From Nodosilinea sp. LEGE 07298 (GTDB lineage: Bacteria > Cyanobacteriota > Cyanobacteriia > Phormidesmidales > Phormidesmidaceae): DNA of 64,000 bases. The notes beneath the pieces were generated by a model. That model saw only the letters and a program-made list of their open reading frames with translations, made no database searches and was not told the origin of the DNA. The translations under genes were made by a program, and so were the position numbers. Positions 1-64,000 of the stretch are shown one piece after another. The stretch is taken from positions 1 through 64,000 of the forward strand of contig NZ_JADEXE010000001.1 in the NCBI RefSeq assembly GCF_015207265.1, given 5' to 3'. Within the stretch, counting starts at the first letter, position 1, and each line of letters opens with the position of its first letter.

Positions 1-43
1 GTGGATGGGGAGGGGGTAGATGGACACTCACTCGTTCACTCCC

Positions 44-955
44 TTACTCCTCACTCTCCAGTATTATCTTGGCCTCTTGCAGCCGCTCCAAATGGTGTTC
101 TTCTAGCTCGGGGTAGGCCAAGTCTAGGGACTTGAGCTTTTGGCGAATAAAGTTGGCTACCGTCATCCGCATAAACCACTTGTGGTCAGCCGGGATCACG
201 TACCACGGTGCCCAGTCGGTGCTGGTGTGGGTAAGGGCGTCTTCATAGGCAGCTTGGTAGTCGTCCCAGTGGCTGCGTTCCTCAGCGTCGGAGACCGAAA
301 ATTTCCAATTTTTGTCGGGGCGATTAATGCGCTTTAGAAACCGCTGCTTTTGCTCCTCTTTAGAGACGTTGAGAAAAAACTTCATCACCAAGATGCCGTT
401 GTTAGTCAGGTATTTTTCAAAATTGTTGATGTCTTCAAACCGCTGCTGCCACAGGTGTTTGCCCCTGACGTTGTCGGGCAGCTGCTGGTTGTTTAAAATC
501 TCAGGATGCACCCGCACGATCAGCACCTCTTCGTAGTACGAGCGGTTGAACACGCCGATTTTGCCCCGCTCGGGTAGGGCTTTGCTGGCGCGCCATAGGT
601 AATCGTGGTCGAGTTCTTCACTGGAGGGCTGCTTAAAGCTGACCACATGGCAGCCCTGGGGATTAATGCCCGACATCACGTGCTTGATGGTGCTGTCTTT
701 ACCCGCCGCATCCATCGCCTGAAAGATCAGCAGTAGGGCATAGGTATTTTGGGCATAGAGCACATTTTGGCAGCTGGCCATTTCTCCAATACAGTGCTGG
801 AGATTTTTTTTGGCTGCTTTCTTGTTGAAACCGCCGGTAAAGCCAGAGTCAAAGTCTTTTAGATTGACCTTGCTGCCGGGCTTGACTAGCATTGCGTCTG
901 GATTTAGAGCTTCCAGAAAAGAGTCATAGTCCATGGAGGAGGTTTTAAAGGGCAT
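44..955 (-). CDS. ppk2: Polyphosphate kinase 2 family protein
   Basis: A 303-residue protein of the PPK2 family, which transfers phosphate between polyphosphate and nucleotides in the cytosol. The P-loop FQAMDAAGKDSTIKHV lies near residues 77-92, and the lid/Walker B region GVFNRSYYEEVL is near 134-145. The AMDAAGKDS form of the loop resembles the PPK2 subgroup that can phosphorylate AMP and ADP (class III), but assigning substrate from this alone is inference. The length is normal for a one-domain PPK2. The ATG at 955 has AAGGAG directly against it, which is closer than usual; the next in-frame ATG is at 934. It stands alone on its strand, next to a DUF72 gene on the other strand. Confidence 0.9.
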   Translation of the reverse strand: MPFKTSSMDYDSFLEALNPDAMLVKPGSKVNLKDFDSGFTGGFNKKAAKKNLQHCIGEMASCQNVLYAQNTYALLLIFQAMDAAGKDSTIKHVMSGINPQGCHVVSFKQPSSEELDHDYLWRASKALPERGKIGVFNRSYYEEVLIVRVHPEILNNQQLPDNVRGKHLWQQRFEDINNFEKYLTNNGILVMKFFLNVSKEEQKQRFLKRINRPDKNWKFSVSDAEERSHWDDYQAAYEDALTHTSTDWAPWYVIPADHKWFMRMTVANFIRQKLKSLDLAYPELEEHHLERLQEAKIILESEE

Positions 956-1082
956 CTCCTTCAGGTAAACGCGTTTTAGGTGGAGTTACCAAGGATTTAA
1001 TAAACGTTTAGGGTAAAAGGAGCCGGGTAGAAGGGTGGATGGGGAGAGGGGTGCTGCTGTGGAATCAAAGGAGTGAGCGGTA

Positions 1083-1979
1083 ATGGTAGGGGCTTATTTT
1101 ACGGGATGTGCGGTGTGGGCATTTAAGGACTGGGTGGGCGATTTTTACCCCAAAAGCAGTAAAGCGGGGGATTTTTTGCGGCTGTATGGCGATCGCATGA
1201 CCGCCGTCGAGGGCAACACTACCTTTTACTCCATGCCCGATGCTAAAACCATCGATCGCTGGGCCGCTACGATGCCGCCAGGATTTCGGTTTTGCCCCAA
1301 GCTGCCCCGCGCCTTTTCCCACCAGGGCAAGCTGGTGCCCTTTATCGAAGCATCCCACCGCTTTTTGCAAACGCTGATGCCGCTGGGCAATCGACTGGGG
1401 CCATTGTTCATTCAGCTGCCGCCCACCTACAGCCCCGAGCAGCTGGCCGACCTGCGAGAATTTTTGGCCCGTTGGCCTCGGCAGCAGCACCCGATCGCAG
1501 TAGAAGTACGCCATCTCGACTGGTTTGCCGCACCCCACGCCACCCGCCTCAACCAAACGCTCACCAGCCTGGGGGTAGGTCGGGTACTGCTCGATACGCG
1601 CCCCATCTACGACTGCATCAATACCCCCGACGACGACCCTCAGATTGGCTCCGAGCGCAAAAAGCCCAGGGTGCCGCTCCAGCCCGAGGTGACGGCGGCG
1701 TTTACGATTATTCGCTACATCAGCCATCCCGACCTGGCCTACAACCAGCCCTATTTTGACGAATGGGTGCCCCGGCTGTACCAGTGGCTAGTGGCAGGTA
1801 CCGATGTCTACTTCTTCGCCCACTGCCCCCAAGAGGCCAAGTCTCCGGCGGTGGCCCGCGAGGTTTACCACCAATTGCAGCAGGCGGGCGTCGAGCTACC
1901 CGAGCTGCTGTGGGATAGGGCTGAACGACAAAGGGCTGAGGAAGATACATCCTCAGCCCAGCTCAGTTTATTTGGTTGA
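1083..1979 (+). CDS. DUF72 (YecE-like) family protein
   Basis: A 298-residue member of the DUF72/YecE family, which has a TIM-barrel-like fold and no established biochemical role. Family hallmarks seen are the N-terminal GCAVWAFKDWVGDFYP, the EGNTTFYSMP segment near residue 43, FRFCPKLPRAFSH near 69 and AVEVRHLDWF near 140. The ATG at 1083 has GGAG about nine bases upstream, which supports this start. The C-terminus is a polar tail ending in a short hydrophobic LSLFG. It is probably monocistronic, since the flanking genes lie on the other strand. Confidence 0.88.
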   Translation: MVGAYFTGCAVWAFKDWVGDFYPKSSKAGDFLRLYGDRMTAVEGNTTFYSMPDAKTIDRWAATMPPGFRFCPKLPRAFSHQGKLVPFIEASHRFLQTLMPLGNRLGPLFIQLPPTYSPEQLADLREFLARWPRQQHPIAVEVRHLDWFAAPHATRLNQTLTSLGVGRVLLDTRPIYDCINTPDDDPQIGSERKKPRVPLQPEVTAAFTIIRYISHPDLAYNQPYFDEWVPRLYQWLVAGTDVYFFAHCPQEAKSPAVAREVYHQLQQAGVELPELLWDRAERQRAEEDTSSAQLSLFG

Positions 1980-2026
1980 TAGAGTTTTTTAAAAAAAGCC
2001 GTACTACCGACGGCGGGCGACTAACC

Positions 2027-2248
2027 CTAGTCGTTTTCCCAGTCTTCGCGGCCCATGAGATCGCCTACGCGATCGCGCAGCAAAAAACCAGAAGACTCTA
2101 GCTCTGTTTCTACCAACGCCCACTCGCGGGCGGGAATGTGGCGGCAGAGGGTATAAATGGGCTGTTGACGGCTAACTACACCCTTTTGAACTAGCTGTCG
2201 AGCCTCGTCACGGATGATGTCGATGGAATAGTGGAGGGACTGAAGCAT
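2027..2248 (-). CDS. DUF4327 family protein
   Basis: A 73-residue cyanobacterial protein of the DUF4327 family, function unknown. The conserved body reads YSIDIIRDEARQLVQKGVVS, then QQPIYTLCRHIPAREW, and ends in a charged FLLRDRVGDLMGREDW block, all matching the family as I remember it. The frame can be extended to a TTG at 2287, but the ATG at 2248 gives the usual family length of about 70 residues and is preferred. No membrane segment or signal is visible. Confidence 0.82.
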   Translation of the reverse strand: MLQSLHYSIDIIRDEARQLVQKGVVSRQQPIYTLCRHIPAREWALVETELESSGFLLRDRVGDLMGREDWEND

Positions 2249-2738
2249 ACCTAAACCCAGTAACGACGGAGAAGCTGCATGAGACAAAAGTCAAACAAGC
2301 CAGACAAGAATCTTTAGATTCCGTATCCCAGTTTACTGATAGTTTTTAGGGTTTGGCTAGCAGCTTGGCTTATTTTCGCCTTAATCTTTGGGCCATGCCA
2401 TTAACAAATGCTGTAATTTTGCCATTACCACACTCTCGACTGTAACAACCCTGTAATATGTAATTTTCGCTAGATTCAATGCAATTACTGCACAATGCCC
2501 CGCCAAGCCTGCATCGCTTTTGACTAGCTTGGGGTTTTAGACTGCCAGCATAGGAGCTGCAGAGCTAGGGTTTGACGTTGCAACCCGTTAAAATTTTCGG
2601 AATCACCCCGCTCCATTGGGTAGCCTATTACTAGGGCCACCGCTGGTACTACGCCGATCAGCGAACTAGCAGCATTAGCTTTAACCAAGGCTGCATCGGC
2701 ACACCCAGCACCGTAAATCCCCACCGGGAGGACAGGTC
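2249..2738. other. Intergenic region with no gene seen
   Basis: About 490 bases between the DUF4327 gene and the next small gene. The part from about 2300 to 2500 is AT-richer and probably carries the promoters of both divergent genes. I see no RNA gene, terminator hairpin or conserved reading frame in it. Confidence 0.5.
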
Positions 2739-3020
2739 ATGAGCGTGACCAACGAACTCTTTTCCCGAGCCAACGATTTGTGCCGCCGCCGCGCCTATGA
2801 GCAGTGGCATCGGGGGCAGAGCAAGCAGCAAATTTTGCGATCGCAGGTCGGCTTCCAAACCCTGCCCTCGACTCGCCCATCCATCTGTCAAGGCTGCACC
2901 AATTACCATGGCATTGCCTACGGTACCAGTCGGGCTAAGCGTTGTACCCTGGTGTGCGCGATGCACCCCTACGGCTGGCAGGGGGGTGGAGGCTGTCCTG
3001 ATTGGCTAGGCGATAGCTAA
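2739..3020 (+). CDS. Small conserved cyanobacterial protein with cysteine motif
   Basis: A 93-residue protein. Its second half has a compact cysteine/histidine pattern: CQGCTNYHG, then CTLVCAMHPYGW, then CPDW. I recognise this as a recurring small cyanobacterial family, but no function is known to me. The five cysteines and conserved histidines suggest metal binding, which is inference only. The start is well supported by GGGAGGAC seven bases before the ATG. It converges on the PhnE-like gene, with about 30 bases between them. Confidence 0.72.
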   Translation: MSVTNELFSRANDLCRRRAYEQWHRGQSKQQILRSQVGFQTLPSTRPSICQGCTNYHGIAYGTSRAKRCTLVCAMHPYGWQGGGGCPDWLGDS

Positions 3021-3050
3021 CACATTTGACCTTAGCTATCGCCTAGCTCG

Positions 3051-4781
3051 CTACCCCCTCAACACCCCTCGCAGTCGCTGACTCACCGCATCGACCCCAA
3101 TGGTCAGCACCACAAACACCGCCAGGGTCACCATCACGCCGCTGTAGTCAAAGCTGCTGATTTGCTCGGTGAGCAGGCGACCGAGCCCACCGGCACCGAC
3201 CAGGCCTACAATCACAGTTTCGCGCAGGCACACCTCCCAGCGGTAGAGGCTGTAGGCCAAAAAACGGCCCAGGTTTTGGGGCAAAATGCCGTAGGCTACG
3301 ACTGCGCCGGGGCCAGCGCCCAGGGAAGTAAGGGCGCGGACGGGGCGATCGTCCAGGTTTTCGTTGACCTCAGCCATCAGGCGGCCCAAAATGCCGAAGT
3401 TGTGCAGGGCCAGGGCCAGCGCCCCCGGCAGCACCCCTGGGAACAGCACAAACAGCAGCACCAGCGCCCAAATCGGGGCGGGAATGGCGCGGCTGACCAG
3501 CAGCACCAGACGACTGAGGCCCAGCAGCGTAAAGGCTATCCAGGCAGAGCCGCCGCGCTGACCCACAGGGTGCAGCAGCCCCCCCGGCAGCCAAAAGTTT
3601 TGGGCCGCAGGCAGCGAGAAGAGGATGCCGCCGAGGCTGGCCAGGGCGATCGCCACCATTGACATTGCCACCGTGAGCCAGGCGAGCTGCGCTAAAGTCA
3701 CCACCTCGGCCCAGGTTGGCAGCGGTGGCCAGCTGGTGCCCAATAATTCTCCCAACAGCCGCTGGGTGCGCGTCGACCACAGCACCGCCACATCGAGCTG
3801 TAAGAACCACCAGCTCAGGGGCACCGCCAGCACCGCCCCGATCCACGACAATCGCAAAAACCCGTCCTGGCTGGGGGCTCTAGCACCCGATCGTGCGGTA
3901 CCGCCCGGTTTGCGGTTGATGTCGAGGCGGCTGGTAAAGCCCATGCGGCGGCGCACCAGAGCGCTCCAGGCATCGACTGCGCCATTGAGAATAATTAGCG
4001 CGTAAAACCCGGTCCACAGCTGCTCGTAGCGCAGCGATTGCAGACTGAGAAAAATCTCGTAGCCCAGCCCCCCAGCCCCGATAATGCCCAGCACCGCCGA
4101 GGCCCGCAGCGAGCACTCAAACCGGTAAAAGGTATAGGAGAGCAGGTTGGGTAGAGCCTGGGGCAGCAGGCCGTAGATCAGGGCAATGATCGGCGGCGTT
4201 CCGGCATTGAGCAGGGCATATAGAGGCTCAGGGGGCGTTTCATCTAAAATTTCTGAAAAAACCTTGGCCACGATCGCCCCAAACGGAATCGCGATCGCCA
4301 GCACTCCCACGACGGGGTCAAGCCCCAGCACCTGCAACAGCACCAGCCCCCAGATCAGCTCGTGGATGGCGCGGGGAAAGGCCAGCAGCCCCCGCACCCC
4401 AAACCAAAGGTTCTGGCGCAGCCCCCATTTGTCCTGCGGCAGCAGCGTTTGCCACCACACCGCTGAGGAGAGCAGCCCGCCTACCAGCCCTAGCCCAATG
4501 CTACAGACTGTACCCAACACCGCGTAGGCCAGGGTAACTAGGGCCGCGCGGCCCATCAGCGCTACAAACTCGGGGCTGAGGTCGGGTCGCAAACTGGCTA
4601 CCAAAAACTCGCGCAGCTGCGGCCAGCCGCCCCAGTTAATCAGCTCTGCGCCCGGTCGCCCCAGTCCCGCCTGGTACGCGGCCAGTCCCAGAGCGAGCAA
4701 AACCCCTAGAGCGCTGGCTGTTTTTGGGTTCCAGAGGCTCGGGCGCAGCGGTATGGTGATAGTCTGTTGGGTGTCAACCAT
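3051..4781 (-). CDS. phnE: PhnE-type ABC permease, two permease domains fused
   Basis: A 576-residue inner-membrane protein made of two consecutive ABC permease domains of the PhnE (phosphonate/phosphite) type. Each half ends with the coupling loop and the family signature: ALLNAGTPPIIALIYGLLPQ followed by SAVLGIIGAGGLGYEI near residue 230, and ALTSLGAGPGAVVAYGILPQ followed by IVGLVGAGGLGRLL near residue 525. Many hydrophobic segments separate them. Such a protein should pair with a PhnC-type ATPase and a PhnD-type binding protein, but neither is encoded nearby, so its substrate cannot be fixed from context. It diverges from the 118-residue gene at 4802, with only about 20 bases between the two starts. 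Confidence 0.88.
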   Translation of the reverse strand: MVDTQQTITIPLRPSLWNPKTASALGVLLALGLAAYQAGLGRPGAELINWGGWPQLREFLVASLRPDLSPEFVALMGRAALVTLAYAVLGTVCSIGLGLVGGLLSSAVWWQTLLPQDKWGLRQNLWFGVRGLLAFPRAIHELIWGLVLLQVLGLDPVVGVLAIAIPFGAIVAKVFSEILDETPPEPLYALLNAGTPPIIALIYGLLPQALPNLLSYTFYRFECSLRASAVLGIIGAGGLGYEIFLSLQSLRYEQLWTGFYALIILNGAVDAWSALVRRRMGFTSRLDINRKPGGTARSGARAPSQDGFLRLSWIGAVLAVPLSWWFLQLDVAVLWSTRTQRLLGELLGTSWPPLPTWAEVVTLAQLAWLTVAMSMVAIALASLGGILFSLPAAQNFWLPGGLLHPVGQRGGSAWIAFTLLGLSRLVLLVSRAIPAPIWALVLLFVLFPGVLPGALALALHNFGILGRLMAEVNENLDDRPVRALTSLGAGPGAVVAYGILPQNLGRFLAYSLYRWEVCLRETVIVGLVGAGGLGRLLTEQISSFDYSGVMVTLAVFVVLTIGVDAVSQRLRGVLRG

Positions 4782-4801
4782 GTTCAGGTCGTCACGGTGC
4801 C

Positions 4802-5158
4802 ATGGACGTTATGCCCCAGCCTCACAATTATCTTTTGCCCAATGCTCTGCTTCAAAGTACGGCTCAGCCCCTATCTATAGACACGATCCTACGCCCCGTT
4901 AGTCTAGACACAGGGCTAAACGCAGGGGATGGGTTCAGCGGCTATTTTACCGGAGTTAATCTACCCGGTGTGGCCGGGATGGCTGGAATGGCGGTAACCC
5001 CTGAGGCCTTATCTCCGGTGCTGGCTCAGCAGTTTGACCAAGATATCCTCGGCGATATGGTCAGCGTTTGGAATAACTTTGTCGAGTCGGGCCAGCTTTG
5101 GGCACTGCTCTTTGGCATTGTGCTTGGCTACTTTATTCGCAATCTGACCGCCTTTTAA
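4802..5158 (+). CDS. Hypothetical protein with C-terminal membrane segment
   Basis: A 118-residue protein I do not recognise. The first 75 residues are Gly/Ala/Pro-rich and without clear motifs. The C-terminus has one predicted membrane helix, [14 protein letters not shown], followed by RNLTAF, so it may be tail-anchored. It ends ten bases before argH on the same strand, so the two are probably co-transcribed. A second in-frame ATG lies at 4811. Its coding status rests on the open frame, the operon-like spacing and the plausible membrane helix. Confidence 0.6.
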
Positions 5159-5168
5159 ACGCCCTCCC

Positions 5169-6563
5169 ATGGAAACACCCCCGCCCCAGACCTGGAGCCA
5201 GCGCTTTGAAACGGCGCTGCACCCGGCGATCGCGATCTTTAACGCCAGCATTGGCTTCGACATTCAGCTAATCGAGTACGACCTGACCGGCTCGGCAGCC
5301 CACGCCAAAATGCTGGTTAAAACCGGCATCCTCAGCCCTGAGGAAGGCGAGCAGATTGTGAATGGCCTGGAGACCATTCGTCAGGAGTACCGCTGCGGCA
5401 GTTTTGCCCCCGGCGTTGAGGCCGAAGACGTACATTTCGCCGTCGAGCGGCGGCTGACCGAGCTGATTGGCGACGTGGGCAAAAAGCTGCACACAGCCCG
5501 CTCGCGCAACGACCAGGTGGGCACCGATGTGCGCCTTTACCTGCGCGCCCAAATTGAAGCAATTCAGGGGCAGCTGCGCCAGTACCAGCAGACCCTATTC
5601 GGCCTAGCCGAAGCCCATGTCGAAACCCTGATCCCCGGCTATACCCATTTGCAGCGCGCGCAGCCGCTTAGCCTGGCTCACCATCTGCTGGCCTATTTCG
5701 ACATGGCCCAGCGCGATTGGGAGCGGCTCCAAGACGTTCAAAAACGGGTGAACATTTTACCCCTGGGCAGCGGCGCGCTGGCGGGTACCACGTTCCCCAT
5801 CGATCGCCAGTATGCGGCCGAGCTGCTGGGCTTCGAGCGCGTCTACGGCAACAGCCTGGATGGGGTGAGCGATCGCGACTTTGCGATCGAGTTTGCCTGT
5901 GCGGCCAGCCTGATTCTGGTGCACCTGTCGCGCCTGTCCGAAGAGATGATTCTCTGGGCCTCGGAGGAGTTTAGCTTTATTACCCTCAGCGACAGCTGCT
6001 CCACCGGCTCCAGCATTATGCCCCAGAAGAAAAACCCCGACGTGCCCGAGCTGGTGCGGGGTAAAACCGGGCGCGTGTTTGGCCATTTGCAGGGGCTGCT
6101 GGTGATGATGAAGGGGCTGCCTTTGGCCTACAACAAAGATCTGCAAGAAGACAAAGAAGCCCTGTTCGACACGGTGCAGACGGTGCAGGGCTGTCTAGAA
6201 GCGATGACCATTCTGCTGGCGGAAGGGGTCACCTTTCGGGTGCCGCGCCTGCGTCAGGCCGTCAACGAAGACTACTCCAACGCTACCGATGTGGCCGACT
6301 ATCTGGCCACCAAGGGCGTGCCCTTCCGCGAGGCCTACAACCTGGTGGGTCAGGTGGTGAAGACCTCGCTGGCGGCGGGCAAGCTGCTGCGGGAGCTTAC
6401 TCTCGACGAGTGGCAAGCGATTCATCCTGCCTTTGAAGAGGATATTTATGCGGCGATCGCCCCTCAGCAGGTAGTCTCGGCCCGCAACAGCTACGGCGGC
6501 ACCGGCTTTGAGCAGGTGCGCCAGGCCCTCCAGCGGGCGCGGCAGGCGTTGGGAGAAGGGTAA
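5169..6563 (+). CDS. argH: Argininosuccinate lyase
   Basis: A 464-residue cytosolic enzyme that cleaves argininosuccinate to arginine and fumarate, the last step of arginine synthesis. The fumarase/aspartase superfamily signature [12 protein letters not shown] is near residue 280 and the [12 protein letters not shown] motif is near 109. [20 protein letters not shown]-like ([12 protein letters not shown]) and the C-terminal all-helical domain are all present, and the length is normal. The stop codon shares one base with the ATG of the next gene (TAATG), which points to translational coupling with the glycosyltransferase-TPR gene. Confidence 0.98.
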
Positions 6564-7798
6564 TGATTAGCCTCTGCATGATTGTGAAAGACGAGGCCGG
6601 TAGCCTGGCCCATACCCTGGCGAGCGTGCAGGGCGTCGTGGGTGAAACTATCGTGGTCGATACTGGCTCGACCGACGACACGGTGGCGATCGCCCAAGCC
6701 CACGGAGCTAAGGTCTACAGTTTTGCCTGGGTCAATGACTTTGCTGCCGCCCGCAACGAATCGCTGCGCCACGCCACGGGTGACTGGGTGCTGGTGCTCG
6801 ATGCCGACGAGGTGCTGCTGCCCGCAACCGCTCAGGTTCTCCAGGCCCTCGATCGGGGCCAGCCGCTGGGAAATGTGGCTGCCGCCGACGTGCTGGCGGT
6901 GAATTTACTGCGCCTGGAGCTGAAGGCACCCCAGTCCCCCTACACGATGACTACCCGGTGCTTTCGCCGCCTGCCCGAAATTAGCTTTAGCCGTCCGTAC
7001 CACGAAACTGTAGACGACAGCGTGGCGATTTTGCAGGCGCAAAACCCTCGCTGGCAAGTCGTTACCCTGGCCGAGGTCGCCCTGCACCACACCGGCTACG
7101 ATCCTCTGGTGGTGGTGCAGCGGGGCAAGTTCGATCGCGCCCGCACCATGATGGAGGCCTACCTGGTCGACCATCCCGATGACGCCTATTTACTGAATAA
7201 ACTGGCCGCCCTCTACGTCGAGTCTGACCAGGCTGAGGCCGCCCTACCCCTGCTCGATCGCGCTCTAACCCAGGCTGACACCCTAGATGAACTGACCCGC
7301 TACGAACTGCACTACCACCGCGCCCTGGCCCTGGCCAGTCAGCCAAGTGAAGCCGCCAGCGACTATCAGGCAGCTCTAGCCCAGCCGGTGCCGCCTCAGC
7401 TCAAGCTGGGCGCGTGGATTAATTACGGTAGCCTCAAGAAAGCTCAGGGCGATTTTGAAGCCGCTGTTGACTTGTTTCAGCAGGCCGTTGAGGCCGACCC
7501 CACCCTGGCCGTCGCCCATTACAACTTGGGTACGGCTCACCGGGCTAGGGGCTACCTCGACGAGGCGATCGCTGCCTACTGCAGCGCGATCGACCTCGAC
7601 CCCCACTATGCTGCAGCGCACCAAAACTTGGCTGTGGCCCTGTTTAAGCTGGGGCAACTGCCCGAGGCACTGCAGTCCTTCCGGCGATCGATCGCCCTTT
7701 ACGAGGCGATCGATCCGGCTACTGCCGCCAGTCTGCGCCAGGGAGTGACAAAACTCGGTATTCCCCCAGAGCTGTTAGCTCAGGCAGGGCTAGTGTAA
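6563..7798 (+). CDS. GT2 glycosyltransferase with TPR repeats
   Basis: A 411-residue protein. Residues 1-190 are a GT-A type family 2 glycosyltransferase: [19 protein letters not shown] at the start, VVDTGSTDDT near 33 and the metal-binding LVLDADEVLL near 77. Residues 200-400 are tetratricopeptide repeats, with units such as AVAHYNLGTAHRARGYLDEA. This domain pair is common in bacteria and resembles SunS-like or protein-modifying glycosyltransferases; the acceptor is unknown. It overlaps the argH stop by one base, so it is translated from the same message. Confidence 0.9.
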   Translation: MISLCMIVKDEAGSLAHTLASVQGVVGETIVVDTGSTDDTVAIAQAHGAKVYSFAWVNDFAAARNESLRHATGDWVLVLDADEVLLPATAQVLQALDRGQPLGNVAAADVLAVNLLRLELKAPQSPYTMTTRCFRRLPEISFSRPYHETVDDSVAILQAQNPRWQVVTLAEVALHHTGYDPLVVVQRGKFDRARTMMEAYLVDHPDDAYLLNKLAALYVESDQAEAALPLLDRALTQADTLDELTRYELHYHRALALASQPSEAASDYQAALAQPVPPQLKLGAWINYGSLKKAQGDFEAAVDLFQQAVEADPTLAVAHYNLGTAHRARGYLDEAIAAYCSAIDLDPHYAAAHQNLAVALFKLGQLPEALQSFRRSIALYEAIDPATAASLRQGVTKLGIPPELLAQAGLV

Positions 7799-7831
7799 AT
7801 GAGTGGCGCGGCTAAGCCGCGCTCTGCTTAG

Positions 7832-8545
7832 TTACTTAGAGTAGCGGGCATCATTCCAATCAAAGCCACCCTCTGAAGAGGAATTACCTGAAGAAGACGG
7901 GTGCGACTTTTGCCACGACACGTCAGAACCGTAAGTGCCCGGTCGCCAATAGTGGCCTTGATTACCGTCGGCCTGCTCACCGTTTGTTGTTTCAGAAGGG
8001 CCACCCCGGTAGCGGGTGCGGTGAGAGGTATCGGTGCCGTTGGCGGCGGTGGGAGAGGGTTGCTCGCCCCGACGGCTTAGCACTGTTCGCAGGCGAGTGA
8101 TGGCCCCATCCCAGGTGAGGTCAGGCTGTCTAAGAATGTCTCTCAAGGCGTTGAGTGCAACGTTGGCAGCTTCGTTGTCTTGCCCACGCAGGGGCTCAGA
8201 GGAGCGAATGGGGTCTACCTGTACCGCCGCAAAAGCCTGACGCACAGCGCTTTTAATCTGATTGTGCAACTCTCGGCCAGCTTTTTCATACTGGTGCTGC
8301 CACCCCTTCTCACTGGAGGCATAGAGCGATGGTAAACGGTTGAGGGCATAGGTTTCGACCTCTACCCGCTTCAGATACTTCAGCACGCGGGGGTGCATGG
8401 TCTTGAGCTGCTTCTCTACCTCTTCGGTAACGAGGAGCTCCATAGCATTCATGTAGCTATGTCTGGGAACATCGTGAGCGACTTTCATAACCAACCCCAT
8501 TTCTATTGAATAAATTGGCGAACCCCGGTAGAACCGGCCCGCCAT
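7832..8545 (-). CDS. ComFB-domain protein, candidate cyclic-dinucleotide receptor
   Basis: A 237-residue protein. Residues 33-115 form a ComFB domain: NAMELLVTEEVEKQL, then the ETYALNRLPSLYASSEKGW block, then a helical HNQIKSAVRQAF. Cyanobacterial ComFB proteins (CdgR of Anabaena and its relatives) have been reported to bind cyclic dinucleotides and affect cell size or motility; transferring this role is inference. The rest of the protein, from about residue 150, is a low-complexity Ser/Gly/Thr/Asn-rich tail with no visible fold. The start is supported by AGGAG six bases before the ATG at 8545. It converges with the glycosyltransferase-TPR gene. Confidence 0.82.
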   Translation of the reverse strand: MAGRFYRGSPIYSIEMGLVMKVAHDVPRHSYMNAMELLVTEEVEKQLKTMHPRVLKYLKRVEVETYALNRLPSLYASSEKGWQHQYEKAGRELHNQIKSAVRQAFAAVQVDPIRSSEPLRGQDNEAANVALNALRDILRQPDLTWDGAITRLRTVLSRRGEQPSPTAANGTDTSHRTRYRGGPSETTNGEQADGNQGHYWRPGTYGSDVSWQKSHPSSSGNSSSEGGFDWNDARYSK

Positions 8546-8833
8546 AACGATGCTCCTAATGGGTCACCAACGGCGTTAGTCCCAAACCTCAAGGACCACA
8601 ACCAGAGGTAAACGGGACAAGGTGGCTGGGGAGCAGCGTACTGCCTAACAACAGTATGCCCGAATGGATTCCGGAAACTTACGGAAATTGTTCGGTGGCT
8701 AGCTACAACCTGACCTGGTGAATATGCCTAATTGGCCTATCTAGCTATACTGACAAAATAATATGGATCCTCGCAACCGTAGTCATCAAAACTTCAACGG
8801 CTTGTTTCAAAGATTCATACCATAGGACTAGAA
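8546..8833. other. Intergenic region with no gene seen
   Basis: About 290 bases between the start of the ComFB gene and the end of clpB. It should hold the ComFB promoter and the clpB 3' end. I see no reading frame or RNA gene here. Confidence 0.45.
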
Positions 8834-8835
8834 TT

Positions 8836-8862
8836 GGGGGAAGAGGGTTTCCCCCCTTCCCC
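8836..8862 (-). terminator. G/C stem-loop after clpB
   Basis: GGGGAAG and CTTCCCC arms with additional G:C pairs enclose a short loop just downstream of the clpB stop on the minus strand. The following sequence is only weakly T-rich, so this could be a terminator or a 3' end stabiliser. Confidence 0.4.
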
Positions 8863-8876
8863 AGACTTGACCCGTT

Positions 8877-11492
<2,616 letters not shown>

Positions 11493-11603
11493 AGGCTCCG
11501 CTCTCCGGTGTTACTCCATAAAATCTCTGTATGGTTGCATTGTAGAAAGACTGGCCTGCTTAGCAGGGTCGGTGTTTACGATCGTTCTCAGGCGGGTTGC
11601 CGT

Positions 11604-12245
11604 CTATGGTTCTTCTATTGCTAAAATCTCTGCCCCCCACTGTTTGAGCGTTTGCAATACCCTGTACAGTTCGTTACCCGGATTGATTAACGAGAACAAC
11701 CGAGAATTAGCATATTGAGCCGTAGGCTGCCGGGTAGCTTTGAGAAACAAAAACTCATTACCATTCGTAATTAGACCAAACGTTGGATCAGTCAATTTGG
11801 GATTACTTAGCATGCAGGCCAAGGCTTGGGGAATGGCCCTCGTCACCGCAAAATCGCTGCGCTTGGACTCAATCACCAAAAGCCAAAACTGTTCTTTTAA
11901 GACCAGCACATCAATGCGCCCTCGAATGACAATGCCGTCATCCTCTAGCTCAAGATCGATGCTGGTTTCAGTTTCAATCCGAAAGGGCTTGCGGTAAAAC
12001 CCGGCTAAATCTAGCAGAGGAGATAACACCACCATCTTGACGCTATTTTCTAGCATGGGTGGATCTTCCATCAATGCCGTGAAATTCGCTTTGACGCGAT
12101 CGAGCAGCTGTTGTTCGGCCTCACTCAAAGGAGGCATGTCTTGCTGCCACTCGTCAAAAAAGGCGGGATCTAAGGATTGCTGTAACCCCAGCGCCTGTTT
12201 GAGATCGCGCAGGGTGGCTGTATTTGCCGCAATGGTCTGCACCAT
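11604..12245 (-). CDS. HsdR N-terminal-like PD-(D/E)XK nuclease-fold protein
   Basis: A 213-residue protein whose centre matches the N-terminal nuclease domain of type I restriction subunit R: a RGRIDVLVLKEQFWLLVIES stretch gives the D...ExK catalytic layout with K just after ES. NSVKMVVLSPLLDLAGFY and LACMLSNPKLTDPTFGLITN also fit this family. There is no helicase domain and no HsdM or HsdS nearby, so it is not a full restriction enzyme. Stand-alone versions are frequent in cyanobacteria and their role is unknown. It lies upstream of clpB on the same strand with about 110 bases between them. Confidence 0.75.
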   Translation of the reverse strand: MVQTIAANTATLRDLKQALGLQQSLDPAFFDEWQQDMPPLSEAEQQLLDRVKANFTALMEDPPMLENSVKMVVLSPLLDLAGFYRKPFRIETETSIDLELEDDGIVIRGRIDVLVLKEQFWLLVIESKRSDFAVTRAIPQALACMLSNPKLTDPTFGLITNGNEFLFLKATRQPTAQYANSRLFSLINPGNELYRVLQTLKQWGAEILAIEEP

Positions 12246-12392
12246 AGTCCATTCGCCCAGAGGTTATGCCAATTCTAACCGTAACGAGCAGGCCTCAAGA
12301 TCGCTAGGGATCCTGAGGCCTGCTGGTGAGGGTTCAAGGGATACCGACTCGTCACCTAGATAAGTAGATCTGATTATCTATAAGACGCATTT

Positions 12393-12444
12393 CGACTCCG
12401 CTCAATGCTCGATCCGTTGCTGGGCAGAGGGTTGAGCGGAGTCG
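12393..12444. repeat. Palindromic repeat, CGACTCCGCTCAA family
   Basis: CGACTCCGCTCAA at 12393-12405 pairs perfectly with TTGAGCGGAGTCG at 12432-12444 across a 26-base loop. A second copy of the same palindromic core is at 49874-49913. It is intergenic and looks like a dispersed non-coding repeat. Confidence 0.7.
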
Positions 12445-12467
12445 TTCACGAAGTGTCTCCCGAAGGG

Positions 12468-12497
12468 AGAAAACCCAGAAACTTAAGCTGGGTTTAA
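12468..12497 (-). terminator. Terminator hairpin of the FAD oxidoreductase gene
   Basis: On the minus strand AAACCCAG and CTGGGTTT form an eight-base-pair stem running into TTTTCT, 15-45 bases after the stop codon. Position and T-run fit a Rho-independent terminator, though the stem is short. Confidence 0.45.
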
Positions 12498-12511
12498 TTT
12501 GACCCTTCTAC

Positions 12512-14611
12512 TTACCAGGGTCGCCAGTTGCCCCAGTCTTCGTTGAAGATTGAGGTGTTGGGGAACTTCGTCGGGTTACCGCTGGCGTCTATTTCGGCCC
12601 TCAGCTGGTCGAGCAGGGGCTCGCGGCTGGGCAAATTATCCACCAGTTCGTAGGGCAGCACCCCATTGCGCAGTGAGAAGTCAATGGTGTGGGCAGCGGC
12701 GGCCCCCACCGACCATTCAAACGAGTGCACCCGGTAGGCGGCGGCGGCGATGGTGCTGGCGGCAATGCTCTTGCTGGCCACCAGCATGTTGTCAACCCGC
12801 TGAGGAATCATCGCCCGCAGCGGAATTTGGGCCGGGTAGGCCTGGCCGTGGGCTTGGCGCACGCCGGGGCGCTCGATGTTGCCGGGCTTTTCGGCCGGAT
12901 ACTCAGCCATACAGGGGTGAAAGTCGATCGCATACTGGGCAATGCCTACGGTGTCGGGGTAAAGGCGCGATCGCTGCCGAATCGGAAAATCATTGGGGTT
13001 GGCATCGGGCTCAAAGGTGCTAACCGTATCTAGCCCCGCCAGGTAGCGCCGTAGCGAAGTGTAGGTTTCCTCATCCAGGTTTTGCTGGTAATAATCGGAG
13101 GCAAAGTCGTTCCACGAAAAGTCGATTTCGCTAATCATGAACCCGTTCTCGTAGCCGTAGGCGGGGCGACCAATGATGCGCCGGGCCTCGCGAATGTAGG
13201 GGTACTTCGACAATCCATGGGCCGTACCCATCGGTGAATCTAGCCCTTGCAGATAGACGTTGTAAGGTTCAGGCTCTTTGTAGGTATCGGGAATTTGCGA
13301 ATCGGTGGTGCCGGTGGTCAGCCAGTAGAAATAGCCGATCGCATTTTCTTCACCCTTGCGCAGCGTGTCGGCTCGCAGTCCCCCCAGCCAGCCGCCTGGC
13401 TCTAGCTGACCGCTGGCCGCTAGCTGATCTTCGGAGAGAATCAGATTATCCAGATTGGTGCCGGGGCGATAGTCGTTGCCCCAGGTCCAGTTCTGCATTG
13501 AAATATCGCCAACCCCAGGGCGGGACACCCCGGCAATGTTGCCCTCAGCTCGGGGCGAGGCATTCCACAGCCGCCGATAGGTAAACACAAAATCGAAGTG
13601 GTCTTGGGCGGTTTTGAGCGAGTCGCGCTCGCGCTCCCAGCTGTAGTAGGGCTGGTAGATGCTGTAAAACTCAGGAATATCGTAGGTTTGCGGCTCGGCG
13701 GTGCGCTCCATCGCAAAGGTGTAGGTGAAGCCCTGGGTGCAGTAGGGGTCGCGCTCGACCACGGGCGAGGATGGGTTTAGCGGTGACTTGGGATCTAGCC
13801 CCAGCTCGTAGGGCACATCGGCCAACACAATCAGCTCGCCGGTCTCGGTGGCCTCGACTACAAACCAGTCCACTCGACTGGGGGCAGCATTCTCACCGCC
13901 CTCTAGCTCAATGCCTGCGGGCACAAACTGAATAATCTCTTTGGCCAGTCGGGCCGAGTCGTCGTAGGTGTAGGCGTCTTCAATGATGTTGGAGAGAAAG
14001 TCGGTATTGAGGGGGGCAGTGCCCGGTGCAGGGCTGTGGCGAATGGCAATCACTTCGTCAATGTGGGTGCTGTCGGCGTTGAGGCTGAGGTCTTTGACGA
14101 CAGTATTGGGAAACCACTTCAGTTCGCCGCCGCCCTCGCGCTCGGCCTCGGCCAGCATCTCCATCAAAATGGCGTTGGCATCGGCGGGCAGAAAGCAGGT
14201 GGCGCTAACCCAGCAGTTGCCGGGGTTGAGTTTGCCGTACTTGCGCTCCACGCGATCGCGCAACTCCTTGTACCCCCGCGAGTAAAACAGCTGGTTACGC
14301 TGCTCCCGCGACTCATCTAGCGCCGTGGTGCCCTGGGAGGAGATCTGCCCGCCTACCCAGTCGGTTAGCTCGGTCATACAGACGGTGTGGCCCATCAGCA
14401 GGCTTTCGTAGGCGGTTGCTGTCCCGGCCAAGCCGCCGCCGACAATCAGCAGTTCGCACTCTACGACCTGGTCGGGAGTGCGAGGCACCTGGGCCACGCG
14501 GGACGCGACCGACTCTTGGGCGCGGGCGTTGCCAATGGGAAGAGGTATAGAGCCAGCGACCAGGGTTGAGGCTAAGAGGGGAGCCGTAAGGGCGCGAAAG
14601 AATCGTTTCAT
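12512..14611 (-). CDS. Secreted FAD-dependent oxidoreductase
   Basis: A protein of about 699 residues. The N-terminus MKRFFRALTAPLLASTLVAG continues to an AxA-type site (NARA), so it has a Sec-like signal peptide and should be exported. The FAD-binding Rossmann motif LLIVGGGLAGTATAYES follows about 25 residues after the signal, and a WVGGQISSQGTTALDES segment typical of FAD oxidoreductases of the PF12831 type comes next. RVDNMLVASKSIAAS near the C-terminus resembles the second FAD contact. The substrate is unknown. The frame extends to a GTG at 14641, but the ATG at 14611 starts exactly at the signal peptide. Confidence 0.8.
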   Translation of the reverse strand: MKRFFRALTAPLLASTLVAGSIPLPIGNARAQESVASRVAQVPRTPDQVVECELLIVGGGLAGTATAYESLLMGHTVCMTELTDWVGGQISSQGTTALDESREQRNQLFYSRGYKELRDRVERKYGKLNPGNCWVSATCFLPADANAILMEMLAEAEREGGGELKWFPNTVVKDLSLNADSTHIDEVIAIRHSPAPGTAPLNTDFLSNIIEDAYTYDDSARLAKEIIQFVPAGIELEGGENAAPSRVDWFVVEATETGELIVLADVPYELGLDPKSPLNPSSPVVERDPYCTQGFTYTFAMERTAEPQTYDIPEFYSIYQPYYSWERERDSLKTAQDHFDFVFTYRRLWNASPRAEGNIAGVSRPGVGDISMQNWTWGNDYRPGTNLDNLILSEDQLAASGQLEPGGWLGGLRADTLRKGEENAIGYFYWLTTGTTDSQIPDTYKEPEPYNVYLQGLDSPMGTAHGLSKYPYIREARRIIGRPAYGYENGFMISEIDFSWNDFASDYYQQNLDEETYTSLRRYLAGLDTVSTFEPDANPNDFPIRQRSRLYPDTVGIAQYAIDFHPCMAEYPAEKPGNIERPGVRQAHGQAYPAQIPLRAMIPQRVDNMLVASKSIAASTIAAAAYRVHSFEWSVGAAAAHTIDFSLRNGVLPYELVDNLPSREPLLDQLRAEIDASGNPTKFPNTSIFNEDWGNWRPW

Positions 14612-14737
14612 AGCAAACCAAAAGGGGCGAATCGATTGCACCCTCTAGCTTATCGGCTGATCGTAAGGTTCCGCTATAGGTAGCGAAAGGTTGCAGAGCT
14701 GGGGAAAATGGGTGAGATCTGGTGGGAGGTGGGTGTA

Positions 14738-14959
14738 GTGGATGCGATCGCCTACCGAGACCTGCGCCTGCAAGCTTTAAAAGAGTCGCCAATGGTGTTT
14801 GCCTCTAGCTATGAACAGGAAGCGCAGCTTTTGTTGAGCGACTTTGCCACCCGACTGCGCCCTAGCCCAAGTGCTGCTAACGGTATTTTTGGCGCTTTTA
14901 GCGATCGCAATCACCTCATTGGCATGCTTGGGTTTTCGTGGGAGCATCGCCCCAAAATG
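14738..14959 (+). pseudogene. Remnant of a GNAT acetyltransferase gene
   Basis: The frame encodes DAIAYRDLRLQALKESPMVF, then SYEQEAQL, FGAFSDRNHLIGMLGF and EHRPKM, which matches the first half of GNAT-family N-acetyltransferases. The family's opening residues before the DA are replaced by unrelated sequence. The acetyl-CoA binding half (the RGxG/A loop region) is missing: after EHRPKM the reading diverges and runs into the 3' end of the opposite-strand SWIM pseudogene. Both ends are therefore lost and the gene is very likely dead. Family assignment comes from recalled similarity and not from a search. Confidence 0.65.
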
Positions 14960-14988
14960 GGTCAACAATTGGTGTTAGGTCATCCTAT

Positions 14989-16002
14989 TCACAGTTTGTT
15001 TTGCTGCGTTAGCCCGATTAGCTTGCGCTTACGACCGTGCTGGTTGAGCAGTGTTTGGTAGTAGCGAGACCAATCTGCCACTTGCCCCAGGACGTGGTAA
15101 GCGGCCTTAACGCGTTTCAGCCAGGCCACCGCGTTGTCATAATACTTGGCCTTACCCTCATCCATAATCGATTCGGCGCGGGGGAGGGCATTGTCAATCA
15201 CCCACTGGCTGTGGGTGGCAACGACGGTATCCATCACTCGTAAAACGAGCTGACTATGGTAGCTGCTTAGGCCCGAGGCTACCGCGATCGCATCCTCTAG
15301 CAGCCCTTCATGGAGAAAAATATCGATCTGGGCCTGCTCTAGCCCCCACGTTTGACTGGTGCGCAGGTTTTGCAGCAGCGTCTCTTGAACGGCAAGCCAG
15401 TCGGTCCCAGCTAGCATTTCGACCTTTTGGTAGTCCTGAAGCGACGGTTTGGCTTTGAACGCCAGGATGCGAGCCTCCAGGGCGGCACTGGTGTTGCCCA
15501 TGCCTTCCGCCAGGTCACTGGTCCAGGTGGCAAAATCAAAGGCCATGTAGGAGTTGTTTTGCTCGAACCGGAGCCCTTGTAGAGCAATGTCTAAGGCCTG
15601 GGAAAGTTGGTTTTGCGATCGCAGCATCTCAGCCAACGCCTTGGCCTCGCTCAGGGTAGTCATTTGGCGTTGGGCAACGGTCATTGCCTGGTCAACCCGT
15701 CCCAGCTGCCCCAGCATAGTCAAATACTGCTGGGTCTGCCCTTCGGCCTCAGCCAGGTGCAGATATTCCTCGTAGCGTTCCTGCCGAGCCAAAGCAGTTA
15801 GCCTGGGTTACACCACCTCATCAAACTCAATGGTGACCCGGTAGGGCATAACCTCGTTGCCTTCGACCTCGGCCTGTAGGGTCTGCTGCCGCTGGGTAAG
15901 GGAGACCACTGCGCCAGAGCGAAAATAGCTTTCACCCCGAGCGTAGGATGGCTCGGTGGCGTGGTGCTGAATGGTGGTTAGGGTGAGGTTAGGCAGGAGC
16001 AT
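14989..16002 (-). pseudogene. SWIM zinc-finger protein gene, internally deleted and stopped
   Basis: Two in-frame pieces of one gene. The 5' piece (16002-15808) encodes 64 residues, MLLPNLTLTTIQHHATEPSY to VTIEFDEVV, the usual N-terminus of cyanobacterial SWIM zinc-finger proteins, and ends in TAA. The 3' piece resumes in the same frame six codons later and encodes the family's C-terminal helical repeats (RYEEYLHLAEAEGQTQQYLT through WVIDNALPRAESIMDEGKAK). The segment expected between them, which contains the CxC...CxH SWIM motif and roughly two hundred further residues, is absent. The 267-residue 3' piece may still be translated from the ATG at 15792, but it lacks the zinc finger. Confidence 0.72.
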
Positions 16003-16170
16003 GGGTGGGTCTAGTCAACCGCTGCGGTTTTGAAGACCATCGTACAAGATGGCAAAATAATTGTGACTTAGCAATGAGGCGCTAGAGCCTACGTCTTTGT
16101 GGGTTTCTGATGCTTGAAGGCATCAGCACTAAAAGACTTTTTTGGATGACGAGATACTGGGGACCCGCCT

Positions 16171-16563
16171 ATGTCTGCTGCAAAAATTACCAAACTACTG
16201 AAAAAGGCCTTGCTCGAAAATGGTGAGATGTCTCATGCCCTGTATGAACATGAGCTAAAAGAACAAGTTGACTACTTGTACAAGGGCCTCAAGCGCGATA
16301 AAGAAGATGTTGTTTTTGTGGTGACAGAAAACACTGGCGATGTGGCAATGGTATTAACTACCCGCAACAAAACGGTGTATATCAATGAAGACGCCAGACA
16401 AGAGCTAATGAAAATTTGGCAGGCAAACTATGCGAACAATGTAGAGATGCTGATTCCATCCATGGTTAGAGACCTGGTGAATGACTTTTTTGCGGTCACT
16501 GGGGTCAAGGTTGTAAAGACTAGCAAGCCTAAAAAAGCCAAGAAGGGATGGGGATTTGGCTAG
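16171..16563 (+). CDS. Conserved hypothetical basic protein
   Basis: A 130-residue protein that I do not recognise. It starts with a short helical basic segment (AAKITKLLKKALLENGEMSH), has a central YLYKGLKRDKEDVVFVVTEN region with a predicted beta strand, and ends in a lysine-rich tail KTSKPKKAKKGWGFG. There is no membrane segment. The codon use and open frame look genuine. It is flanked by decayed genes on both sides, so it may itself be part of the plasticity zone. Confidence 0.6.
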   Translation: MSAAKITKLLKKALLENGEMSHALYEHELKEQVDYLYKGLKRDKEDVVFVVTENTGDVAMVLTTRNKTVYINEDARQELMKIWQANYANNVEMLIPSMVRDLVNDFFAVTGVKVVKTSKPKKAKKGWGFG

Positions 16564-16637
16564 CGATCGCGGGTCATAACTCCAAGACTGAGTCTTTGGA
16601 AATGCCTTGGAGATAGTTGTTGTATTTGGCAAACCAA

Positions 16638-16802
16638 TCAGATGGTGACATCGGCCATCATCTGACAGCCCTTGCCGCGCAGGTAGGCTTTAAGCGCAGA
16701 GGCTAAATTCAGCGCAATTTGACTGTGGGGAATCGTCCCCCCCGTCATGGCAAAGACGTCCTCGTTCAAATAGGCGTATTTAACGACCTTCTGGAAATCC
16801 AC
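16638..16802 (-). pseudogene. Remnant of a Uma2 family endonuclease gene
   Basis: A 54-codon minus-strand frame contains EDVFAMTGGTIPHSQIALNL followed by ASALKAYLRGKGC, a segment highly typical of Uma2 (DUF820) PD-(D/E)XK proteins. Intact members have about 190 residues. Here the N-terminal part is replaced by unrelated sequence and a TGA follows ADVTI, so the catalytic core is missing. It is a fossil of a family that is abundant and quickly turned over in cyanobacteria. Confidence 0.7.
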
Positions 16803-16845
16803 CCCAGCTCAACTCTCAGATAGAACTAGCTTCACCGTTATCGAA

Positions 16846-16876
16846 AAGTTTCCTGGGTTCTGTCAGAACCCAGGAA
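16846..16876 (-). terminator. Strong terminator hairpin
   Basis: TTCCTGGGTTCT (16850-16861) and AGAACCCAGGAA (16865-16876) are perfectly complementary 12-base arms with a three-base loop. On the minus strand the stem runs into AACTTTT, a fitting end for the gene that stops at 16910. Confidence 0.7.
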
Positions 16877-16909
16877 TTTAGATTGACGTTAATCTACTCG
16901 CCGATCGCC

Positions 16910-17197
16910 TTAACGTTCCAGTCTTGGACTATCGCGCCGCAGCAGGCTAAACACCTCTCCCTGCTCTGGGGTAATCAAAATCCCGGACGGTGGGATTGTC
17001 ACTAGCTGGCTCCAGGCCGCCTGCTCGGCGTAGGTCAGCACATGCAGCAGGTTAATGGTCGCTCGCACGCCTTCGGGTGAGCCAATGACCAGGTGGCGCA
17101 ATCGCTCTGGCCGAGGGCTGGGGCTTGCCAGACGTAGGGGATCGAGACCTCCGAGTTCTTGAAGAACTCGGAGGTCTTGACGGGTAAAACACAACAT
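16910..17197 (-). CDS. Small conserved cyanobacterial hypothetical protein
   Basis: A 95-residue protein. The core LRHLVIGSPEGVRATINLLH followed by YAEQAAWSQLVTIP and GEVFSLLRRD resembles a widespread family of short cyanobacterial proteins of unknown role (pattern SP..VR.TI..LH.L.YAE...WS...P...GEV.S.L), as I remember it. The frame extends upstream to a GTG at 17290, but the ATG at 17197 has AAGGA eight bases before it and begins the conserved part, so it is chosen. A strong hairpin follows the stop. Confidence 0.6.
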   Translation of the reverse strand: MLCFTRQDLRVLQELGGLDPLRLASPSPRPERLRHLVIGSPEGVRATINLLHVLTYAEQAAWSQLVTIPPSGILITPEQGEVFSLLRRDSPRLER

Positions 17198-17487
17198 AAT
17201 CGGGTTCCTTTCCGGTGAAACGACGGGGAAGAAACCCAAAAATTTGGCCGCCCCAGACATGTGCAGTTCAGGGCGGCCAGGTAAGATCACCTTAGCCTCC
17301 GAGACTGGTTGGTCAGTCGACGGGGTTAGCCGCTGGTTGGTGTTGGTAGCACCTTCCAGTGGCGTTAGACCAAATTTTTGGGAAGCTCAGACTGCACGCA
17401 GACAGCCATAGCTCAGTAAAGTACTCTATTCAGACCCCTAAATCAAGTCAAAATCGCTACAGAGCCTAGAACGCCAATTCAGGCCCG

Positions 17488-17520
17488 TGTAGGTTGGGTG
17501 AAGCGCCAGCGTAACCCAAC
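17488..17520 (+). repeat. REP element upstream of the RAYT gene
   Basis: GTAGGTTGGGTGAAGCGCCA leads into GCGTAACCCAAC: a palindromic GGTTGGGT...ACCCAAC unit of the REP type. It is 64 bases upstream of the transposase gene. The inverted partner is at 18151-18183. Confidence 0.82.
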
Positions 17521-17583
17521 TCCCCTGATAGTTTTCCTGCCCAAAAACCTACCCTAAGCGCACGATTTTCCTCCACCACATTC

Positions 17584-18126
17584 ATGCGCTACCGACGTGC
17601 CCAAACCTTAGGGGCAACCTACTTCTTCACCGTCGTTACCTACAATCGGCAACCCCTATTTCATCACGACGAAACCATAGCCCTACTCCGCAAAGCCTTT
17701 CACATCGTCAAAGCAGAGTATCCCTTCACCATTGACGCCATCGTCATCCTGCCCGACCACATCCACAGCATTTGGACTCTGCCTGAGGGTGATGCCGACT
17801 TTTCTTCTCGATGGAAGCGAATCAAAGCCTGGTTTAGCCTGCGGTGCCCTGAAGCCTACAAGCAACAACAATCTATCTCCCGCCTTCGCAAAGGGGAGCA
17901 AGCTATCTGGCAGCGACGGTTTTGGGAACATCAAATTCGTAATGAAGCCGACTTTAGGCAGCATGTGGATTACATTCACTACAATCCGGTAAAACACAAT
18001 CTGGTGAATAGGCCGCTAGATTGGCCCTATTCGAGCTTTCATCGCTATGTTGCAGATAGGGCCTATCCGGCAGATTGGGGCGCGACAAGAGCGGTTGAGT
18101 TTGATGAAAATATTGGTCGTGAGTAA
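17584..18126 (+). mobile_element. RAYT: REP-associated tyrosine transposase
   Basis: A 180-residue HUH-superfamily transposase (TnpA_REP, IS200/IS605-related). The histidine motif DHIHSIWTLP is near residue 58, and the catalytic tyrosine lies in HVDYIHYNPVKH near residue 136. The opening YRRAQTLGATYFFTVVTYNR and the closing DWPYSSFHRYV are standard for RAYTs. The gene appears intact. It is bracketed by one REP on each side in opposite orientation, the arrangement expected if this protein recognises and moves REP sequences. Confidence 0.92.
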
Positions 18127-18150
18127 GGGATTAGGGCTTGGTTTGAGGGT

Positions 18151-18183
18151 GTTGGGTTCCACTGCGTTTCACCCAACCTACGT
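18151..18183 (-). repeat. REP element downstream of the RAYT gene (inverted)
   Basis: GTTGGGTTCCACTGCGTTTC then ACCCAACCTACG is the reverse complement type of the element at 17488. It lies 25 bases after the RAYT stop. The rest of the interval to 18470 shows no gene; it probably holds the promoter of the TIR-STAND gene. Confidence 0.82.
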
Positions 18184-18470
18184 CGGCTACTTGAGTCATT
18201 GATCGGTTTTCGACTGATGATGGCAGGTTTTTGTTGTGCTGAGCGATCGCATTGAATTGGCGTGTTTTGATGCAGAATTCTTTGGGGCGATCGTTCTGAT
18301 CTTGTATCGGTTAGATTAGGCAAGACTTCAAAAGCAACTAGCCTGAAGAAATCCTGCACCTTTCGGGCTCATCAGCAGGTAGAGCATATTATGCGAAAAA
18401 GCGAAGCCGTTCGGGGGAGTTGGAGGGACAAAGCTGTGGTGTGGTCAGACGGAGTGCGGGGGGTGTCTCT

Positions 18471-20870
18471 ATGAGTACCAAGCGGTTTCGCATTGCCTTC
18501 TCCTTTGCGGGAGAGAAAAGAGAGTTTGTCGAAGCGATCGCCACCCTTCTCACCCAGCAATTTGGTCAGGATAAAATTCTCTACGACAAGTATCACGAGG
18601 CCGAGTTTGGTCGCAACGATCTCGGCATCTACCTGCCGAACCTCTATAACCGAGACAGCAACCTCGTCGTTGTCATTGTTTGCCCAAACTACGATGCTAA
18701 AGAATGGACCGGTTTGGAGTGGCTGGCGATCCACAATCTGTTGCAGCAACGTCGTCGTGAAGAAGTTATGCTTTGCCGCTTTGCCCGCGCCCAGGTCGAT
18801 GGACTCTTTGGGGGGGCTGGGTTCGTCGAACTCGATCACAAGTCTCCAGCGCAAGCCGCCACACTCATTCTCGAACGGCTTGCCCTCAATGAAGGCAGGC
18901 CCAAGGACTACTACACCAAGAACTCTGGCGGCGGCGGAGCGCGGTCCAGCGCAAACATCCCCCACAACCTCCCGCGTCTGCAAGCCTTCTTCGGACGCGA
19001 GGCTGAGTTGCAGAAAATCGCCACCGCCCTCGCCCCCGAGGCCCGGGGTTGGGGAGCGCTGATTGATGGCCCCGGCGGTATGGGCAAGACCGCACTCGCC
19101 ATTCGTGCCGCCGAATTAGTCCCTGCCGGGCGCTTCCAACGCATCATCTTTCTCTCGTCGAAGGAGCGCGAACTCACCGCCGATGGGCAGCGATCGCTGG
19201 GATACTTCGTGCTGCCGAGCTATCTAGAAATGCTCAATGCCATTGCCCGTGAGTTGGATCAGCCGGACTTGGCAAAAGCCCCAGAAACCGAACGCTCAGA
19301 CGCAATTCTACGGGCCCTGCGGGAGGCAGAAGTCTTGCTGGTGCTCGACAATCTGGAGACCCTCCCGGAAACCGATCGCGATCGGCTGTTCGCCTTTCTC
19401 GATCGTCTGCCCCGGGGCTGTAGCGCCATTGTCACCAGCCGCCGCCGGGCGGATGCTATGGCCAGCATTCTGCGCCTCGACCGACTCGACTGGCCCGCCG
19501 CCCAGGCCCTCCTCGCCGATCTGGCCCAGACCAATGCCCAGCTGGCCCCTACGACCGAACCAGAACGCCGCGCCCTCTATGAAGAAACCGGCGGCAACCC
19601 GCTGTTGATGCGCTGGGTGGTGGGGCAGCTTGGCCTGGGGCGCTGCCAAACCATCGCCGCCGCCCTCGCCTTTCTGCGCCGTGCGCCAGCCGAGAATAAC
19701 CCGCTGGAGTTTGTCTTTGGCGACCTGCTCGACACCTTCACCGCCAACGAAACCCAGGTTCTCGCTGCGCTCACCCATTTCACCCAGCTGATGCCGGCCA
19801 AGATCATCGTCGAACTCGCCTGCCTGAATGAAGCCGCCGCCCAGGGTGCCCTGAGCGATCTCGCCAACCGGGCCCTGGTGCTGCCAGACTCAGAGGAACG
19901 CCACTTTGCCCTCGTGCCCCTGGTCGCCGACTTTCTGCGCAAGCAAAAGCCCGAGGTGGTGGCAGAGACCGGCAACCGCCTGGAGCAGCGCGCCTATGCC
20001 CTCATCGTCGAGAACAGTTATAAGAAGTATGATCGCTTCCCGGTGTTGGATGCCGCCTGGCCCACCGTGGCCGCCGCGATACCGCTTTTCCTCGCTGGCC
20101 CCAATCCTCGCCTGCAAAAGGTGTGCGCTGCGCTTTTCCAATTCTTCAACTTTACAGGCCGCTATGATGAGTCTCTTTCGCTCAACCAGCAGGCGGAAAC
20201 CAGGGCGATCGCGGCGGACGATCTGTACAATGCGGGCTGGCGAGCCCATCAGGTGGGATGGATTCACCAGCTACGCCAGCAGGCGGACGCGGTGCTGGCC
20301 TGGGCCGACCGGGCGGCGACCCACTGGCAGGCCGCTGGTGCCCGTGAGCGTGCCGTCGCCATCGGCTTGCGCGGCATCGGGCACCAGTTAAAGCAGGATT
20401 ACCCCACCGCGATCAGCGCCTACCGCGAGGCGCTCGACCTGTATCGCAGTTTGTCTGCCGAGAGCGAGGATGTGGCCATCGCCCTGAATAGCCTCGCTGG
20501 GGTCGAGAAGCTCTCCGGCGATTTCGCGGCGGCAGAGCGGGATCTTCGCGAAGCGCTGCGGGTGGCCCGCGCGGTCGATTACGCCGAGGGCGTAGCCAGC
20601 TATACGGGCAATCTGGCTGCGTTGGCCCTAGACCAGAAAGACTGGCCGGGGGCCGAGACCCTGGCCTGCGAGGCGCTGTCCTTGTCGGAAAAGGTGGGTC
20701 GCCAGGAATTGATCGCCGAGGATTGCCGCCGCATTGCCAAAGCCCTGGTGCGCCAGGGCCAAGCCGCCGAGGCTCTGCCCTACGCCCGTCGGGCCGTGGC
20801 CATCTACACCCAACTCGGCTCACCCGACCTGGCCAATGCCCAGGCGATACTGCGGGAGTGCGAGGGCTAA
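18471..20870 (+). CDS. TIR-STAND (NB-ARC)-TPR protein, candidate antiphage sensor
   Basis: A 799-residue NLR-like protein. Residues 5-135 are a TIR-type domain (FRIAFSFAGEKREFVEAIA start; a glutamate near residue 83 in EWTGLEW sits where TIR NADases keep the catalytic Glu). Residues about 170-480 are a STAND NTPase: FGREAELQKIA, Walker A GPGGMGKTALA near 200, Walker B VLLVLDNLE near 289, SAIVTSRR sensor, GGNPLLMRW. Residues about 550-799 are tetratricopeptide repeats, likely the ligand-sensing part. Family knowledge suggests abortive-infection immunity through NAD+ loss; this is inference. The frame is open from 18420, but the ATG at 18471 starts the domain. REP elements lie on both sides. 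Confidence 0.85.
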   Translation: MSTKRFRIAFSFAGEKREFVEAIATLLTQQFGQDKILYDKYHEAEFGRNDLGIYLPNLYNRDSNLVVVIVCPNYDAKEWTGLEWLAIHNLLQQRRREEVMLCRFARAQVDGLFGGAGFVELDHKSPAQAATLILERLALNEGRPKDYYTKNSGGGGARSSANIPHNLPRLQAFFGREAELQKIATALAPEARGWGALIDGPGGMGKTALAIRAAELVPAGRFQRIIFLSSKERELTADGQRSLGYFVLPSYLEMLNAIARELDQPDLAKAPETERSDAILRALREAEVLLVLDNLETLPETDRDRLFAFLDRLPRGCSAIVTSRRRADAMASILRLDRLDWPAAQALLADLAQTNAQLAPTTEPERRALYEETGGNPLLMRWVVGQLGLGRCQTIAAALAFLRRAPAENNPLEFVFGDLLDTFTANETQVLAALTHFTQLMPAKIIVELACLNEAAAQGALSDLANRALVLPDSEERHFALVPLVADFLRKQKPEVVAETGNRLEQRAYALIVENSYKKYDRFPVLDAAWPTVAAAIPLFLAGPNPRLQKVCAALFQFFNFTGRYDESLSLNQQAETRAIAADDLYNAGWRAHQVGWIHQLRQQADAVLAWADRAATHWQAAGARERAVAIGLRGIGHQLKQDYPTAISAYREALDLYRSLSAESEDVAIALNSLAGVEKLSGDFAAAERDLREALRVARAVDYAEGVASYTGNLAALALDQKDWPGAETLACEALSLSEKVGRQELIAEDCRRIAKALVRQGQAAEALPYARRAVAIYTQLGSPDLANAQAILRECEG

Positions 20871-21086
20871 TCGCCCTAGGCTGGGTTGATGCCAGGAGGC
20901 CCAGCATTGCGTTGCCCATTCGGCTTGGGCATCAGGCGGGCTATCGGTTTGGTGGCCAAAGTGCGATGCCCCTTACAGCATCGTCCCCATGCTCTGCGTG
21001 GGAACGTTGCCCCTGGCGCTCCTGCGCTCCGATATAGATGACGCTGGAGCGTCTGGAGTGCGTCTCGACGCTGGAGAGCTTTAGAA

Positions 21087-21165
21087 GTAGGTTGGGTGAA
21101 ACGCAGTGGAACCCAACGCCAGAGCTAGTTTTGTTGGGTTCTGCTATCGCGCCACCCAACCTACA
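21087..21165. repeat. REPIN: two REPs in inverted orientation
   Basis: GTAGGTTGGGTGAAACGCAG continuing to TGGAACCCAAC (21087-21117) is followed 15 bases later by GTTGGGTTCTGCTATCGCGC continuing to CACCCAACCTACA (21133-21165). The pair can form a long hairpin. The sequence matches the REPs flanking the RAYT. The preceding stretch 20990-21060 holds other GC-rich palindromic debris (GACGCTGGAGCGTC). Confidence 0.85.
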
Positions 21166-21198
21166 GATTCAGGCGTGATAGAGCACTAGTGTGAGTCC

Positions 21199-21514
21199 GC
21201 AACGCTTTAGTGCAACAGCCCAACATTCGATTGTGCGGCCACAATGCTTTAGTGCAGCGGCGCAACATTCGATTGTCAGGCTGCAACTCTTTAATGCGAT
21301 CGCGCAACTTCTCATTGTCGGGCCGCAACATCTTAAGTTGTGGCGCGACAATGCTGCTGCAACAGCGCAACCTTTTAAGTAGTCAATGCACAATGCTTCT
21401 GTCATAGAGCAACTTCGAATAGTCACTCGCTGCACCCTTACCTGCTCAATACACAATGCTTCTGTCATTGCAGCAAATTAATCATTCTCGCGCTGCATCG
21501 CCATTGTTGGGCTA
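21199..21514. repeat. Degenerate tandem array, 21-bp period, 15 units
   Basis: Reading in steps of 21 bases from 21199, nearly every unit begins GCAAC or a close variant: GCAACGCTTTAGTGCAACAG(C), CCAACATTCGATTGTGCGGC(C), ACAATGCTTTAGTGCAGCGG(C), GCAACATTCGATTGTCAGGC(T), and so on to about 21514. One unit has 22 bases. The first six units alternate between a GCTTTAGTGC-like and a TTCGATTGT-like type, giving 42-bp pairs. Both strands have open frames with a seven-residue period, which is expected of any 21-bp repeat, and I see no start signal or known protein. I regard it as non-coding. Confidence 0.75.
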
Positions 21515-21788
21515 AACCTCGCTTCCACCCGCTGCAACTTTTATCCAGGCTTTATCAAAACTGCTAGTGTTTGGTCACAATCTTTCAAATCGAGGCCGCA
21601 ATAGGCTTCCTGCACCGGGCAATCTTGGCAACAGACGAGACAACGCCGCGCCCCAACCGTCGTCTCCGATCGCCTGACCTGAAAGCCTTCGTCGCTGCCC
21701 CAATCATCCGTTATCACTCCTGAAATTTCTTCAGGCAGGCTGGTTCAACCTGTCCGCTATAAACCCATTTACTAAAGGTGTATCCACC

Positions 21789-22148
21789 ATGCCCGTTGTC
21801 AACATCGCCCGTCGCCTGCCCGGTAAAACGATCAGCAACGATATCGACTCCCTCAACGCCCTTGGCACCGTCGAAGGCTATCGCCCCGTTCGCACCGATG
21901 CGTCGCCCGAAGCCCTCAAGACCAATTTCAACAACATGCTGGCCATGCAGCAAAAAGAAACCGAGCTGCAAGCCATGGTCAAAGCCGCTTCCGATGCCGC
22001 CCGGCAGGCCGAATGGGACTTTCACAACTCGATTTTGGGCATGAAAGAAGCCGTGCGGGCTCAGTTTGGCCCCGACAGCAACGCTGCCCAGGCCGTTGGC
22101 TACAAGAAAAAGTCTGAGTACAAGCGCCCCCGCCGCCGCAGCGCCTAG
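21789..22148 (+). CDS. Conserved cyanobacterial hypothetical protein
   Basis: A 119-residue protein belonging to a small cyanobacterial family I recognise only as uncharacterised. Its middle is helical (MLAMQQKETELQAMVKAASD) with a conserved AARQAEWDFHNSILGMKEAV, and the tail is strongly basic (YKKKSEYKRPRRRSA), so nucleic acid or membrane-surface binding is possible but unproven. AAAGGTG lies eight bases before the ATG. A terminator hairpin follows at 22189. Confidence 0.7.
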   Translation: MPVVNIARRLPGKTISNDIDSLNALGTVEGYRPVRTDASPEALKTNFNNMLAMQQKETELQAMVKAASDAARQAEWDFHNSILGMKEAVRAQFGPDSNAAQAVGYKKKSEYKRPRRRSA

Positions 22149-22188
22149 CTCGGCAGCGTTTTGCGGCTCAAATTTTCCCCTGATGTCT

Positions 22189-22216
22189 AGCCCGCAGGTT
22201 TCTTGTGGGCTTTTTT
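22189..22216 (+). terminator. Rho-independent terminator
   Basis: AGCCCGCA and TGTGGGCT form a stem with one G:U pair and a seven-base loop, followed by TTTTTT. It lies 40 bases after the 119-residue gene. Confidence 0.75.
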
Positions 22217-22432
22217 AATGGGCATCCATTTGCCGTTGGGCAACCGGGTAGAGCGTTGTAGCCCATGCCCAGCCCAAAGCTGTTTTGCTTGTCTTGAGCA
22301 GCCCTTTTACCCTATGGGGGGTAAAACGGGGAGTAAGCGTAAGATTAGACACATCCAGGTTTAGAAGCGGCGTTTTGCCTGAGCGGCAGCGGCAGCCCTC
22401 AAACTGGACCTGGTCGGTCGGTTGGGTTATTT

Positions 22433-24862
22433 GTGGCGGTATTTATGACAGCGGCAAGCATAGAGGCAAACACAGGAGCATTCGACGACAGCCTGCAACC
22501 GGCTACCGGGTGGCAGTCTCCATCCAAAGAGGTGCTGGAGGTGCTCCACGCGCCCCAACTGCCCTACGTATGGACGGCACCCGGCGGAGCGTATTTGCTC
22601 TTGGCCGACCCGGTGCTTTACCCACCTCTGGCCGAACTGGCTGCGCCCATGCACAAGCTGGCTGGCATTCGGCTCAATCCTGCGCTTAACGACTACCACG
22701 GTCGGCACGGGGGCACCTCACCGCGCCTGGTACGGGTCGAGGACGGAGCCACAACCCCGCTCGATCTGCCTGGGGAGGTCGAGATTTTGGAGGTGAAATG
22801 GACAGCGGATGGTCAGCGCTTTGCACTCAGCGTCAGGCATAGCGACCATATCGGTCTATGGGTCGGCTCGGTGGCGGGCGACGTGGTCGAGCTTGAAGGG
22901 CTGGCGCTCAACCCGCTGCTGGGTAGCGCCGTGAGCTGGCTACCCGACCAGCATCGCCTGCTAATTCGCCGCATTCCGGCGCGGGGGCCAGTTCCTGCGC
23001 CGCCAGCTATCCCAGTGGGTCCAGAGATTGTCGAAGGGTCGGGGGCCTCGTCTCGCTCCACCTACGAGGCCCGTAACCTGCTGGAAACTGCCCACGACGA
23101 TGCCCTCTTTGCGTATTACGCCACCTCCGAGCTGGCGATCGTTGACCCGGCAACTGGCCAGGTCAACGTTATCGGGGCACCGGCTCCCTACACCGTGGCT
23201 AAGTACTCACCGTCTGGTGAGTATTTGCTAGTCAAGCGTTTGGTTGGCCCCTGGTCGCACGAGGTGGCCTGGTGGCGCTTCGCCAGCGAGATCGAGGTGT
23301 GGACTGAGAAGGGCGATCGCGTCGCCACGATCGCGTCGCTGCCCGTGGCCGACCAGGTACCAGCCCACGGTGTGCCCGTCGGCCCGCGATCGGTGGCCTG
23401 GCGGCCCACTGCGCCGCACACGCTCTTCTGGGTCGAGGCGCTCGACGGCGGCGACCCTGTGGCCGAGGTGCCCCACCGCGATCGCCTCATGCGTCTAGAG
23501 GCTCCCTTCACGGCAGAGCCCGAAGTCGCCTTTAAAGCCGAGCACCGCATTCAGCCCCAGCAGAATGGTTGGACTGCAGAGGGCGGCACGCTCATGCTCA
23601 CCCAGCGCGAGCGCATCCGCCGCTGGCGCTACGTTTGGCTACTGGATGTAGACAACGGCACAGCGCGCCTGTGGTTTGATTTGAACGAGGGCGATCGCTA
23701 TGGCAATCCGGGCTCCCCTTTGTTTCGCACGTTGCCCAACGGTCGCAAGGTGCTGCGCCAGCGGGGAGATGCGGTCTACTTCAGCGGCAGCGGGGCGACC
23801 GACGAGGGCGACCGACCGTTTCTAGACCTGCGCCACTTGGTCACTGGGGAGACCGAGCGTCTATTCCGCTCCGATTCAAACCGCTACGAGTACGTTGTGG
23901 CCGTTGCGGGTGGCGACCGCATCGTGTTGCGCTCCGAGTCGGCGGTAGAGGTACCCAACTACTATTTGGCCAGCTTCGGCGAGGCGATTGAGGCGGCGGC
24001 GGGCGAAGCTACCCGCGCCCTGACGCGCCAACCGATTACGCAGTTCGAAGACCCTACTCCTCAGCTGCGCGCGATCGAGAAACGCATTGTGCGCTACGAG
24101 CGCAACGACGGCGTGCCGCTCAGCTTTCACCTGTATCTGCCCCCCGGCTATAAGGAGGGTACACCGCTGCCTACGGTGCTCTATGCGTATCCGATGGAGT
24201 ACTCGGGTGCGGAGATCGCCGGACAGGTGAGAGGGTCGGCCCAGCGCTTTATGCGTTTGTACGGGGCCTCTCACCTTTACTTCTTACTCCAGGGCTACGC
24301 CGTCCTCGACCAGACCGCCATGCCGATCCTCGGCGATCCTGAGACCGCCTACGACACCTTCGTGCCGCAACTGGTGGCCGATGCAGAAGCTGCCATAGCG
24401 AAGGCCATCGAGATGGGCGTGGCCGATCCTGAGCGAGTTGGCGTTATTGGCCACAGCCACGGCGGGCTGATGGTGGCGAATCTGCTGGCCCATACCGATC
24501 TGTTTCGGGCCGGTATTGCTCGCAGCGGGTCATACAACAAAACGAATCAGCCGTTTGGCTTCCAGGCCGAGCGGCGCTCTCTGTTTGAAGCGAGGGAGGC
24601 TTACGTTCAGCTTTCACCGACCTTCTTCGCCGACCAGGTCAACGAGCCGGTTCTCATAATCCACGGTGATGACGACTCTAACCCTGGTACTCCTCCGTTT
24701 CAGTCCCAGGTCTTCTACGAAGCTGTACGCGGCGCGGGAGGCACGACCCGGCTGGTGCTGCTGCCCTTTGAGGATCATGGCTATCGAGCCAAAGAGAGCA
24801 TAGAGCATGTCCTCTGGGAGCAGTTACGGTGGTTCGACAAATATGTCAGGGGCCATTCCTAA
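22433..24862 (+). CDS. S9 family peptidase, glutamyl endopeptidase (CGEP/S9D) type
   Basis: An 809-residue serine peptidase of the prolyl oligopeptidase family. The N-terminal 500 residues are the beta-propeller-like part, with segments I associate with the chloroplast glutamyl endopeptidase group (GPEIVEGSGASSRSTYEARN followed by DDALFAYYATSELAIVD). The C-terminal alpha/beta hydrolase carries the triad: Ser in GVIGHSHGGLM near residue 681, Asp in IHGDDDSNPG near 747 and His in PFEDHGY near 785. It likely degrades peptides in the cytosol, as the plant homologue does in the stroma; no signal peptide is seen. The start may be the GTG at 22433 or the ATG at 22445. Confidence 0.88.
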   Translation: MAVFMTAASIEANTGAFDDSLQPATGWQSPSKEVLEVLHAPQLPYVWTAPGGAYLLLADPVLYPPLAELAAPMHKLAGIRLNPALNDYHGRHGGTSPRLVRVEDGATTPLDLPGEVEILEVKWTADGQRFALSVRHSDHIGLWVGSVAGDVVELEGLALNPLLGSAVSWLPDQHRLLIRRIPARGPVPAPPAIPVGPEIVEGSGASSRSTYEARNLLETAHDDALFAYYATSELAIVDPATGQVNVIGAPAPYTVAKYSPSGEYLLVKRLVGPWSHEVAWWRFASEIEVWTEKGDRVATIASLPVADQVPAHGVPVGPRSVAWRPTAPHTLFWVEALDGGDPVAEVPHRDRLMRLEAPFTAEPEVAFKAEHRIQPQQNGWTAEGGTLMLTQRERIRRWRYVWLLDVDNGTARLWFDLNEGDRYGNPGSPLFRTLPNGRKVLRQRGDAVYFSGSGATDEGDRPFLDLRHLVTGETERLFRSDSNRYEYVVAVAGGDRIVLRSESAVEVPNYYLASFGEAIEAAAGEATRALTRQPITQFEDPTPQLRAIEKRIVRYERNDGVPLSFHLYLPPGYKEGTPLPTVLYAYPMEYSGAEIAGQVRGSAQRFMRLYGASHLYFLLQGYAVLDQTAMPILGDPETAYDTFVPQLVADAEAAIAKAIEMGVADPERVGVIGHSHGGLMVANLLAHTDLFRAGIARSGSYNKTNQPFGFQAERRSLFEAREAYVQLSPTFFADQVNEPVLIIHGDDDSNPGTPPFQSQVFYEAVRGAGGTTRLVLLPFEDHGYRAKESIEHVLWEQLRWFDKYVRGHS

Positions 24863-24913
24863 CAAAGGTTAAAACCTGCCCCAAGTTGCAATGGGCGATC
24901 GCGCTAGACCCGC

Positions 24914-26542
<1,629 letters not shown>

Positions 26543-26661
26543 AGCCACTGGTGACCTAAACGATTCAGTTATCTAGCGTAAGCCCTGGCCTGGGGATGCT
26601 TGAGAGTGCAGGGGCGATCGCGTTATAAAACGTAGATATTCTTCGTCTGCCAGGAAATGCC

Positions 26662-26988
26662 ATGCCCACCGTCACCGCCCAGGGAAAGACCATTCAGTGC
26701 GAGGCTGGGGCCAACCTGCGTCAGGTGCTGCTGGCCCATGGCGTAGATCTCTACAACGGCCAGGCGACGGTAATCAACTGCCGCAGTCTGGGCACCTGCG
26801 GCACCTGCGCGGTGCAGATTGATGGCGACGTTTCAGCCGTTAACTGGAAAGACAGGGCGCGGCGATCGCTCCCTCCCCACGACCCCGCGCGCAACCTGCG
26901 TCTCGCCTGCCAAACTCAGGTGCTAGGCGATATCACCGTCACCAAGTACGACGGCTTTTGGGGCCAGGGCCAAACTCCGATTTGGTAA
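26662..26988 (+). CDS. Plant-type-like 2Fe-2S ferredoxin
   Basis: A 108-residue 2Fe-2S ferredoxin. The cluster ligands are in CRSLGTCGTC near residues 40-49, with the fourth cysteine in RLACQTQV near residue 82. The beginning MPTVTAQGKTIQCEAGANLR and the spacing match cyanobacterial ferredoxins that are not the main photosynthetic one, and the C-terminus ends in an aromatic YDGFWGQGQTPIW. Its redox partner is not evident from context. It diverges from cimA and converges on the hydrolase gene, with about ten bases between stops. Confidence 0.9.
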   Translation: MPTVTAQGKTIQCEAGANLRQVLLAHGVDLYNGQATVINCRSLGTCGTCAVQIDGDVSAVNWKDRARRSLPPHDPARNLRLACQTQVLGDITVTKYDGFWGQGQTPIW

Positions 26989-26999
26989 CATTCCCTCAC

Positions 27000-28826
27000 C
27001 TATTGACGCATCCGCATCGCATCCAGCATTTCTGTCTTCGTACCGTCTACGCTGCCGCCCTGAATGCTGACCCGGTAGCGCATGGGCGATAGGTAGCCCT
27101 GAATCTTGAGCTTTTGGCAATCGAGATGGAGCTGGCTGAGGGCGACCTGGCGATCGCCATCAAGCGTATCTAAATAGTCGCTAAACCCTAAAAACGCCAG
27201 TCGGTAGAGCAATTGCTGACTAAACTTGCCTTCAAAGTAGCCACCGTGCACGTCGCGCTTGCCGGTGCCATAGTCGAGGGTGAGCAAAAAATAGTCCAGC
27301 GGATTGAGGGCCGCCTTGCATAGGGCGCGGGTCAAGATACCGACGGGCTGAGCTGAACAAAAATTGTTTTGCAGGTCAAACTTCAGGTCGGTGTAGTCGG
27401 TGCAGTCGAAGTAGGTAAAGAAGTCGGCTACGGTAGCGCGATCGCTGTCTCGTCTGGCCTGCACTTCAAACAGTTTGGCCAGGGTAACCACGCCCCGAGT
27501 CTGAACCCGATCGTAGGTGAGAAACAGATTGTCCATCACGTTCTGTTTCGTCTTGGCAATCGCCTCACCCACCGGCACATCGACCGGAAAATCGCGATCG
27601 AGAGAGTCTAAGTTGACCAGGCCATAGTCGTTAACGCTGCCCGTTTTGTTTTGCAGCGCCACGTTGCCCAATCGATAGCCTCGCGCTTGGGTGCGGCTCG
27701 GAAATGCAATGTAGTTAGCGGCGGTCGAGGCAATGCGCAGGGCAATATCGCCCTCATTGCTGAACAGGTACGACTCTGAGAATCGCCGCAGCGATGAGGC
27801 CAAAAAGTTGGCCCGGCTCGACACAATCGTCAGCACCGGAATGTCGGGTGAGGCGAGAATGAGTCGCTCTAGACGGTACACATCGCCCACATCGCTGGGG
27901 GGTTGTTTGCTGATCGATCGCGAGTCAAACACATCTGACAAAATGCGAATCACATTCGTCACCACAAAGCCGCCCATGCTGTGGCCAATGAAGCTGAGCT
28001 TGACCTTGTTGCGGCTGTTCTTTGCCCAGTACTCGCGAGCTTTGAGGACCGCCTGCTGCTGCTCATGCTCGGTGACCGCTAGCGGAAACTGGCTGTTGGC
28101 AGTGCGCTGCACAACGGCCTGGTCAATTTGGCGCAGCAGCTCGACGAGGTCTAGCACACCAAAATTATCGGCTCGGTAGCTATCGCGAAAATAGACAATT
28201 AATCGCAGCACCACCAGCGCCGCCATCAGCAACCCCAGCACCAAAAATAGCGCCAGCACCAGGCTGAGAAAAAAACCGGCGACCGACATTTTGAATAGGA
28301 AAAGAAGCTCAAAAACAAGCAATGCCAAAGCGCATACGGCCCCAGTCAGCAGCAAATCGCGGGGCAGGGGCGGCAGCGCACCCAGGGCTTCTATGACTTT
28401 TTTAGGCTTGGTGAGGGCGACATTTTCAGAAGGCCAGCGGTAGCCGACAAAAACTCGGCTGGGGCTACTGCTAATGGCCGGGTCGTGGCGATTGACATAC
28501 TTGAAAATATTTTTGTACCAGGCCTGCACCCCGTCCAGGCTGGTGTTGTAGCCGTGCACCGAAATTACCAGTTCAGCACAGCGATCGGGGGCGTCGGTCA
28601 TCATGTGGCACAGGTGGTCGGCGATGTCGTTAATGCCCTGAATGGCCTGCTGCTGATGGCGATCGCTAGATTCTTCGGCATCTTCAATGTTGGGCGGGGC
28701 GCTACTCATGACAAAGTAGCCAGGCACCTTGCCCTCAGCACCGCTGAAGTTGTCTAGGTCGACAATTTGAGCCAGGCTCTCGTCGGCAAAGACAAATTTC
28801 TGGATGATAAACGGAAGCTGTTTCAT
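27000..28826 (-). CDS. Membrane-associated alpha/beta hydrolase-like protein
   Basis: A 608-residue protein. The hydrolase elements are VISVHGYNTSLDGVQAWY near residue 87 (oxyanion side), VFVGYRWPSE near 125 and the nucleophile elbow SFIGHSMGGFVVTNV near 282, a DUF900-like arrangement. Between them, residues about 155-215 form two hydrophobic membrane segments (ALALLVFELLFLF, LALFLVLGLLMAALVVL). The C-terminal 250 residues have no motif I know. The substrate is unknown. A 21-bp-period repeat array lies in its upstream region at 28968-29198. Confidence 0.75.
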   Translation of the reverse strand: MKQLPFIIQKFVFADESLAQIVDLDNFSGAEGKVPGYFVMSSAPPNIEDAEESSDRHQQQAIQGINDIADHLCHMMTDAPDRCAELVISVHGYNTSLDGVQAWYKNIFKYVNRHDPAISSSPSRVFVGYRWPSENVALTKPKKVIEALGALPPLPRDLLLTGAVCALALLVFELLFLFKMSVAGFFLSLVLALFLVLGLLMAALVVLRLIVYFRDSYRADNFGVLDLVELLRQIDQAVVQRTANSQFPLAVTEHEQQQAVLKAREYWAKNSRNKVKLSFIGHSMGGFVVTNVIRILSDVFDSRSISKQPPSDVGDVYRLERLILASPDIPVLTIVSSRANFLASSLRRFSESYLFSNEGDIALRIASTAANYIAFPSRTQARGYRLGNVALQNKTGSVNDYGLVNLDSLDRDFPVDVPVGEAIAKTKQNVMDNLFLTYDRVQTRGVVTLAKLFEVQARRDSDRATVADFFTYFDCTDYTDLKFDLQNNFCSAQPVGILTRALCKAALNPLDYFLLTLDYGTGKRDVHGGYFEGKFSQQLLYRLAFLGFSDYLDTLDGDRQVALSQLHLDCQKLKIQGYLSPMRYRVSIQGGSVDGTKTEMLDAMRMRQ

Positions 28827-28967
28827 AGATGCCCTAAAAAACCCAACAGGTAAGATTTCAAGAGCGTAGCTGACCTTTCCAGACAGTAAGGCGATAGGTT
28901 AACGAAACGTAGAGCGGTCGCATCGCAAAACCCGCCGCCCGCTACGGATTATCCAGGGATGAAATAT

Positions 28968-29198
28968 CAGGCGATCGCCCGCGCATACGATGACATCGCT
29001 CTGCAATGATATGCGATCGCCCGCGTATGCCGTGACACCGCTCTGCAATGGCATATCACTGGCTGGACACGGCATAACACCCGTCTGCAATGGCATATCA
29101 CTGGCTGGACATGGCATAACATCCGTCTGCAATGGCATATCACTGGCTGGATATAGCAGATCACGGTGCGGCAATACGATTGCGCAGGAGTGATATAG
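28968..29198. repeat. Tandem array, 21-bp period, 11 units in A/B alternation
   Basis: In 21-base steps the units alternate. A type: CATATCACTGGCTGGACACG(G) and CATATCACTGGCTGGACATG(G). B type: CATAACACCCGTCTGCAATG(G) and CATAACATCCGTCTGCAATG(G). Earlier units are diverged but keep register (GATGACATCGCTCTGCAATG(A), TATGCGATCGCCCGCGTATG(C)). The 42-bp A+B pair is almost exact from 29052 to 29156. It sits between the hydrolase promoter side and the end of the ABC ATPase gene. The opposite strand has an open frame with a seven-residue period, but no recognisable protein. Confidence 0.85.
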
Positions 29199-29245
29199 AA
29201 TGCGCCTGCGATCGCCTGCCATAGCGGCTTCTGTGCAAAAGAGTA

Positions 29246-30874
29246 TCAAGCGCCCTTGGTCAGCACCGGCACCGATCGCAGCAGGGCTTGGGTATAGGGG
29301 TGCTGGGGTGACTCAAACAGGGTTTTGGTCGGGGCGAGTTCAACAATTTTGCCCTGCTGCATGACGGCAATGCGATCGCACATAAACCGCGCCACCCACA
29401 GGTCGTGGGTAATAAACAGGTAGGTGAGGTCGAACTCCTGCTTGAGGGCAATCATCAGCTCTAGCACCTGGGTTTGCACGGTGGCGTCGAGCATGCTGAC
29501 GGGTTCGTCGCAGATCACTAGCTTGGGCTTGGTAATCAGGGCGCGGGCGATCGCCACCCGCTGCTGCTGCCCCCCCGACAGATCGCCAGGAAAGCGATTG
29601 AAATAGTCGGCGGTGGGGTTGAGGCTGACGCGGGCGAGCATGTCGTGGGCCTGTTTTTCGGCCTCCGCGACGGTGGCGAGGCTGTGAATCAGCAGCGGGT
29701 CGGCAATGCTTTTGCCCACGCTCATCATTGGGTTGAGGCAGGCGTGGGGGTCTTGAAATACCATTTGCAGCTGTCGCCGCTGCTGCCGCATGGCCTCTCG
29801 CGACAGGGTCGTAAGCTCGGTGCCGTCAAAGACTACCTGCCCGGCGGTAGGTTTTACCAGTTGCAGAATGGTGCGCGACAGGGTGCTCTTGCCGCAGCCC
29901 GACTCGCCCACCAGCCCCACCACCTCGCCGGGGTAAATCTCTAGCGTTACCCCGTCTACGGCCCTAATCACCTTCGATTGCTGGTTGCCCAACAGGCGGG
30001 CGAACGGGTTGGCCTCCAAAACGTAGTGCTGTTTGACATCCGTCAGGCGCAGAATGGGTTCGGCGGCGGTGGCCCTGTAGACCAACCCTTCCGCCTGCTG
30101 CATTTGCAGGGCCGACTCGACCAGCGATCGCGTGTAGTCGTCCTGCGGGTCTTGAAATACCGTGGCGGCGGTACCCTCTTCGACCACCCGACCCTGGTAC
30201 ATAACGGCAACGCGATCGCAGTACTCCGCCACCAGCGACAGATCGTGGGAAATCAGCACTAGCGCGGTACCCAGCTCGTCGCACAGCCGGGTCAGCTCGT
30301 CAAGAATCTGGGCCGACACCGTCACATCCAGACTGGTGGTGGGCTCGTCGGCCACAATCAGCTGCGGCTCTAGAATCATCGCCAGGGCGATCGCCACCCG
30401 CTGGCGCATGCCGCCGCTAAACTCGTGGGGGTACTGACCAAATCGACTGGCGGGAATGTTGACTTTTTCGAGCACCGCGATCGCCCGCGCCTTCGCCTCC
30501 GCCTGCGAAACCTCTGCCCGATGCGCCCGCAGCGTCTCAACACAGTGGTCGCCAATGGTCATCAGCGGGTTGAGCCGCGTCATCGGGTCTTGAAACACTA
30601 GGGCGATCGCCTCGCCTCGAAACCGCCGCAGCCGCTGGGCGGTGAAATCTAGCACCGACTCGTTGTTAAACCACACCCGGCCCTGCAAATCGGTCGCTTT
30701 GGGCAACAGCCGCAGCGCCGCCCGCCCCAGAGTGCTCTTACCGCAGCCCGACTCGCCCACCAGGCCCAGCTTTTCCCCCGGCGATAGGGTCAGCGAAACG
30801 CGATCGACCGCGCGATCGTCCTGGCCAGGATACGTGACGGAGAACGATTCGAGGGAGAGGAGAGCGTCAGGCAT
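29246..30874 (-). CDS. Oligopeptide-type ABC transporter, two fused ATPase domains
   Basis: A 542-residue protein with two complete ABC ATPases in one chain, as in DppD-DppF fusions. First module: GESGCGKSTLGRAALRLLPK, signature SGGMRQRVAIALAM and Walker B LIVADEPTTSLD. Second module: GESGCGKSTLSRTILQLVKP, signature SGGQQQRVAIARAL and Walker B LVICDEPVSMLD. Each is followed by the oligopeptide-transporter C-terminal extension (PYTQALLRSVP). No permease or binding protein is nearby, so it must work with subunits encoded elsewhere. The frame extends to 30955, but the extra residues are translated repeat sequence, so the ATG at 30874 is chosen. Confidence 0.92.
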   Translation of the reverse strand: MPDALLSLESFSVTYPGQDDRAVDRVSLTLSPGEKLGLVGESGCGKSTLGRAALRLLPKATDLQGRVWFNNESVLDFTAQRLRRFRGEAIALVFQDPMTRLNPLMTIGDHCVETLRAHRAEVSQAEAKARAIAVLEKVNIPASRFGQYPHEFSGGMRQRVAIALAMILEPQLIVADEPTTSLDVTVSAQILDELTRLCDELGTALVLISHDLSLVAEYCDRVAVMYQGRVVEEGTAATVFQDPQDDYTRSLVESALQMQQAEGLVYRATAAEPILRLTDVKQHYVLEANPFARLLGNQQSKVIRAVDGVTLEIYPGEVVGLVGESGCGKSTLSRTILQLVKPTAGQVVFDGTELTTLSREAMRQQRRQLQMVFQDPHACLNPMMSVGKSIADPLLIHSLATVAEAEKQAHDMLARVSLNPTADYFNRFPGDLSGGQQQRVAIARALITKPKLVICDEPVSMLDATVQTQVLELMIALKQEFDLTYLFITHDLWVARFMCDRIAVMQQGKIVELAPTKTLFESPQHPYTQALLRSVPVLTKGA

Positions 30875-30975
30875 TCGGGTAGGGGGTGGATGGGTAGGGG
30901 GTGCGACAGTAGAGGATTGGAGGAGTGCGAAAAATGCGAACCGGACAGAGAACAAATGCTTGTGTCAGTGATCTA

Positions 30976-31014
30976 ACCCATCCATTCATCCACCCATCCA
31001 CCCATCTACCCATA
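30976..31014. repeat. Short tandem repeat, CCACCCAT units
   Basis: Imperfect eight-base units (CCATTCAT, CCACCCAT, CCACCCAT, CTACCCAT) between the ABC gene and the zinc-ribbon gene. Similar CCATCCACC-type tracts occur at 1-35, 1031-1052, 30888-30916 and 40732-40759, always between genes. Confidence 0.7.
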
Positions 31015-31017
31015 CCC

Positions 31018-31590
31018 TCACTGATCGACCCGTCGCATCAAATACGCTACCCCAAAATCCCCGTTCGGGTGCTGCTCTAGCAGGTCGGCCAGCTCAAACA
31101 CGCGGTGGGCAATGTCGTCCCCCAGCTTGTCGATGGTGGCCTGCCTTTCGCGTTCGACATGCTCTAGCTCGCGCACCTGCCCCTGCCAATCGGCAGAGAA
31201 AATATAGTTAATATGAGCCTGTAAATCGAGCTGTCCCAGCACCTCCCACTCCCCGGCATCGCACCAAATGCCGTTGCAGTTAGGGCAGCGCTCCACATAA
31301 AACGCCCCCTGCTTGAGGGTAATGCGGCCCCGCACCAGGTAGCTGCGGCAGTCGGGGCAGAGAGCCGCCCGATTGTCGAGGTCGGCAGGCTGAAAGGGGG
31401 TGCTCAGCGATAGGGGCAGCACCGCTACGCTGATGGGAGCATCGGGGTCAATCTGCGATCGCTGCCAAGTCACATAGTCCTCCGGTGGAATCCAGGCTCC
31501 GCCACAGCTTGAGCACGCTTTGACCGGCAGACCCGGTGCCAGCTGACTATCTTGAAGGTCAATATTGCCTTCCTTAGGGCACTGATACAA
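31018..31590 (-). CDS. Zinc-ribbon protein with zf-TFIIB motifs
   Basis: A protein of about 190 residues with zf-TFIIB type zinc ribbons: YQCPKEG and KACSSCGGAWIPPEDY at the start, then LCPDCRSYLVRG and VERCPNCNGIWCDAGEWEVL. The C-terminal 60 residues are helical and charged. These small proteins are common and uncharacterised. The frame is open back to 31794, but the region before 31590 is proline-rich and unlike the family. A TTG at 31590, preceded by GGAG, begins exactly at the first ribbon. I take this start, with the longer form possible. Confidence 0.78.
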   Translation of the reverse strand: MYQCPKEGNIDLQDSQLAPGLPVKACSSCGGAWIPPEDYVTWQRSQIDPDAPISVAVLPLSLSTPFQPADLDNRAALCPDCRSYLVRGRITLKQGAFYVERCPNCNGIWCDAGEWEVLGQLDLQAHINYIFSADWQGQVRELEHVERERQATIDKLGDDIAHRVFELADLLEQHPNGDFGVAYLMRRVDQ

Positions 31591-31802
31591 CGTACCTACT
31601 CTCCACCGCGTTCTTTTACCATTGGCCCAACGAGACCCTACTATTAAACCACCTGGGTCATACAGTTTTGCCTGGTCAGGGCTTCTCTTGGGGCTAGGGG
31701 TCGGGAGAGCAGGGGGCAACGTTTGTAGTGTGTCGCCAGAATGGGGATGATCCCTAGGTCTGCGTGTTAATACCTGAAGGCTGAAATAAACCACCGTTCT
31801 AA

Positions 31803-31859
31803 CTCCCCTGCTCCCTAGCTCCCCTGCTCCCTAGCTCCCCTGCTCCCTAACTCCCTAAC
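31803..31859. repeat. Tandem repeat of CTCCCCTGCTCCCTAG, three copies
   Basis: The 16-base unit occurs at 31803, 31819 and 31835 (last base changed), followed by a partial unit. It resembles the short tandemly repeated sequences known in filamentous cyanobacteria. Confidence 0.85.
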
Positions 31860-31894
31860 ATCTAAAAATTGTCCCCCACCTGCCACCATCAGAA

Positions 31895-32236
31895 CTAGGT
31901 CGAATTAGCGATCGCCTGCTCCAAGGCCTGACAAAAGCCCAACAGTTGCTCAAGCTTTTCAATCAGCTGCCGCTGTCGCTGCTGTGTAGTGCTCGACTGG
32001 CGGGCCGCCTGCAAAAAGGCCACATCCATCGCCAGCAGCCGCAGGGTGCGGTTCATTTCGGTGAGTACAGGTTGGGCACTGGCCAACTCATTGCCCAGGG
32101 GCAAAATCTGGTGCTGAAAGTGTTGCTGAGCCAGTAAAAACTGCTCCTGAAGCTGACGACCGCTGGGGTTGGCTGAGCGCGCCAGGGTCTCTAAAGCTTG
32201 CAGCTGCGATCGCAGATTTGACAGAGCGCTTATCAT
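31895..32236 (-). CDS. patD: PatD-like heterocyst frequency control protein
   Basis: A 113-residue helical protein. The C-terminal half, NRTLRLLAMDVAFLQAARQS then TTQQRQRQLIEKLEQLLGFC, matches PatD, reported in Anabaena to set heterocyst frequency and to interact with FtsZ. Homologues also occur in cyanobacteria without heterocysts, so a cell-division role is more likely here; nothing in the window indicates heterocysts. The ATG at 32236 has AGGGG nine bases upstream; the longer frame to 32356 is not needed. It diverges from rel across about 450 bases. Confidence 0.78.
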   Translation of the reverse strand: MISALSNLRSQLQALETLARSANPSGRQLQEQFLLAQQHFQHQILPLGNELASAQPVLTEMNRTLRLLAMDVAFLQAARQSSTTQQRQRQLIEKLEQLLGFCQALEQAIANST

Positions 32237-32690
32237 ATAAATGTGCCCCTTAGGGCTGTGAACGGAGCCTCTAGCTGGCGCTTTAGCGTAGCCAGAGATA
32301 AATTGCCGATTCCCCCCTGGGGGGACAAATGTTAAAGTTAATACATAACACTCCATCTACTTAGAACCGGCCATAAGCATTTATTGCGCCGTGGCCAACA
32401 GAGGTTATTTCCTCAAAGTTATGGTGTAGGTTATCTCTATCTCATCGTACTGCGCTAGAGCAGTAGCCTTGCATTCCTTAGTAGAACACCTGTACGAGTT
32501 TTACTGAGGGTTTAACGTTGCATCTATCCACCTAACAATTCTTTCTCTTTTTCTCGGGTGGCAAATCGTTCTATATAGCGATTACGTTCTTCGATTTCTG
32601 TTCAAAGCTGAATACAGTGTTCAATTATTTGTCATCTAGCCTGGCAATTTTTTAGCCTATCTGTTTCCCTGAGAGGTCACTGGCATCTTT
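32237..32690. other. Divergent promoter region of patD and rel
   Basis: About 450 bases, AT-rich toward rel. It must carry both promoters. I see no RNA gene, no convincing operator and no reading frame. Confidence 0.4.
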
Positions 32691-34973
32691 ATGACTGCAA
32701 CGGTTCATCCCCCTCTACCCGACGACTGCACCCTGCCCGGTTGGCTCGAAACCTGCGTGCTGGCTCACCACGACGACAGCCAGGATGACCTTGCCCACGA
32801 CCCCGAAGACAAGTCAAACAACGTGCTGGTGTGCCAGGCCTTTGAGTTTGCCTACACCCTGCATAAAGGTCAGATGCGAGCTTCTGGCGAACCCTACATT
32901 TGTCACCCCATTGCCGTCGCCGGGCTGCTGCGCGACCTGGGTGGCGACAGCGCCATGATTGCCTCTGGCTTTCTCCACGACATTGTCGAAGATACCGATG
33001 TCACCTCCGAAGAAATTGAGGCCAATTTTGGCGACGAGGTGCGACAGCTGGTTGAGGGGGTAACCAAGCTTTCCAAGTTTAATTTTGAGAGCAAAACCGA
33101 GCGTCAGGCCGAGAATTTTCGCCGCATGTTCTTGGCCATGGCCCAGGATATTCGGGTGATTGTGGTGAAGCTGGCCGATCGCCTCCACAACATGCGCACC
33201 TTGGAGCACCTCGGCGACGAAAAGCGTCGCCGCATTGCTCGCGAAACTATGGAGATCTTTGCGCCTCTGGCCAACCGCCTGGGGATCGGACGCTTTAAGT
33301 GGGAACTCGAAGACCTCTCTTTTAAGTATTTAGAGCCCGACGCCTACCGGCAGATGCAGCGGCACATTACCGAAAAGCGGGCCGATCGCGAGGCACGGCT
33401 GATGCAGGTGGCCGAAACCCTGCGCCAGCGCATGCACCAGTCCGAGATTCAGGTGGTGGACGTGAGCAGTCGCCCCAAACACCTGTACGGCATTTACCGC
33501 AAAATGGAGCGGCAGCAAAAAGATTTCAGCGAAATCTACGACATTGCCGCCATTCGCCTGATTGTCGGCACCAACGAAGAGTGCTACCGCGCTTTGGCCA
33601 TTGTTCATGACGCCTTTCGCCCGGTGCCGGGTCGATTCAAAGACTACATTGGCCTACCCAAGCCCAACCGCTATCAATCGCTTCACACCGTGGTGATTGG
33701 CCCTAAAGGCAAACCCATCGAGGTGCAGATTCGCACCCTAGAAATGCACCACGTGGCCGAGTACGGGATCGCCGCCCACTGGAAGTATAAGGAGACCGGC
33801 GCGTCCACCAACACTCGCATCAGCGCCGATGACGACAAGTTTACCTGGCTCAGGCAGCTTTTAGAGTGGCAAAACGACCTCAAGGATGATGCTCAAGAAT
33901 TCCTTGAGAACGTCAAGGGCAACCTGTTTGACGAAGATGTCTACGTGTTTACCCCCGATGGCGACGTGGTGCCCCTGAGTCGGGGGGCAACGTCAGTAGA
34001 CTTTGCCTACCGCATTCACACCGAGGTGGGCAACCACTGCGCCGGAGCCAGGGTGAATGGCCGCATTGTCACCCTCGACACGCCGCTCGAAAACGGCGAC
34101 ATCGTGGAGATCATTACCCAAAAGAACAGCCACCCTAGCCTCGACTGGCTCAACTTTGTCGTTACCCCCAGCGCCCGCAACCGGATTCGCCAGTGGTATA
34201 AGCGATCGCACCGCGACGAAAATATCGCCCGAGGCCGCGACATGCTCGAAAAAGAGCTGGGCCGCAGCGGCTTTGATGCACTGCTCAAGTCTGAACCCGC
34301 TCAGATTGCCGCCGAGCGCTGCAACTACCCAAGCGTTGACGATTTGCTGGCCGGGCTGGGCTACGGCGAGGTCACCCTCAACCTGTTTGTCAACCGAATG
34401 CGGGAGGCGATTAAGACCAAGCAGCCCCTAGAGGTACTGTCGCCTGAGGCATCGCTGCAAGATTCTGACCACTTTTTGGCCGGGGCTGTTACCAGCCGCC
34501 ACCGCCCGGCCCCCTCTAAAGACCCCATCTTGGGGATTGAGGGGCTGGTACACCATATTGCAGGCTGCTGTAACCCGCTGCCCGGTGAACCAATCATGGG
34601 CAGCGTGTCGCTGGGCAGCCGAGGCATTGCTATTCACCGGCAGGGCTGCCCCAATCTGGCCGACATTCCGTGCGATCGCATTATTCCCGTCAGCTGGAAT
34701 CCTGGCGACCACAACGGCTCTCGCCATACCTACCCGGTGGAAGTGCGGATCGAGGTGATTGACCGAGTGGGCGTGCTCAAGGATATTCTGTCGCACCTGT
34801 CAGACTTGCAAATCAACGTCCACAAGGCCCAGGTTAAAACCTTCCCCGGCCAAACCGCCGAAATTGATCTAGGCCTTGACGTTAAAGACCACGCCCACCT
34901 CGACCAAACCTTTGGGCAGATTCGCAAAATGACCGATGTGCTCAAAATCCGCCGGATGAATGCCGTCGGGTAG
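32691..34973 (+). CDS. rel: Bifunctional (p)ppGpp synthetase/hydrolase
   Basis: A 760-residue RelA/SpoT homologue governing the stringent response. In order: the HD hydrolase domain with HPIAVAGLL near 76 and GFLHDIVEDTDV near 97; the synthetase domain with SRPKHLYGIYRKMERQQKDF near 262 and GRFKDYIGLPKPNRYQSLHT near 315; the TGS domain DVYVFTPDGDVVPLSRGATS near 425; a conserved-cysteine region with IAGCCNPLPGEPIMG near 625; and a C-terminal ACT domain (RVGVLKDILSHLSDLQINVH). The HD and synthetase motifs look intact, so both activities are expected. It has its own promoter region. Confidence 0.97.
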   Translation: MTATVHPPLPDDCTLPGWLETCVLAHHDDSQDDLAHDPEDKSNNVLVCQAFEFAYTLHKGQMRASGEPYICHPIAVAGLLRDLGGDSAMIASGFLHDIVEDTDVTSEEIEANFGDEVRQLVEGVTKLSKFNFESKTERQAENFRRMFLAMAQDIRVIVVKLADRLHNMRTLEHLGDEKRRRIARETMEIFAPLANRLGIGRFKWELEDLSFKYLEPDAYRQMQRHITEKRADREARLMQVAETLRQRMHQSEIQVVDVSSRPKHLYGIYRKMERQQKDFSEIYDIAAIRLIVGTNEECYRALAIVHDAFRPVPGRFKDYIGLPKPNRYQSLHTVVIGPKGKPIEVQIRTLEMHHVAEYGIAAHWKYKETGASTNTRISADDDKFTWLRQLLEWQNDLKDDAQEFLENVKGNLFDEDVYVFTPDGDVVPLSRGATSVDFAYRIHTEVGNHCAGARVNGRIVTLDTPLENGDIVEIITQKNSHPSLDWLNFVVTPSARNRIRQWYKRSHRDENIARGRDMLEKELGRSGFDALLKSEPAQIAAERCNYPSVDDLLAGLGYGEVTLNLFVNRMREAIKTKQPLEVLSPEASLQDSDHFLAGAVTSRHRPAPSKDPILGIEGLVHHIAGCCNPLPGEPIMGSVSLGSRGIAIHRQGCPNLADIPCDRIIPVSWNPGDHNGSRHTYPVEVRIEVIDRVGVLKDILSHLSDLQINVHKAQVKTFPGQTAEIDLGLDVKDHAHLDQTFGQIRKMTDVLKIRRMNAVG

Positions 34974-35006
34974 ATGGCTCTAGCGATGTCAGCCGTTCCT
35001 TTTTAC

Positions 35007-35035
35007 CGCTGGGGCTAGCCTGGCTAGCCCCAGCG
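35007..35035 (+). other. Perfect stem-loop after rel
   Basis: CGCTGGGGCTAGC and GCTAGCCCCAGCG are perfect 13-base arms with a three-base loop. It lies 34 bases after the rel stop and ahead of purK. No T-run follows, so it may be a 3' end stabiliser or part of a factor-dependent terminator. Confidence 0.6.
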
Positions 35036-35103
35036 CTCTGAAACTCTAGCGCCGTGGAATAATAGGAGTCTGCATCCACGACAACAGCACTAGGCGCAGC
35101 CGT

Positions 35104-36264
35104 ATGGCGCAAGACAAGGCAAACCTAATTAAACGAGTCGGCGTAATTGGCGGCGGCCAACTGGCCTGGATGATGGGGCAAGCGGCGCAAAAGCTGGGGC
35201 TAGAGCTAGTGGTGCAAACCCCCCAGGAGACCGACCCTGCCGTTGCGATCGCCCACTCCACCGTGCTCGCCCCCATTGCCGACGTCGCCGCCACGGCCTC
35301 TCTGGCCGCCCAGTGCGACGTGATTACCTTTGAGAATGAATTCATTGACTGCGCGGGGCTGCAAACCTTAGCCGAGAGCGGCACGATCTTTCGCCCCAGT
35401 CTAGACGTGCTGACTCTAGTGCTCGATAAGCGCCACCAGCGCGAGTTTTTTGCGCAGATTGGCTTACCCAACCCCCGCTACAACTATTTAGACGGTGACG
35501 AAAGCGAGGCAGACCTAGCCGCCAAAGCCGAGATCATTGGATTTCCGCTAGTGATGAAAACCCGCCGCCTAGGCTACGACGGCCAGGGTACCACCGTCGT
35601 TAAAGAGGCGTCAGAACTCAGCGCCACCTGGGACAGGTTTGACCACGTGCCAGTGCTGCTAGAAGAGTTTGTGCCCTTCAAGCAAGAGTTGGCCGTTATG
35701 GTGGCTCGTTCGACTCAGGGTGACGTTGCGGTTTATCCTACCGTTGAAACTCAGCAGGTTGACCAAGTCTGCCGTCGAGTCTTTGCTCCGGCCAGGGTTA
35801 GAGCTGGGGTAGATAGCAGAATGGAGGGCATTGCCCGCACTCTGGCAGAGCAGCTACAGCTAGTTGGCGTCGTCGGTATTGAGTGCTTTCTGACCCAAAA
35901 CGATCGCATCTTGATCAACGAAATTGCCCCTCGCACTCATAACTCGGGCCACTACAGCCTCGATGCCTGCCAAACCTCGCAGTTTGAGCAGCAGCTGCGG
36001 ACGGTCAGCGATCGCCCCATCGGACCCACCACCCTCACCTGCTCCCAGGCGGTGATGGTCAATCTACTGGGCCTAGACGAACCTGAAGATAGCCACCACC
36101 GCAAACTCCAGGTGCTCAAAGAACTGCCCCAAAGCACCCTCTACTGGTACACCAAAGACATTCGCCCCGGTCGCAAGCTCGGCCACATTACCCAATGTTT
36201 TGGTCCTGCCGAAGATCCGACCGCCGCCGCCGCTGCGATCGAAGCCATTTGGTATGGTTCATGA
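35104..36264 (+). CDS. purK: 5-(carboxyamino)imidazole ribonucleotide synthase
   Basis: A 386-residue ATP-grasp enzyme of purine synthesis that makes N5-CAIR from AIR, bicarbonate and ATP. The opening RVGVIGGGQLAWMMGQAAQK, LDKRHQREFFAQIGLPNPRY near 105, FPLVMKTRRLGYDGQGT near 146 and the closing INEIAPRTHNSGHYSLDAC near 278 are PurK hallmarks. Length is normal. It is followed after about 90 bases by uraD on the same strand. Confidence 0.97.
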   Translation: MAQDKANLIKRVGVIGGGQLAWMMGQAAQKLGLELVVQTPQETDPAVAIAHSTVLAPIADVAATASLAAQCDVITFENEFIDCAGLQTLAESGTIFRPSLDVLTLVLDKRHQREFFAQIGLPNPRYNYLDGDESEADLAAKAEIIGFPLVMKTRRLGYDGQGTTVVKEASELSATWDRFDHVPVLLEEFVPFKQELAVMVARSTQGDVAVYPTVETQQVDQVCRRVFAPARVRAGVDSRMEGIARTLAEQLQLVGVVGIECFLTQNDRILINEIAPRTHNSGHYSLDACQTSQFEQQLRTVSDRPIGPTTLTCSQAVMVNLLGLDEPEDSHHRKLQVLKELPQSTLYWYTKDIRPGRKLGHITQCFGPAEDPTAAAAAIEAIWYGS

Positions 36265-36353
36265 TTGCTTCCTAGCAGCGTGCCCTGAACGAAGCCGTTC
36301 GCGAAGGGGAGACAGGGCGCACCTCATTAACCCACCTCATCGACCCACTCTCC

Positions 36354-36857
36354 ATGCCCTACACCCTAGACCAGCTCAACGCCATGACCAAGGCCGAATT
36401 TGTAGCGGCCATCGGCCCCGCCTTTGAAGACACGCCCAGTATTGCTGCCCAAGTTTGGCCCCAGCGCCCCTTTACATCGGTAGCTAATCTCCATCAGCGC
36501 ATGGTCAGCGTTGTGCAGGCTATGACTCCTGAAGACAAGCTGGCGCTGATCAAAGCCCACCCCGATCTGGGAACTCGGGTTGCCATGGCCGAGGCATCTG
36601 TGGCAGAACAAAGCAAAGCCGGTCTCAGTAACCTTAGCTCGGAGGAGTACCACCAGTTTCAAGCTCTCAACCAGCAATACAAAGAGAAGTTTGGTGTTCC
36701 GTTCATCCTGGCGGTGGCAGGGCACACCAAAACTTCAATTTTAGAAAACTTTACAAACAGATTATGTAATTCTACGGATGTGGAATTAGCCGCTGCCCTT
36801 CAAGAAATTGAGAAAATTGCCCTTTCTCGTCTTGACTCATGGGTTTTATCTAGCTAG
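36354..36857 (+). CDS. uraD: OHCU decarboxylase (urate degradation)
   Basis: A 167-residue enzyme that decarboxylates 2-oxo-4-hydroxy-4-carboxy-5-ureidoimidazoline to S-allantoin in urate breakdown. The family motifs are seen: KAHPDLGTRVA near residue 62 (catalytic His), SVAEQSKAGLSNLSSEEY near 81 and YKEKFGVPFILAVAGHTK near 107. The neighbour purK is a purine synthesis gene; no urate oxidase or HIU hydrolase is in the window, so the rest of the pathway must be elsewhere if present. Confidence 0.92.
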   Translation: MPYTLDQLNAMTKAEFVAAIGPAFEDTPSIAAQVWPQRPFTSVANLHQRMVSVVQAMTPEDKLALIKAHPDLGTRVAMAEASVAEQSKAGLSNLSSEEYHQFQALNQQYKEKFGVPFILAVAGHTKTSILENFTNRLCNSTDVELAAALQEIEKIALSRLDSWVLSS

Positions 36858-37653
36858 ACGTCCTGCACCGTCAGATATGCAACATAGAAGCTTTATACAA
36901 TGGTTAAACTTGACTGAATTGATTAAGATTATGTTTCCTACGTACGTATAGACTTTGGTCCCCAGGGACAACCATGATACCTTGGCCAAAGAACAAGCCC
37001 AGCCAGTCTGGAAAAGACTATAACTTACGGCTAATACATATCTGTAGTTTGTACTCTTGCGGATAGCTTAGGCTTAATCATCTCAGCAAGCTCTAGGAAG
37101 GGCTGCTCAATGTCTTTGGAGGCACCGCGAAATGAAGCATGTTTTTCGAACCAAAATAGTTTTTAGAATGCCGAATTTGTTTTGGCCGGAAAGACAGGGC
37201 CGAGATGAATAGAATTTAGCCAGCCAGCCTCAGAAAAGTTCTCAAAGCAAATCTAACAGATTTATTTGAGCTAACTTCTATTAGCTAAATATCAAGTATT
37301 AAGCAAAGGAAGTAAGGGCCATAGTCGATTGATTTGGTACCTGTTGAGAAGCCTCGCTTAATTACAGATAGTGCTGGTCTGCATCAACATTTACTTCGAT
37401 TAACATTTGCTTGAAATGCCTTGTAGAAAGCGATATATTTGGCGAATCAAATGCTTTTTGGCAGTATCACTTTTCTACGCCGCACCGATGAGTAATGTCA
37501 GTGACGCAAAGATAATCGGCTAGCGATGTAGAGCCTGTGGTAGTCGTTTTGACGAATTTTAGAAAACAGATGATTTTGTGGCTGGCAATTGTGCGTGCGA
37601 TCGCATTAAATTCCGGCCTATGCATTGTACAATTAATTAGGGTTTAGCCTACA
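36858..37653. other. Long AT-rich intergenic region with no gene seen
   Basis: About 800 bases, clearly richer in A/T than the surrounding genes, between uraD and the GT4 gene. No frame, tRNA or clear terminator is visible. In some cyanobacteria the 6S RNA gene lies near purK, so a non-coding RNA here is conceivable, but I could not recognise its fold. A short stretch at 37409-37435 resembles 16600-16630. Confidence 0.4.
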
Positions 37654-38799
37654 ATGACGCCTCCACCTAGTCGAGAAAATAATCCCAATTTTCACATCTT
37701 AACCAGTACTAAATTTGACTTTGCGCACTTTTCTGCTCGTGCTGAACAGGGTCAAGGGCCACGGCACACCATTTGGCAACTCAAAGAAAGGCTCAATGCC
37801 CAAGTTCACCAGCCAGACTTTGAGGACGATAGTTCAGTTACGATCGCCGATAAACTGCTTGCCAAAATCGTTGGCAGGCCCCACCAGTGGACTTTGGCCA
37901 GGCAGGTCTTAGCCCAGACTAGTTCGGGCGACATTGTTTACTGCGGTGGAGAAGATGCTGGTCTACCGCTGACGATTCTGGCCGCACTCAAAAAAGATCG
38001 CCCCCATTTAGTCATGAATGTCATGTGCCCAGAACGGCGGCGGCCTCGACTGCTCCTCAAAGGGTTTCAACTTCATCGTTTCATTCATACCTTTCTGGTC
38101 AATACAACCCTTAAGGCTGAAACGATAAGGACTATGCTCAAGCTGCCTGAGGAAAATGTATTTTGCCTAGCTGAGCAAACCGATAGACAGTTCTTTTACC
38201 CTGAACCTGGCACCATCAAAAAAAATCGCCCGTTAATTGCCAGTGCTGGCTTAGAACAGCGAGACTATGTCACCCTCGCTAAAGCAATGCAGGACTTAGA
38301 CCTAGACGTAAAAGTCTGCGCAGTATCGCCCAACGCCACCTCTAAAACCCGGTGCCGAATTCCAGAGCACCCCCCCGCAAACATGGAGATGCGCTACTTT
38401 GACTGGGTCGAGTTGCGCGATCTATATCGCAGCGCAGATATAGCCGTAGTTAGCTTAATTGACAACACCTACTCTGCCGGGCTAACGGTCTTAATGGAAG
38501 CCATGGCCTGCCGTAGACCTGTCGTAATTACTAAAACCACGGGCTTAGCCACAGAAATGGCCGACAAAGGACTGGTCTGGGGAGTAAACCCTGATTCTCC
38601 TGATCAGATGAAAGCTACTGTCGAGTACATTCTCAGCCATCCTGAGGAAGCCAGCGCCAGGGCAGAGGCGGCCTACCAATACTTCCTAGAAAACCACACG
38701 AGTGAGCACCACATTGAACAGATAGTTCGCCTGCTACAGCGGGTGGCCAATAGCGTTACGGTAGATTCACCCATGGTCGTACAGGCCAGACCCGTTTAG
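37654..38799 (+). CDS. GT4-family glycosyltransferase
   Basis: A 381-residue GT-B fold glycosyltransferase. The C-terminal nucleotide-sugar domain carries the GLTVLMEAMACRRPVVIT motif near residue 277 (the E of the EX7E motif) and PDSPDQMKATVEYILSHPEE near 311. The N-terminal half is diverged. Sugar donor and acceptor are unknown, and no polysaccharide cluster surrounds it. The lower GC of the gene start and of the long upstream region differs from the neighbours and may point to acquisition, though this is weak evidence. Confidence 0.8.
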   Translation: MTPPPSRENNPNFHILTSTKFDFAHFSARAEQGQGPRHTIWQLKERLNAQVHQPDFEDDSSVTIADKLLAKIVGRPHQWTLARQVLAQTSSGDIVYCGGEDAGLPLTILAALKKDRPHLVMNVMCPERRRPRLLLKGFQLHRFIHTFLVNTTLKAETIRTMLKLPEENVFCLAEQTDRQFFYPEPGTIKKNRPLIASAGLEQRDYVTLAKAMQDLDLDVKVCAVSPNATSKTRCRIPEHPPANMEMRYFDWVELRDLYRSADIAVVSLIDNTYSAGLTVLMEAMACRRPVVITKTTGLATEMADKGLVWGVNPDSPDQMKATVEYILSHPEEASARAEAAYQYFLENHTSEHHIEQIVRLLQRVANSVTVDSPMVVQARPV

Positions 38800-38867
38800 T
38801 CGTTGTCTACATTGCTTATAAGGCCCAGGCTTATTCTCCCTGCTGCATCCTGCGTGCCGGTTGACGG

Positions 38868-40571
38868 TTAATGGGTCTGCAGGGTCCGCAGGCGGTTAAT
38901 TGCGGCGGCTAGTTCTAGCCCGCGAAAGCAGACCAAATCGCCCATGGGCCACTCAGTCAAGCAGTCGAGTCCGGACTGGGTTATGTCGGCCATGACGGCA
39001 GCGATCGCCGCCGCAAGCGGGGTTGTTGCCGTCATGTGGTAGCGCTGGGCGTAGACGATTGCAGCAGCGATTGCCCGTACCTGTCCCGATTCCACTAGTT
39101 GCTCCACCGCCGACAGGTCAATGGCTTCGGTGCCGATCTGGAGCTGATCGACATCGCGCGCCCGCAGCTTAACGCTGTGGCGGCCTTTGCTGGGGTCAAT
39201 GCTATCGGGCTGAATGGTACGCGGGGTAAGGGTACCAAAGGTAGGGCCACCCTCGCGATCGCGCTCCGTCCTATATTCCGCCGCAATGGCCTGGGCCTGC
39301 TCGGTCACATTTTGGGGCACAAACTCGTCTAGGGCAATCACCGTATCGGCCACATCGAAGTAGTCGCCGCTGCCCCCCATCACCAGCACCGTGGAGATGC
39401 CGTAGTCGGTGTAGAGCTGCTGCACTTTGTCAATAAAGGGAGTAATGGGCTCGCGATCTTTAGTGATCAGGGCCTGCATACGGCGATCGCGAATCATGAA
39501 GTTGGTCGCCGACGTATCTTCATCCACTAGCAGCGCCGTCGCCCCCGCCTCAATCGCCTCAATAATGTTGGCGGCCTGCGACGTGCTGCCGCTAGCGTTG
39601 GGTGTGGAGAATTTTTGGGTCGATTTGCCCTGGGGCAGGCTGCCAATAAAGGGCGAAATATCGACTCCTGCAATGCTGCGGCCATCTTCGGCCCGCACCT
39701 TTACCGCCAACCGATCGGTCACCACCTGGTGCCGTCCGTCGCCCGGTACGTGGTTGTACACCCCTGTTTCGATCGCCCGCAGCAGGGTCGATTTGCCGTG
39801 GTAGCCACCGCCCACAATCAGGGTAATGCCCTGGGGTACTCCCATCCCCGTCACATCCCCAGCATGGGGACAGGTGAGCGTCGCTCGCAGTGAGTCTGGA
39901 GACTTGAACGGAACCGCCTGGTTTGTCAGAGGGCGTTCATCAACGCCGCTGCGGCGGGGCAGAATTGCGCCGTCGGCAACGAAGGCAACAAGGTTATGGG
40001 CGGAGAGCTGCGATCGCAGCACCTCCGCATCCTCCGCAGTATCCACATGACGCTCAAGTTTGGCCGCATCCAGCGCCTCGTAGAACAACGTCCTAATTAC
40101 CAGAGCGGGCACAGAATCACACAACAGTGCCGCCGCCTGCCGCCCTGCAATCCGCCGCCCAAAGGCCGGTAGCCCCACGGTAAAGCGAAGTTCTACAGCC
40201 TCTGCCGCCACCCTGGCCGCACTGCGGTTGAGCACGGCCTGACTAGGCCGCACAATGCCAATCAGCCCGCTTTTGCCTGAACCTGATGTCCGCTGGCTCC
40301 CCTCGGCAGCCCGGTAAAACTCGCGGGTCAGGTAGTCGGCCAGGGCGATCGCCCGACAGGGCAGCTCCCACAGGCTTTTGGGAAACCCCGCCACCGCCTG
40401 CGGCACCACCACCCGTACCCGGCTCGGAGCCGCAAACGGGTCGCCCTGCACATGGTCAATGTGCAGGGTAAAGTTTTCAAAGTCGTACGCTCCCTTAAGC
40501 GACTTGTACGCCCCGTAGCCTTGGCCATCGAGGCGATGGAGCTGGTCGGAGAGAACCTCTTGCGTAGCCAT
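38868..40571 (-). CDS. P-loop ABC-ATPase domain protein (MRB1590 type)
   Basis: A 567-residue protein of the ABC_ATPase (PF09818) family. Unlike transporters, it has no membrane partner. The Walker A is LIVGGGYHGKSTLLRAIETG near residue 252 and the Walker B region ATALLVDEDTSATNFMIRD near 345. The N-terminal 240 residues are the family's specific lobe (RLDGQGYGAYKSLKGAYDF). The trypanosome member MRB1590 binds RNA; the bacterial role is unknown. Confidence 0.85.
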   Translation of the reverse strand: MATQEVLSDQLHRLDGQGYGAYKSLKGAYDFENFTLHIDHVQGDPFAAPSRVRVVVPQAVAGFPKSLWELPCRAIALADYLTREFYRAAEGSQRTSGSGKSGLIGIVRPSQAVLNRSAARVAAEAVELRFTVGLPAFGRRIAGRQAAALLCDSVPALVIRTLFYEALDAAKLERHVDTAEDAEVLRSQLSAHNLVAFVADGAILPRRSGVDERPLTNQAVPFKSPDSLRATLTCPHAGDVTGMGVPQGITLIVGGGYHGKSTLLRAIETGVYNHVPGDGRHQVVTDRLAVKVRAEDGRSIAGVDISPFIGSLPQGKSTQKFSTPNASGSTSQAANIIEAIEAGATALLVDEDTSATNFMIRDRRMQALITKDREPITPFIDKVQQLYTDYGISTVLVMGGSGDYFDVADTVIALDEFVPQNVTEQAQAIAAEYRTERDREGGPTFGTLTPRTIQPDSIDPSKGRHSVKLRARDVDQLQIGTEAIDLSAVEQLVESGQVRAIAAAIVYAQRYHMTATTPLAAAIAAVMADITQSGLDCLTEWPMGDLVCFRGLELAAAINRLRTLQTH

Positions 40572-40746
40572 AGCGCAGCGTGAATTGCCTTTAACCCAAG
40601 TACTCTAACGCACACCCGTAACCTACTCAGAACAGCCATGAATAGGGTCTGGTAGGCACTGCCCACCGTACGTTGAAACTCATCCCCACCTTTTGGGAAG
40701 CCGCTTAGCGTCTACATCTTCCTCATCGCCTCATCCACCCATCCAC

Positions 40747-41826
40747 TCATTCACCCCCCCTCGCCACCACCATCGCCACGGCCAGCTCCATCGCCGCCAC
40801 CATGCTGCTGGCATCGGCGATCCCTTTGCCCGCAATATCAAAGGCGGTTCCGTGGTCGGGCGAGGTGCGCACAAAGGGCAACCCTACGGTCGTATTTACC
40901 GCTCGGTCAAAGGCCATCAGCTTTACCGGAATGAGGCCCTGGTCGTGGTACAGAGCCAGGTAGGCGTCGTGGGCGGTTGCGATCGCGCTTCCCTCAGTGC
41001 CAAACCAAGCCTGCCCTGGGCGCACCCACATCGTGTCGGGGGGAATGGGGCCATCGATTTGCACCTGGGGGTAGCGCGATCGCTGGGTCTCCAGCCAGGG
41101 CATCAGCCAGTCTATTTCTTCGCGGCCCAGCTGTCCGCCTTCGCCGCTGTGGGGGTTGAGGCCGGCTACGGCAATGCGGGGCTGGCTGAGGCCAAAGTCT
41201 TGCTTCAGGCTGTGAATGAGCAGATCGAGTTTTTGGGTCAGCAGCGCTGGGGTCAGGGCATCGGGCACCTGGGCCAGGGGAATGTGGGTGGTGGCCAGCA
41301 GCGCGCGCAGCCACCAGCCCGTATGGGGCGACTTGGCCACAAAAGCCATGCCAAAGCGATCGCTCTGCGCCCCTTCAGCCAGCAGCTCGGTCTGGCCAGG
41401 GTAGTGATGGCCTGCCGCTTTCCAAGCCGATTTGGCGATCGGCCCCGTGACAATGGCATCGTACTGACCCGCTACGGCACCTGCGATCGCCCTTTTGAGA
41501 TAGGCAAAGCTGGCTGCCCCGGTAGCGGCACTGGCCTGACCAAAGGTCACTGTCTCCAGGGGCAGGGGCGGGGGAATTTCGACTAGCGGTAGATGGCCCA
41601 GGTCGGGAAGCGGTCCGCCGCAGGCAGATTGCTGGAGGGCCTGGAGGGTTTGGTCGAGCAGCGATCGCGTACCTATAAGCGTGATGTCTGCGATCGCGGC
41701 CCAGTCTCTAGCGCCCAGCGCTTTCAGCACCACCTCTGGCCCAATGCCCGCCGGGTCACCCAGGGTAATGACTAACCGGGGGCGACCCGGAGACTGGCTC
41801 AAAATCGAGGCTGTAGGGGTAGTCAT
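40747..41826 (-). CDS. pdxA: 4-hydroxythreonine-4-phosphate dehydrogenase
   Basis: A 359-residue NAD-dependent dehydrogenase of vitamin B6 synthesis (DXP-dependent pathway). Signatures seen are [20 protein letters not shown] near the start, [20 protein letters not shown] with metal-ligand histidine, [19 protein letters not shown] and [40 protein letters not shown] closes the active site. The frame opens at a TTG at 41847, but the ATG at 41826 is a more natural start. Confidence 0.96.
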
Positions 41827-41939
41827 AGGCGCAGGGGGTGATACCAAACTGGTCTAAAATGAGGGCGGCTAGGGGTTATATAACCGCTGGCGGGCTGGGC
41901 AACTGGCCCAATTACTATAGTGCTGTGGAAGGAGAGCGT

Positions 41940-42044
41940 ATGGGCGGCGAGATTTTTAGTACGGCAGTGATTATTTTCACCCTCACCCTGGTGGGCCTAG
42001 GCATCGGGTTTCTAATGCTGCGAGTGCAGGGTGGTGAGGAGTAG
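41940..42044 (+). CDS. petM: Cytochrome b6f complex subunit PetM
   Basis: A 34-residue single-helix protein, MGGEIFSTAVIIFTLTLVGL then GIGFLMLRVQGGEE. It matches PetM (subunit VII), including the short acidic start and the LRVQGGEE end after one membrane helix. GGAAGGAG lies just before the ATG at 41940, which fixes this start inside a longer open frame. PetM is a small thylakoid subunit of the cytochrome b6f complex. It is followed after 76 bases by ycf39, a pairing I associate with other cyanobacteria. Confidence 0.93.
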   Translation: MGGEIFSTAVIIFTLTLVGLGIGFLMLRVQGGEE

Positions 42045-42120
42045 TTTTTGCCTTGGGGGTGTATCCGGTGGAACCATCTGATATTCTTAGAGGAAGTTAA
42101 ACTTTTGTATCATTTCCCTC

Positions 42121-43077
42121 ATGAAAGTATTGGTCGTTGGCGCTACTGGCACTCTTGGCAGGCAAATTGCCCGCCGTGCCTTGGATGAGGGGCACGAGGT
42201 TCGTTGCCTAGTCAGAAGCGCTCAACGAGCTGCTTTTCTTCGAGAGTGGGGGGTAGAACTGGTGCGGGGCAACCTCTCCAGGCCAGAAAGTCTACCCCCT
42301 GCCCTTGAGGGTATTGATGCTGTAATCGATGCCTCCACCGCCCGTCCGTCGGAGTCGGTGATGGCGGTTGATTGGTACGGCAAAGTTAATTTAATCAAGG
42401 CCTGCCGGGACGCTGACATACGGCGTTTCATCTTTGTCTCAATTCTTAACTCCGAAAAGTTTCCCCACGTGCCCTTGATGAACGTCAAGCGCTGCACCGA
42501 GAAGTTTTTGGCCGAGTCGGGGCTCAACTACACCATTCTTCAGCCCTGCGGCTTTTTGCAGGGGCTAATTGGCCAGTACGCCATCCCCATTCTAGAGAAG
42601 CAGCCGATTTGGGTGATGGGTGAAGCCGCCCCGATCGCCTACATGGACACCCAGGACATTGCCCGGTTCGCCGTCAAAGCGCTGTCGGTACCCGAAACCG
42701 AGAACCGCAGCTTTCCGCTGGCGGGCACCCGCGCTTGGGGAGCCTACGAGATCATGCGACTGTGCGAGCGCAAGTGCGGCCAGGAGGCCAGAGTTTCCCG
42801 CATTTCGTTAGACCTGCTGCGGGCCATTCGCAAGGTGGCGCAGTTCTTTCAGTGGGGCTGGAATTTTGCCGATCGCCTCGCCTTTGTGGAAGTTGTCGCC
42901 GGTAGCCAGCCGCTGGATGCCCCCATGGACGAGGTCTATGAGGTGTTTGGCATTCCTAAAGACGAAATTACCACCCTGGAAGACTACATGCAGGAGTACT
43001 TCAGCCGCATTATGAAGAAGCTGAAGGAACTCGACTACGACAGCGACAAAGCCAACAAGAAAAAGCTGCCGTTCTAG
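42121..43077 (+). CDS. ycf39: Ycf39/HCF244-type photosystem II assembly factor
   Basis: A 318-residue short-chain dehydrogenase-like protein (NmrA-like). The N-terminal MKVLVVGATGTLGRQIARRA is the NADP-binding loop, and FVSILNSEKFPHVPLMNVKR replaces the usual SDR catalytic region. NFADRLAFVEVVAGSQPLDA and the tail EYFSRIMKKLKELDYDSDKA are specific to Ycf39. The homologue binds early D1 assembly intermediates with high-light-inducible proteins and helps chlorophyll delivery. The location next to petM agrees with a photosynthetic role. Confidence 0.93.
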   Translation: MKVLVVGATGTLGRQIARRALDEGHEVRCLVRSAQRAAFLREWGVELVRGNLSRPESLPPALEGIDAVIDASTARPSESVMAVDWYGKVNLIKACRDADIRRFIFVSILNSEKFPHVPLMNVKRCTEKFLAESGLNYTILQPCGFLQGLIGQYAIPILEKQPIWVMGEAAPIAYMDTQDIARFAVKALSVPETENRSFPLAGTRAWGAYEIMRLCERKCGQEARVSRISLDLLRAIRKVAQFFQWGWNFADRLAFVEVVAGSQPLDAPMDEVYEVFGIPKDEITTLEDYMQEYFSRIMKKLKELDYDSDKANKKKLPF

Positions 43078-43195
43078 TACTTCGACCAAGCTGATTTTGA
43101 CCCTCTCTGACGGCTTAGGGTACGAGGTGTACGATTTAAGGCCTACCGTGAACCGTACGCCCCCACGAACCTGTCACTATCGGCTTGGTGGATGA

Positions 43196-44323
43196 CTAAT
43201 TTGATGTTGGGTGGTTCGCTAGAGCGTCTAAGAGGCTGTGATAGGCAGGTTTGGCTCGATAGTCGCGATCGAATATTAGGGCCTCGCCCCAGCCATCGAA
43301 GTAGCCGGGTACCCACGAGTAGCGATCGCTAAAGCCCCAAGTCACAAACGTGTTGCAGTTTTCGGCTTGCAGGCAGGTTTGCAGCATGGCCTGGTAAACG
43401 TCGGCCTGCTGGTCAGCATCGCCGGGGCTGGAGGGCTGCTCAATTCGCACATCCATTTCGGTAATGTGCGCCTGAAGGCCCAGGTCAGCTAGTCGTGCCA
43501 TATTGGCGGCGACCTCCTGGGGGCTAGGGGCTGAGTTAGCTTGTACATGCATTTGTAGCCCCACTCCGTGAATGGGTACGGCTTTGTCCCGCAGCGACTT
43601 TACCAGGTTATAAATGGCGTCAGACTTAGCGTTCAGCCCTTCGCCGCCGTAGTCGTTATACATCAGCAGGGCGTCGGGGTCGGCCTCGTAGGCCCAGCGA
43701 AAAGCCAGTTCAATATAGTCGGGGCCAATGCCTCGCAGCCAAAGGGTGTCGCGCAGGGTGCCGTCATCGGCGATCGCCTCATTCACCACGTCCCAGGCGA
43801 CTATTTGGCCGCGATAGCGCCCGACAACCGTTTTGATGTGGTTTTCCAGTAGTGCCATCAGCTCGTCTCGGCTCCAGTCTCGTTGCTCTAGCCAATCGGG
43901 CAAGGCTCGGTGCCACACCAGAGTATGCCCCCTCACCGCCATGTGATGATCGGCGGCAAAGGCCATTAGGCGATCGGCCTGGCTAAAGTCGAACTCGTGG
44001 GGGCGCGGTTGCAGCCGCTCCAGCTTCATGTCATTTTCAGCAGTGACCAGGTTAAATTCTTGGGCCAAACGGCGGCGATATCGGCGATCGCGCCCCAAGG
44101 CCTTGAGGTTGACGGCTGTGCCCACGTACAGGTCTTGCCTGCGCGCTAGGTCGGCTAAGGTTGGCTCACGTTCCAGCCTGAGCCAGCGAGCCAGGGCACA
44201 GTGATGAGCTTGGGGAGTTGGCCCCTGAGCCAGCAGGCTATGGGGGGTGATTGCTATGCCTCGGCCTGACCACAGTACAACGCCAGCCAAAACCGCAAGG
44301 AATATCACTTTAGGGCGTAACAT
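43196..44323 (-). CDS. GH10 endo-1,4-beta-xylanase
   Basis: A 375-residue secreted glycoside hydrolase of family 10. The start has a hydrophobic signal segment (KVIFLAVLAGVVLW). The acid/base glutamate lies in VAWDVVNEAI near residue 183, and the nucleophile in AHITEMDVR near 288. FNLVTAENDMKLERLQPRPH and MAVRGHTLVWHRALPDWL are family hallmarks. Such enzymes cleave xylan-type beta-1,4 backbones. The gene is 74 bases after the DUF6737 gene on the same strand and could be read through from perR. GH10 is uncommon in cyanobacteria, and its natural substrate here is unknown. Confidence 0.94.
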   Translation of the reverse strand: MLRPKVIFLAVLAGVVLWSGRGIAITPHSLLAQGPTPQAHHCALARWLRLEREPTLADLARRQDLYVGTAVNLKALGRDRRYRRRLAQEFNLVTAENDMKLERLQPRPHEFDFSQADRLMAFAADHHMAVRGHTLVWHRALPDWLEQRDWSRDELMALLENHIKTVVGRYRGQIVAWDVVNEAIADDGTLRDTLWLRGIGPDYIELAFRWAYEADPDALLMYNDYGGEGLNAKSDAIYNLVKSLRDKAVPIHGVGLQMHVQANSAPSPQEVAANMARLADLGLQAHITEMDVRIEQPSSPGDADQQADVYQAMLQTCLQAENCNTFVTWGFSDRYSWVPGYFDGWGEALIFDRDYRAKPAYHSLLDALANHPTSN

Positions 44324-44397
44324 GTAGCGGCCTTCCCCATGATTTTCTCACCCCGATCTACGGCCTATTCTGTCAACGCTTGGGCAACGGCTTAAGA

Positions 44398-44637
44398 CTA
44401 CTCGATGTCGTGGTGCGGTTCCAGCAGTCCCGATTCGATCATCAGGCGGGGCCAGAGCAACAGAAAGAATCCCATCCATACTCCAATGGGCGCGGCGACT
44501 AGGGCCGTGAGCCAGAGACGATGGAGTAAGACCCAGCTGCCGCCTACGATCGCCACCCCCGTCAGCACAATGGACCAGGGCTGACACCACCAGGGTTTAA
44601 GCTGCCAGGGACTAGTGATGGGTGTGGGTTCAGTCAT
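44398..44637 (-). CDS. DUF6737 family membrane protein
   Basis: A 79-residue protein with two hydrophobic helices (WSIVLTGVAIVGGSWVLLHR and VAAPIGVWMGFFLLLWP). The segment LKPWWCQPWSIVLTGVAIVG matches what I recall of the cyanobacterial DUF6737 family. The role is unknown. It begins five bases after the perR stop, so the two genes are very likely one transcript, suggesting a link to peroxide stress. Confidence 0.75.
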   Translation of the reverse strand: MTEPTPITSPWQLKPWWCQPWSIVLTGVAIVGGSWVLLHRLWLTALVAAPIGVWMGFFLLLWPRLMIESGLLEPHHDIE

Positions 44638-44642
44638 GGGGG

Positions 44643-45065
44643 TTACTCAGGTTGGCAGCGATCGCACACCCCGCGCACCGTTACCTCGTAGCCCTCAATC
44701 TGCCAGCGAGGGCTGAGGGTTTGCAGGTTTAGGCTGGCCAGGGTTTCCCAGGGAATATCGGCGATCGCGCCACAGCTTTGGCAGCGAAAGTGGTGGTGGG
44801 GGCCAACATTGGCATCGTAGCGACAGACCCCTTCTTCAAGCAGCACCTCGCGCACCAGGTTGACTTCACGCAGCGCCTGCAGCGAGCTATATACCGTGGC
44901 CTGAGATGACGTCGGCGCGTCTTGATTGAGATCGCTGAGAATATCGTCGGCGGTGGGGTGATCGCAGCGGCCTAGCAGGTTGGCAAACACAGCAAATCGC
45001 TGAGGAGTGACGCGCAACCCCCGAGACTTCAGCATAGTAACGATTTGATCGGCTTGGGACGACAT
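44643..45065 (-). CDS. perR: Fur family regulator, PerR-like
   Basis: A 140-residue metalloregulator. The winged helix (residues about 10-85) has RGLRVTPQRFAVFANLLGRC and SQATVYSSLQALREVNLV, the recognition helix. The dimerisation part holds HHHFRCQSCGAIADIP and a second CxxC, CDRC, at the C-terminus, giving the structural Zn site. It diverges from a peroxiredoxin gene, the classical target of PerR, and a strong palindrome lies between them. That context favours PerR over Fur or Zur, but the sequence alone does not prove it. Confidence 0.85.
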   Translation of the reverse strand: MSSQADQIVTMLKSRGLRVTPQRFAVFANLLGRCDHPTADDILSDLNQDAPTSSQATVYSSLQALREVNLVREVLLEEGVCRYDANVGPHHHFRCQSCGAIADIPWETLASLNLQTLSPRWQIEGYEVTVRGVCDRCQPE

Positions 45066-45168
45066 TCTCCCTGGCTCCGGCGCTTAGCGTACTGTAGTTC
45101 CGCCCCAGCAGGTAACGGCCATACGTAACGGCCACGGGTGATGGGTGGACATTCCACGATAACCTACT

Positions 45169-45195
45169 CTTAGTAGATTAGCATTCCTATCTAAG
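45169..45195. promoter_or_regulatory. Inverted repeat on the perR side of the divergent region
   Basis: CTTAG (with AGAT just after) at 45169 and ATCTAAG at 45189 form an imperfect inverted repeat. It may be an operator or part of the perR promoter. The support is modest. Confidence 0.35.
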
Positions 45196-45198
45196 AAT

Positions 45199-45280
45199 AA
45201 ATCTGACTTTGTAACAAATCTGATTTTTAGGCTATTATGCTTATTGAAGATTTCTTAACTCGGAATTATTCTGAGTTGAG
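45199..45280 (+). promoter_or_regulatory. Peroxiredoxin promoter with candidate PerR operator
   Basis: TTGTAA at 45209 and TATTAT at 45233 with an 18-base spacer fit a sigma-70 promoter. Two direct repeats AAATCTGA (45199, 45216) surround the -35. Just after the expected start of transcription lies the 27-base palindrome CTTAACTCGGAAT-T-ATTCTGAGTTGAG (45254-45280), with 11 of 13 pairs matched. Its centre AAT-T-ATT has the 7-1-7 layout of PerR/Fur boxes. The site would also form an RNA hairpin in the leader. Confidence 0.6.
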
Positions 45281-45333
45281 CAGCACTGGCTGGAAACGCA
45301 GTTAACTGTTGTAGAACTACGAAAGAGGTAATT

Positions 45334-45915
45334 ATGGTTGCTATGGTTGCTACTGGGCGCGTACCTGACGTCGTCTTTAAGACTCGCGTGCGCGACGAGT
45401 CTGTGGGTGGGTCCAACCCCTACCGCTGGCAAGACATGACTACCAGCGATCTATTTGCTGGTAAGAAAGTCATCGTTTTCTCCCTGCCTGGTGCTTTTAC
45501 CCCCACCTGCTCCTCTAACCACCTGCCCCGCTACGAAGAGCTCTATGACGAGTTCAAGACCCACGGCGTTGACGCCATTATCTGCGTTTCGGTAAACGAT
45601 GCGTTTGTGATGTTCCAGTGGGGCCAAAAGATTGGCGCTAATAACGTCTTCCTGCTGCCCGACGGCAATGGCGAATTTACCCGCAAAATGGGCATGCTGG
45701 TTGACAAGTCCAATCTGGGCTTTGGTATGCGCTCCTGGCGCTACTCCATGCTTGTCAACGACAGCAATATCGAAAAAATCTTCGTCGAGCCTGACTTCGG
45801 CGACAACTGCCCCATCGACCCCTTCGAAGTGTCTGATGCCGACACCATGATGGCCTACCTAAAAGGTACTGAGTCTGCCGGTGTTTCTGAGCCTCGTCTG
45901 GCCTTCGTGGGCTAA
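45334..45915 (+). CDS. Type II (Prx5-like) peroxiredoxin
   Basis: A 193-residue thiol peroxidase. The peroxidatic cysteine is in [20 protein letters not shown] near residue 59. The conserved [12 protein letters not shown] and the [14 protein letters not shown] regions are typical of the PrxII/Prx5 group. The enzyme reduces H2O2 and organic peroxides with glutathione, glutaredoxin or thioredoxin; the reductant here is not defined. AGAGGT precedes the ATG at 45334. It diverges from perR and is followed by a terminator. Confidence 0.95.
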
Positions 45916-45945
45916 TTGCCCTCTGGCTCACCCTGGGTGAGAGTT

Positions 45946-45983
45946 AGGCAAAGGGGGTTGATGCAATCCCCTTTGCCTTTTTA
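45946..45983 (+). terminator. Rho-independent terminator of the peroxiredoxin gene
   Basis: AGGCAAAGGGG and CCCCTTTGCCT form a perfect 11-base stem followed by TTTT. It ends 70 bases after the stop. Confidence 0.88.
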
Positions 45984-46133
45984 GATCTGGGGTCGTGTGG
46001 GCAGGTTCCACCGACATCTCCACGGTCTTCAACAATTCTCATCTCGATTTTTTGAAATCCTTTAGCCTAGAGATATGGCCTAATTCATCCCTACGGCTTA
46101 GGCCGATCGCAGTCCTCTCCATCCATCACCGCT

Positions 46134-47138
46134 ATGAAACTCTCCCGTCAAAATCTTCACGAGCGCACCGACCAGGTCTATGATGCCATTGTCGTAGGTG
46201 GCGGCATGGGGGGGTTGTCGGCGGCTATTTACCTGGCCCGCTACGGGCTCAAGTGTCTGGTGATTGAAAAGGGGAAGGGGCGATCGCTGTGGATGCAGGA
46301 GGTGCGCAACGTCGTTGGCTTTGACCCCGAAACCCCTGGGCGTGACATTCTTATCCACGGTGCCAGGCAGGCGGTAGATTGGGGGGCCGACTACCTGCGC
46401 GGCTTCGTTGAAGATGTCGTCGATGAAGGCGACCAGCTAGCCGTACAGGTGAAAGTAGGTAAAACCAACAGCGTTTACCCCGTGTTTCGTGCCAAGTACT
46501 TAATTGCGGCCTCGGGCGTCATTGACGTGCTGCCCCAGCTCGACAATATGCAGAACGTCTACGACTACGCAGGCTACACCCTGCACGTCTGCATGATCTG
46601 CGATGGCTTCGACATGTGGGACCAAAAAGCCGTTCTGATTGCTGGTAAAGAGTCGCAGATTAACGCCGCCTTCGTGCTCGACTGGTTTACCCCCTACATT
46701 ACAGTGCTCACCCACGGTCTCTGCACCGTCGGCGACGAAATGCGGGCCAAGCTAGCCGACTACGGCTACCCTCTCTACGAAGCCCCGATCGCCAAGTTCC
46801 TTGGCGAAAACCACAAAATGAGCGGTGTAGAGCTAACCGATGGCACCGTCGTCGAAGCCACCACCGGCCTGATCAACATGGGTTCGATCTACCACAACCA
46901 CTACCTCAAGGGCATCCCCAGCCTGGAGTGGGAGGGCGAGAACCTGGTCACCAACAACATGTGCCAAACCGCCCACGATCGCATCTTTGCGATCGGCGAT
47001 CTGAAGCAGGGCGTTAACCAGGTGTCGGTAGCTGTGGCCGATGGCACGCTGGCCGCCACCCAGATCTGGCGCACTATTCGCCGCGCCAGCCCCCCGCGCA
47101 AGTGGGAAGCGAATCTGGCCAAGGAGCTAGTTTCCTAG
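46134..47138 (+). CDS. Thioredoxin-reductase-like FAD/NAD(P) oxidoreductase
   Basis: A 334-residue two-domain flavoprotein. The FAD loop AIVVGGGMGGLSAAIYLARY is near residue 18, the NAD(P) loop region AVLIAGKESQINAAF near 166 and the second FAD motif RIFAIGDLKQGVNQVSVAVA near 283. A CMICDG replaces the CATCDG redox site of true thioredoxin reductases, so a C-x-x-C disulfide is retained. It resembles the deeply branching, thioredoxin-reductase-like group of cyanobacteria. The electron acceptor is unknown; the neighbouring peroxiredoxin makes a role in thiol redox plausible. Confidence 0.82.
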   Translation: MKLSRQNLHERTDQVYDAIVVGGGMGGLSAAIYLARYGLKCLVIEKGKGRSLWMQEVRNVVGFDPETPGRDILIHGARQAVDWGADYLRGFVEDVVDEGDQLAVQVKVGKTNSVYPVFRAKYLIAASGVIDVLPQLDNMQNVYDYAGYTLHVCMICDGFDMWDQKAVLIAGKESQINAAFVLDWFTPYITVLTHGLCTVGDEMRAKLADYGYPLYEAPIAKFLGENHKMSGVELTDGTVVEATTGLINMGSIYHNHYLKGIPSLEWEGENLVTNNMCQTAHDRIFAIGDLKQGVNQVSVAVADGTLAATQIWRTIRRASPPRKWEANLAKELVS

Positions 47139-47230
47139 GGCGGTTTTATGCAGACCGTTTAGCCCTCCGCCCCACCCCTTTCCCCCAGGAGAGGGGTTCT
47201 GAGTATGACTGTAGCAATAGGCCACAACTG

Positions 47231-47473
47231 ATGAAGGCAGTTCAGGGCTATTTAGCCGCTTTGGTGATGCCGTCGCTGGCGCGTAGGGCCGTGCGGGTAG
47301 CCCTGTTTGTGGGGACAGTGCTGTTTTTAATTAATCACGGCGCGGCGGTGCGATCGGGCACCATGACGCAGGTGCGATGGATCTCAGCGGGGCTGACCTA
47401 TCTAGTGCCCTACGCCGTCAGCATTCATGGACAATACCTGGGACAAAGCAGCAGTAGAGGGGCGAAACCTTAG
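47231..47473 (+). CDS. nrtS: NrtS-type nitrate/nitrite transporter
   Basis: An 80-residue membrane protein. Two hydrophobic helices are seen (ALFVGTVLFLINHGAAV and SAGLTYLVPYAVSIHGQY), and the LFLINHG, MTQVRWISAGLTYLVPY and HGQYLGQ motifs are those of NrtS, a small transporter family described from cyanobacteria. A longer frame opens at 47102, but its first 43 residues are unlike the family; the ATG at 47231 begins it precisely. No other nitrate genes are nearby. Confidence 0.85.
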   Translation: MKAVQGYLAALVMPSLARRAVRVALFVGTVLFLINHGAAVRSGTMTQVRWISAGLTYLVPYAVSIHGQYLGQSSSRGAKP

Positions 47474-47551
47474 AGAGAGAACGGCGTAATACTGAGCCAA
47501 TACCCCTTTTTTGCAGCTCTGGCAGGTCAAAAAACGGTGTCAAATTTTAGT

Positions 47552-47597
47552 CACAGCTTGTTTTGCTGCATCAGCCCGATTAGCTTGTGCTTACAAC
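47552..47597 (-). repeat. Duplicated 3' end of the SWIM gene (46 bp)
   Basis: Matches 14990-15035 at 41 of 46 positions. In the corresponding minus-strand frame it reads KHKLIGLMQQNKL and a stop, against KRKLIGLTQQNKL and a stop at the SWIM pseudogene. No more of the gene is found on either side of it, so it is an isolated tail fragment or a dispersed repeat. Confidence 0.75.
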
Positions 47598-47687
47598 GAC
47601 GCGATCGCTCCATGTCAGCCTTTACAACCAGCAATCCCTTACTTACCGTAATGGATAGCCCTCTGCTCTTTTGTGAACTCACACCCT

Positions 47688-48869
47688 ATGCAATATCGAC
47701 GCTTTGGTCGCACCGAGCTTCAGATGCCCGTGTTCTCCTGCGGCGGCATGCGGTATCAGCACTCGTGGAAAGACGTGCCGCTAGCGGATATTCCGCAGAA
47801 AAATCAGGAGAATTTGGAGGCCACGATTCGCCGCGCGTTAGACGTGGGCATCAACCACATCGAGACAGCGCGGGGCTACGGTACATCGGAGGTGCAACTG
47901 GGGCAAATTTTGCCGGGGCTAGATCGCAGCCGCCTGATCGTGCAAACCAAGGTTTCTCCCACTGCCGACCCCGCCGAGTTTCGCCAGCACCTCACCCAAT
48001 CCCTAGACAATCTCAACCTTGAAACGGTAGACCTGCTGGGTATCCACGGCATTAACACCGCCGAACTGCTGGACTGGACCCTGCGCCCCGGCGGCTGTAT
48101 GGAGGTGGCGCGGGAGTTTCAGCGCCAGGGGCGGGTGCGGTTTATTGGCTTTTCGACCCACGCGCCCACGGCGATCATTCAGCGGGCGATCGCGTCAGAT
48201 CAGTTCGACTACGTCAACCTGCACTGGTATTACATCAACCAAGACAACTGGCCTGCGATCAACATTGCCCAGCGCCACGACCTGGGTATGTTTATCATTA
48301 GCCCGTCGGATAAGGGGGGCCACCTATACAATCCCCCCGCTAAGCTGGTGGATCTGTGCGACCCGCTCAGCCCGCTGGTGTTTAATGACCTGTTTTGCCT
48401 CAGCCATCCCCAGGTGCACACCCTCAGCATTGGGGCAGCGCGACCCAGCGATTTTGACGAACATCTGAAGACATTGCCCCTGCTGGAAGAGGCTGAGCTG
48501 CACCTGCAGCCGGTGCGCGATCGCCTGCACCGCCACGCTCAGGCTGTACTGGGCGAAGACTGGTTGCGCACCTGGGCGATCGGCCTGCCCAGCCCCGACG
48601 ATACCCCCGGCAATATCAACATCCCCGCCATTCTGTGGTTGCGAAATCTGCTCATCGCCTTCGATATGGAAGACTACTGCAAAGCTCGCTACAACATGCT
48701 GGGTAACGCTGGCCATTGGTTCCCCGGCGAAAAGGCCGAAAACTTGGACCAGGTGGATCTCTCTGATTGCCTGCGCCGCAGCCCCCACGCCGACAAAATT
48801 TCGCATCTGCTGGCTGAGGCTCACGAGGCGTTGGCTGGTCAGGCAATGGCGCGGTTGTCGAATGCCTAG
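47688..48869 (+). CDS. Aldo/keto reductase
   Basis: A 393-residue NADPH-dependent aldo/keto reductase with a TIM barrel. The opening MQYRRFGRTELQMPVFSCGG, the HIETARGYGTSEVQLG segment near residue 66, VQTKVSP near 95 and DLLGIHGIN near 124 follow the family. The usual catalytic tyrosine lies in the ARGYGTSE segment and the family His in GIHGIN. The C-terminal 100 residues are an extension seen in the group with C-terminal iron-sulfur-like domains, but here the cysteines for a 4Fe-4S site are mostly absent. The frame extends to a GTG at 47673; the ATG at 47688 is preferred. Confidence 0.9.
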   Translation: MQYRRFGRTELQMPVFSCGGMRYQHSWKDVPLADIPQKNQENLEATIRRALDVGINHIETARGYGTSEVQLGQILPGLDRSRLIVQTKVSPTADPAEFRQHLTQSLDNLNLETVDLLGIHGINTAELLDWTLRPGGCMEVAREFQRQGRVRFIGFSTHAPTAIIQRAIASDQFDYVNLHWYYINQDNWPAINIAQRHDLGMFIISPSDKGGHLYNPPAKLVDLCDPLSPLVFNDLFCLSHPQVHTLSIGAARPSDFDEHLKTLPLLEEAELHLQPVRDRLHRHAQAVLGEDWLRTWAIGLPSPDDTPGNINIPAILWLRNLLIAFDMEDYCKARYNMLGNAGHWFPGEKAENLDQVDLSDCLRRSPHADKISHLLAEAHEALAGQAMARLSNA

Positions 48870-49054
48870 TTGAGTGGCAGTGCCCTAGTTGAGTGGTGGG
48901 CGGTGCCCACCCTACGTGCCTCGCGCCCATATCCAGGCGATCCCAGGGGTTCATCATAAATTGATGGGTAATTCCTTCAATTCCTGAAGTTTTGTGAGAA
49001 GTGATTTTAAGACTTTGTTACGATGGTCACAAACGCACAGGAGAACCATCCACC

Positions 49055-49765
49055 ATGCCGCATACTTCTTCCAACAAAGATTCTGTCGTAATCTCCCCGT
49101 CAATTTTGTCGGCAGACTTTAGCCGCCTGGGCGAAGAAATCAAAGCTGTTGACAAGGCCGGTGCTGACTGGATTCACGTAGATGTGATGGATGGTCGCTT
49201 TGTGCCCAACATTACGATTGGCCCCCTGATTGTCGATGCCATTCGCCCCGTCACCCAAAAGCCCCTCGACGTGCACCTGATGATTGTCGAGCCTGAGAAG
49301 TACGTGGCCGATTTTGCCAAAGCTGGCGCTGACATTATCACTGTGCACTGCGAGCACAACGCTTCGCCCCACCTGCACCGCACCCTAGGTCAGATCAAAG
49401 AGCTGGGCAAAGAGGCGGGCGTTGTGCTCAACCCCGGCACCCCGCTATCGCTAATCGAGAACGTACTCGACCTCTGCGACCTGGTGCTGATCATGAGCGT
49501 CAACCCCGGCTTTGGCGGTCAAAGCTTTATTCCCACTATGGTGGACAAGATTCGTACCCTGCGGAATATGTGCGATGAGCGCGGTTTGAATCCCTGGATT
49601 GAGGTAGACGGTGGCCTCAAGGTGAACAACACCTGGCAGGTGCTAGAGGCTGGGGCCAACGCGATCGTGGCGGGTTCGGCCGTGTTTAATGCGCCGGACT
49701 ATGCGGCTGCGATCGAAGGCATTCGCACCAGCAAGCGCCCCGCGCCCGAGCTGGCTGCCGTTTAG
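49055..49765 (+). CDS. rpe: Ribulose-phosphate 3-epimerase
   Basis: A 236-residue TIM-barrel enzyme interconverting ribulose 5-phosphate and xylulose 5-phosphate in the Calvin cycle and pentose phosphate pathway. Hallmarks are [20 protein letters not shown] at the start, [49 protein letters not shown] and [12 protein letters not shown]. The ATG at 49055 has AGGAGA upstream; the open frame begins earlier, at 49001. A strong terminator follows. Confidence 0.97.
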
Positions 49766-49789
49766 CATCTGTAGGCGAACAGGCTGAAT

Positions 49790-49836
49790 AAAAAGGGGGG
49801 AGGTGACTTTTCAAAAAGTCACCTCCCCCCTTTTTG
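49790..49836 (+). terminator. Strong rpe terminator
   Basis: AAAAAGGGGGGAGGTGACTT and its complement around a short loop form a near-perfect stem of about 20 pairs ending in TTTTT. The symmetrical A and T tracts make it work in both directions. Confidence 0.93.
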
Positions 49837-49873
49837 TTTTGAGCACGGCTTGTATTCTTGAGCCAGCATTCTC

Positions 49874-49913
49874 TTCGACTCCGCTCAGCTAGCGTTCTCT
49901 GAGCGGAGTCGAA
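49874..49913. repeat. Palindromic repeat, TTCGACTCCGCTCAG family
   Basis: TTCGACTCCGCTCAG (49874-49888) and CTGAGCGGAGTCGAA (49899-49913) are perfect 15-base arms with a ten-base loop. The same core occurs at 12393-12444. It lies between the convergent rpe and guaA genes. Confidence 0.8.
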
Positions 49914-49935
49914 GCCAACGTTCAGCAGCTAAGAT

Positions 49936-51549
49936 CTATTCCCACTCGATGGTGCCAGGCGGTTTGGAGGTGATGTCGTAAACCACGCGATTGACGCCAT
50001 CAACTTCGTTGACGATGCGGTTAGAGATCGTCTCTAGCAGGTCGTAGGGCACCCGCGACCAGTCAGCGGTCATGCCGTCTTCGCTGCTGACCAGGCGCAG
50101 CACAATCGGGTAGGCGTAGGTACGCTGGTCGCCCATCACGCCCACGCTGCGCACCGGCAGCAACACCGCAAAGGCCTGCCAAAAGTCGTGGTACATGCCC
50201 TGCTTGCCGATCTCATCGCGAATTACGTAGTCGGCGTTGCGCAAAATTTCTAGCCGCTCTTCGGTAATTTCGCCAATGATGCGAATGGCCAGCCCTGGGC
50301 CAGGGAAGGGGTGACGACGCACAATTTCTTCGGGCAGGCCAATGGAACGGCCTACCTTACGCACTTCGTCTTTAAACAGCTTGCGCAGGGGTTCGACCAG
50401 CTTGAACTGCAGATCTTTGGGCAGGCCGCCGACGTTGTGGTGGCTTTTGATCTTGACTGCTACCCGCTCCCCGGTTTTGGGATCGACGTTGGTATCGGCA
50501 GACTCGATCACGTCGGGGTAGAGAGTGCCCTGGGCCAGGTAGTCGAAGGGGCCAAGCCGCTTTGACTCTTCTTCAAACACGCGAATGAACTCGTGGCCGA
50601 TGCGCTTGCGCTTTTCCTCAGGGTCGGTGATGCCTTCGACCATGGCCAAAAAGCGATCGCGCGCTTTGACATGGGTCACAGGAATGTGAAACCGCTCGGC
50701 AAACAGCTTCACCAATCGCTCGGGCTCATCTTTGCGCATAAAGCCCTGGTCGATGAACATACAGGTGAGCTGGTCACCAATGGCCTTGTGCAGCAAAAAG
50801 GCCAGGGTGGAAGAGTCTACCCCGCCCGAGAGGGCCAGCAGCACCCGCTTGTCGCCCACCCGCGCTCGCACCTCGCGAATGGCATCTTCTACAAAGGCTT
50901 CGGTGGTCCAGGTGGGCTGGCATTCGCAGATGTGGTAGACAAAATTGCGAATTAGGGCGATGCCGCCTTTGGAGTGCACTACCTCGGGGTGAAATTGCAC
51001 GCCGTAGAGCTTGCGGGTATGGTCAGCAACGGCGGCGCTGGGGGTGTTGTGAGTGTGGGCCAGCACCTCAAAGCCGTCGGGCAACTGGGTAACCGAGTCG
51101 CCGTGGCTCATCCACATGGTGGTGGCCTCTTCGACATTGGTGAGCAGGTCGGTGGGGTCGTCAATAAAGAGGTCGGCTTTGCCGTACTCACCCCGCTCGG
51201 CCCGGTCGACCTGGCCACCGAGCTGCTGCACCATCAGCTGCATGCCGTAGCACACCCCCAGCACCGGAATGCCCAGTTCCCAGATGGCTGGGTCGCAGTG
51301 GGGTGCGCCGTTGTCATAAACAGAGTTGGGTCCGCCAGAGAGAATAATGCCCTTAGGGTTGAGCTGCTTGAGCTGCTCGGCGGTGGTGCGGTAGGAGAGT
51401 ACCTCTGAGTACACCTCGGTCTCACGAATGCGGCGGGCGATTAGCTCAGAGTATTGGGAGCCAAAGTCGAGAATGACCAGCATCTGGCGGTTAACCTCTG
51501 GCAGGGAGTCTTCCCCAAGCTGGGTAGTGGGTTCGGTTTGAATGGTCAC
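49936..51549 (-). CDS. guaA: GMP synthase (glutamine-hydrolysing)
   Basis: A 537-residue enzyme that aminates XMP to GMP. The N-terminal glutaminase has the nucleophile in [18 protein letters not shown] near residue 98 and the His/Glu pair in [12 protein letters not shown] near 185. The synthetase half has the PP-loop [20 protein letters not shown] near 240 and ends in the dimerisation domain with [18 protein letters not shown]. The start is a GTG at 51549 with AGGA upstream. It lies downstream of cbiD on the same strand with a 290-base gap in which I see no other feature. Confidence 0.98.
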
Positions 51550-51836
51550 GGGTTAAAAATCCTGCAGGTGGTGGGCTGGGGGCGTTAGACGATGGAACTA
51601 AAAGTCAGCCGCTCTGGGGCTAGAAAAAACGGAAGAGGCTAAGCCATCAGAACCTAGATATTGGCCCTGATCGTCTGCTAATAGCTACCGTTCGAGACTG
51701 ATCGACGTCCAGATTAAAAGATTCTGCAACAGAACAAGAGCAGTGGATAGAGAGGAAAACCGGTTTTCCTAGGGGCGGCAAACGCGGTGGATGTTGTATG
51801 CAGCTGTTAAGGACGTTTTATAAAAAGTTATTCTTT

Positions 51837-52988
51837 CTAGTCTACCAAAACTTGATCGAACAAGTCTTTAGCTAGATGACTTTGAGCTACGATCTGCCGC
51901 TGGCGATCGAACACCATGGTCCCTACTGTTAGGGGCTGGGCCGTATGGGCATAGACGTAGGCGGCGGCCCGCTCGTCAATGCGATCGACCATGTGCTGAT
52001 AGACGCGCTGGGCTAGGGGTTCATCCTGCTGGCGCAAAATCTCTAGCCCCGCCTCAACGGTTTTGGCCCCCAGCACGCTTTGAATAACGGGCAGCTCTGC
52101 CCCTACCGCCGTACAGCAGGCCGCCAAAATCTCCTGCCGACCGTCAGCAACATGGTGGTGGGTGTGAAAAATGCCCCCCGCCAGCTTGACCAGCTTGCCG
52201 TGGTAGCCCAGCAGCAGCACCCCAGCCACCCCCAGCTGGCCCGCCTCCACCAGCATTGGCCCCAGCCAGTTGGCGGTTTTGACCCGGCGATCGCCCTCGA
52301 TCCCCAGCTTTATTGCCAGGTCTAGCCCGTTTTCACCCAGGCAAAAGACCAGGTGAGGATACTGAGCGGCCTTAGCTTGCAGAATGGCCCTCGACTGATC
52401 GAGCTGGCCAGGAGCGCTCAGCGGTGCCGAGATGCCAGAGGTGCCCAGCAGCGACAGTCCATCGACGACGCCAAAGGCGGCATTGGAAGTGCGATCGCCC
52501 AGCGCCCGGCCCTCCGGCAAAATAATCGTGACCCGCAGGGTTTTGCCCTCAGGTAGTAGGGGCGTCAGGTTGTGGGTGATCAGATCCCTGGCGTAGCGGT
52601 AGATGGCGGGTGCATTCTCGCGATCTACCTGTCGGCCAATGCCTTCGCCCCCCTCTAGCTGAATGGGTTCGGGCTGATCGTCCCCGCCCCAGGCTACCAC
52701 TGACCACAGCGGCGTGTGGCGCGTGAGGTCGAGGTTGTCGCCGGGGTCGCTGTGGGTAATGGCCAGCACCGAGCCATCGGGCAGGGGCGCGAGTTGATTG
52801 ATGGGGATTTCTGCCGACTGGGGCGGGTTGAGCAGGTCGAGGGTGACGGTAGCGGGGCGATCGCCCTCATGCACCAAGCATCTCAGGGCTGCCACGGCCC
52901 CAGCACAGGCAAATACCGGCAGCGTATAGCCAGAGCGAGGTTTTGGGAAAGCAGAATCCATCGCTACACCGCTGAAAATGAGTGACAT
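51837..52988 (-). CDS. cbiD: Cobalt-precorrin-5B C1-methyltransferase
   Basis: A protein of about 383 residues in the anaerobic cobalamin pathway. Typical segments are SGYTLPVFACAGAVAALRCL at the start, IQLEGGEGIGRQVDRENAPA near 115, RTSNAAFGVVDGLSLLGTSG near 170 and GVLLLGYHGKLVKLAGGIFH near 255. The ATG at 52988 overlaps the hydrolase stop by one base (TAATG), which suggests translational coupling; the ATG at 52961 is a second candidate and closer to the family's usual length. Confidence 0.93.
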   Translation of the reverse strand: MSLIFSGVAMDSAFPKPRSGYTLPVFACAGAVAALRCLVHEGDRPATVTLDLLNPPQSAEIPINQLAPLPDGSVLAITHSDPGDNLDLTRHTPLWSVVAWGGDDQPEPIQLEGGEGIGRQVDRENAPAIYRYARDLITHNLTPLLPEGKTLRVTIILPEGRALGDRTSNAAFGVVDGLSLLGTSGISAPLSAPGQLDQSRAILQAKAAQYPHLVFCLGENGLDLAIKLGIEGDRRVKTANWLGPMLVEAGQLGVAGVLLLGYHGKLVKLAGGIFHTHHHVADGRQEILAACCTAVGAELPVIQSVLGAKTVEAGLEILRQQDEPLAQRVYQHMVDRIDERAAAYVYAHTAQPLTVGTMVFDRQRQIVAQSHLAKDLFDQVLVD

Positions 52989-53980
52989 TAAGGGCTGGGC
53001 CAAATCGGCAGAGATTTGACCTGCTCTAGGGTGAGGTCTAGGTAAGTGGTATCTTCGGCTGATTCACCCTCCACAGAGCCTTGGCCAAAGTAGCCGCGAT
53101 CGCCGTCGTGGGCATGGGGGCCAATTGCGATCGCCTCGTATCGTCCCGCCCGCTGCGCCTGGTTGAAGGCCGATCCCAGGGTCAATTCCCAGCGCGAGGG
53201 AAAAAGCACAGTGCCCAGGTTATCAATCCAGTCGTCCTGGCCGTAGAAGTGGTAGACCTGCTCAACGGCGTCAAAGCCCGTTTGACCGTCAAACACACCG
53301 CCAAACGACAGTACTGTAATCTCGACCGGTAGCCACTGCTGTAGGTAGGGCGCTGCCCCCAGGGCCACCTGAACACCGCCGCTGGTGCCCGCCAGCACTA
53401 TTTGAAACGGCTGCTCAGACTCTAGGGGAACAGCCTCTGTGGCAGCCATACGCTCCAAGATAGTGGCCGCTGACCCCCGGTTGTAGGCCCGTCCATAGCG
53501 GTTGTCGGCAGAGAGCGCCATGCGCCACAGGTTGCGAATCTTGAGCACCAGGCGGGCGGGCGCATCTTCGCCGCCGGTTCTTTCACTGAGCCACCAAACC
53601 CAGCGAAAGAAGGGCTGCCCGCCCACATCGTCACTCACCGCCGAGTAGGGAAACACCTCGCGCACCACCACACAATTCGGCACCGCTGCTGCCATTTGAG
53701 TTAAAAAGATGTCTTCGCCTGGGGACAGATCCACGTCGGCCACGTTGCCCACTCCGGCCAAAAACACCAGATAGCACGACGGCCCTGTCCCTGTTGTGAC
53801 ATCCTGCTCAGGCAGTTCTGGGCGCTGCTGGGCCAGCCTATTGCCGTCGCGCAGCCACCACGACAGAGTGCTAATCGGCGCTATAGTGCCCCAGGCTAAA
53901 AAGAACAATCCTAAGGCGGTCAGTAGCTTACTGGTGTCGCCAAGCGATCGCGCGATTAGAGTTTGCAGGAGAGACTTCAT
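52988..53980 (-). CDS. Membrane-anchored alpha/beta hydrolase-like protein
   Basis: A 330-residue protein. A hydrophobic N-terminal anchor (LLTALGLFFLAWGTIAPIST) is followed by a soluble domain with YLVFLAGVGNVADVDLSPGE, VVVREVFPYSAVSDD and a GxSxG-like elbow IVLAGTSGGVQVALGAAPYL near 207. I know similar proteins as uncharacterised in cyanobacteria. The substrate is unknown. It precedes cbiD with a one-base overlap, though no functional link to cobalamin is evident. The ATG at 53980 is preferred over the longer frame to 54040. Confidence 0.68.
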   Translation of the reverse strand: MKSLLQTLIARSLGDTSKLLTALGLFFLAWGTIAPISTLSWWLRDGNRLAQQRPELPEQDVTTGTGPSCYLVFLAGVGNVADVDLSPGEDIFLTQMAAAVPNCVVVREVFPYSAVSDDVGGQPFFRWVWWLSERTGGEDAPARLVLKIRNLWRMALSADNRYGRAYNRGSAATILERMAATEAVPLESEQPFQIVLAGTSGGVQVALGAAPYLQQWLPVEITVLSFGGVFDGQTGFDAVEQVYHFYGQDDWIDNLGTVLFPSRWELTLGSAFNQAQRAGRYEAIAIGPHAHDGDRGYFGQGSVEGESAEDTTYLDLTLEQVKSLPIWPSP

Positions 53981-54028
53981 TGGCAGCGCCCCAGCGGTAG
54001 ACTGGGCCAGGTGAACACAACTACAACT

Positions 54029-54601
54029 ATGCAGCGGCATTCTATCAGGTGGTTAAGGCAGGTGCTGGCCGATGCCCTCACCCTCAACCAGGATTTTTAT
54101 GAGCACAGCCATAACTACCCGGCAGCGGCGCGATATGCCCGAAGCGTTGTGGTGCTGGCGGGCCTATCGCACGGGTTGGGTAGCAGCCTGATTTTGCTGC
54201 TTTATCGGCCTTCGTTTTTACAGCTAACCCTAGGTTTGCTCATCAATAGCCTGAGCGTGGTAGTCGGGTACTACCTGTGGACCTACGGCCTCTGGAAGAT
54301 CAACACCTACCTGGCCCCGCCTGTGCCACCCTACCGGGAACTGCTGGTGCCGGTAGGGTTTGCCTACACGCCCCAGATGCTCAACCTGCTGACGGTAATT
54401 CCGCTATTGGGCCGACCAATTACCCTGGCTCTGGCCGGGTGGACGCTGCTGGGGGCGATCGCCGCCGTCCGCGCCGGGCTCAACATTAGCCTGGTAAAGG
54501 CAACACTACTAGCCGGGGTGGGCTTTACCCTGGTGCAGGTCAGCGTTGGCCTGGTGCAGGAAGGCGTGCAGAACTGGGTTGCCCCTAACCTTCTCCAGTA
54601 A
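54029..54601 (+). CDS. YIP1 family-like membrane protein
   Basis: A 190-residue integral membrane protein with about five hydrophobic helices. The layout of a short soluble N-terminus followed by several helices, with GFAYTPQMLNLLTVIPLLGR in the middle, matches Yip1-family proteins of cyanobacteria. The role is unknown. The ATG at 54029 starts the family-like part; the frame opens at 53963. The end overlaps the convergent tldE gene by 17 bases. Confidence 0.72.
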   Translation: MQRHSIRWLRQVLADALTLNQDFYEHSHNYPAAARYARSVVVLAGLSHGLGSSLILLLYRPSFLQLTLGLLINSLSVVVGYYLWTYGLWKINTYLAPPVPPYRELLVPVGFAYTPQMLNLLTVIPLLGRPITLALAGWTLLGAIAAVRAGLNISLVKATLLAGVGFTLVQVSVGLVQEGVQNWVAPNLLQ

Positions 54602-55928
54602 TCGATAGGGCATCGACCCAGATGCGCGGACATAGGCCGCCGGGGGTCACCTCGGCCTCGGGTTCTATATGCACAATCGCCTTCAGCAGGTCGCAGAAGT
54701 CGCCCGCTACCGTAGCCGACTCAACGCTGACGCGATCGCCCCCGTTCACCAGCCAGCCGTCGAAGGGCAGCGAGAACGAACCCTGGAGCGCATTTACCCC
54801 GGCGTGGAGCGCTTGCAAGTCGTCGATGAAAATCACGTTCTGAGCACTGTCCAGGTTGAACTCGGTCGAAGCCTCGGCCCCCGGCAGCACATGGTAGTAG
54901 CTGGGGCTCACCGACACCTTAGCGCCAATGCTGGCGTGGCCCGTGGGGGTAGTGCCCATCCGCTTGGCCGTACCGGCACTGTGCAAAAATCGGGTCAGCA
55001 CGCCCTGCTCGATAATCGGTACCCGGCGGGTGGGAGTGCCCTCGCCATCGAAGGTCTCGGCGCTGACGTTCTCGGGGTGCAGGGCATCGTCATACACCGA
55101 CAGCAGCGGCGAGGCCACCACGTTACCAATGGAGTCTTTCGTGGACAGGCTGCGGTTATCCAACACGCTTTGAGCGTTGTACATATTAGAGAATGCGCCC
55201 AGCAGGCTCAAAAACGCCTCGCCAGAAAACACCACCCGGTACTTGCCCGAGGCCACCTTGTTGTAGTCGAGGTGGCTGATGGTTTTTTCGGTAGCTTCTT
55301 TTAGGCAGCCTTCAATGTCGAGCTGGGGCAGGCCCCGGTTTACGCGCATAGCTCCGGCAGAGCGGGGTTTGCGGCCCTCCTGCTCGGTCTTGCTGTACAG
55401 GTACAGCGAGGCGTAGGAACGGGCCTCGTGGCGCAAGGCCCCGGCGCTGTTGAGGTAAAAGCGATCGATGCTGCGCTGGGCCAGGCCGTTGTAGGGCACG
55501 CTGGCGATCGCCGGATGCGCCCCCAGCAACTGCTTCTCCACATCAACCAGGGTCGAAATCAAATCGCCCACTGGGGCTGCGGGCACTGTTTCCACCTGCA
55601 CGTCAGCGGTGGGGGCCACCGACTCAGGGCTAAAGTCGGGAATGTGGTCGCTGACACCAAAGGCGCTAGCCTCCTGAGCGGTCTGTAGGGCCAGATCCAT
55701 GCCCAGCGGGTCGACATCGCTGGTGGAGGTCACCCCCACCTTGCCGTCGGGGTTCCACACCCGCACGATCACGCTGGAGCGATTTGAAGCCTTGACCTGC
55801 TTGGGGTCGCCCTTGTCGACCTGCACGCTGGTCTCGTCTACAGAAGACCCGTAGACGTCGTACTTAGAAATGCCGAGTTTCTTGGCGCTAGATTCCGCGT
55901 AGGCGGCGATGTCTTGAATAGTAGGCAT
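54585..55928 (-). CDS. tldE: TldE/PmbA-type metallopeptidase subunit
   Basis: A 447-residue member of the TldD/PmbA family. There is no HExxxH, as expected for the TldE (PmbA) partner; the family domain with SVQVDKGDPKQVKASNRSS near 35 and the LLSVYDDALHPENVSAETFD to TPTRRVPIIEQGVLTRFLHS part near 280-310 are clear. TldD and TldE form a zinc protease that acts on peptides and some modified precursor peptides. It lies on the same strand as tldD, separated by a brnT-brnA pair. The ATG at 55928 is preferred to the one at 55979. Confidence 0.9.
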   Translation of the reverse strand: MPTIQDIAAYAESSAKKLGISKYDVYGSSVDETSVQVDKGDPKQVKASNRSSVIVRVWNPDGKVGVTSTSDVDPLGMDLALQTAQEASAFGVSDHIPDFSPESVAPTADVQVETVPAAPVGDLISTLVDVEKQLLGAHPAIASVPYNGLAQRSIDRFYLNSAGALRHEARSYASLYLYSKTEQEGRKPRSAGAMRVNRGLPQLDIEGCLKEATEKTISHLDYNKVASGKYRVVFSGEAFLSLLGAFSNMYNAQSVLDNRSLSTKDSIGNVVASPLLSVYDDALHPENVSAETFDGEGTPTRRVPIIEQGVLTRFLHSAGTAKRMGTTPTGHASIGAKVSVSPSYYHVLPGAEASTEFNLDSAQNVIFIDDLQALHAGVNALQGSFSLPFDGWLVNGGDRVSVESATVAGDFCDLLKAIVHIEPEAEVTPGGLCPRIWVDALSITGEG

Positions 55929-56131
55929 GAAAAGTAAGGGGTGAAGGGGTGCGAGAAATAGGAAATACAGAGCAGGCAAAGGACTAACCCATGCCCACCT
56001 GCGCCGTTGAATTGAATACTAAAACATGCTTAAACATCAGTCAGGAAGCAGTTCTTTGGATCGAAACATACAGTCTGGCAAGAGCAAAGCTTACGCTGCT
56101 AAGGCTCTCAACAAAAACACTAGAAGAGCCG

Positions 56132-56410
56132 TCACGTAACTGACTGTTCGCCTTGACTTTCAATATGGTGGCGCAAGATTGAGTTGATGAGGGCTTTGTA
56201 TTCACCGCCTTGGGCCTGAAACCACTGCAACACCTCAGGCTCGATTTTGACTAGCTGACGCGCCTGGGCGGCAGGAATTCTTAGGGTGGCCTTCTCAAAG
56301 AACTCCTCTGTTAGGGGCGGGATATCGGAGTAATCAATTCCTTCATCATCTAGTGTCTCTAACGCTGCCCAATTAGTACGCGAGATATTGCTCAAGTCTT
56401 TGCCGCTCAT
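56132..56410 (-). CDS. brnA: BrnA-type antitoxin
   Basis: A 92-residue antitoxin of the BrnTA type II system. The C-terminal ribbon-helix-helix part is KATLRIPAAQARQLVKIEPE then VLQWFQAQGGEYKALINSIL. The N-terminal region EGIDYSDIPPLTEEFFEKA binds the toxin. Its start codon lies inside the 3' end of the brnT frame, the usual overlap for this system. It appears intact while its toxin is interrupted. Confidence 0.85.
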   Translation of the reverse strand: MSGKDLSNISRTNWAALETLDDEGIDYSDIPPLTEEFFEKATLRIPAAQARQLVKIEPEVLQWFQAQGGEYKALINSILRHHIESQGEQSVT

Positions 56411-56651
56411 ATCGATTTGCCCTTCGTGCTGAGATAACTCGAATCACGTCATTTTGCCGTTCTGTCCAAACCACAACCACTACACCATTGCCAAGGTAGC
56501 CAATGCCGAACCAGCGATCTTCGCCATAATCAAATCAATCGTCTGGTTCAATTAGCATTGGCCCTTCAAACACGTCAGGGATGTCGGCAAAATCAATCTC
56601 ATGCTTGCGAATATTTTCTAAGTTCTTCGCCTCATCCCACTCGAACTGCAT
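56373..56651 (-). pseudogene. brnT: BrnT toxin gene with premature TGA
   Basis: The minus-strand frame starts MQFEWDEAKNLENIRKHEID and continues FADIPDVFEGPMLIEPDD, then TGA at 56537-56535 (codon 39), then FDYGEDRWFGIGYLGNGVVV and VVWTERQNDVIRVISARRAN to a TAA at 56373. Without the TGA it would be a 92-residue BrnT ribonuclease. The usual residue there is Arg (EPDDRFDYGE), so CGA to TGA, a single transition, explains it. The gene is otherwise uneroded, so the change looks recent, or it is a sequencing error. Confidence 0.82.
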
Positions 56652-56686
56652 GAGAAACGGTTACCCACTCCCTACTCCTAACCTCC

Positions 56687-58171
56687 CTACCGGCCGCCAA
56701 CGGTAATTGAGTCAACCTTCAAGTGCGGCTGCCCCACGGTGACATAGATGCTGCCGCTGATTGAGCCGCAGAAGCCCGCCGCCAGATCCAGGTCATTGGA
56801 GCACATGGAAATTTTATCCATGATTTCGGTGGCTTCACCAATTAGCGTTGCGCCCTTGAGGGGTTTGGTGACTTTGCCGTTTTCGATCAGGTAGGCTTCG
56901 GAAACCGCGAAGTTGAACTGGCCGGTAGGGCCAACGCTGCCGCCGCCCATCTGCTTGCAGTAGATGCCTTTTTCGACAGAGGCAAACAGTTCGTCGAGGG
57001 AGTAGTCGCCGGGAGCAATGTAGGTGTTGCGCATGCGGCTGGCGGCGGCGTAGGTGAAGCCCTGACGACGACCGCTGCCGGTGCGGGGGTGGCCGGTGCG
57101 CATGGAACCGGCGCGATCGCTCAAGAAGTTCTTGAGCACGCCGTTCTCGATCAGCAGGGTGCGCTGGGCGGGCATACCCTCGTCGTCCATATCGATGGTG
57201 CCAAAGGCGTCAGGAGAAATCCCTTCATCCCAGGCGGTAAGGTTTTCGTGGGCGATCTTCTGACCCTTTTTATCAATAAAGGGCGTGGTGCCCCGCTCGA
57301 TCTGGGTAGTTTCCAGCAGGTGGCCGCAGGCCTCATGGAAGATCACGCCGCCAAACTTGTTGGCCATAATCACCGGGTAGCTACCCGACTCGACATAGTC
57401 GGCGTAGAGCATTTTGCCCGCCGACTCCGCCACACTAGCGGCGGCAGTGCTGTAGTCCCACTGTCGCAAAAAGGCCGGGTCGCTGGTGTCGCCTGCCCGT
57501 TGGCCAATGGAGGAGCGGTGCTCGCCGTCGGCGCAGAGCAGGTTGTAGCCCACCGACTGGGTGAGGCGAATATCTCGGGCAAAGGTACCGTCGCTGCCAG
57601 CGACCAGCACCTCCTGCCAGTCGCGAAAGTAGACGGCGCGGCGCGACTGCACATGGCTGGCTTCATTGGCCAGGGCGGCATTGGCCGCCAGCAGCACATC
57701 ACCCATTTCCTGCATCGAGCTGCACTTAGCTAGCCAGGCGTCTTTGCCCTTGGCGGTGGCATAGTCGCGCAGCAGCTCCAGGTTAATCTCGGCCAGGTTG
57801 GCGTTGGGGCCGGGCAGGGCCAGTCCCATAATGGCCAGCGCCTTGTCGAGGGCAGCTTTAAGCCCGTTGAAGGTCAGATCGTTGGTGCTGACGTAGCAGT
57901 CGGCTTTGCCCACAAACACCCGCACTCCAGCCCCGGTCACCAGACGCGGAGAGAGGCTGGTGATGGAGTCGTCTTCGGCCTGGCAGCTGATGTAGTTGTT
58001 GCGCTCTAGAAAAAATTCGACAAAGTCGGCTCCGGCAGATCGGCCCAGCCCCAGCAGCGTAGATAAAGTAGCCTCCCAATCGGCATCGAAGCGATCGCGG
58101 GGGGCTGAATAGTCACGCTGGAGCAGGTCGTTGGTCTTGATCAAAGGAGTCGGTAAGGGTGCAACCGTCAT
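56687..58171 (-). CDS. tldD: TldD-type zinc metallopeptidase
   Basis: A 494-residue protein of the TldD family. The zinc site is HEACGH in [20 protein letters not shown] near residue 280. [20 protein letters not shown] and the [20 protein letters not shown] to [12 protein letters not shown] region are standard. With TldE it forms the TldDE protease. The ATG at 58171 has an AAGGA-like site and is used; an ATG at 58219 would add 16 residues. Confidence 0.93.
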
Positions 58172-58219
58172 GCCAAAGAATCCTTGTGGGGTGAGGGGAA
58201 ATGCCAGTAGGACTTTCAT

Positions 58220-58793
58220 AGTCTAACAAACCCAGCCGAACAAACTCGGCGCAATGAAACCGGGGTGAGTCGGGGTACAAGCAAGGGTCAATAGCTCCAA
58301 AAAGAAATGCGATCGCCTGCCCGATGACCGCAAAGCACTATTTTTTCTTCAACTAAATAACGTAGTAATAGGCACATCCCTGCCCACCCCCTTTACTCTA
58401 TGCTGCGAAAGCCGCTAGAGTGGCCGGGAACCGTTTTACGCCTACCGTCGCTTAGCAACCGCTCTCCCATCGCATAGCTTTAACTATTCCTCTAGAAAAT
58501 GTATCTCTGTATACGGAAATCAAGGAAAGTTATCCAATCAACCCTCCTCTCTCCATCTCTAGAGAGGCTGTGCTAAAATAGACGAAAGATTAAGCAAAGC
58601 TAAAGAAAGTTTCGTTTTTTTACAGCTCTGTTAAACGTAGTAGTTTGACTCTTCCAAACCACTGACTTAGCAGACCTGGATCCTTTAAGCCAATCCCTTC
58701 GCGTGCTCTCTTGACCACGGGCGGAATGCCTCTCTGACGGGCTATAGCTACGGCTAGCCCTGTACTTGTGGTCCCATACGGAGAACTCTGCCT
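58220..58793. other. Intergenic region with no gene seen
   Basis: About 570 bases upstream of both tldD and the response regulator. It is AT-richer near 58500-58620, with a TCTCTAGAGA palindrome at 58556 and a GTGCTAAAATAG stretch at 58569 that could be a -10 region for the regulator. I see no RNA gene. Confidence 0.4.
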
Positions 58794-59222
58794 GTGGTAG
58801 TGCAAAATTCGGCCTCTGTTTCGTTAGCTGTTCGCCCTCAGGCTCCAATGGTGCTTGTGGTTGACGATGATGACGATAGCCTCACCCTGATGGCCTACAT
58901 TCTGGAGCAGTTGTCGTGCGAGACCTACTTCGTGGCTGACGGTCTGGCCGCTTTAGTGGCTGCTCGACAGTATCATCCTCAACTGATTTTGTCGGATATT
59001 CATCTGCCTCAGGTGGATGGCTACAGCTTGATTCAGCAGCTGCGGGCCGATGCTGACACCCACGATATTCCTATAGTTGCGGTGACGGCTCTGGCTGGCC
59101 AGGAAAATCGCCAAAGAATTTTGACTGCAGGGTTCGATGACTACATCAGCAAACCCTTTCTGATTGAACCGCTAGAGCATCTGATCAATCGCTTTATCAG
59201 CGTGCCTCAATCGGCCGCTTAA
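58794..59222 (+). CDS. Single-domain response regulator
   Basis: A 142-residue protein made of one receiver domain and nothing more. The acidic pocket VLVVDDDDDSLTLM is near residue 24, the phosphoacceptor Asp in LILSDIHLPQVDGYSL near 70, Thr in VAVTALAGQENRQ near 97 and Lys in YISKPFLIEPLEHL near 120. It lacks an output domain and may act as a phosphate relay. The start may be the GTG at 58794 or the GTG at 58800. Confidence 0.9.
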   Translation: MVVQNSASVSLAVRPQAPMVLVVDDDDDSLTLMAYILEQLSCETYFVADGLAALVAARQYHPQLILSDIHLPQVDGYSLIQQLRADADTHDIPIVAVTALAGQENRQRILTAGFDDYISKPFLIEPLEHLINRFISVPQSAA

Positions 59223-59380
59223 CCCTGGAGTAAGTGGCACGCTCAATGGCTTTTGCCTCCCCTCGCGAGACAGCCTCTATACCTCTTTAAAAAATGACCC
59301 TGCCTGTATCTACAGGGATGCCAGCGTGACGATAGGCACAGCTGGTAAGAATTACTACTAAAACTATGTATAAGAAAGAC

Positions 59381-59417
59381 AAAGCCGGTGGATACTCCGT
59401 ATCCACCGGCTTTATTT
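59381..59417. terminator. Bidirectional terminator
   Basis: AAAGCCGGTGGAT and ATCCACCGGCTTT are perfect 13-base arms around a seven-base loop, flanked by A and T tracts. It separates the convergent response regulator and DUF2294 genes. Confidence 0.92.
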
Positions 59418-59424
59418 GTATGGC

Positions 59425-59823
59425 CTAGGGAGAGTCTTTGGCGGCAGGCCGCGCCTCTGGCGGTTCAGACAAAATAATCACCACGCTAGTGCGGCCAGTT
59501 GCCAGGGTAGCATCGGTCAAAACATCGACTACCTGGCGATCGAGAACGGTCTCGACCATCTCAATAATCTGCGGGCGCAGGGCGGTGGCAAGGTCGCTTC
59601 TGACCTGTTCGGCCAACTCTGACTGACCTTCGTCTAGTAGCAGTTGTTCGGGTTTGGTCACCGAGTCTTCAACGATAAATAGCAGTTTTTCTTCTAGGAT
59701 TTGGCAGGTGATTTTGCCGGGGGTATGGTTGAGATTTTCGCGGTACAGCCGCTGAAACCGCTGGGTCAGCCTGCGCTGAAGCTGACCCAGTGTGGGCAAC
59801 AGAGTAGAGGGGGTGGTGTCCAT
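59425..59823 (-). CDS. DUF2294 family protein
   Basis: A 132-residue protein of the DUF2294 family, role unknown. The conserved parts are LTQRFQRLYRENLNHTPGKI near 19 and VETVLDRQVVDVLTDATLAT near 90. No membrane segment is seen. The ATG at 59823 is preferred over the frame opening at 59862. It ends against the bidirectional terminator. Confidence 0.8.
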   Translation of the reverse strand: MDTTPSTLLPTLGQLQRRLTQRFQRLYRENLNHTPGKITCQILEEKLLFIVEDSVTKPEQLLLDEGQSELAEQVRSDLATALRPQIIEMVETVLDRQVVDVLTDATLATGRTSVVIILSEPPEARPAAKDSP

Positions 59824-59958
59824 AGGGGTGCGTCGGGGTTTGACAACCGGTCGTAAGCCCAAACCTTGAGAGTTATGAACGGTTGTGAAATTATTTAACC
59901 ATGACTCTAGATGACACAGCTAACTAAAATTTGAGCAGCCCTAGAGCCTTCGTGCAGC

Positions 59959-60672
59959 CTAGGTCACCAAACCCGATCGCAAGGCCCGCACGGCGGCCTT
60001 GGTGCGATCATCTACCCCTAGCTTGTTGAGAATGCTGCGCACGTGAGTCTTAACAGTACCTACGGTAATGTAAGAGCGCTCAGCAATCTCAGCGTTGCTG
60101 CACCCGCCGACAATCAGCTCGAGAATTTCTAGCTCGCGCTCGGTTAGCGGGTACGATTCTAAAATTTGCTCAAACTCAGGCTCTACTGCTTCAATTGCAA
60201 CGGTGCGGTTGTTTGCGGCTAAGGCCCCAGCCGGAGTTTTGCGCACCTGGCGTAGTACCACGGTGGCTACAGCGGGATCGATCCACGAGTTGCCCTCGTA
60301 GGTTTCGCGCACGGCTACAATCAGATCGTCTAGCTCAGTTTGCTTCATGCAGTAGGAGTCTGCCCCGGCCGCAAAAGCGGCCATAACAGCGGCTTCACTG
60401 TCGTGCATGGTCAACATGAGCACGCGGGTAGGGTTTTCACTGTCGCCCTGGCTCTGGCGCAGACGCTCTACCAGCTCAATGCCGTCGATGTCGGGCAAGC
60501 CGATATCGACAATCGCAATGTCAGGATGTTCGGTTTCGAGCAGGCTGAGTCCCCGTGCTCCGTTGGCAGCTTCGCCGACTACGGTCATACCGGGTACTCG
60601 CTGGAGGGCCGCCTTCAGGCCTAACCGGGTAAGGTCATGATCTTCAATTAATACGATGCGAATATCTGTCAT
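59959..60672 (-). CDS. NarL-family response regulator
   Basis: A 237-residue two-domain regulator. The receiver has RIVLIEDHDLTRLGLKAAL at the start and the phosphoacceptor Asp in DIAIVDIGLPDIDGIELV near residue 60. The LuxR-type helix-turn-helix is YPLTERELEILELIVGGCSN to AERSYITVGTVKTHVRSILN near 180-220. The ATG at 60672 begins the receiver; the frame opens at 60747. It diverges from the ETR1-like kinase with a gap of about 360 bases, making a kinase-regulator pair plausible but unproven. Confidence 0.93.
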   Translation of the reverse strand: MTDIRIVLIEDHDLTRLGLKAALQRVPGMTVVGEAANGARGLSLLETEHPDIAIVDIGLPDIDGIELVERLRQSQGDSENPTRVLMLTMHDSEAAVMAAFAAGADSYCMKQTELDDLIVAVRETYEGNSWIDPAVATVVLRQVRKTPAGALAANNRTVAIEAVEPEFEQILESYPLTERELEILELIVGGCSNAEIAERSYITVGTVKTHVRSILNKLGVDDRTKAAVRALRSGLVT

Positions 60673-61032
60673 AGGTAGCCCCCTAAATGAGGCATTGAAA
60701 AAGCTGCGGGCTATACTGGTGCCCAGGGTTTTCTGATTATGCGGCAACTCTAGAAGGCTGGCACGTATCTTCGGGATGACCTACCGTGCCTTTGGCCTCT
60801 CTCTAAGGATAGACCCTGTACTCCTTAGGACATGGTATTCCAGAAAGATTAAAAACGCGCTTGTCTCTCCTTAGAATTGTCTTTCCCCTCTGTAAATAGT
60901 ACTGAATTAAGGCTGGTGGGCCTTGCCTTCGGTAAATCAAGGCTTTTGGCGTTGGCCCTACTGGACCGGTCTTAGACTATTGCAAAACGTTTATTTCAGT
61001 AACACCTATTTCTCCCTAAGAAGGATAGTGCC
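60673..61032. other. Divergent promoter region
   Basis: About 360 bases between the NarL-type regulator and the ETR1-like kinase. It probably contains both promoters. I saw no clear operator, RNA gene or frame. Confidence 0.4.
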
Positions 61033-63156
61033 ATGGTTGAGTACTGGCAGGCTCTACTGTCGGGGCCATTTATTCCTCACGGGCACTGCTACCTGTGGCG
61101 GCCGGGGCTGGTGTGGCTACACCTGTTATCAGATGCCCTGATTGCGCTGTCGTACTGGATGATTGCGGGGGCGCTAGTGTACTTTGTGCGGCGGCGACCC
61201 GATGTGCCCTTTAAGCCGCTGTTTTGGCTGTTTGCAGCGTTCATTACCGCTTGCGGTACCACTCACCTGCTGGAGGTGTGGACGCTGTGGTTCCCGACCT
61301 ACTGGGTGTCGGGGGCAATGAAGGCCGTGACGGCGCTGGTCTCGCTCTACACGGCGCTAGAGCTAGTACCCCGGCTGCCGCTGGCGCTGGCACTGCCTAA
61401 TCTGACTCAGCTGATGAATATGAACCAGGCGCTGCAGAGCGAGATTAGCGATCGCAAGCAGGCCGAGGCCAGCCTGCGCACGGCTGAAAGCGAGGTTAGG
61501 CAGCTCAACCAAACCCTAGAAGAGCGGGTGCAGCACCGTACCGCCCAGCTGGAGGAGGCTAATCAGCAGATTGAAACCCTGCTGGAGCAGGAGCGGCGCG
61601 ATCGCACCACTCTGCAACAGGCCAAAGATGACCTGCAAGATACGGCGGAGCGGCTAAATTTAGCCCTCAGCGCCGCCCAAATGGGGTCATGGGACTGGCA
61701 CCTCGATCGCGACATTCAGATCTGGTCGCCTCAGACCGAGCGCATTATGGGTTTAGAACCTGGCACCAGGCCACAGACGGCTGCGGTTTGGGCCGAACGG
61801 GTGCACCCCGACGACCTGCCCACCATAGAGGGGCTGGTCAAGGAGGCGATCGCTACTCAGTCCGAATTTGCCGGGCAATACCGCCTGCACTGGCCCGACC
61901 ACACCTGTCGCTGGGTCAGCGCCTACGGTCGCGTGGTAGACGTTAAAGAAGGGCGCAGCCAGCGCATGGTCGGAGTGATGCAGGACATTACCGCCGCTAA
62001 GCAGGCTGAGCTGTCGCTGCAAGCCAGCGAAACTCGATTTCGGGCGGTGTTTGAGCAAGCGGCAGTGGGTATGGCTCGCCTCGATTTGCAGGGGCACTGG
62101 ATTCAAGTCAACCAAAAGCTCTGCGATATTTTGGGTTACCAGCCCCAAGCGCTGATCGATCGCCACTTTCAAGACATCACCTACGAGGGCGACAAACGCC
62201 AAGATGAGCACCATTACCAACAGCTGATCACCGGAGAGCAAACCTCCTGCCAATTTGAGAAGCGCTACCTGCGCCAAGACGGCACCCCCCTGTGGACCCT
62301 AGTCACGGTCTCGGTAGAAAGCGACGATGCCGCAGGCCCCACCGCCATGATTGCCATCATCGAAGATATCGGAGACCGCAAGGCCGCCCGCGAAGAGCTG
62401 CTGCACCGAGCCGACGAAATGGCCAGTACCAACCTGGTGCTGGCTCACACCACGGCCATGCTAGAGCAGCGCAACGCTGAGCTAGACCAGTTTGCCTACG
62501 TCGCCTCCCACGATCTCAAAGCGCCCCTGCGCGCTATCTCTAACCTGGCCGAATGGATTGGCGAAGATCTGGGCAACCAGCTACCGCCCGAGAATCAGCG
62601 CCAGCTCGATCTACTGCGTAGCCGGGTGGAGCGCATGGAAGCGCTGATCAATGGACTGCTGGAATACTCGCGGGTGGGCCGCCGCCAGCGCAGCATTGTG
62701 GCGGTCGATCTCAATGAGTTGCTGAGCAATGTTGTCGATTCTCTGGCCCCGCCCGAATCGTTTGTAGTTGATCTACCGACCGGCTTGCCCACGCTCTATA
62801 GCCACAAAACGGCCCTGGGCCAGGTCTTTGCCAACCTGATTAACAACGCCATTAAGCACCACCACCGCGACCAGGGCAGCGTGCGCGTTAGCTGGCGCGA
62901 TCGGGGCAAGTGGCTCGAATTTGCCGTTGCTGACGATGGCCCTGGCATTGCCCCCCAGTACCACGACAAAATTTTCACCATTTTTCAAACCCTTAAAGCC
63001 CGCGACGACTTTGAAAGCACTGGTGTGGGCCTAGCCGTGGTGAAAAAAATTATCGAAGCCGAAAAAGGTCGCGTCTGGCTTACGTCTACCGTGGGCGAGG
63101 GCACTACCTTCTACTTCACCTGGCCTTTCATCAAGACCCCACCGGCCCAGGATTAA
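61033..63156 (+). CDS. Ethylene-receptor-like hybrid-free histidine kinase
   Basis: A 707-residue sensor kinase. The first 120 residues form three membrane helices with the ethylene-binding residues of ETR1: Asp34, Tyr41, Cys74 and His78, in SDALIALSYWMIAGALVYFV and AAFITACGTTHLLEVWTLW. Next is a coiled coil (about 130-205), then two PAS/PAC units (about 210-330 and 335-455). The kinase core has the H-box LDQFAYVASHDLKAPLRAIS near 490, N-box NLINNAIKHHH, G1 DDGPGIAP and G2 STGVGLAVV. No receiver domain is present. In Synechocystis a protein of this type (Slr1212) binds ethylene; the ligand here is inferred. Confidence 0.93.
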   Translation: MVEYWQALLSGPFIPHGHCYLWRPGLVWLHLLSDALIALSYWMIAGALVYFVRRRPDVPFKPLFWLFAAFITACGTTHLLEVWTLWFPTYWVSGAMKAVTALVSLYTALELVPRLPLALALPNLTQLMNMNQALQSEISDRKQAEASLRTAESEVRQLNQTLEERVQHRTAQLEEANQQIETLLEQERRDRTTLQQAKDDLQDTAERLNLALSAAQMGSWDWHLDRDIQIWSPQTERIMGLEPGTRPQTAAVWAERVHPDDLPTIEGLVKEAIATQSEFAGQYRLHWPDHTCRWVSAYGRVVDVKEGRSQRMVGVMQDITAAKQAELSLQASETRFRAVFEQAAVGMARLDLQGHWIQVNQKLCDILGYQPQALIDRHFQDITYEGDKRQDEHHYQQLITGEQTSCQFEKRYLRQDGTPLWTLVTVSVESDDAAGPTAMIAIIEDIGDRKAAREELLHRADEMASTNLVLAHTTAMLEQRNAELDQFAYVASHDLKAPLRAISNLAEWIGEDLGNQLPPENQRQLDLLRSRVERMEALINGLLEYSRVGRRQRSIVAVDLNELLSNVVDSLAPPESFVVDLPTGLPTLYSHKTALGQVFANLINNAIKHHHRDQGSVRVSWRDRGKWLEFAVADDGPGIAPQYHDKIFTIFQTLKARDDFESTGVGLAVVKKIIEAEKGRVWLTSTVGEGTTFYFTWPFIKTPPAQD

Positions 63157-63395
63157 CGCAACTTTAATCCCAAAACCCCAAATCCGACTTACAAAAACCC
63201 CGCTTGGCAACCGATATTGGGTAGGGGCATAACTTTGTGTCGCCTGCAGGGGGGACAACCTTACAGCGCGTGACACACTGCAATGCCCCTACAAACCTGA
63301 CGTTGGACAGACCACGAGATGCTGGATTAAAACGAGTTTCCGTAGTTCGCTTCGCTAAGATAGCAATGCTCTTCGCCCTTAACGCTTAACTTATT

Positions 63396-64000
63396 GTGAC
63401 CCAGCCGCCTTCCAGCCCCAATCCGCAGCCAGACCCACCCTTCGAACCTCTGACCCGAATGCAGGTGCTGGCGGCTATGGGCGTTACGGCAGTCGTGCTG
63501 CTGTTGATTTCGAAAATCTGGCTGTACTTTGACCCAGCGGAGCTGCTGCCGCTGCGACTGTCGCTACAGGACGGGCTGCTGGGTCTGGGCCTGGGCCTAG
63601 TGATTACTTTAGCCAGCGGTGCAGTTTACCGACTGTGGCCAGCCTATCGCCACAGTGCCGATACCTATCTGAGCATGGTGCTGCAGCCCCTACAGTGGCC
63701 CGATCTAATCTGGCTGGGGCTGCTACCGGGGTTGAGCGAAGAGCTGCTGTTTCGCGGAGTGATGCTGCCCGCGATCGGGCTTAATACTCTAGGAATTGTG
63801 GTGTCGGCGGCCAGCTTTGGGGTGCTGCACCTGAGTAGTTTGCAGCAGTGGACCTACGTAGTTTGGGCCACGGCCGTTGGCCTGGTGCTGGCGATCGGGG
63901 CGGTGCTGACGGGCAACCTGCTGGTGCCGATTGTGGCCCACACGGTAACAAACCTGGTTTCTAGTGCCATATGGAAGCTACGCCAGCAGCGTACTCCAGC
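63396..64000 (+). CDS. CPBP family intramembrane metalloprotease (3' end outside window)
   Basis: An open frame from a GTG at 63396 runs off the end of the window. After a proline-rich start there are several membrane helices. The CPBP motifs are present: GLSEELLFRGVMLP (EExxxR), SFGVLHLSS and LLVPIVAHTVTNLVS. Such proteases act within the membrane; some process prenylated or bacteriocin-related peptides, and many are uncharacterised. The start codon could also be the ATG at 63459. It is partial, with no stop codon seen. Confidence 0.82.
   Translation, partial: MTQPPSSPNPQPDPPFEPLTRMQVLAAMGVTAVVLLLISKIWLYFDPAELLPLRLSLQDGLLGLGLGLVITLASGAVYRLWPAYRHSADTYLSMVLQPLQWPDLIWLGLLPGLSEELLFRGVMLPAIGLNTLGIVVSAASFGVLHLSSLQQWTYVVWATAVGLVLAIGAVLTGNLLVPIVAHTVTNLVSSAIWKLRQQRTP

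Follow-up and report, generated by a model that had tools for sequence, protein, structure and literature searches.

A degenerate array of 21-bp units in Nodosilinea sp. LEGE 07298 was found to lie 5′ of an unannotated gene for a small basic helical protein of 119 amino acids, and the same arrangement recurs at relatives of this gene in other cyanobacteria. From the sequence comparisons, our best explanation, to which we give an even chance of being right, is that the array would be the cis partner in a two-part system of cyanobacteria, made up of the protein gene and an operator-like array to which the product would bind as phased homodimers. The window, i.e., the whole stretch of DNA that was analysed, comprises 64,000 nucleotides, and the features discussed below are located in it as follows.

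17584-18126: IS200-like Y1 transposase gene of the RAYT type
18420-20870: TIR-NACHT/NB-ARC-TPR gene, STAND-type and defence-like, upstream of the array
21190-21540, no strand assigned: degenerate 21-bp-period array whose first six units alternate between A and B; it precedes the 119-aa gene
21541-21788, plus strand: spacer from array to gene, conserved between Nodosilinea-type orthologues in pairwise alignments
21789-22148, plus strand: unannotated 119-aa gene for a small basic helical protein, 275 bp past the array end at 21514
22189-22211, plus strand: terminator-like hairpin followed by a T run, 3′ of the 119-aa gene (pattern scan)
27000-28826, minus strand: alpha/beta-hydrolase-like gene, neighbour of the second array
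28971-29180, no strand assigned: second 21/42-bp array with an unrelated unit, intergenic (TRF and autocorrelation)
29246-30955, minus strand: ABC transporter gene, neighbour of the second array

The original prediction had described a 21-bp register in this array, with A/B alternation, a 42-bp higher-order unit in the first six units and identity that decays along the array, and the autocorrelation that it had proposed as a check was run. Self-identity of 21190-21520 was raised at lags of 21 (z=4.2), 42 (z=9.7), 63 (z=7.2) and 105 bp (z=7.0), and none of 500 dinucleotide-preserving shuffles equalled the array at these lags. Lags of 20, 40, 41, 43, 62 and 64 bp were at background level, while there was a weak rise at lags of 22-23 bp (z about 2) and a further one at lag 19 (z=3.6). 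The alternation was borne out by TRF, which reported a 42-bp period, and by the first part of the array (21190-21340), where identity was 72% at lag 42 versus 47% at lag 21. The decay was also seen, in that the second half kept significance at lags 42, 63 and 105 only, with the 21-bp register retained. In a Bayesian column fit, the clean part of the array (11 units) gave an lnBF of 52 at period 21, while all other periods from 15 to 30 scored below 1. GCAAC, which had been named as the most constant part, was the most frequent unit start. RCA and TGY triplets each gather at a phase of their own within the 21-bp period, and RCA-N9-TGY occurs 7 times against 0.3 expected. The constant bases recur every two helical turns, as had been pointed out.

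The array was correctly predicted not to be a CRISPR, in which repeats are separated by unique spacers, whereas the 21-bp units here are directly adjacent with no unique spacers between them. The prediction that it is not a translated conserved protein held as well. Substitutions in the array fall on the three codon positions without phase bias (158/184/152), whereas those in orthologues of the 119-aa gene show a third-position excess (76/54/189), and because they fall mostly at third codon positions, the 119-aa ORF is a genuine protein gene. There are open frames on both strands of the array, and the one on the minus strand looks coiled-coil-like, with a sub-threshold Pfam match. DNA with a 21-bp period easily yields such frames. 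Coding heptad repeats were rejected from the lack of codon-phase bias and from the encoded peptides, which differ from locus to locus.

The original prediction had overlooked the association with the 119-aa gene. In related genomes, where it had suggested a search for phased arrays, such arrays were found upstream of this gene and also dispersed. The assembly of the window genome (7.25 Mb in 617 contigs) holds eight copies of the gene with 44-100% identity, and all eight have a 21-bp array upstream. The gene was present in 24 of 386 sampled cyanobacterial genomes, and a profile search retained 80 loci in Nodosilinea, Leptolyngbya-like and Nostocales genomes. Using lnBF >10 as the threshold, an array with a period of exactly 21 bp was detected upstream of the gene at 71 of the 85 loci with some upstream sequence, versus 0 of 81 downstream controls, and a few further loci had 41-bp (20+21) periods instead. 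In a second set of 52 partly overlapping loci, a 21-bp array was located upstream in 38 and downstream in 3. As a background, 400 kb of one Nostocaceae genome contained four period-21 arrays (about 1 per 100 kb), including one at the 119-aa gene, and samples of the window genome contained one weak array in 252 kb and one ORF-internal region in 271 kb. A clear array was lacking at loci L108-L113 (genera g12, g16 and g28), and in three of these genomes (G030, G087 and G444) dispersed arrays were also missing in the family survey. Among the short tandem arrays in 400 kb of G338 (L143-L162), those of period 14, probably heptanucleotide, were the commonest, at 19 versus 4 of period 21.

No neighbour gene, operon or defence island was conserved beside the gene-array pair over the 85 loci, and in other genomes the array does not have the TIR-NACHT-TPR gene as a conserved neighbour. 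Since no gene is kept next to the pair, the defence gene at the window locus is incidental. The specific tie between array and defence gene proposed in the original prediction was thus not upheld, and a conserved operon or defence island was rejected as a reading of the locus. A palindromic sequence, GTTGGGTT/AACCCAAC, lies near 21090-21180 between the Y1 transposase gene and the array region, and seems to reappear beside the IS200-like Y1 transposase gene.

The consensus of the unit varies among lineages and even among paralogues of the window genome, while the period of 21 is constant. In 31 of 33 pairs of Nodosilinea-type orthologues, the net offset of the array was a multiple of 21 (0 to 126). 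On the other hand, the offset over the spacer of about 300 bp was never a multiple of 21 in those pairs, and small indels in the alignments of the 21541-21788 spacer were not in steps of 21. These alignments showed a constraint on the period while the unit sequence turns over, and, together with the survey of loci, they showed at the level of sequence the linkage of gene and array, the conservation of the period and the length steps of whole 21 bp. Some arrays contain near-identical units, which indicates recent tandem duplication. This, and the change of array length by whole units, would be expected of neutral slippage minisatellites, in which 21-bp changes are tolerated because they keep the helical phase in promoter regions. 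We regard this explanation as very improbable: the period is held in degenerate arrays and over unrelated unit sequences, the arrays are linked to one gene family and co-occur with it, and promoter phase is irrelevant to arrays in convergent gaps, described below, which counts against it. The original prediction had likewise considered plain slippage insufficient to explain the array, and we agree.

Besides the arrays at the 119-aa gene, others of the same unit family lie elsewhere in the genomes; that the window array has such relatives in its own genome had been overlooked, too. Ten Nostocales genomes were searched with one unit type, and eight of them had 6-32 matches each. When 45 array positions, which include a few of the gene's own arrays, were read, 43 were intergenic; the gaps were tandem in 26 cases, convergent in 10 and divergent in 7, with intergenic base shares of 0.53, 0.26 and 0.21, respectively. 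The dispersed arrays also had no orientation bias. An upstream-only regulon was rejected, as the gap-type shares are close to the intergenic base; the dispersed arrays are not specifically promoter elements, and the evidence does not support regulation of their neighbours. In the window genome, too, arrays of the window type and the C348 type were found at places that lack a copy of the 119-aa gene (C293 and C201).

The distribution of array matches, which are caught by DNA queries for related units only and may be fragments of a single array, was compared with that of the gene. Among 99 Nostocaceae genomes, which are not independent of each other, matches were found in 28 of 34 with the gene versus 5 of 65 without it (Fisher p=6e-14), and with at least four matches per genome, a cut-off meant to discount the array adjoining the gene, the numbers were 23 versus 1 (p=3e-13). 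The gene-less genome was the poorer in matches in 7 of 7 genera holding both states. In the window's own family, array matches were present in 14 of 26 genomes with the gene and 0 of 33 without (p=7e-7), and in its genus in 13 of 17 and 0 of 5 (p=0.005). The co-occurrence of gene and arrays was shown at the level of sequence, as was the dispersal of arrays in intergenic DNA, though common descent of the genomes and, to some extent, the array adjoining the gene inflate the association. The arrays that remain in a few gene-less genomes have no visible decay. This observation, and the absence of a recognised DNA-binding domain in the 119-aa protein, would fit a different explanation, in which some other DNA-binding protein, of wider distribution, would use the arrays as its sites and the 119-aa gene would be just one conserved target. 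We consider it improbable, given that no arrays of these unit types were detected in 60 of the 65 gene-less Nostocaceae genomes and that the dispersed arrays have no preference for promoters.

The main rival to the two-part system is a selfish one similar to REP/RAYT, in which the arrays would be small intergenic repeats that are mobile or self-expanding, the gene the master of their spread or tandem expansion and the linked array its own copy. The dispersed, intergenic and unbiased placement of the arrays is in its favour, and so is the variable copy number of the gene, with up to 10 matches per genome in the window's genus and truncated or stop-containing copies beside intact ones (G482, G488, G501, G474, G497 and G511). 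Moreover, in one Nostocaceae genus (G125, G167 and G068), about eight arrays appear by eye to be carried by a MITE-like element with inverted ends, ACTTAGTACAGC... and ...TTTACTAAGT (L281, L291, L294, L279, L339, L341, L343 and L354). At one orthologous site of this genus, an array was present in G125 and G167, and none was detected in G068. Inverted or common ends were not seen around arrays at most loci beyond this genus, however, and family searches detected no nuclease or transposase signature in the 119-aa protein. In addition, the linked array is always 5′ of the gene and not on both sides, and the 21-bp register survives even in degenerate sequence. We hold the selfish reading to be rather unlikely. 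A viral or plasmid origin was rejected: no viral or phage relative was found, one match is on a very large Nostoc replicon, and the contexts are chromosomal.

Returning to the two-part system, the anatomy of the units was analysed in 103 arrays, mostly of Nostocaceae. Their consensus is CTTRCAWTGNNAWTGYATCGR, in which RCAWT-N3-AWTGY forms the core of a dyad. Symmetric positions of the dyad covary, being complementary in a fraction of 0.68 versus 0.50 expected at one position and 0.78 versus 0.63 at another. Among the Nostocaceae arrays, 44 of 58 had a majority unit with a perfect core (about 0.1 expected), as did 8 of 51 other arrays (0.0 expected). From one core to the next, the distance was 21 bp in 514 of 562 cases; in 41 it was 42 bp. 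Dyads with covarying halves, as read from sequence, were thus shown in Nostocaceae; they are looser in the window array, and some arrays, e.g., C279 and C348, have none. Two roles had been suggested for the array. That of a scaffold on which a DNA-binding protein is phased is strengthened by this candidate operator motif and is the best reading. Intrinsic curvature found no support as far as A-tracts go, the window array having one T4 run in 316 bp and no phased A-tracts.

Units that closely resemble one another are found in both directions with respect to the 119-aa gene, which is what sites in double-stranded DNA would show, and A-A and T-T mismatches are common at one symmetric position of the dyad. 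Both observations favour half-sites in double-stranded DNA over an RNA stem. Tandem hairpins in a leader or small RNA would agree with the position of the array 5′ of the gene and with its moderate folding z-scores (-2.2 and -2.7 on the two strands), and yet the flipped units, mismatches unsuited to a stem, and an Rfam search of the window that matched no RNA family leave an RNA role with hardly any probability.

The 119-aa protein has a pI of 9.8. AlphaFold2 on 61 relatives (mean pLDDT 88.6) predicted helices at 12-27, 40-93 and 98-102, followed by a basic tail rich in Lys/Arg. The family had no convincing match in Pfam, NCBIfam, PHROGs or PADLOC and no match to a replication initiator, and its predicted fold had neither a PDB or viral fold match, nor structural homologues, nor a helix-turn-helix or known DNA-binding fold. 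The hairpin at 22189-22211 suggests that the gene is a single-gene transcription unit, weakly so because terminator-like patterns are about equally frequent in shuffled sequence.

We infer that the 119-aa protein may be the binder of the arrays, that it may dimerise and regulate its own gene, and that it could have an architectural role at the dispersed sites. Each gene for the small basic helical protein would be preceded by tandem operator-like sites two helical turns apart, and the same unit family would be scattered through the intergenic DNA of genomes holding the gene. The product, as a homodimer or oligomer, would bind one dyad per 21 bp, and successive dimers would lie side by side on one helix face, leading to cooperative binding. 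At its own array this would result in autoregulation, and at the dispersed arrays the protein would cluster or bridge DNA. The high pI and the Lys/Arg-rich tail of the protein are in favour of this explanation. The lack of a known DNA-binding fold, the gene copies without arrays, the undecayed arrays in genomes without the gene, the missing promoter bias of the dispersed arrays, the dyads that are loose in the window and absent elsewhere, the inflated co-occurrence, and the downstream arrays at 3 of 52 loci count against it.

The proposed pair resembles several known systems in part. In ParR/parC, TubR/tubC and the StbA repeats, a small protein gene has phased direct repeats upstream, to which its product binds cooperatively with autoregulation. 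The upstream phased array at a small protein gene is shared, whereas the 119-aa pair is chromosomal and multicopy, has dispersed arrays as well, and lacks a conserved motor or cytoskeletal partner and a recognised DNA-binding fold. MatP/matS and ParB/parS use single palindromic sites dispersed on the chromosome, bound by proteins with known domains; dispersed palindromic sites, there dependent on a trans-acting protein, are common to both, while here the sites form phased arrays, one always by the 119-aa gene. Plasmid iterons are, like the units here, helically phased direct repeats of about 20-22 bp; the 119-aa pair, in contrast, has no replication initiator and is chromosomal, with phages giving no match and the very large Nostoc replicon one. 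Autoregulatory operator arrays have upstream dyad sites, one per repeat, and this likeness is clear in Nostocaceae and loose in the window. RAYTs are REP-associated tyrosine transposases, whose genes are flanked by REPs. In REP/BIME and RAYT (PMC3116915, PMC3733652), a gene family is tied to short palindromic repeats that are also scattered between the genes of the same genome. Genomes with the 119-aa gene likewise hold scattered palindromic repeats in their intergenic DNA; the 119-aa family, however, is not a Y1 (HUH) transposase, judging from the four family databases, and its arrays are long and 21-bp-phased, always 5′ of the gene, fixed in spacing and variable in unit sequence. For Nostocales, Ionescu et al. 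2010, as cited in PMC3610870, reported a tandem array in front of hetF, NsiR1, which is described as the source of an sRNA. Both are tandem repeats 5′ of a cyanobacterial gene, but NsiR1 is at another gene (hetF) and at one locus and is an sRNA source, whereas the window array has no Rfam match.

A keyword search of the literature, with most subscription papers outside its scope, found no description of the gene-array pairing. What would be new is the combination and the unmatched protein family, as protein binding to phased site arrays is already known. It is conceivable, with somewhat less than an even chance, that the pair represents an undescribed DNA-organising (or selfish) system of cyanobacteria, in which a new family of small basic helical proteins has cognate 21-bp-phased arrays, one beside the gene itself and up to tens of others over the genome, helical phase is kept while the recognised sequence is free, and protein and arrays diversify as paralogous pairs inside a single genome. 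If this is right, an unrecognised pairing of a protein family with a repeat family would extend across Nostocales and Leptolyngbya-like cyanobacteria and would account for many intergenic 21-bp tandem arrays of cyanobacteria. It would also amount to a natural experiment on binding sites whose spacing is constrained more strongly than their sequence, and would offer a candidate that can be tested for a role in organising the chromosome or as a selfish repeat of a new kind.

A second array in the window (28971-29180) had also been overlooked. It has no copy of the 119-aa gene beside it, and its unit could not be assigned to the array type of any paralogue. It lies 145 bp from the start of the alpha/beta-hydrolase-like gene. 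Relatives of this array at C291 and C264 immediately precede an ATPase gene and a NACHT-HEAT-like gene, the gene names here and at the second array being given from reading of the ORFs. Lastly, at two paralogues in the window genome a 24-bp tandem array, GTCGAGCGGAGTCGAGACGG-like, closely precedes the 21-bp array, L138 (1887-1982) and L139 (9117-9236).
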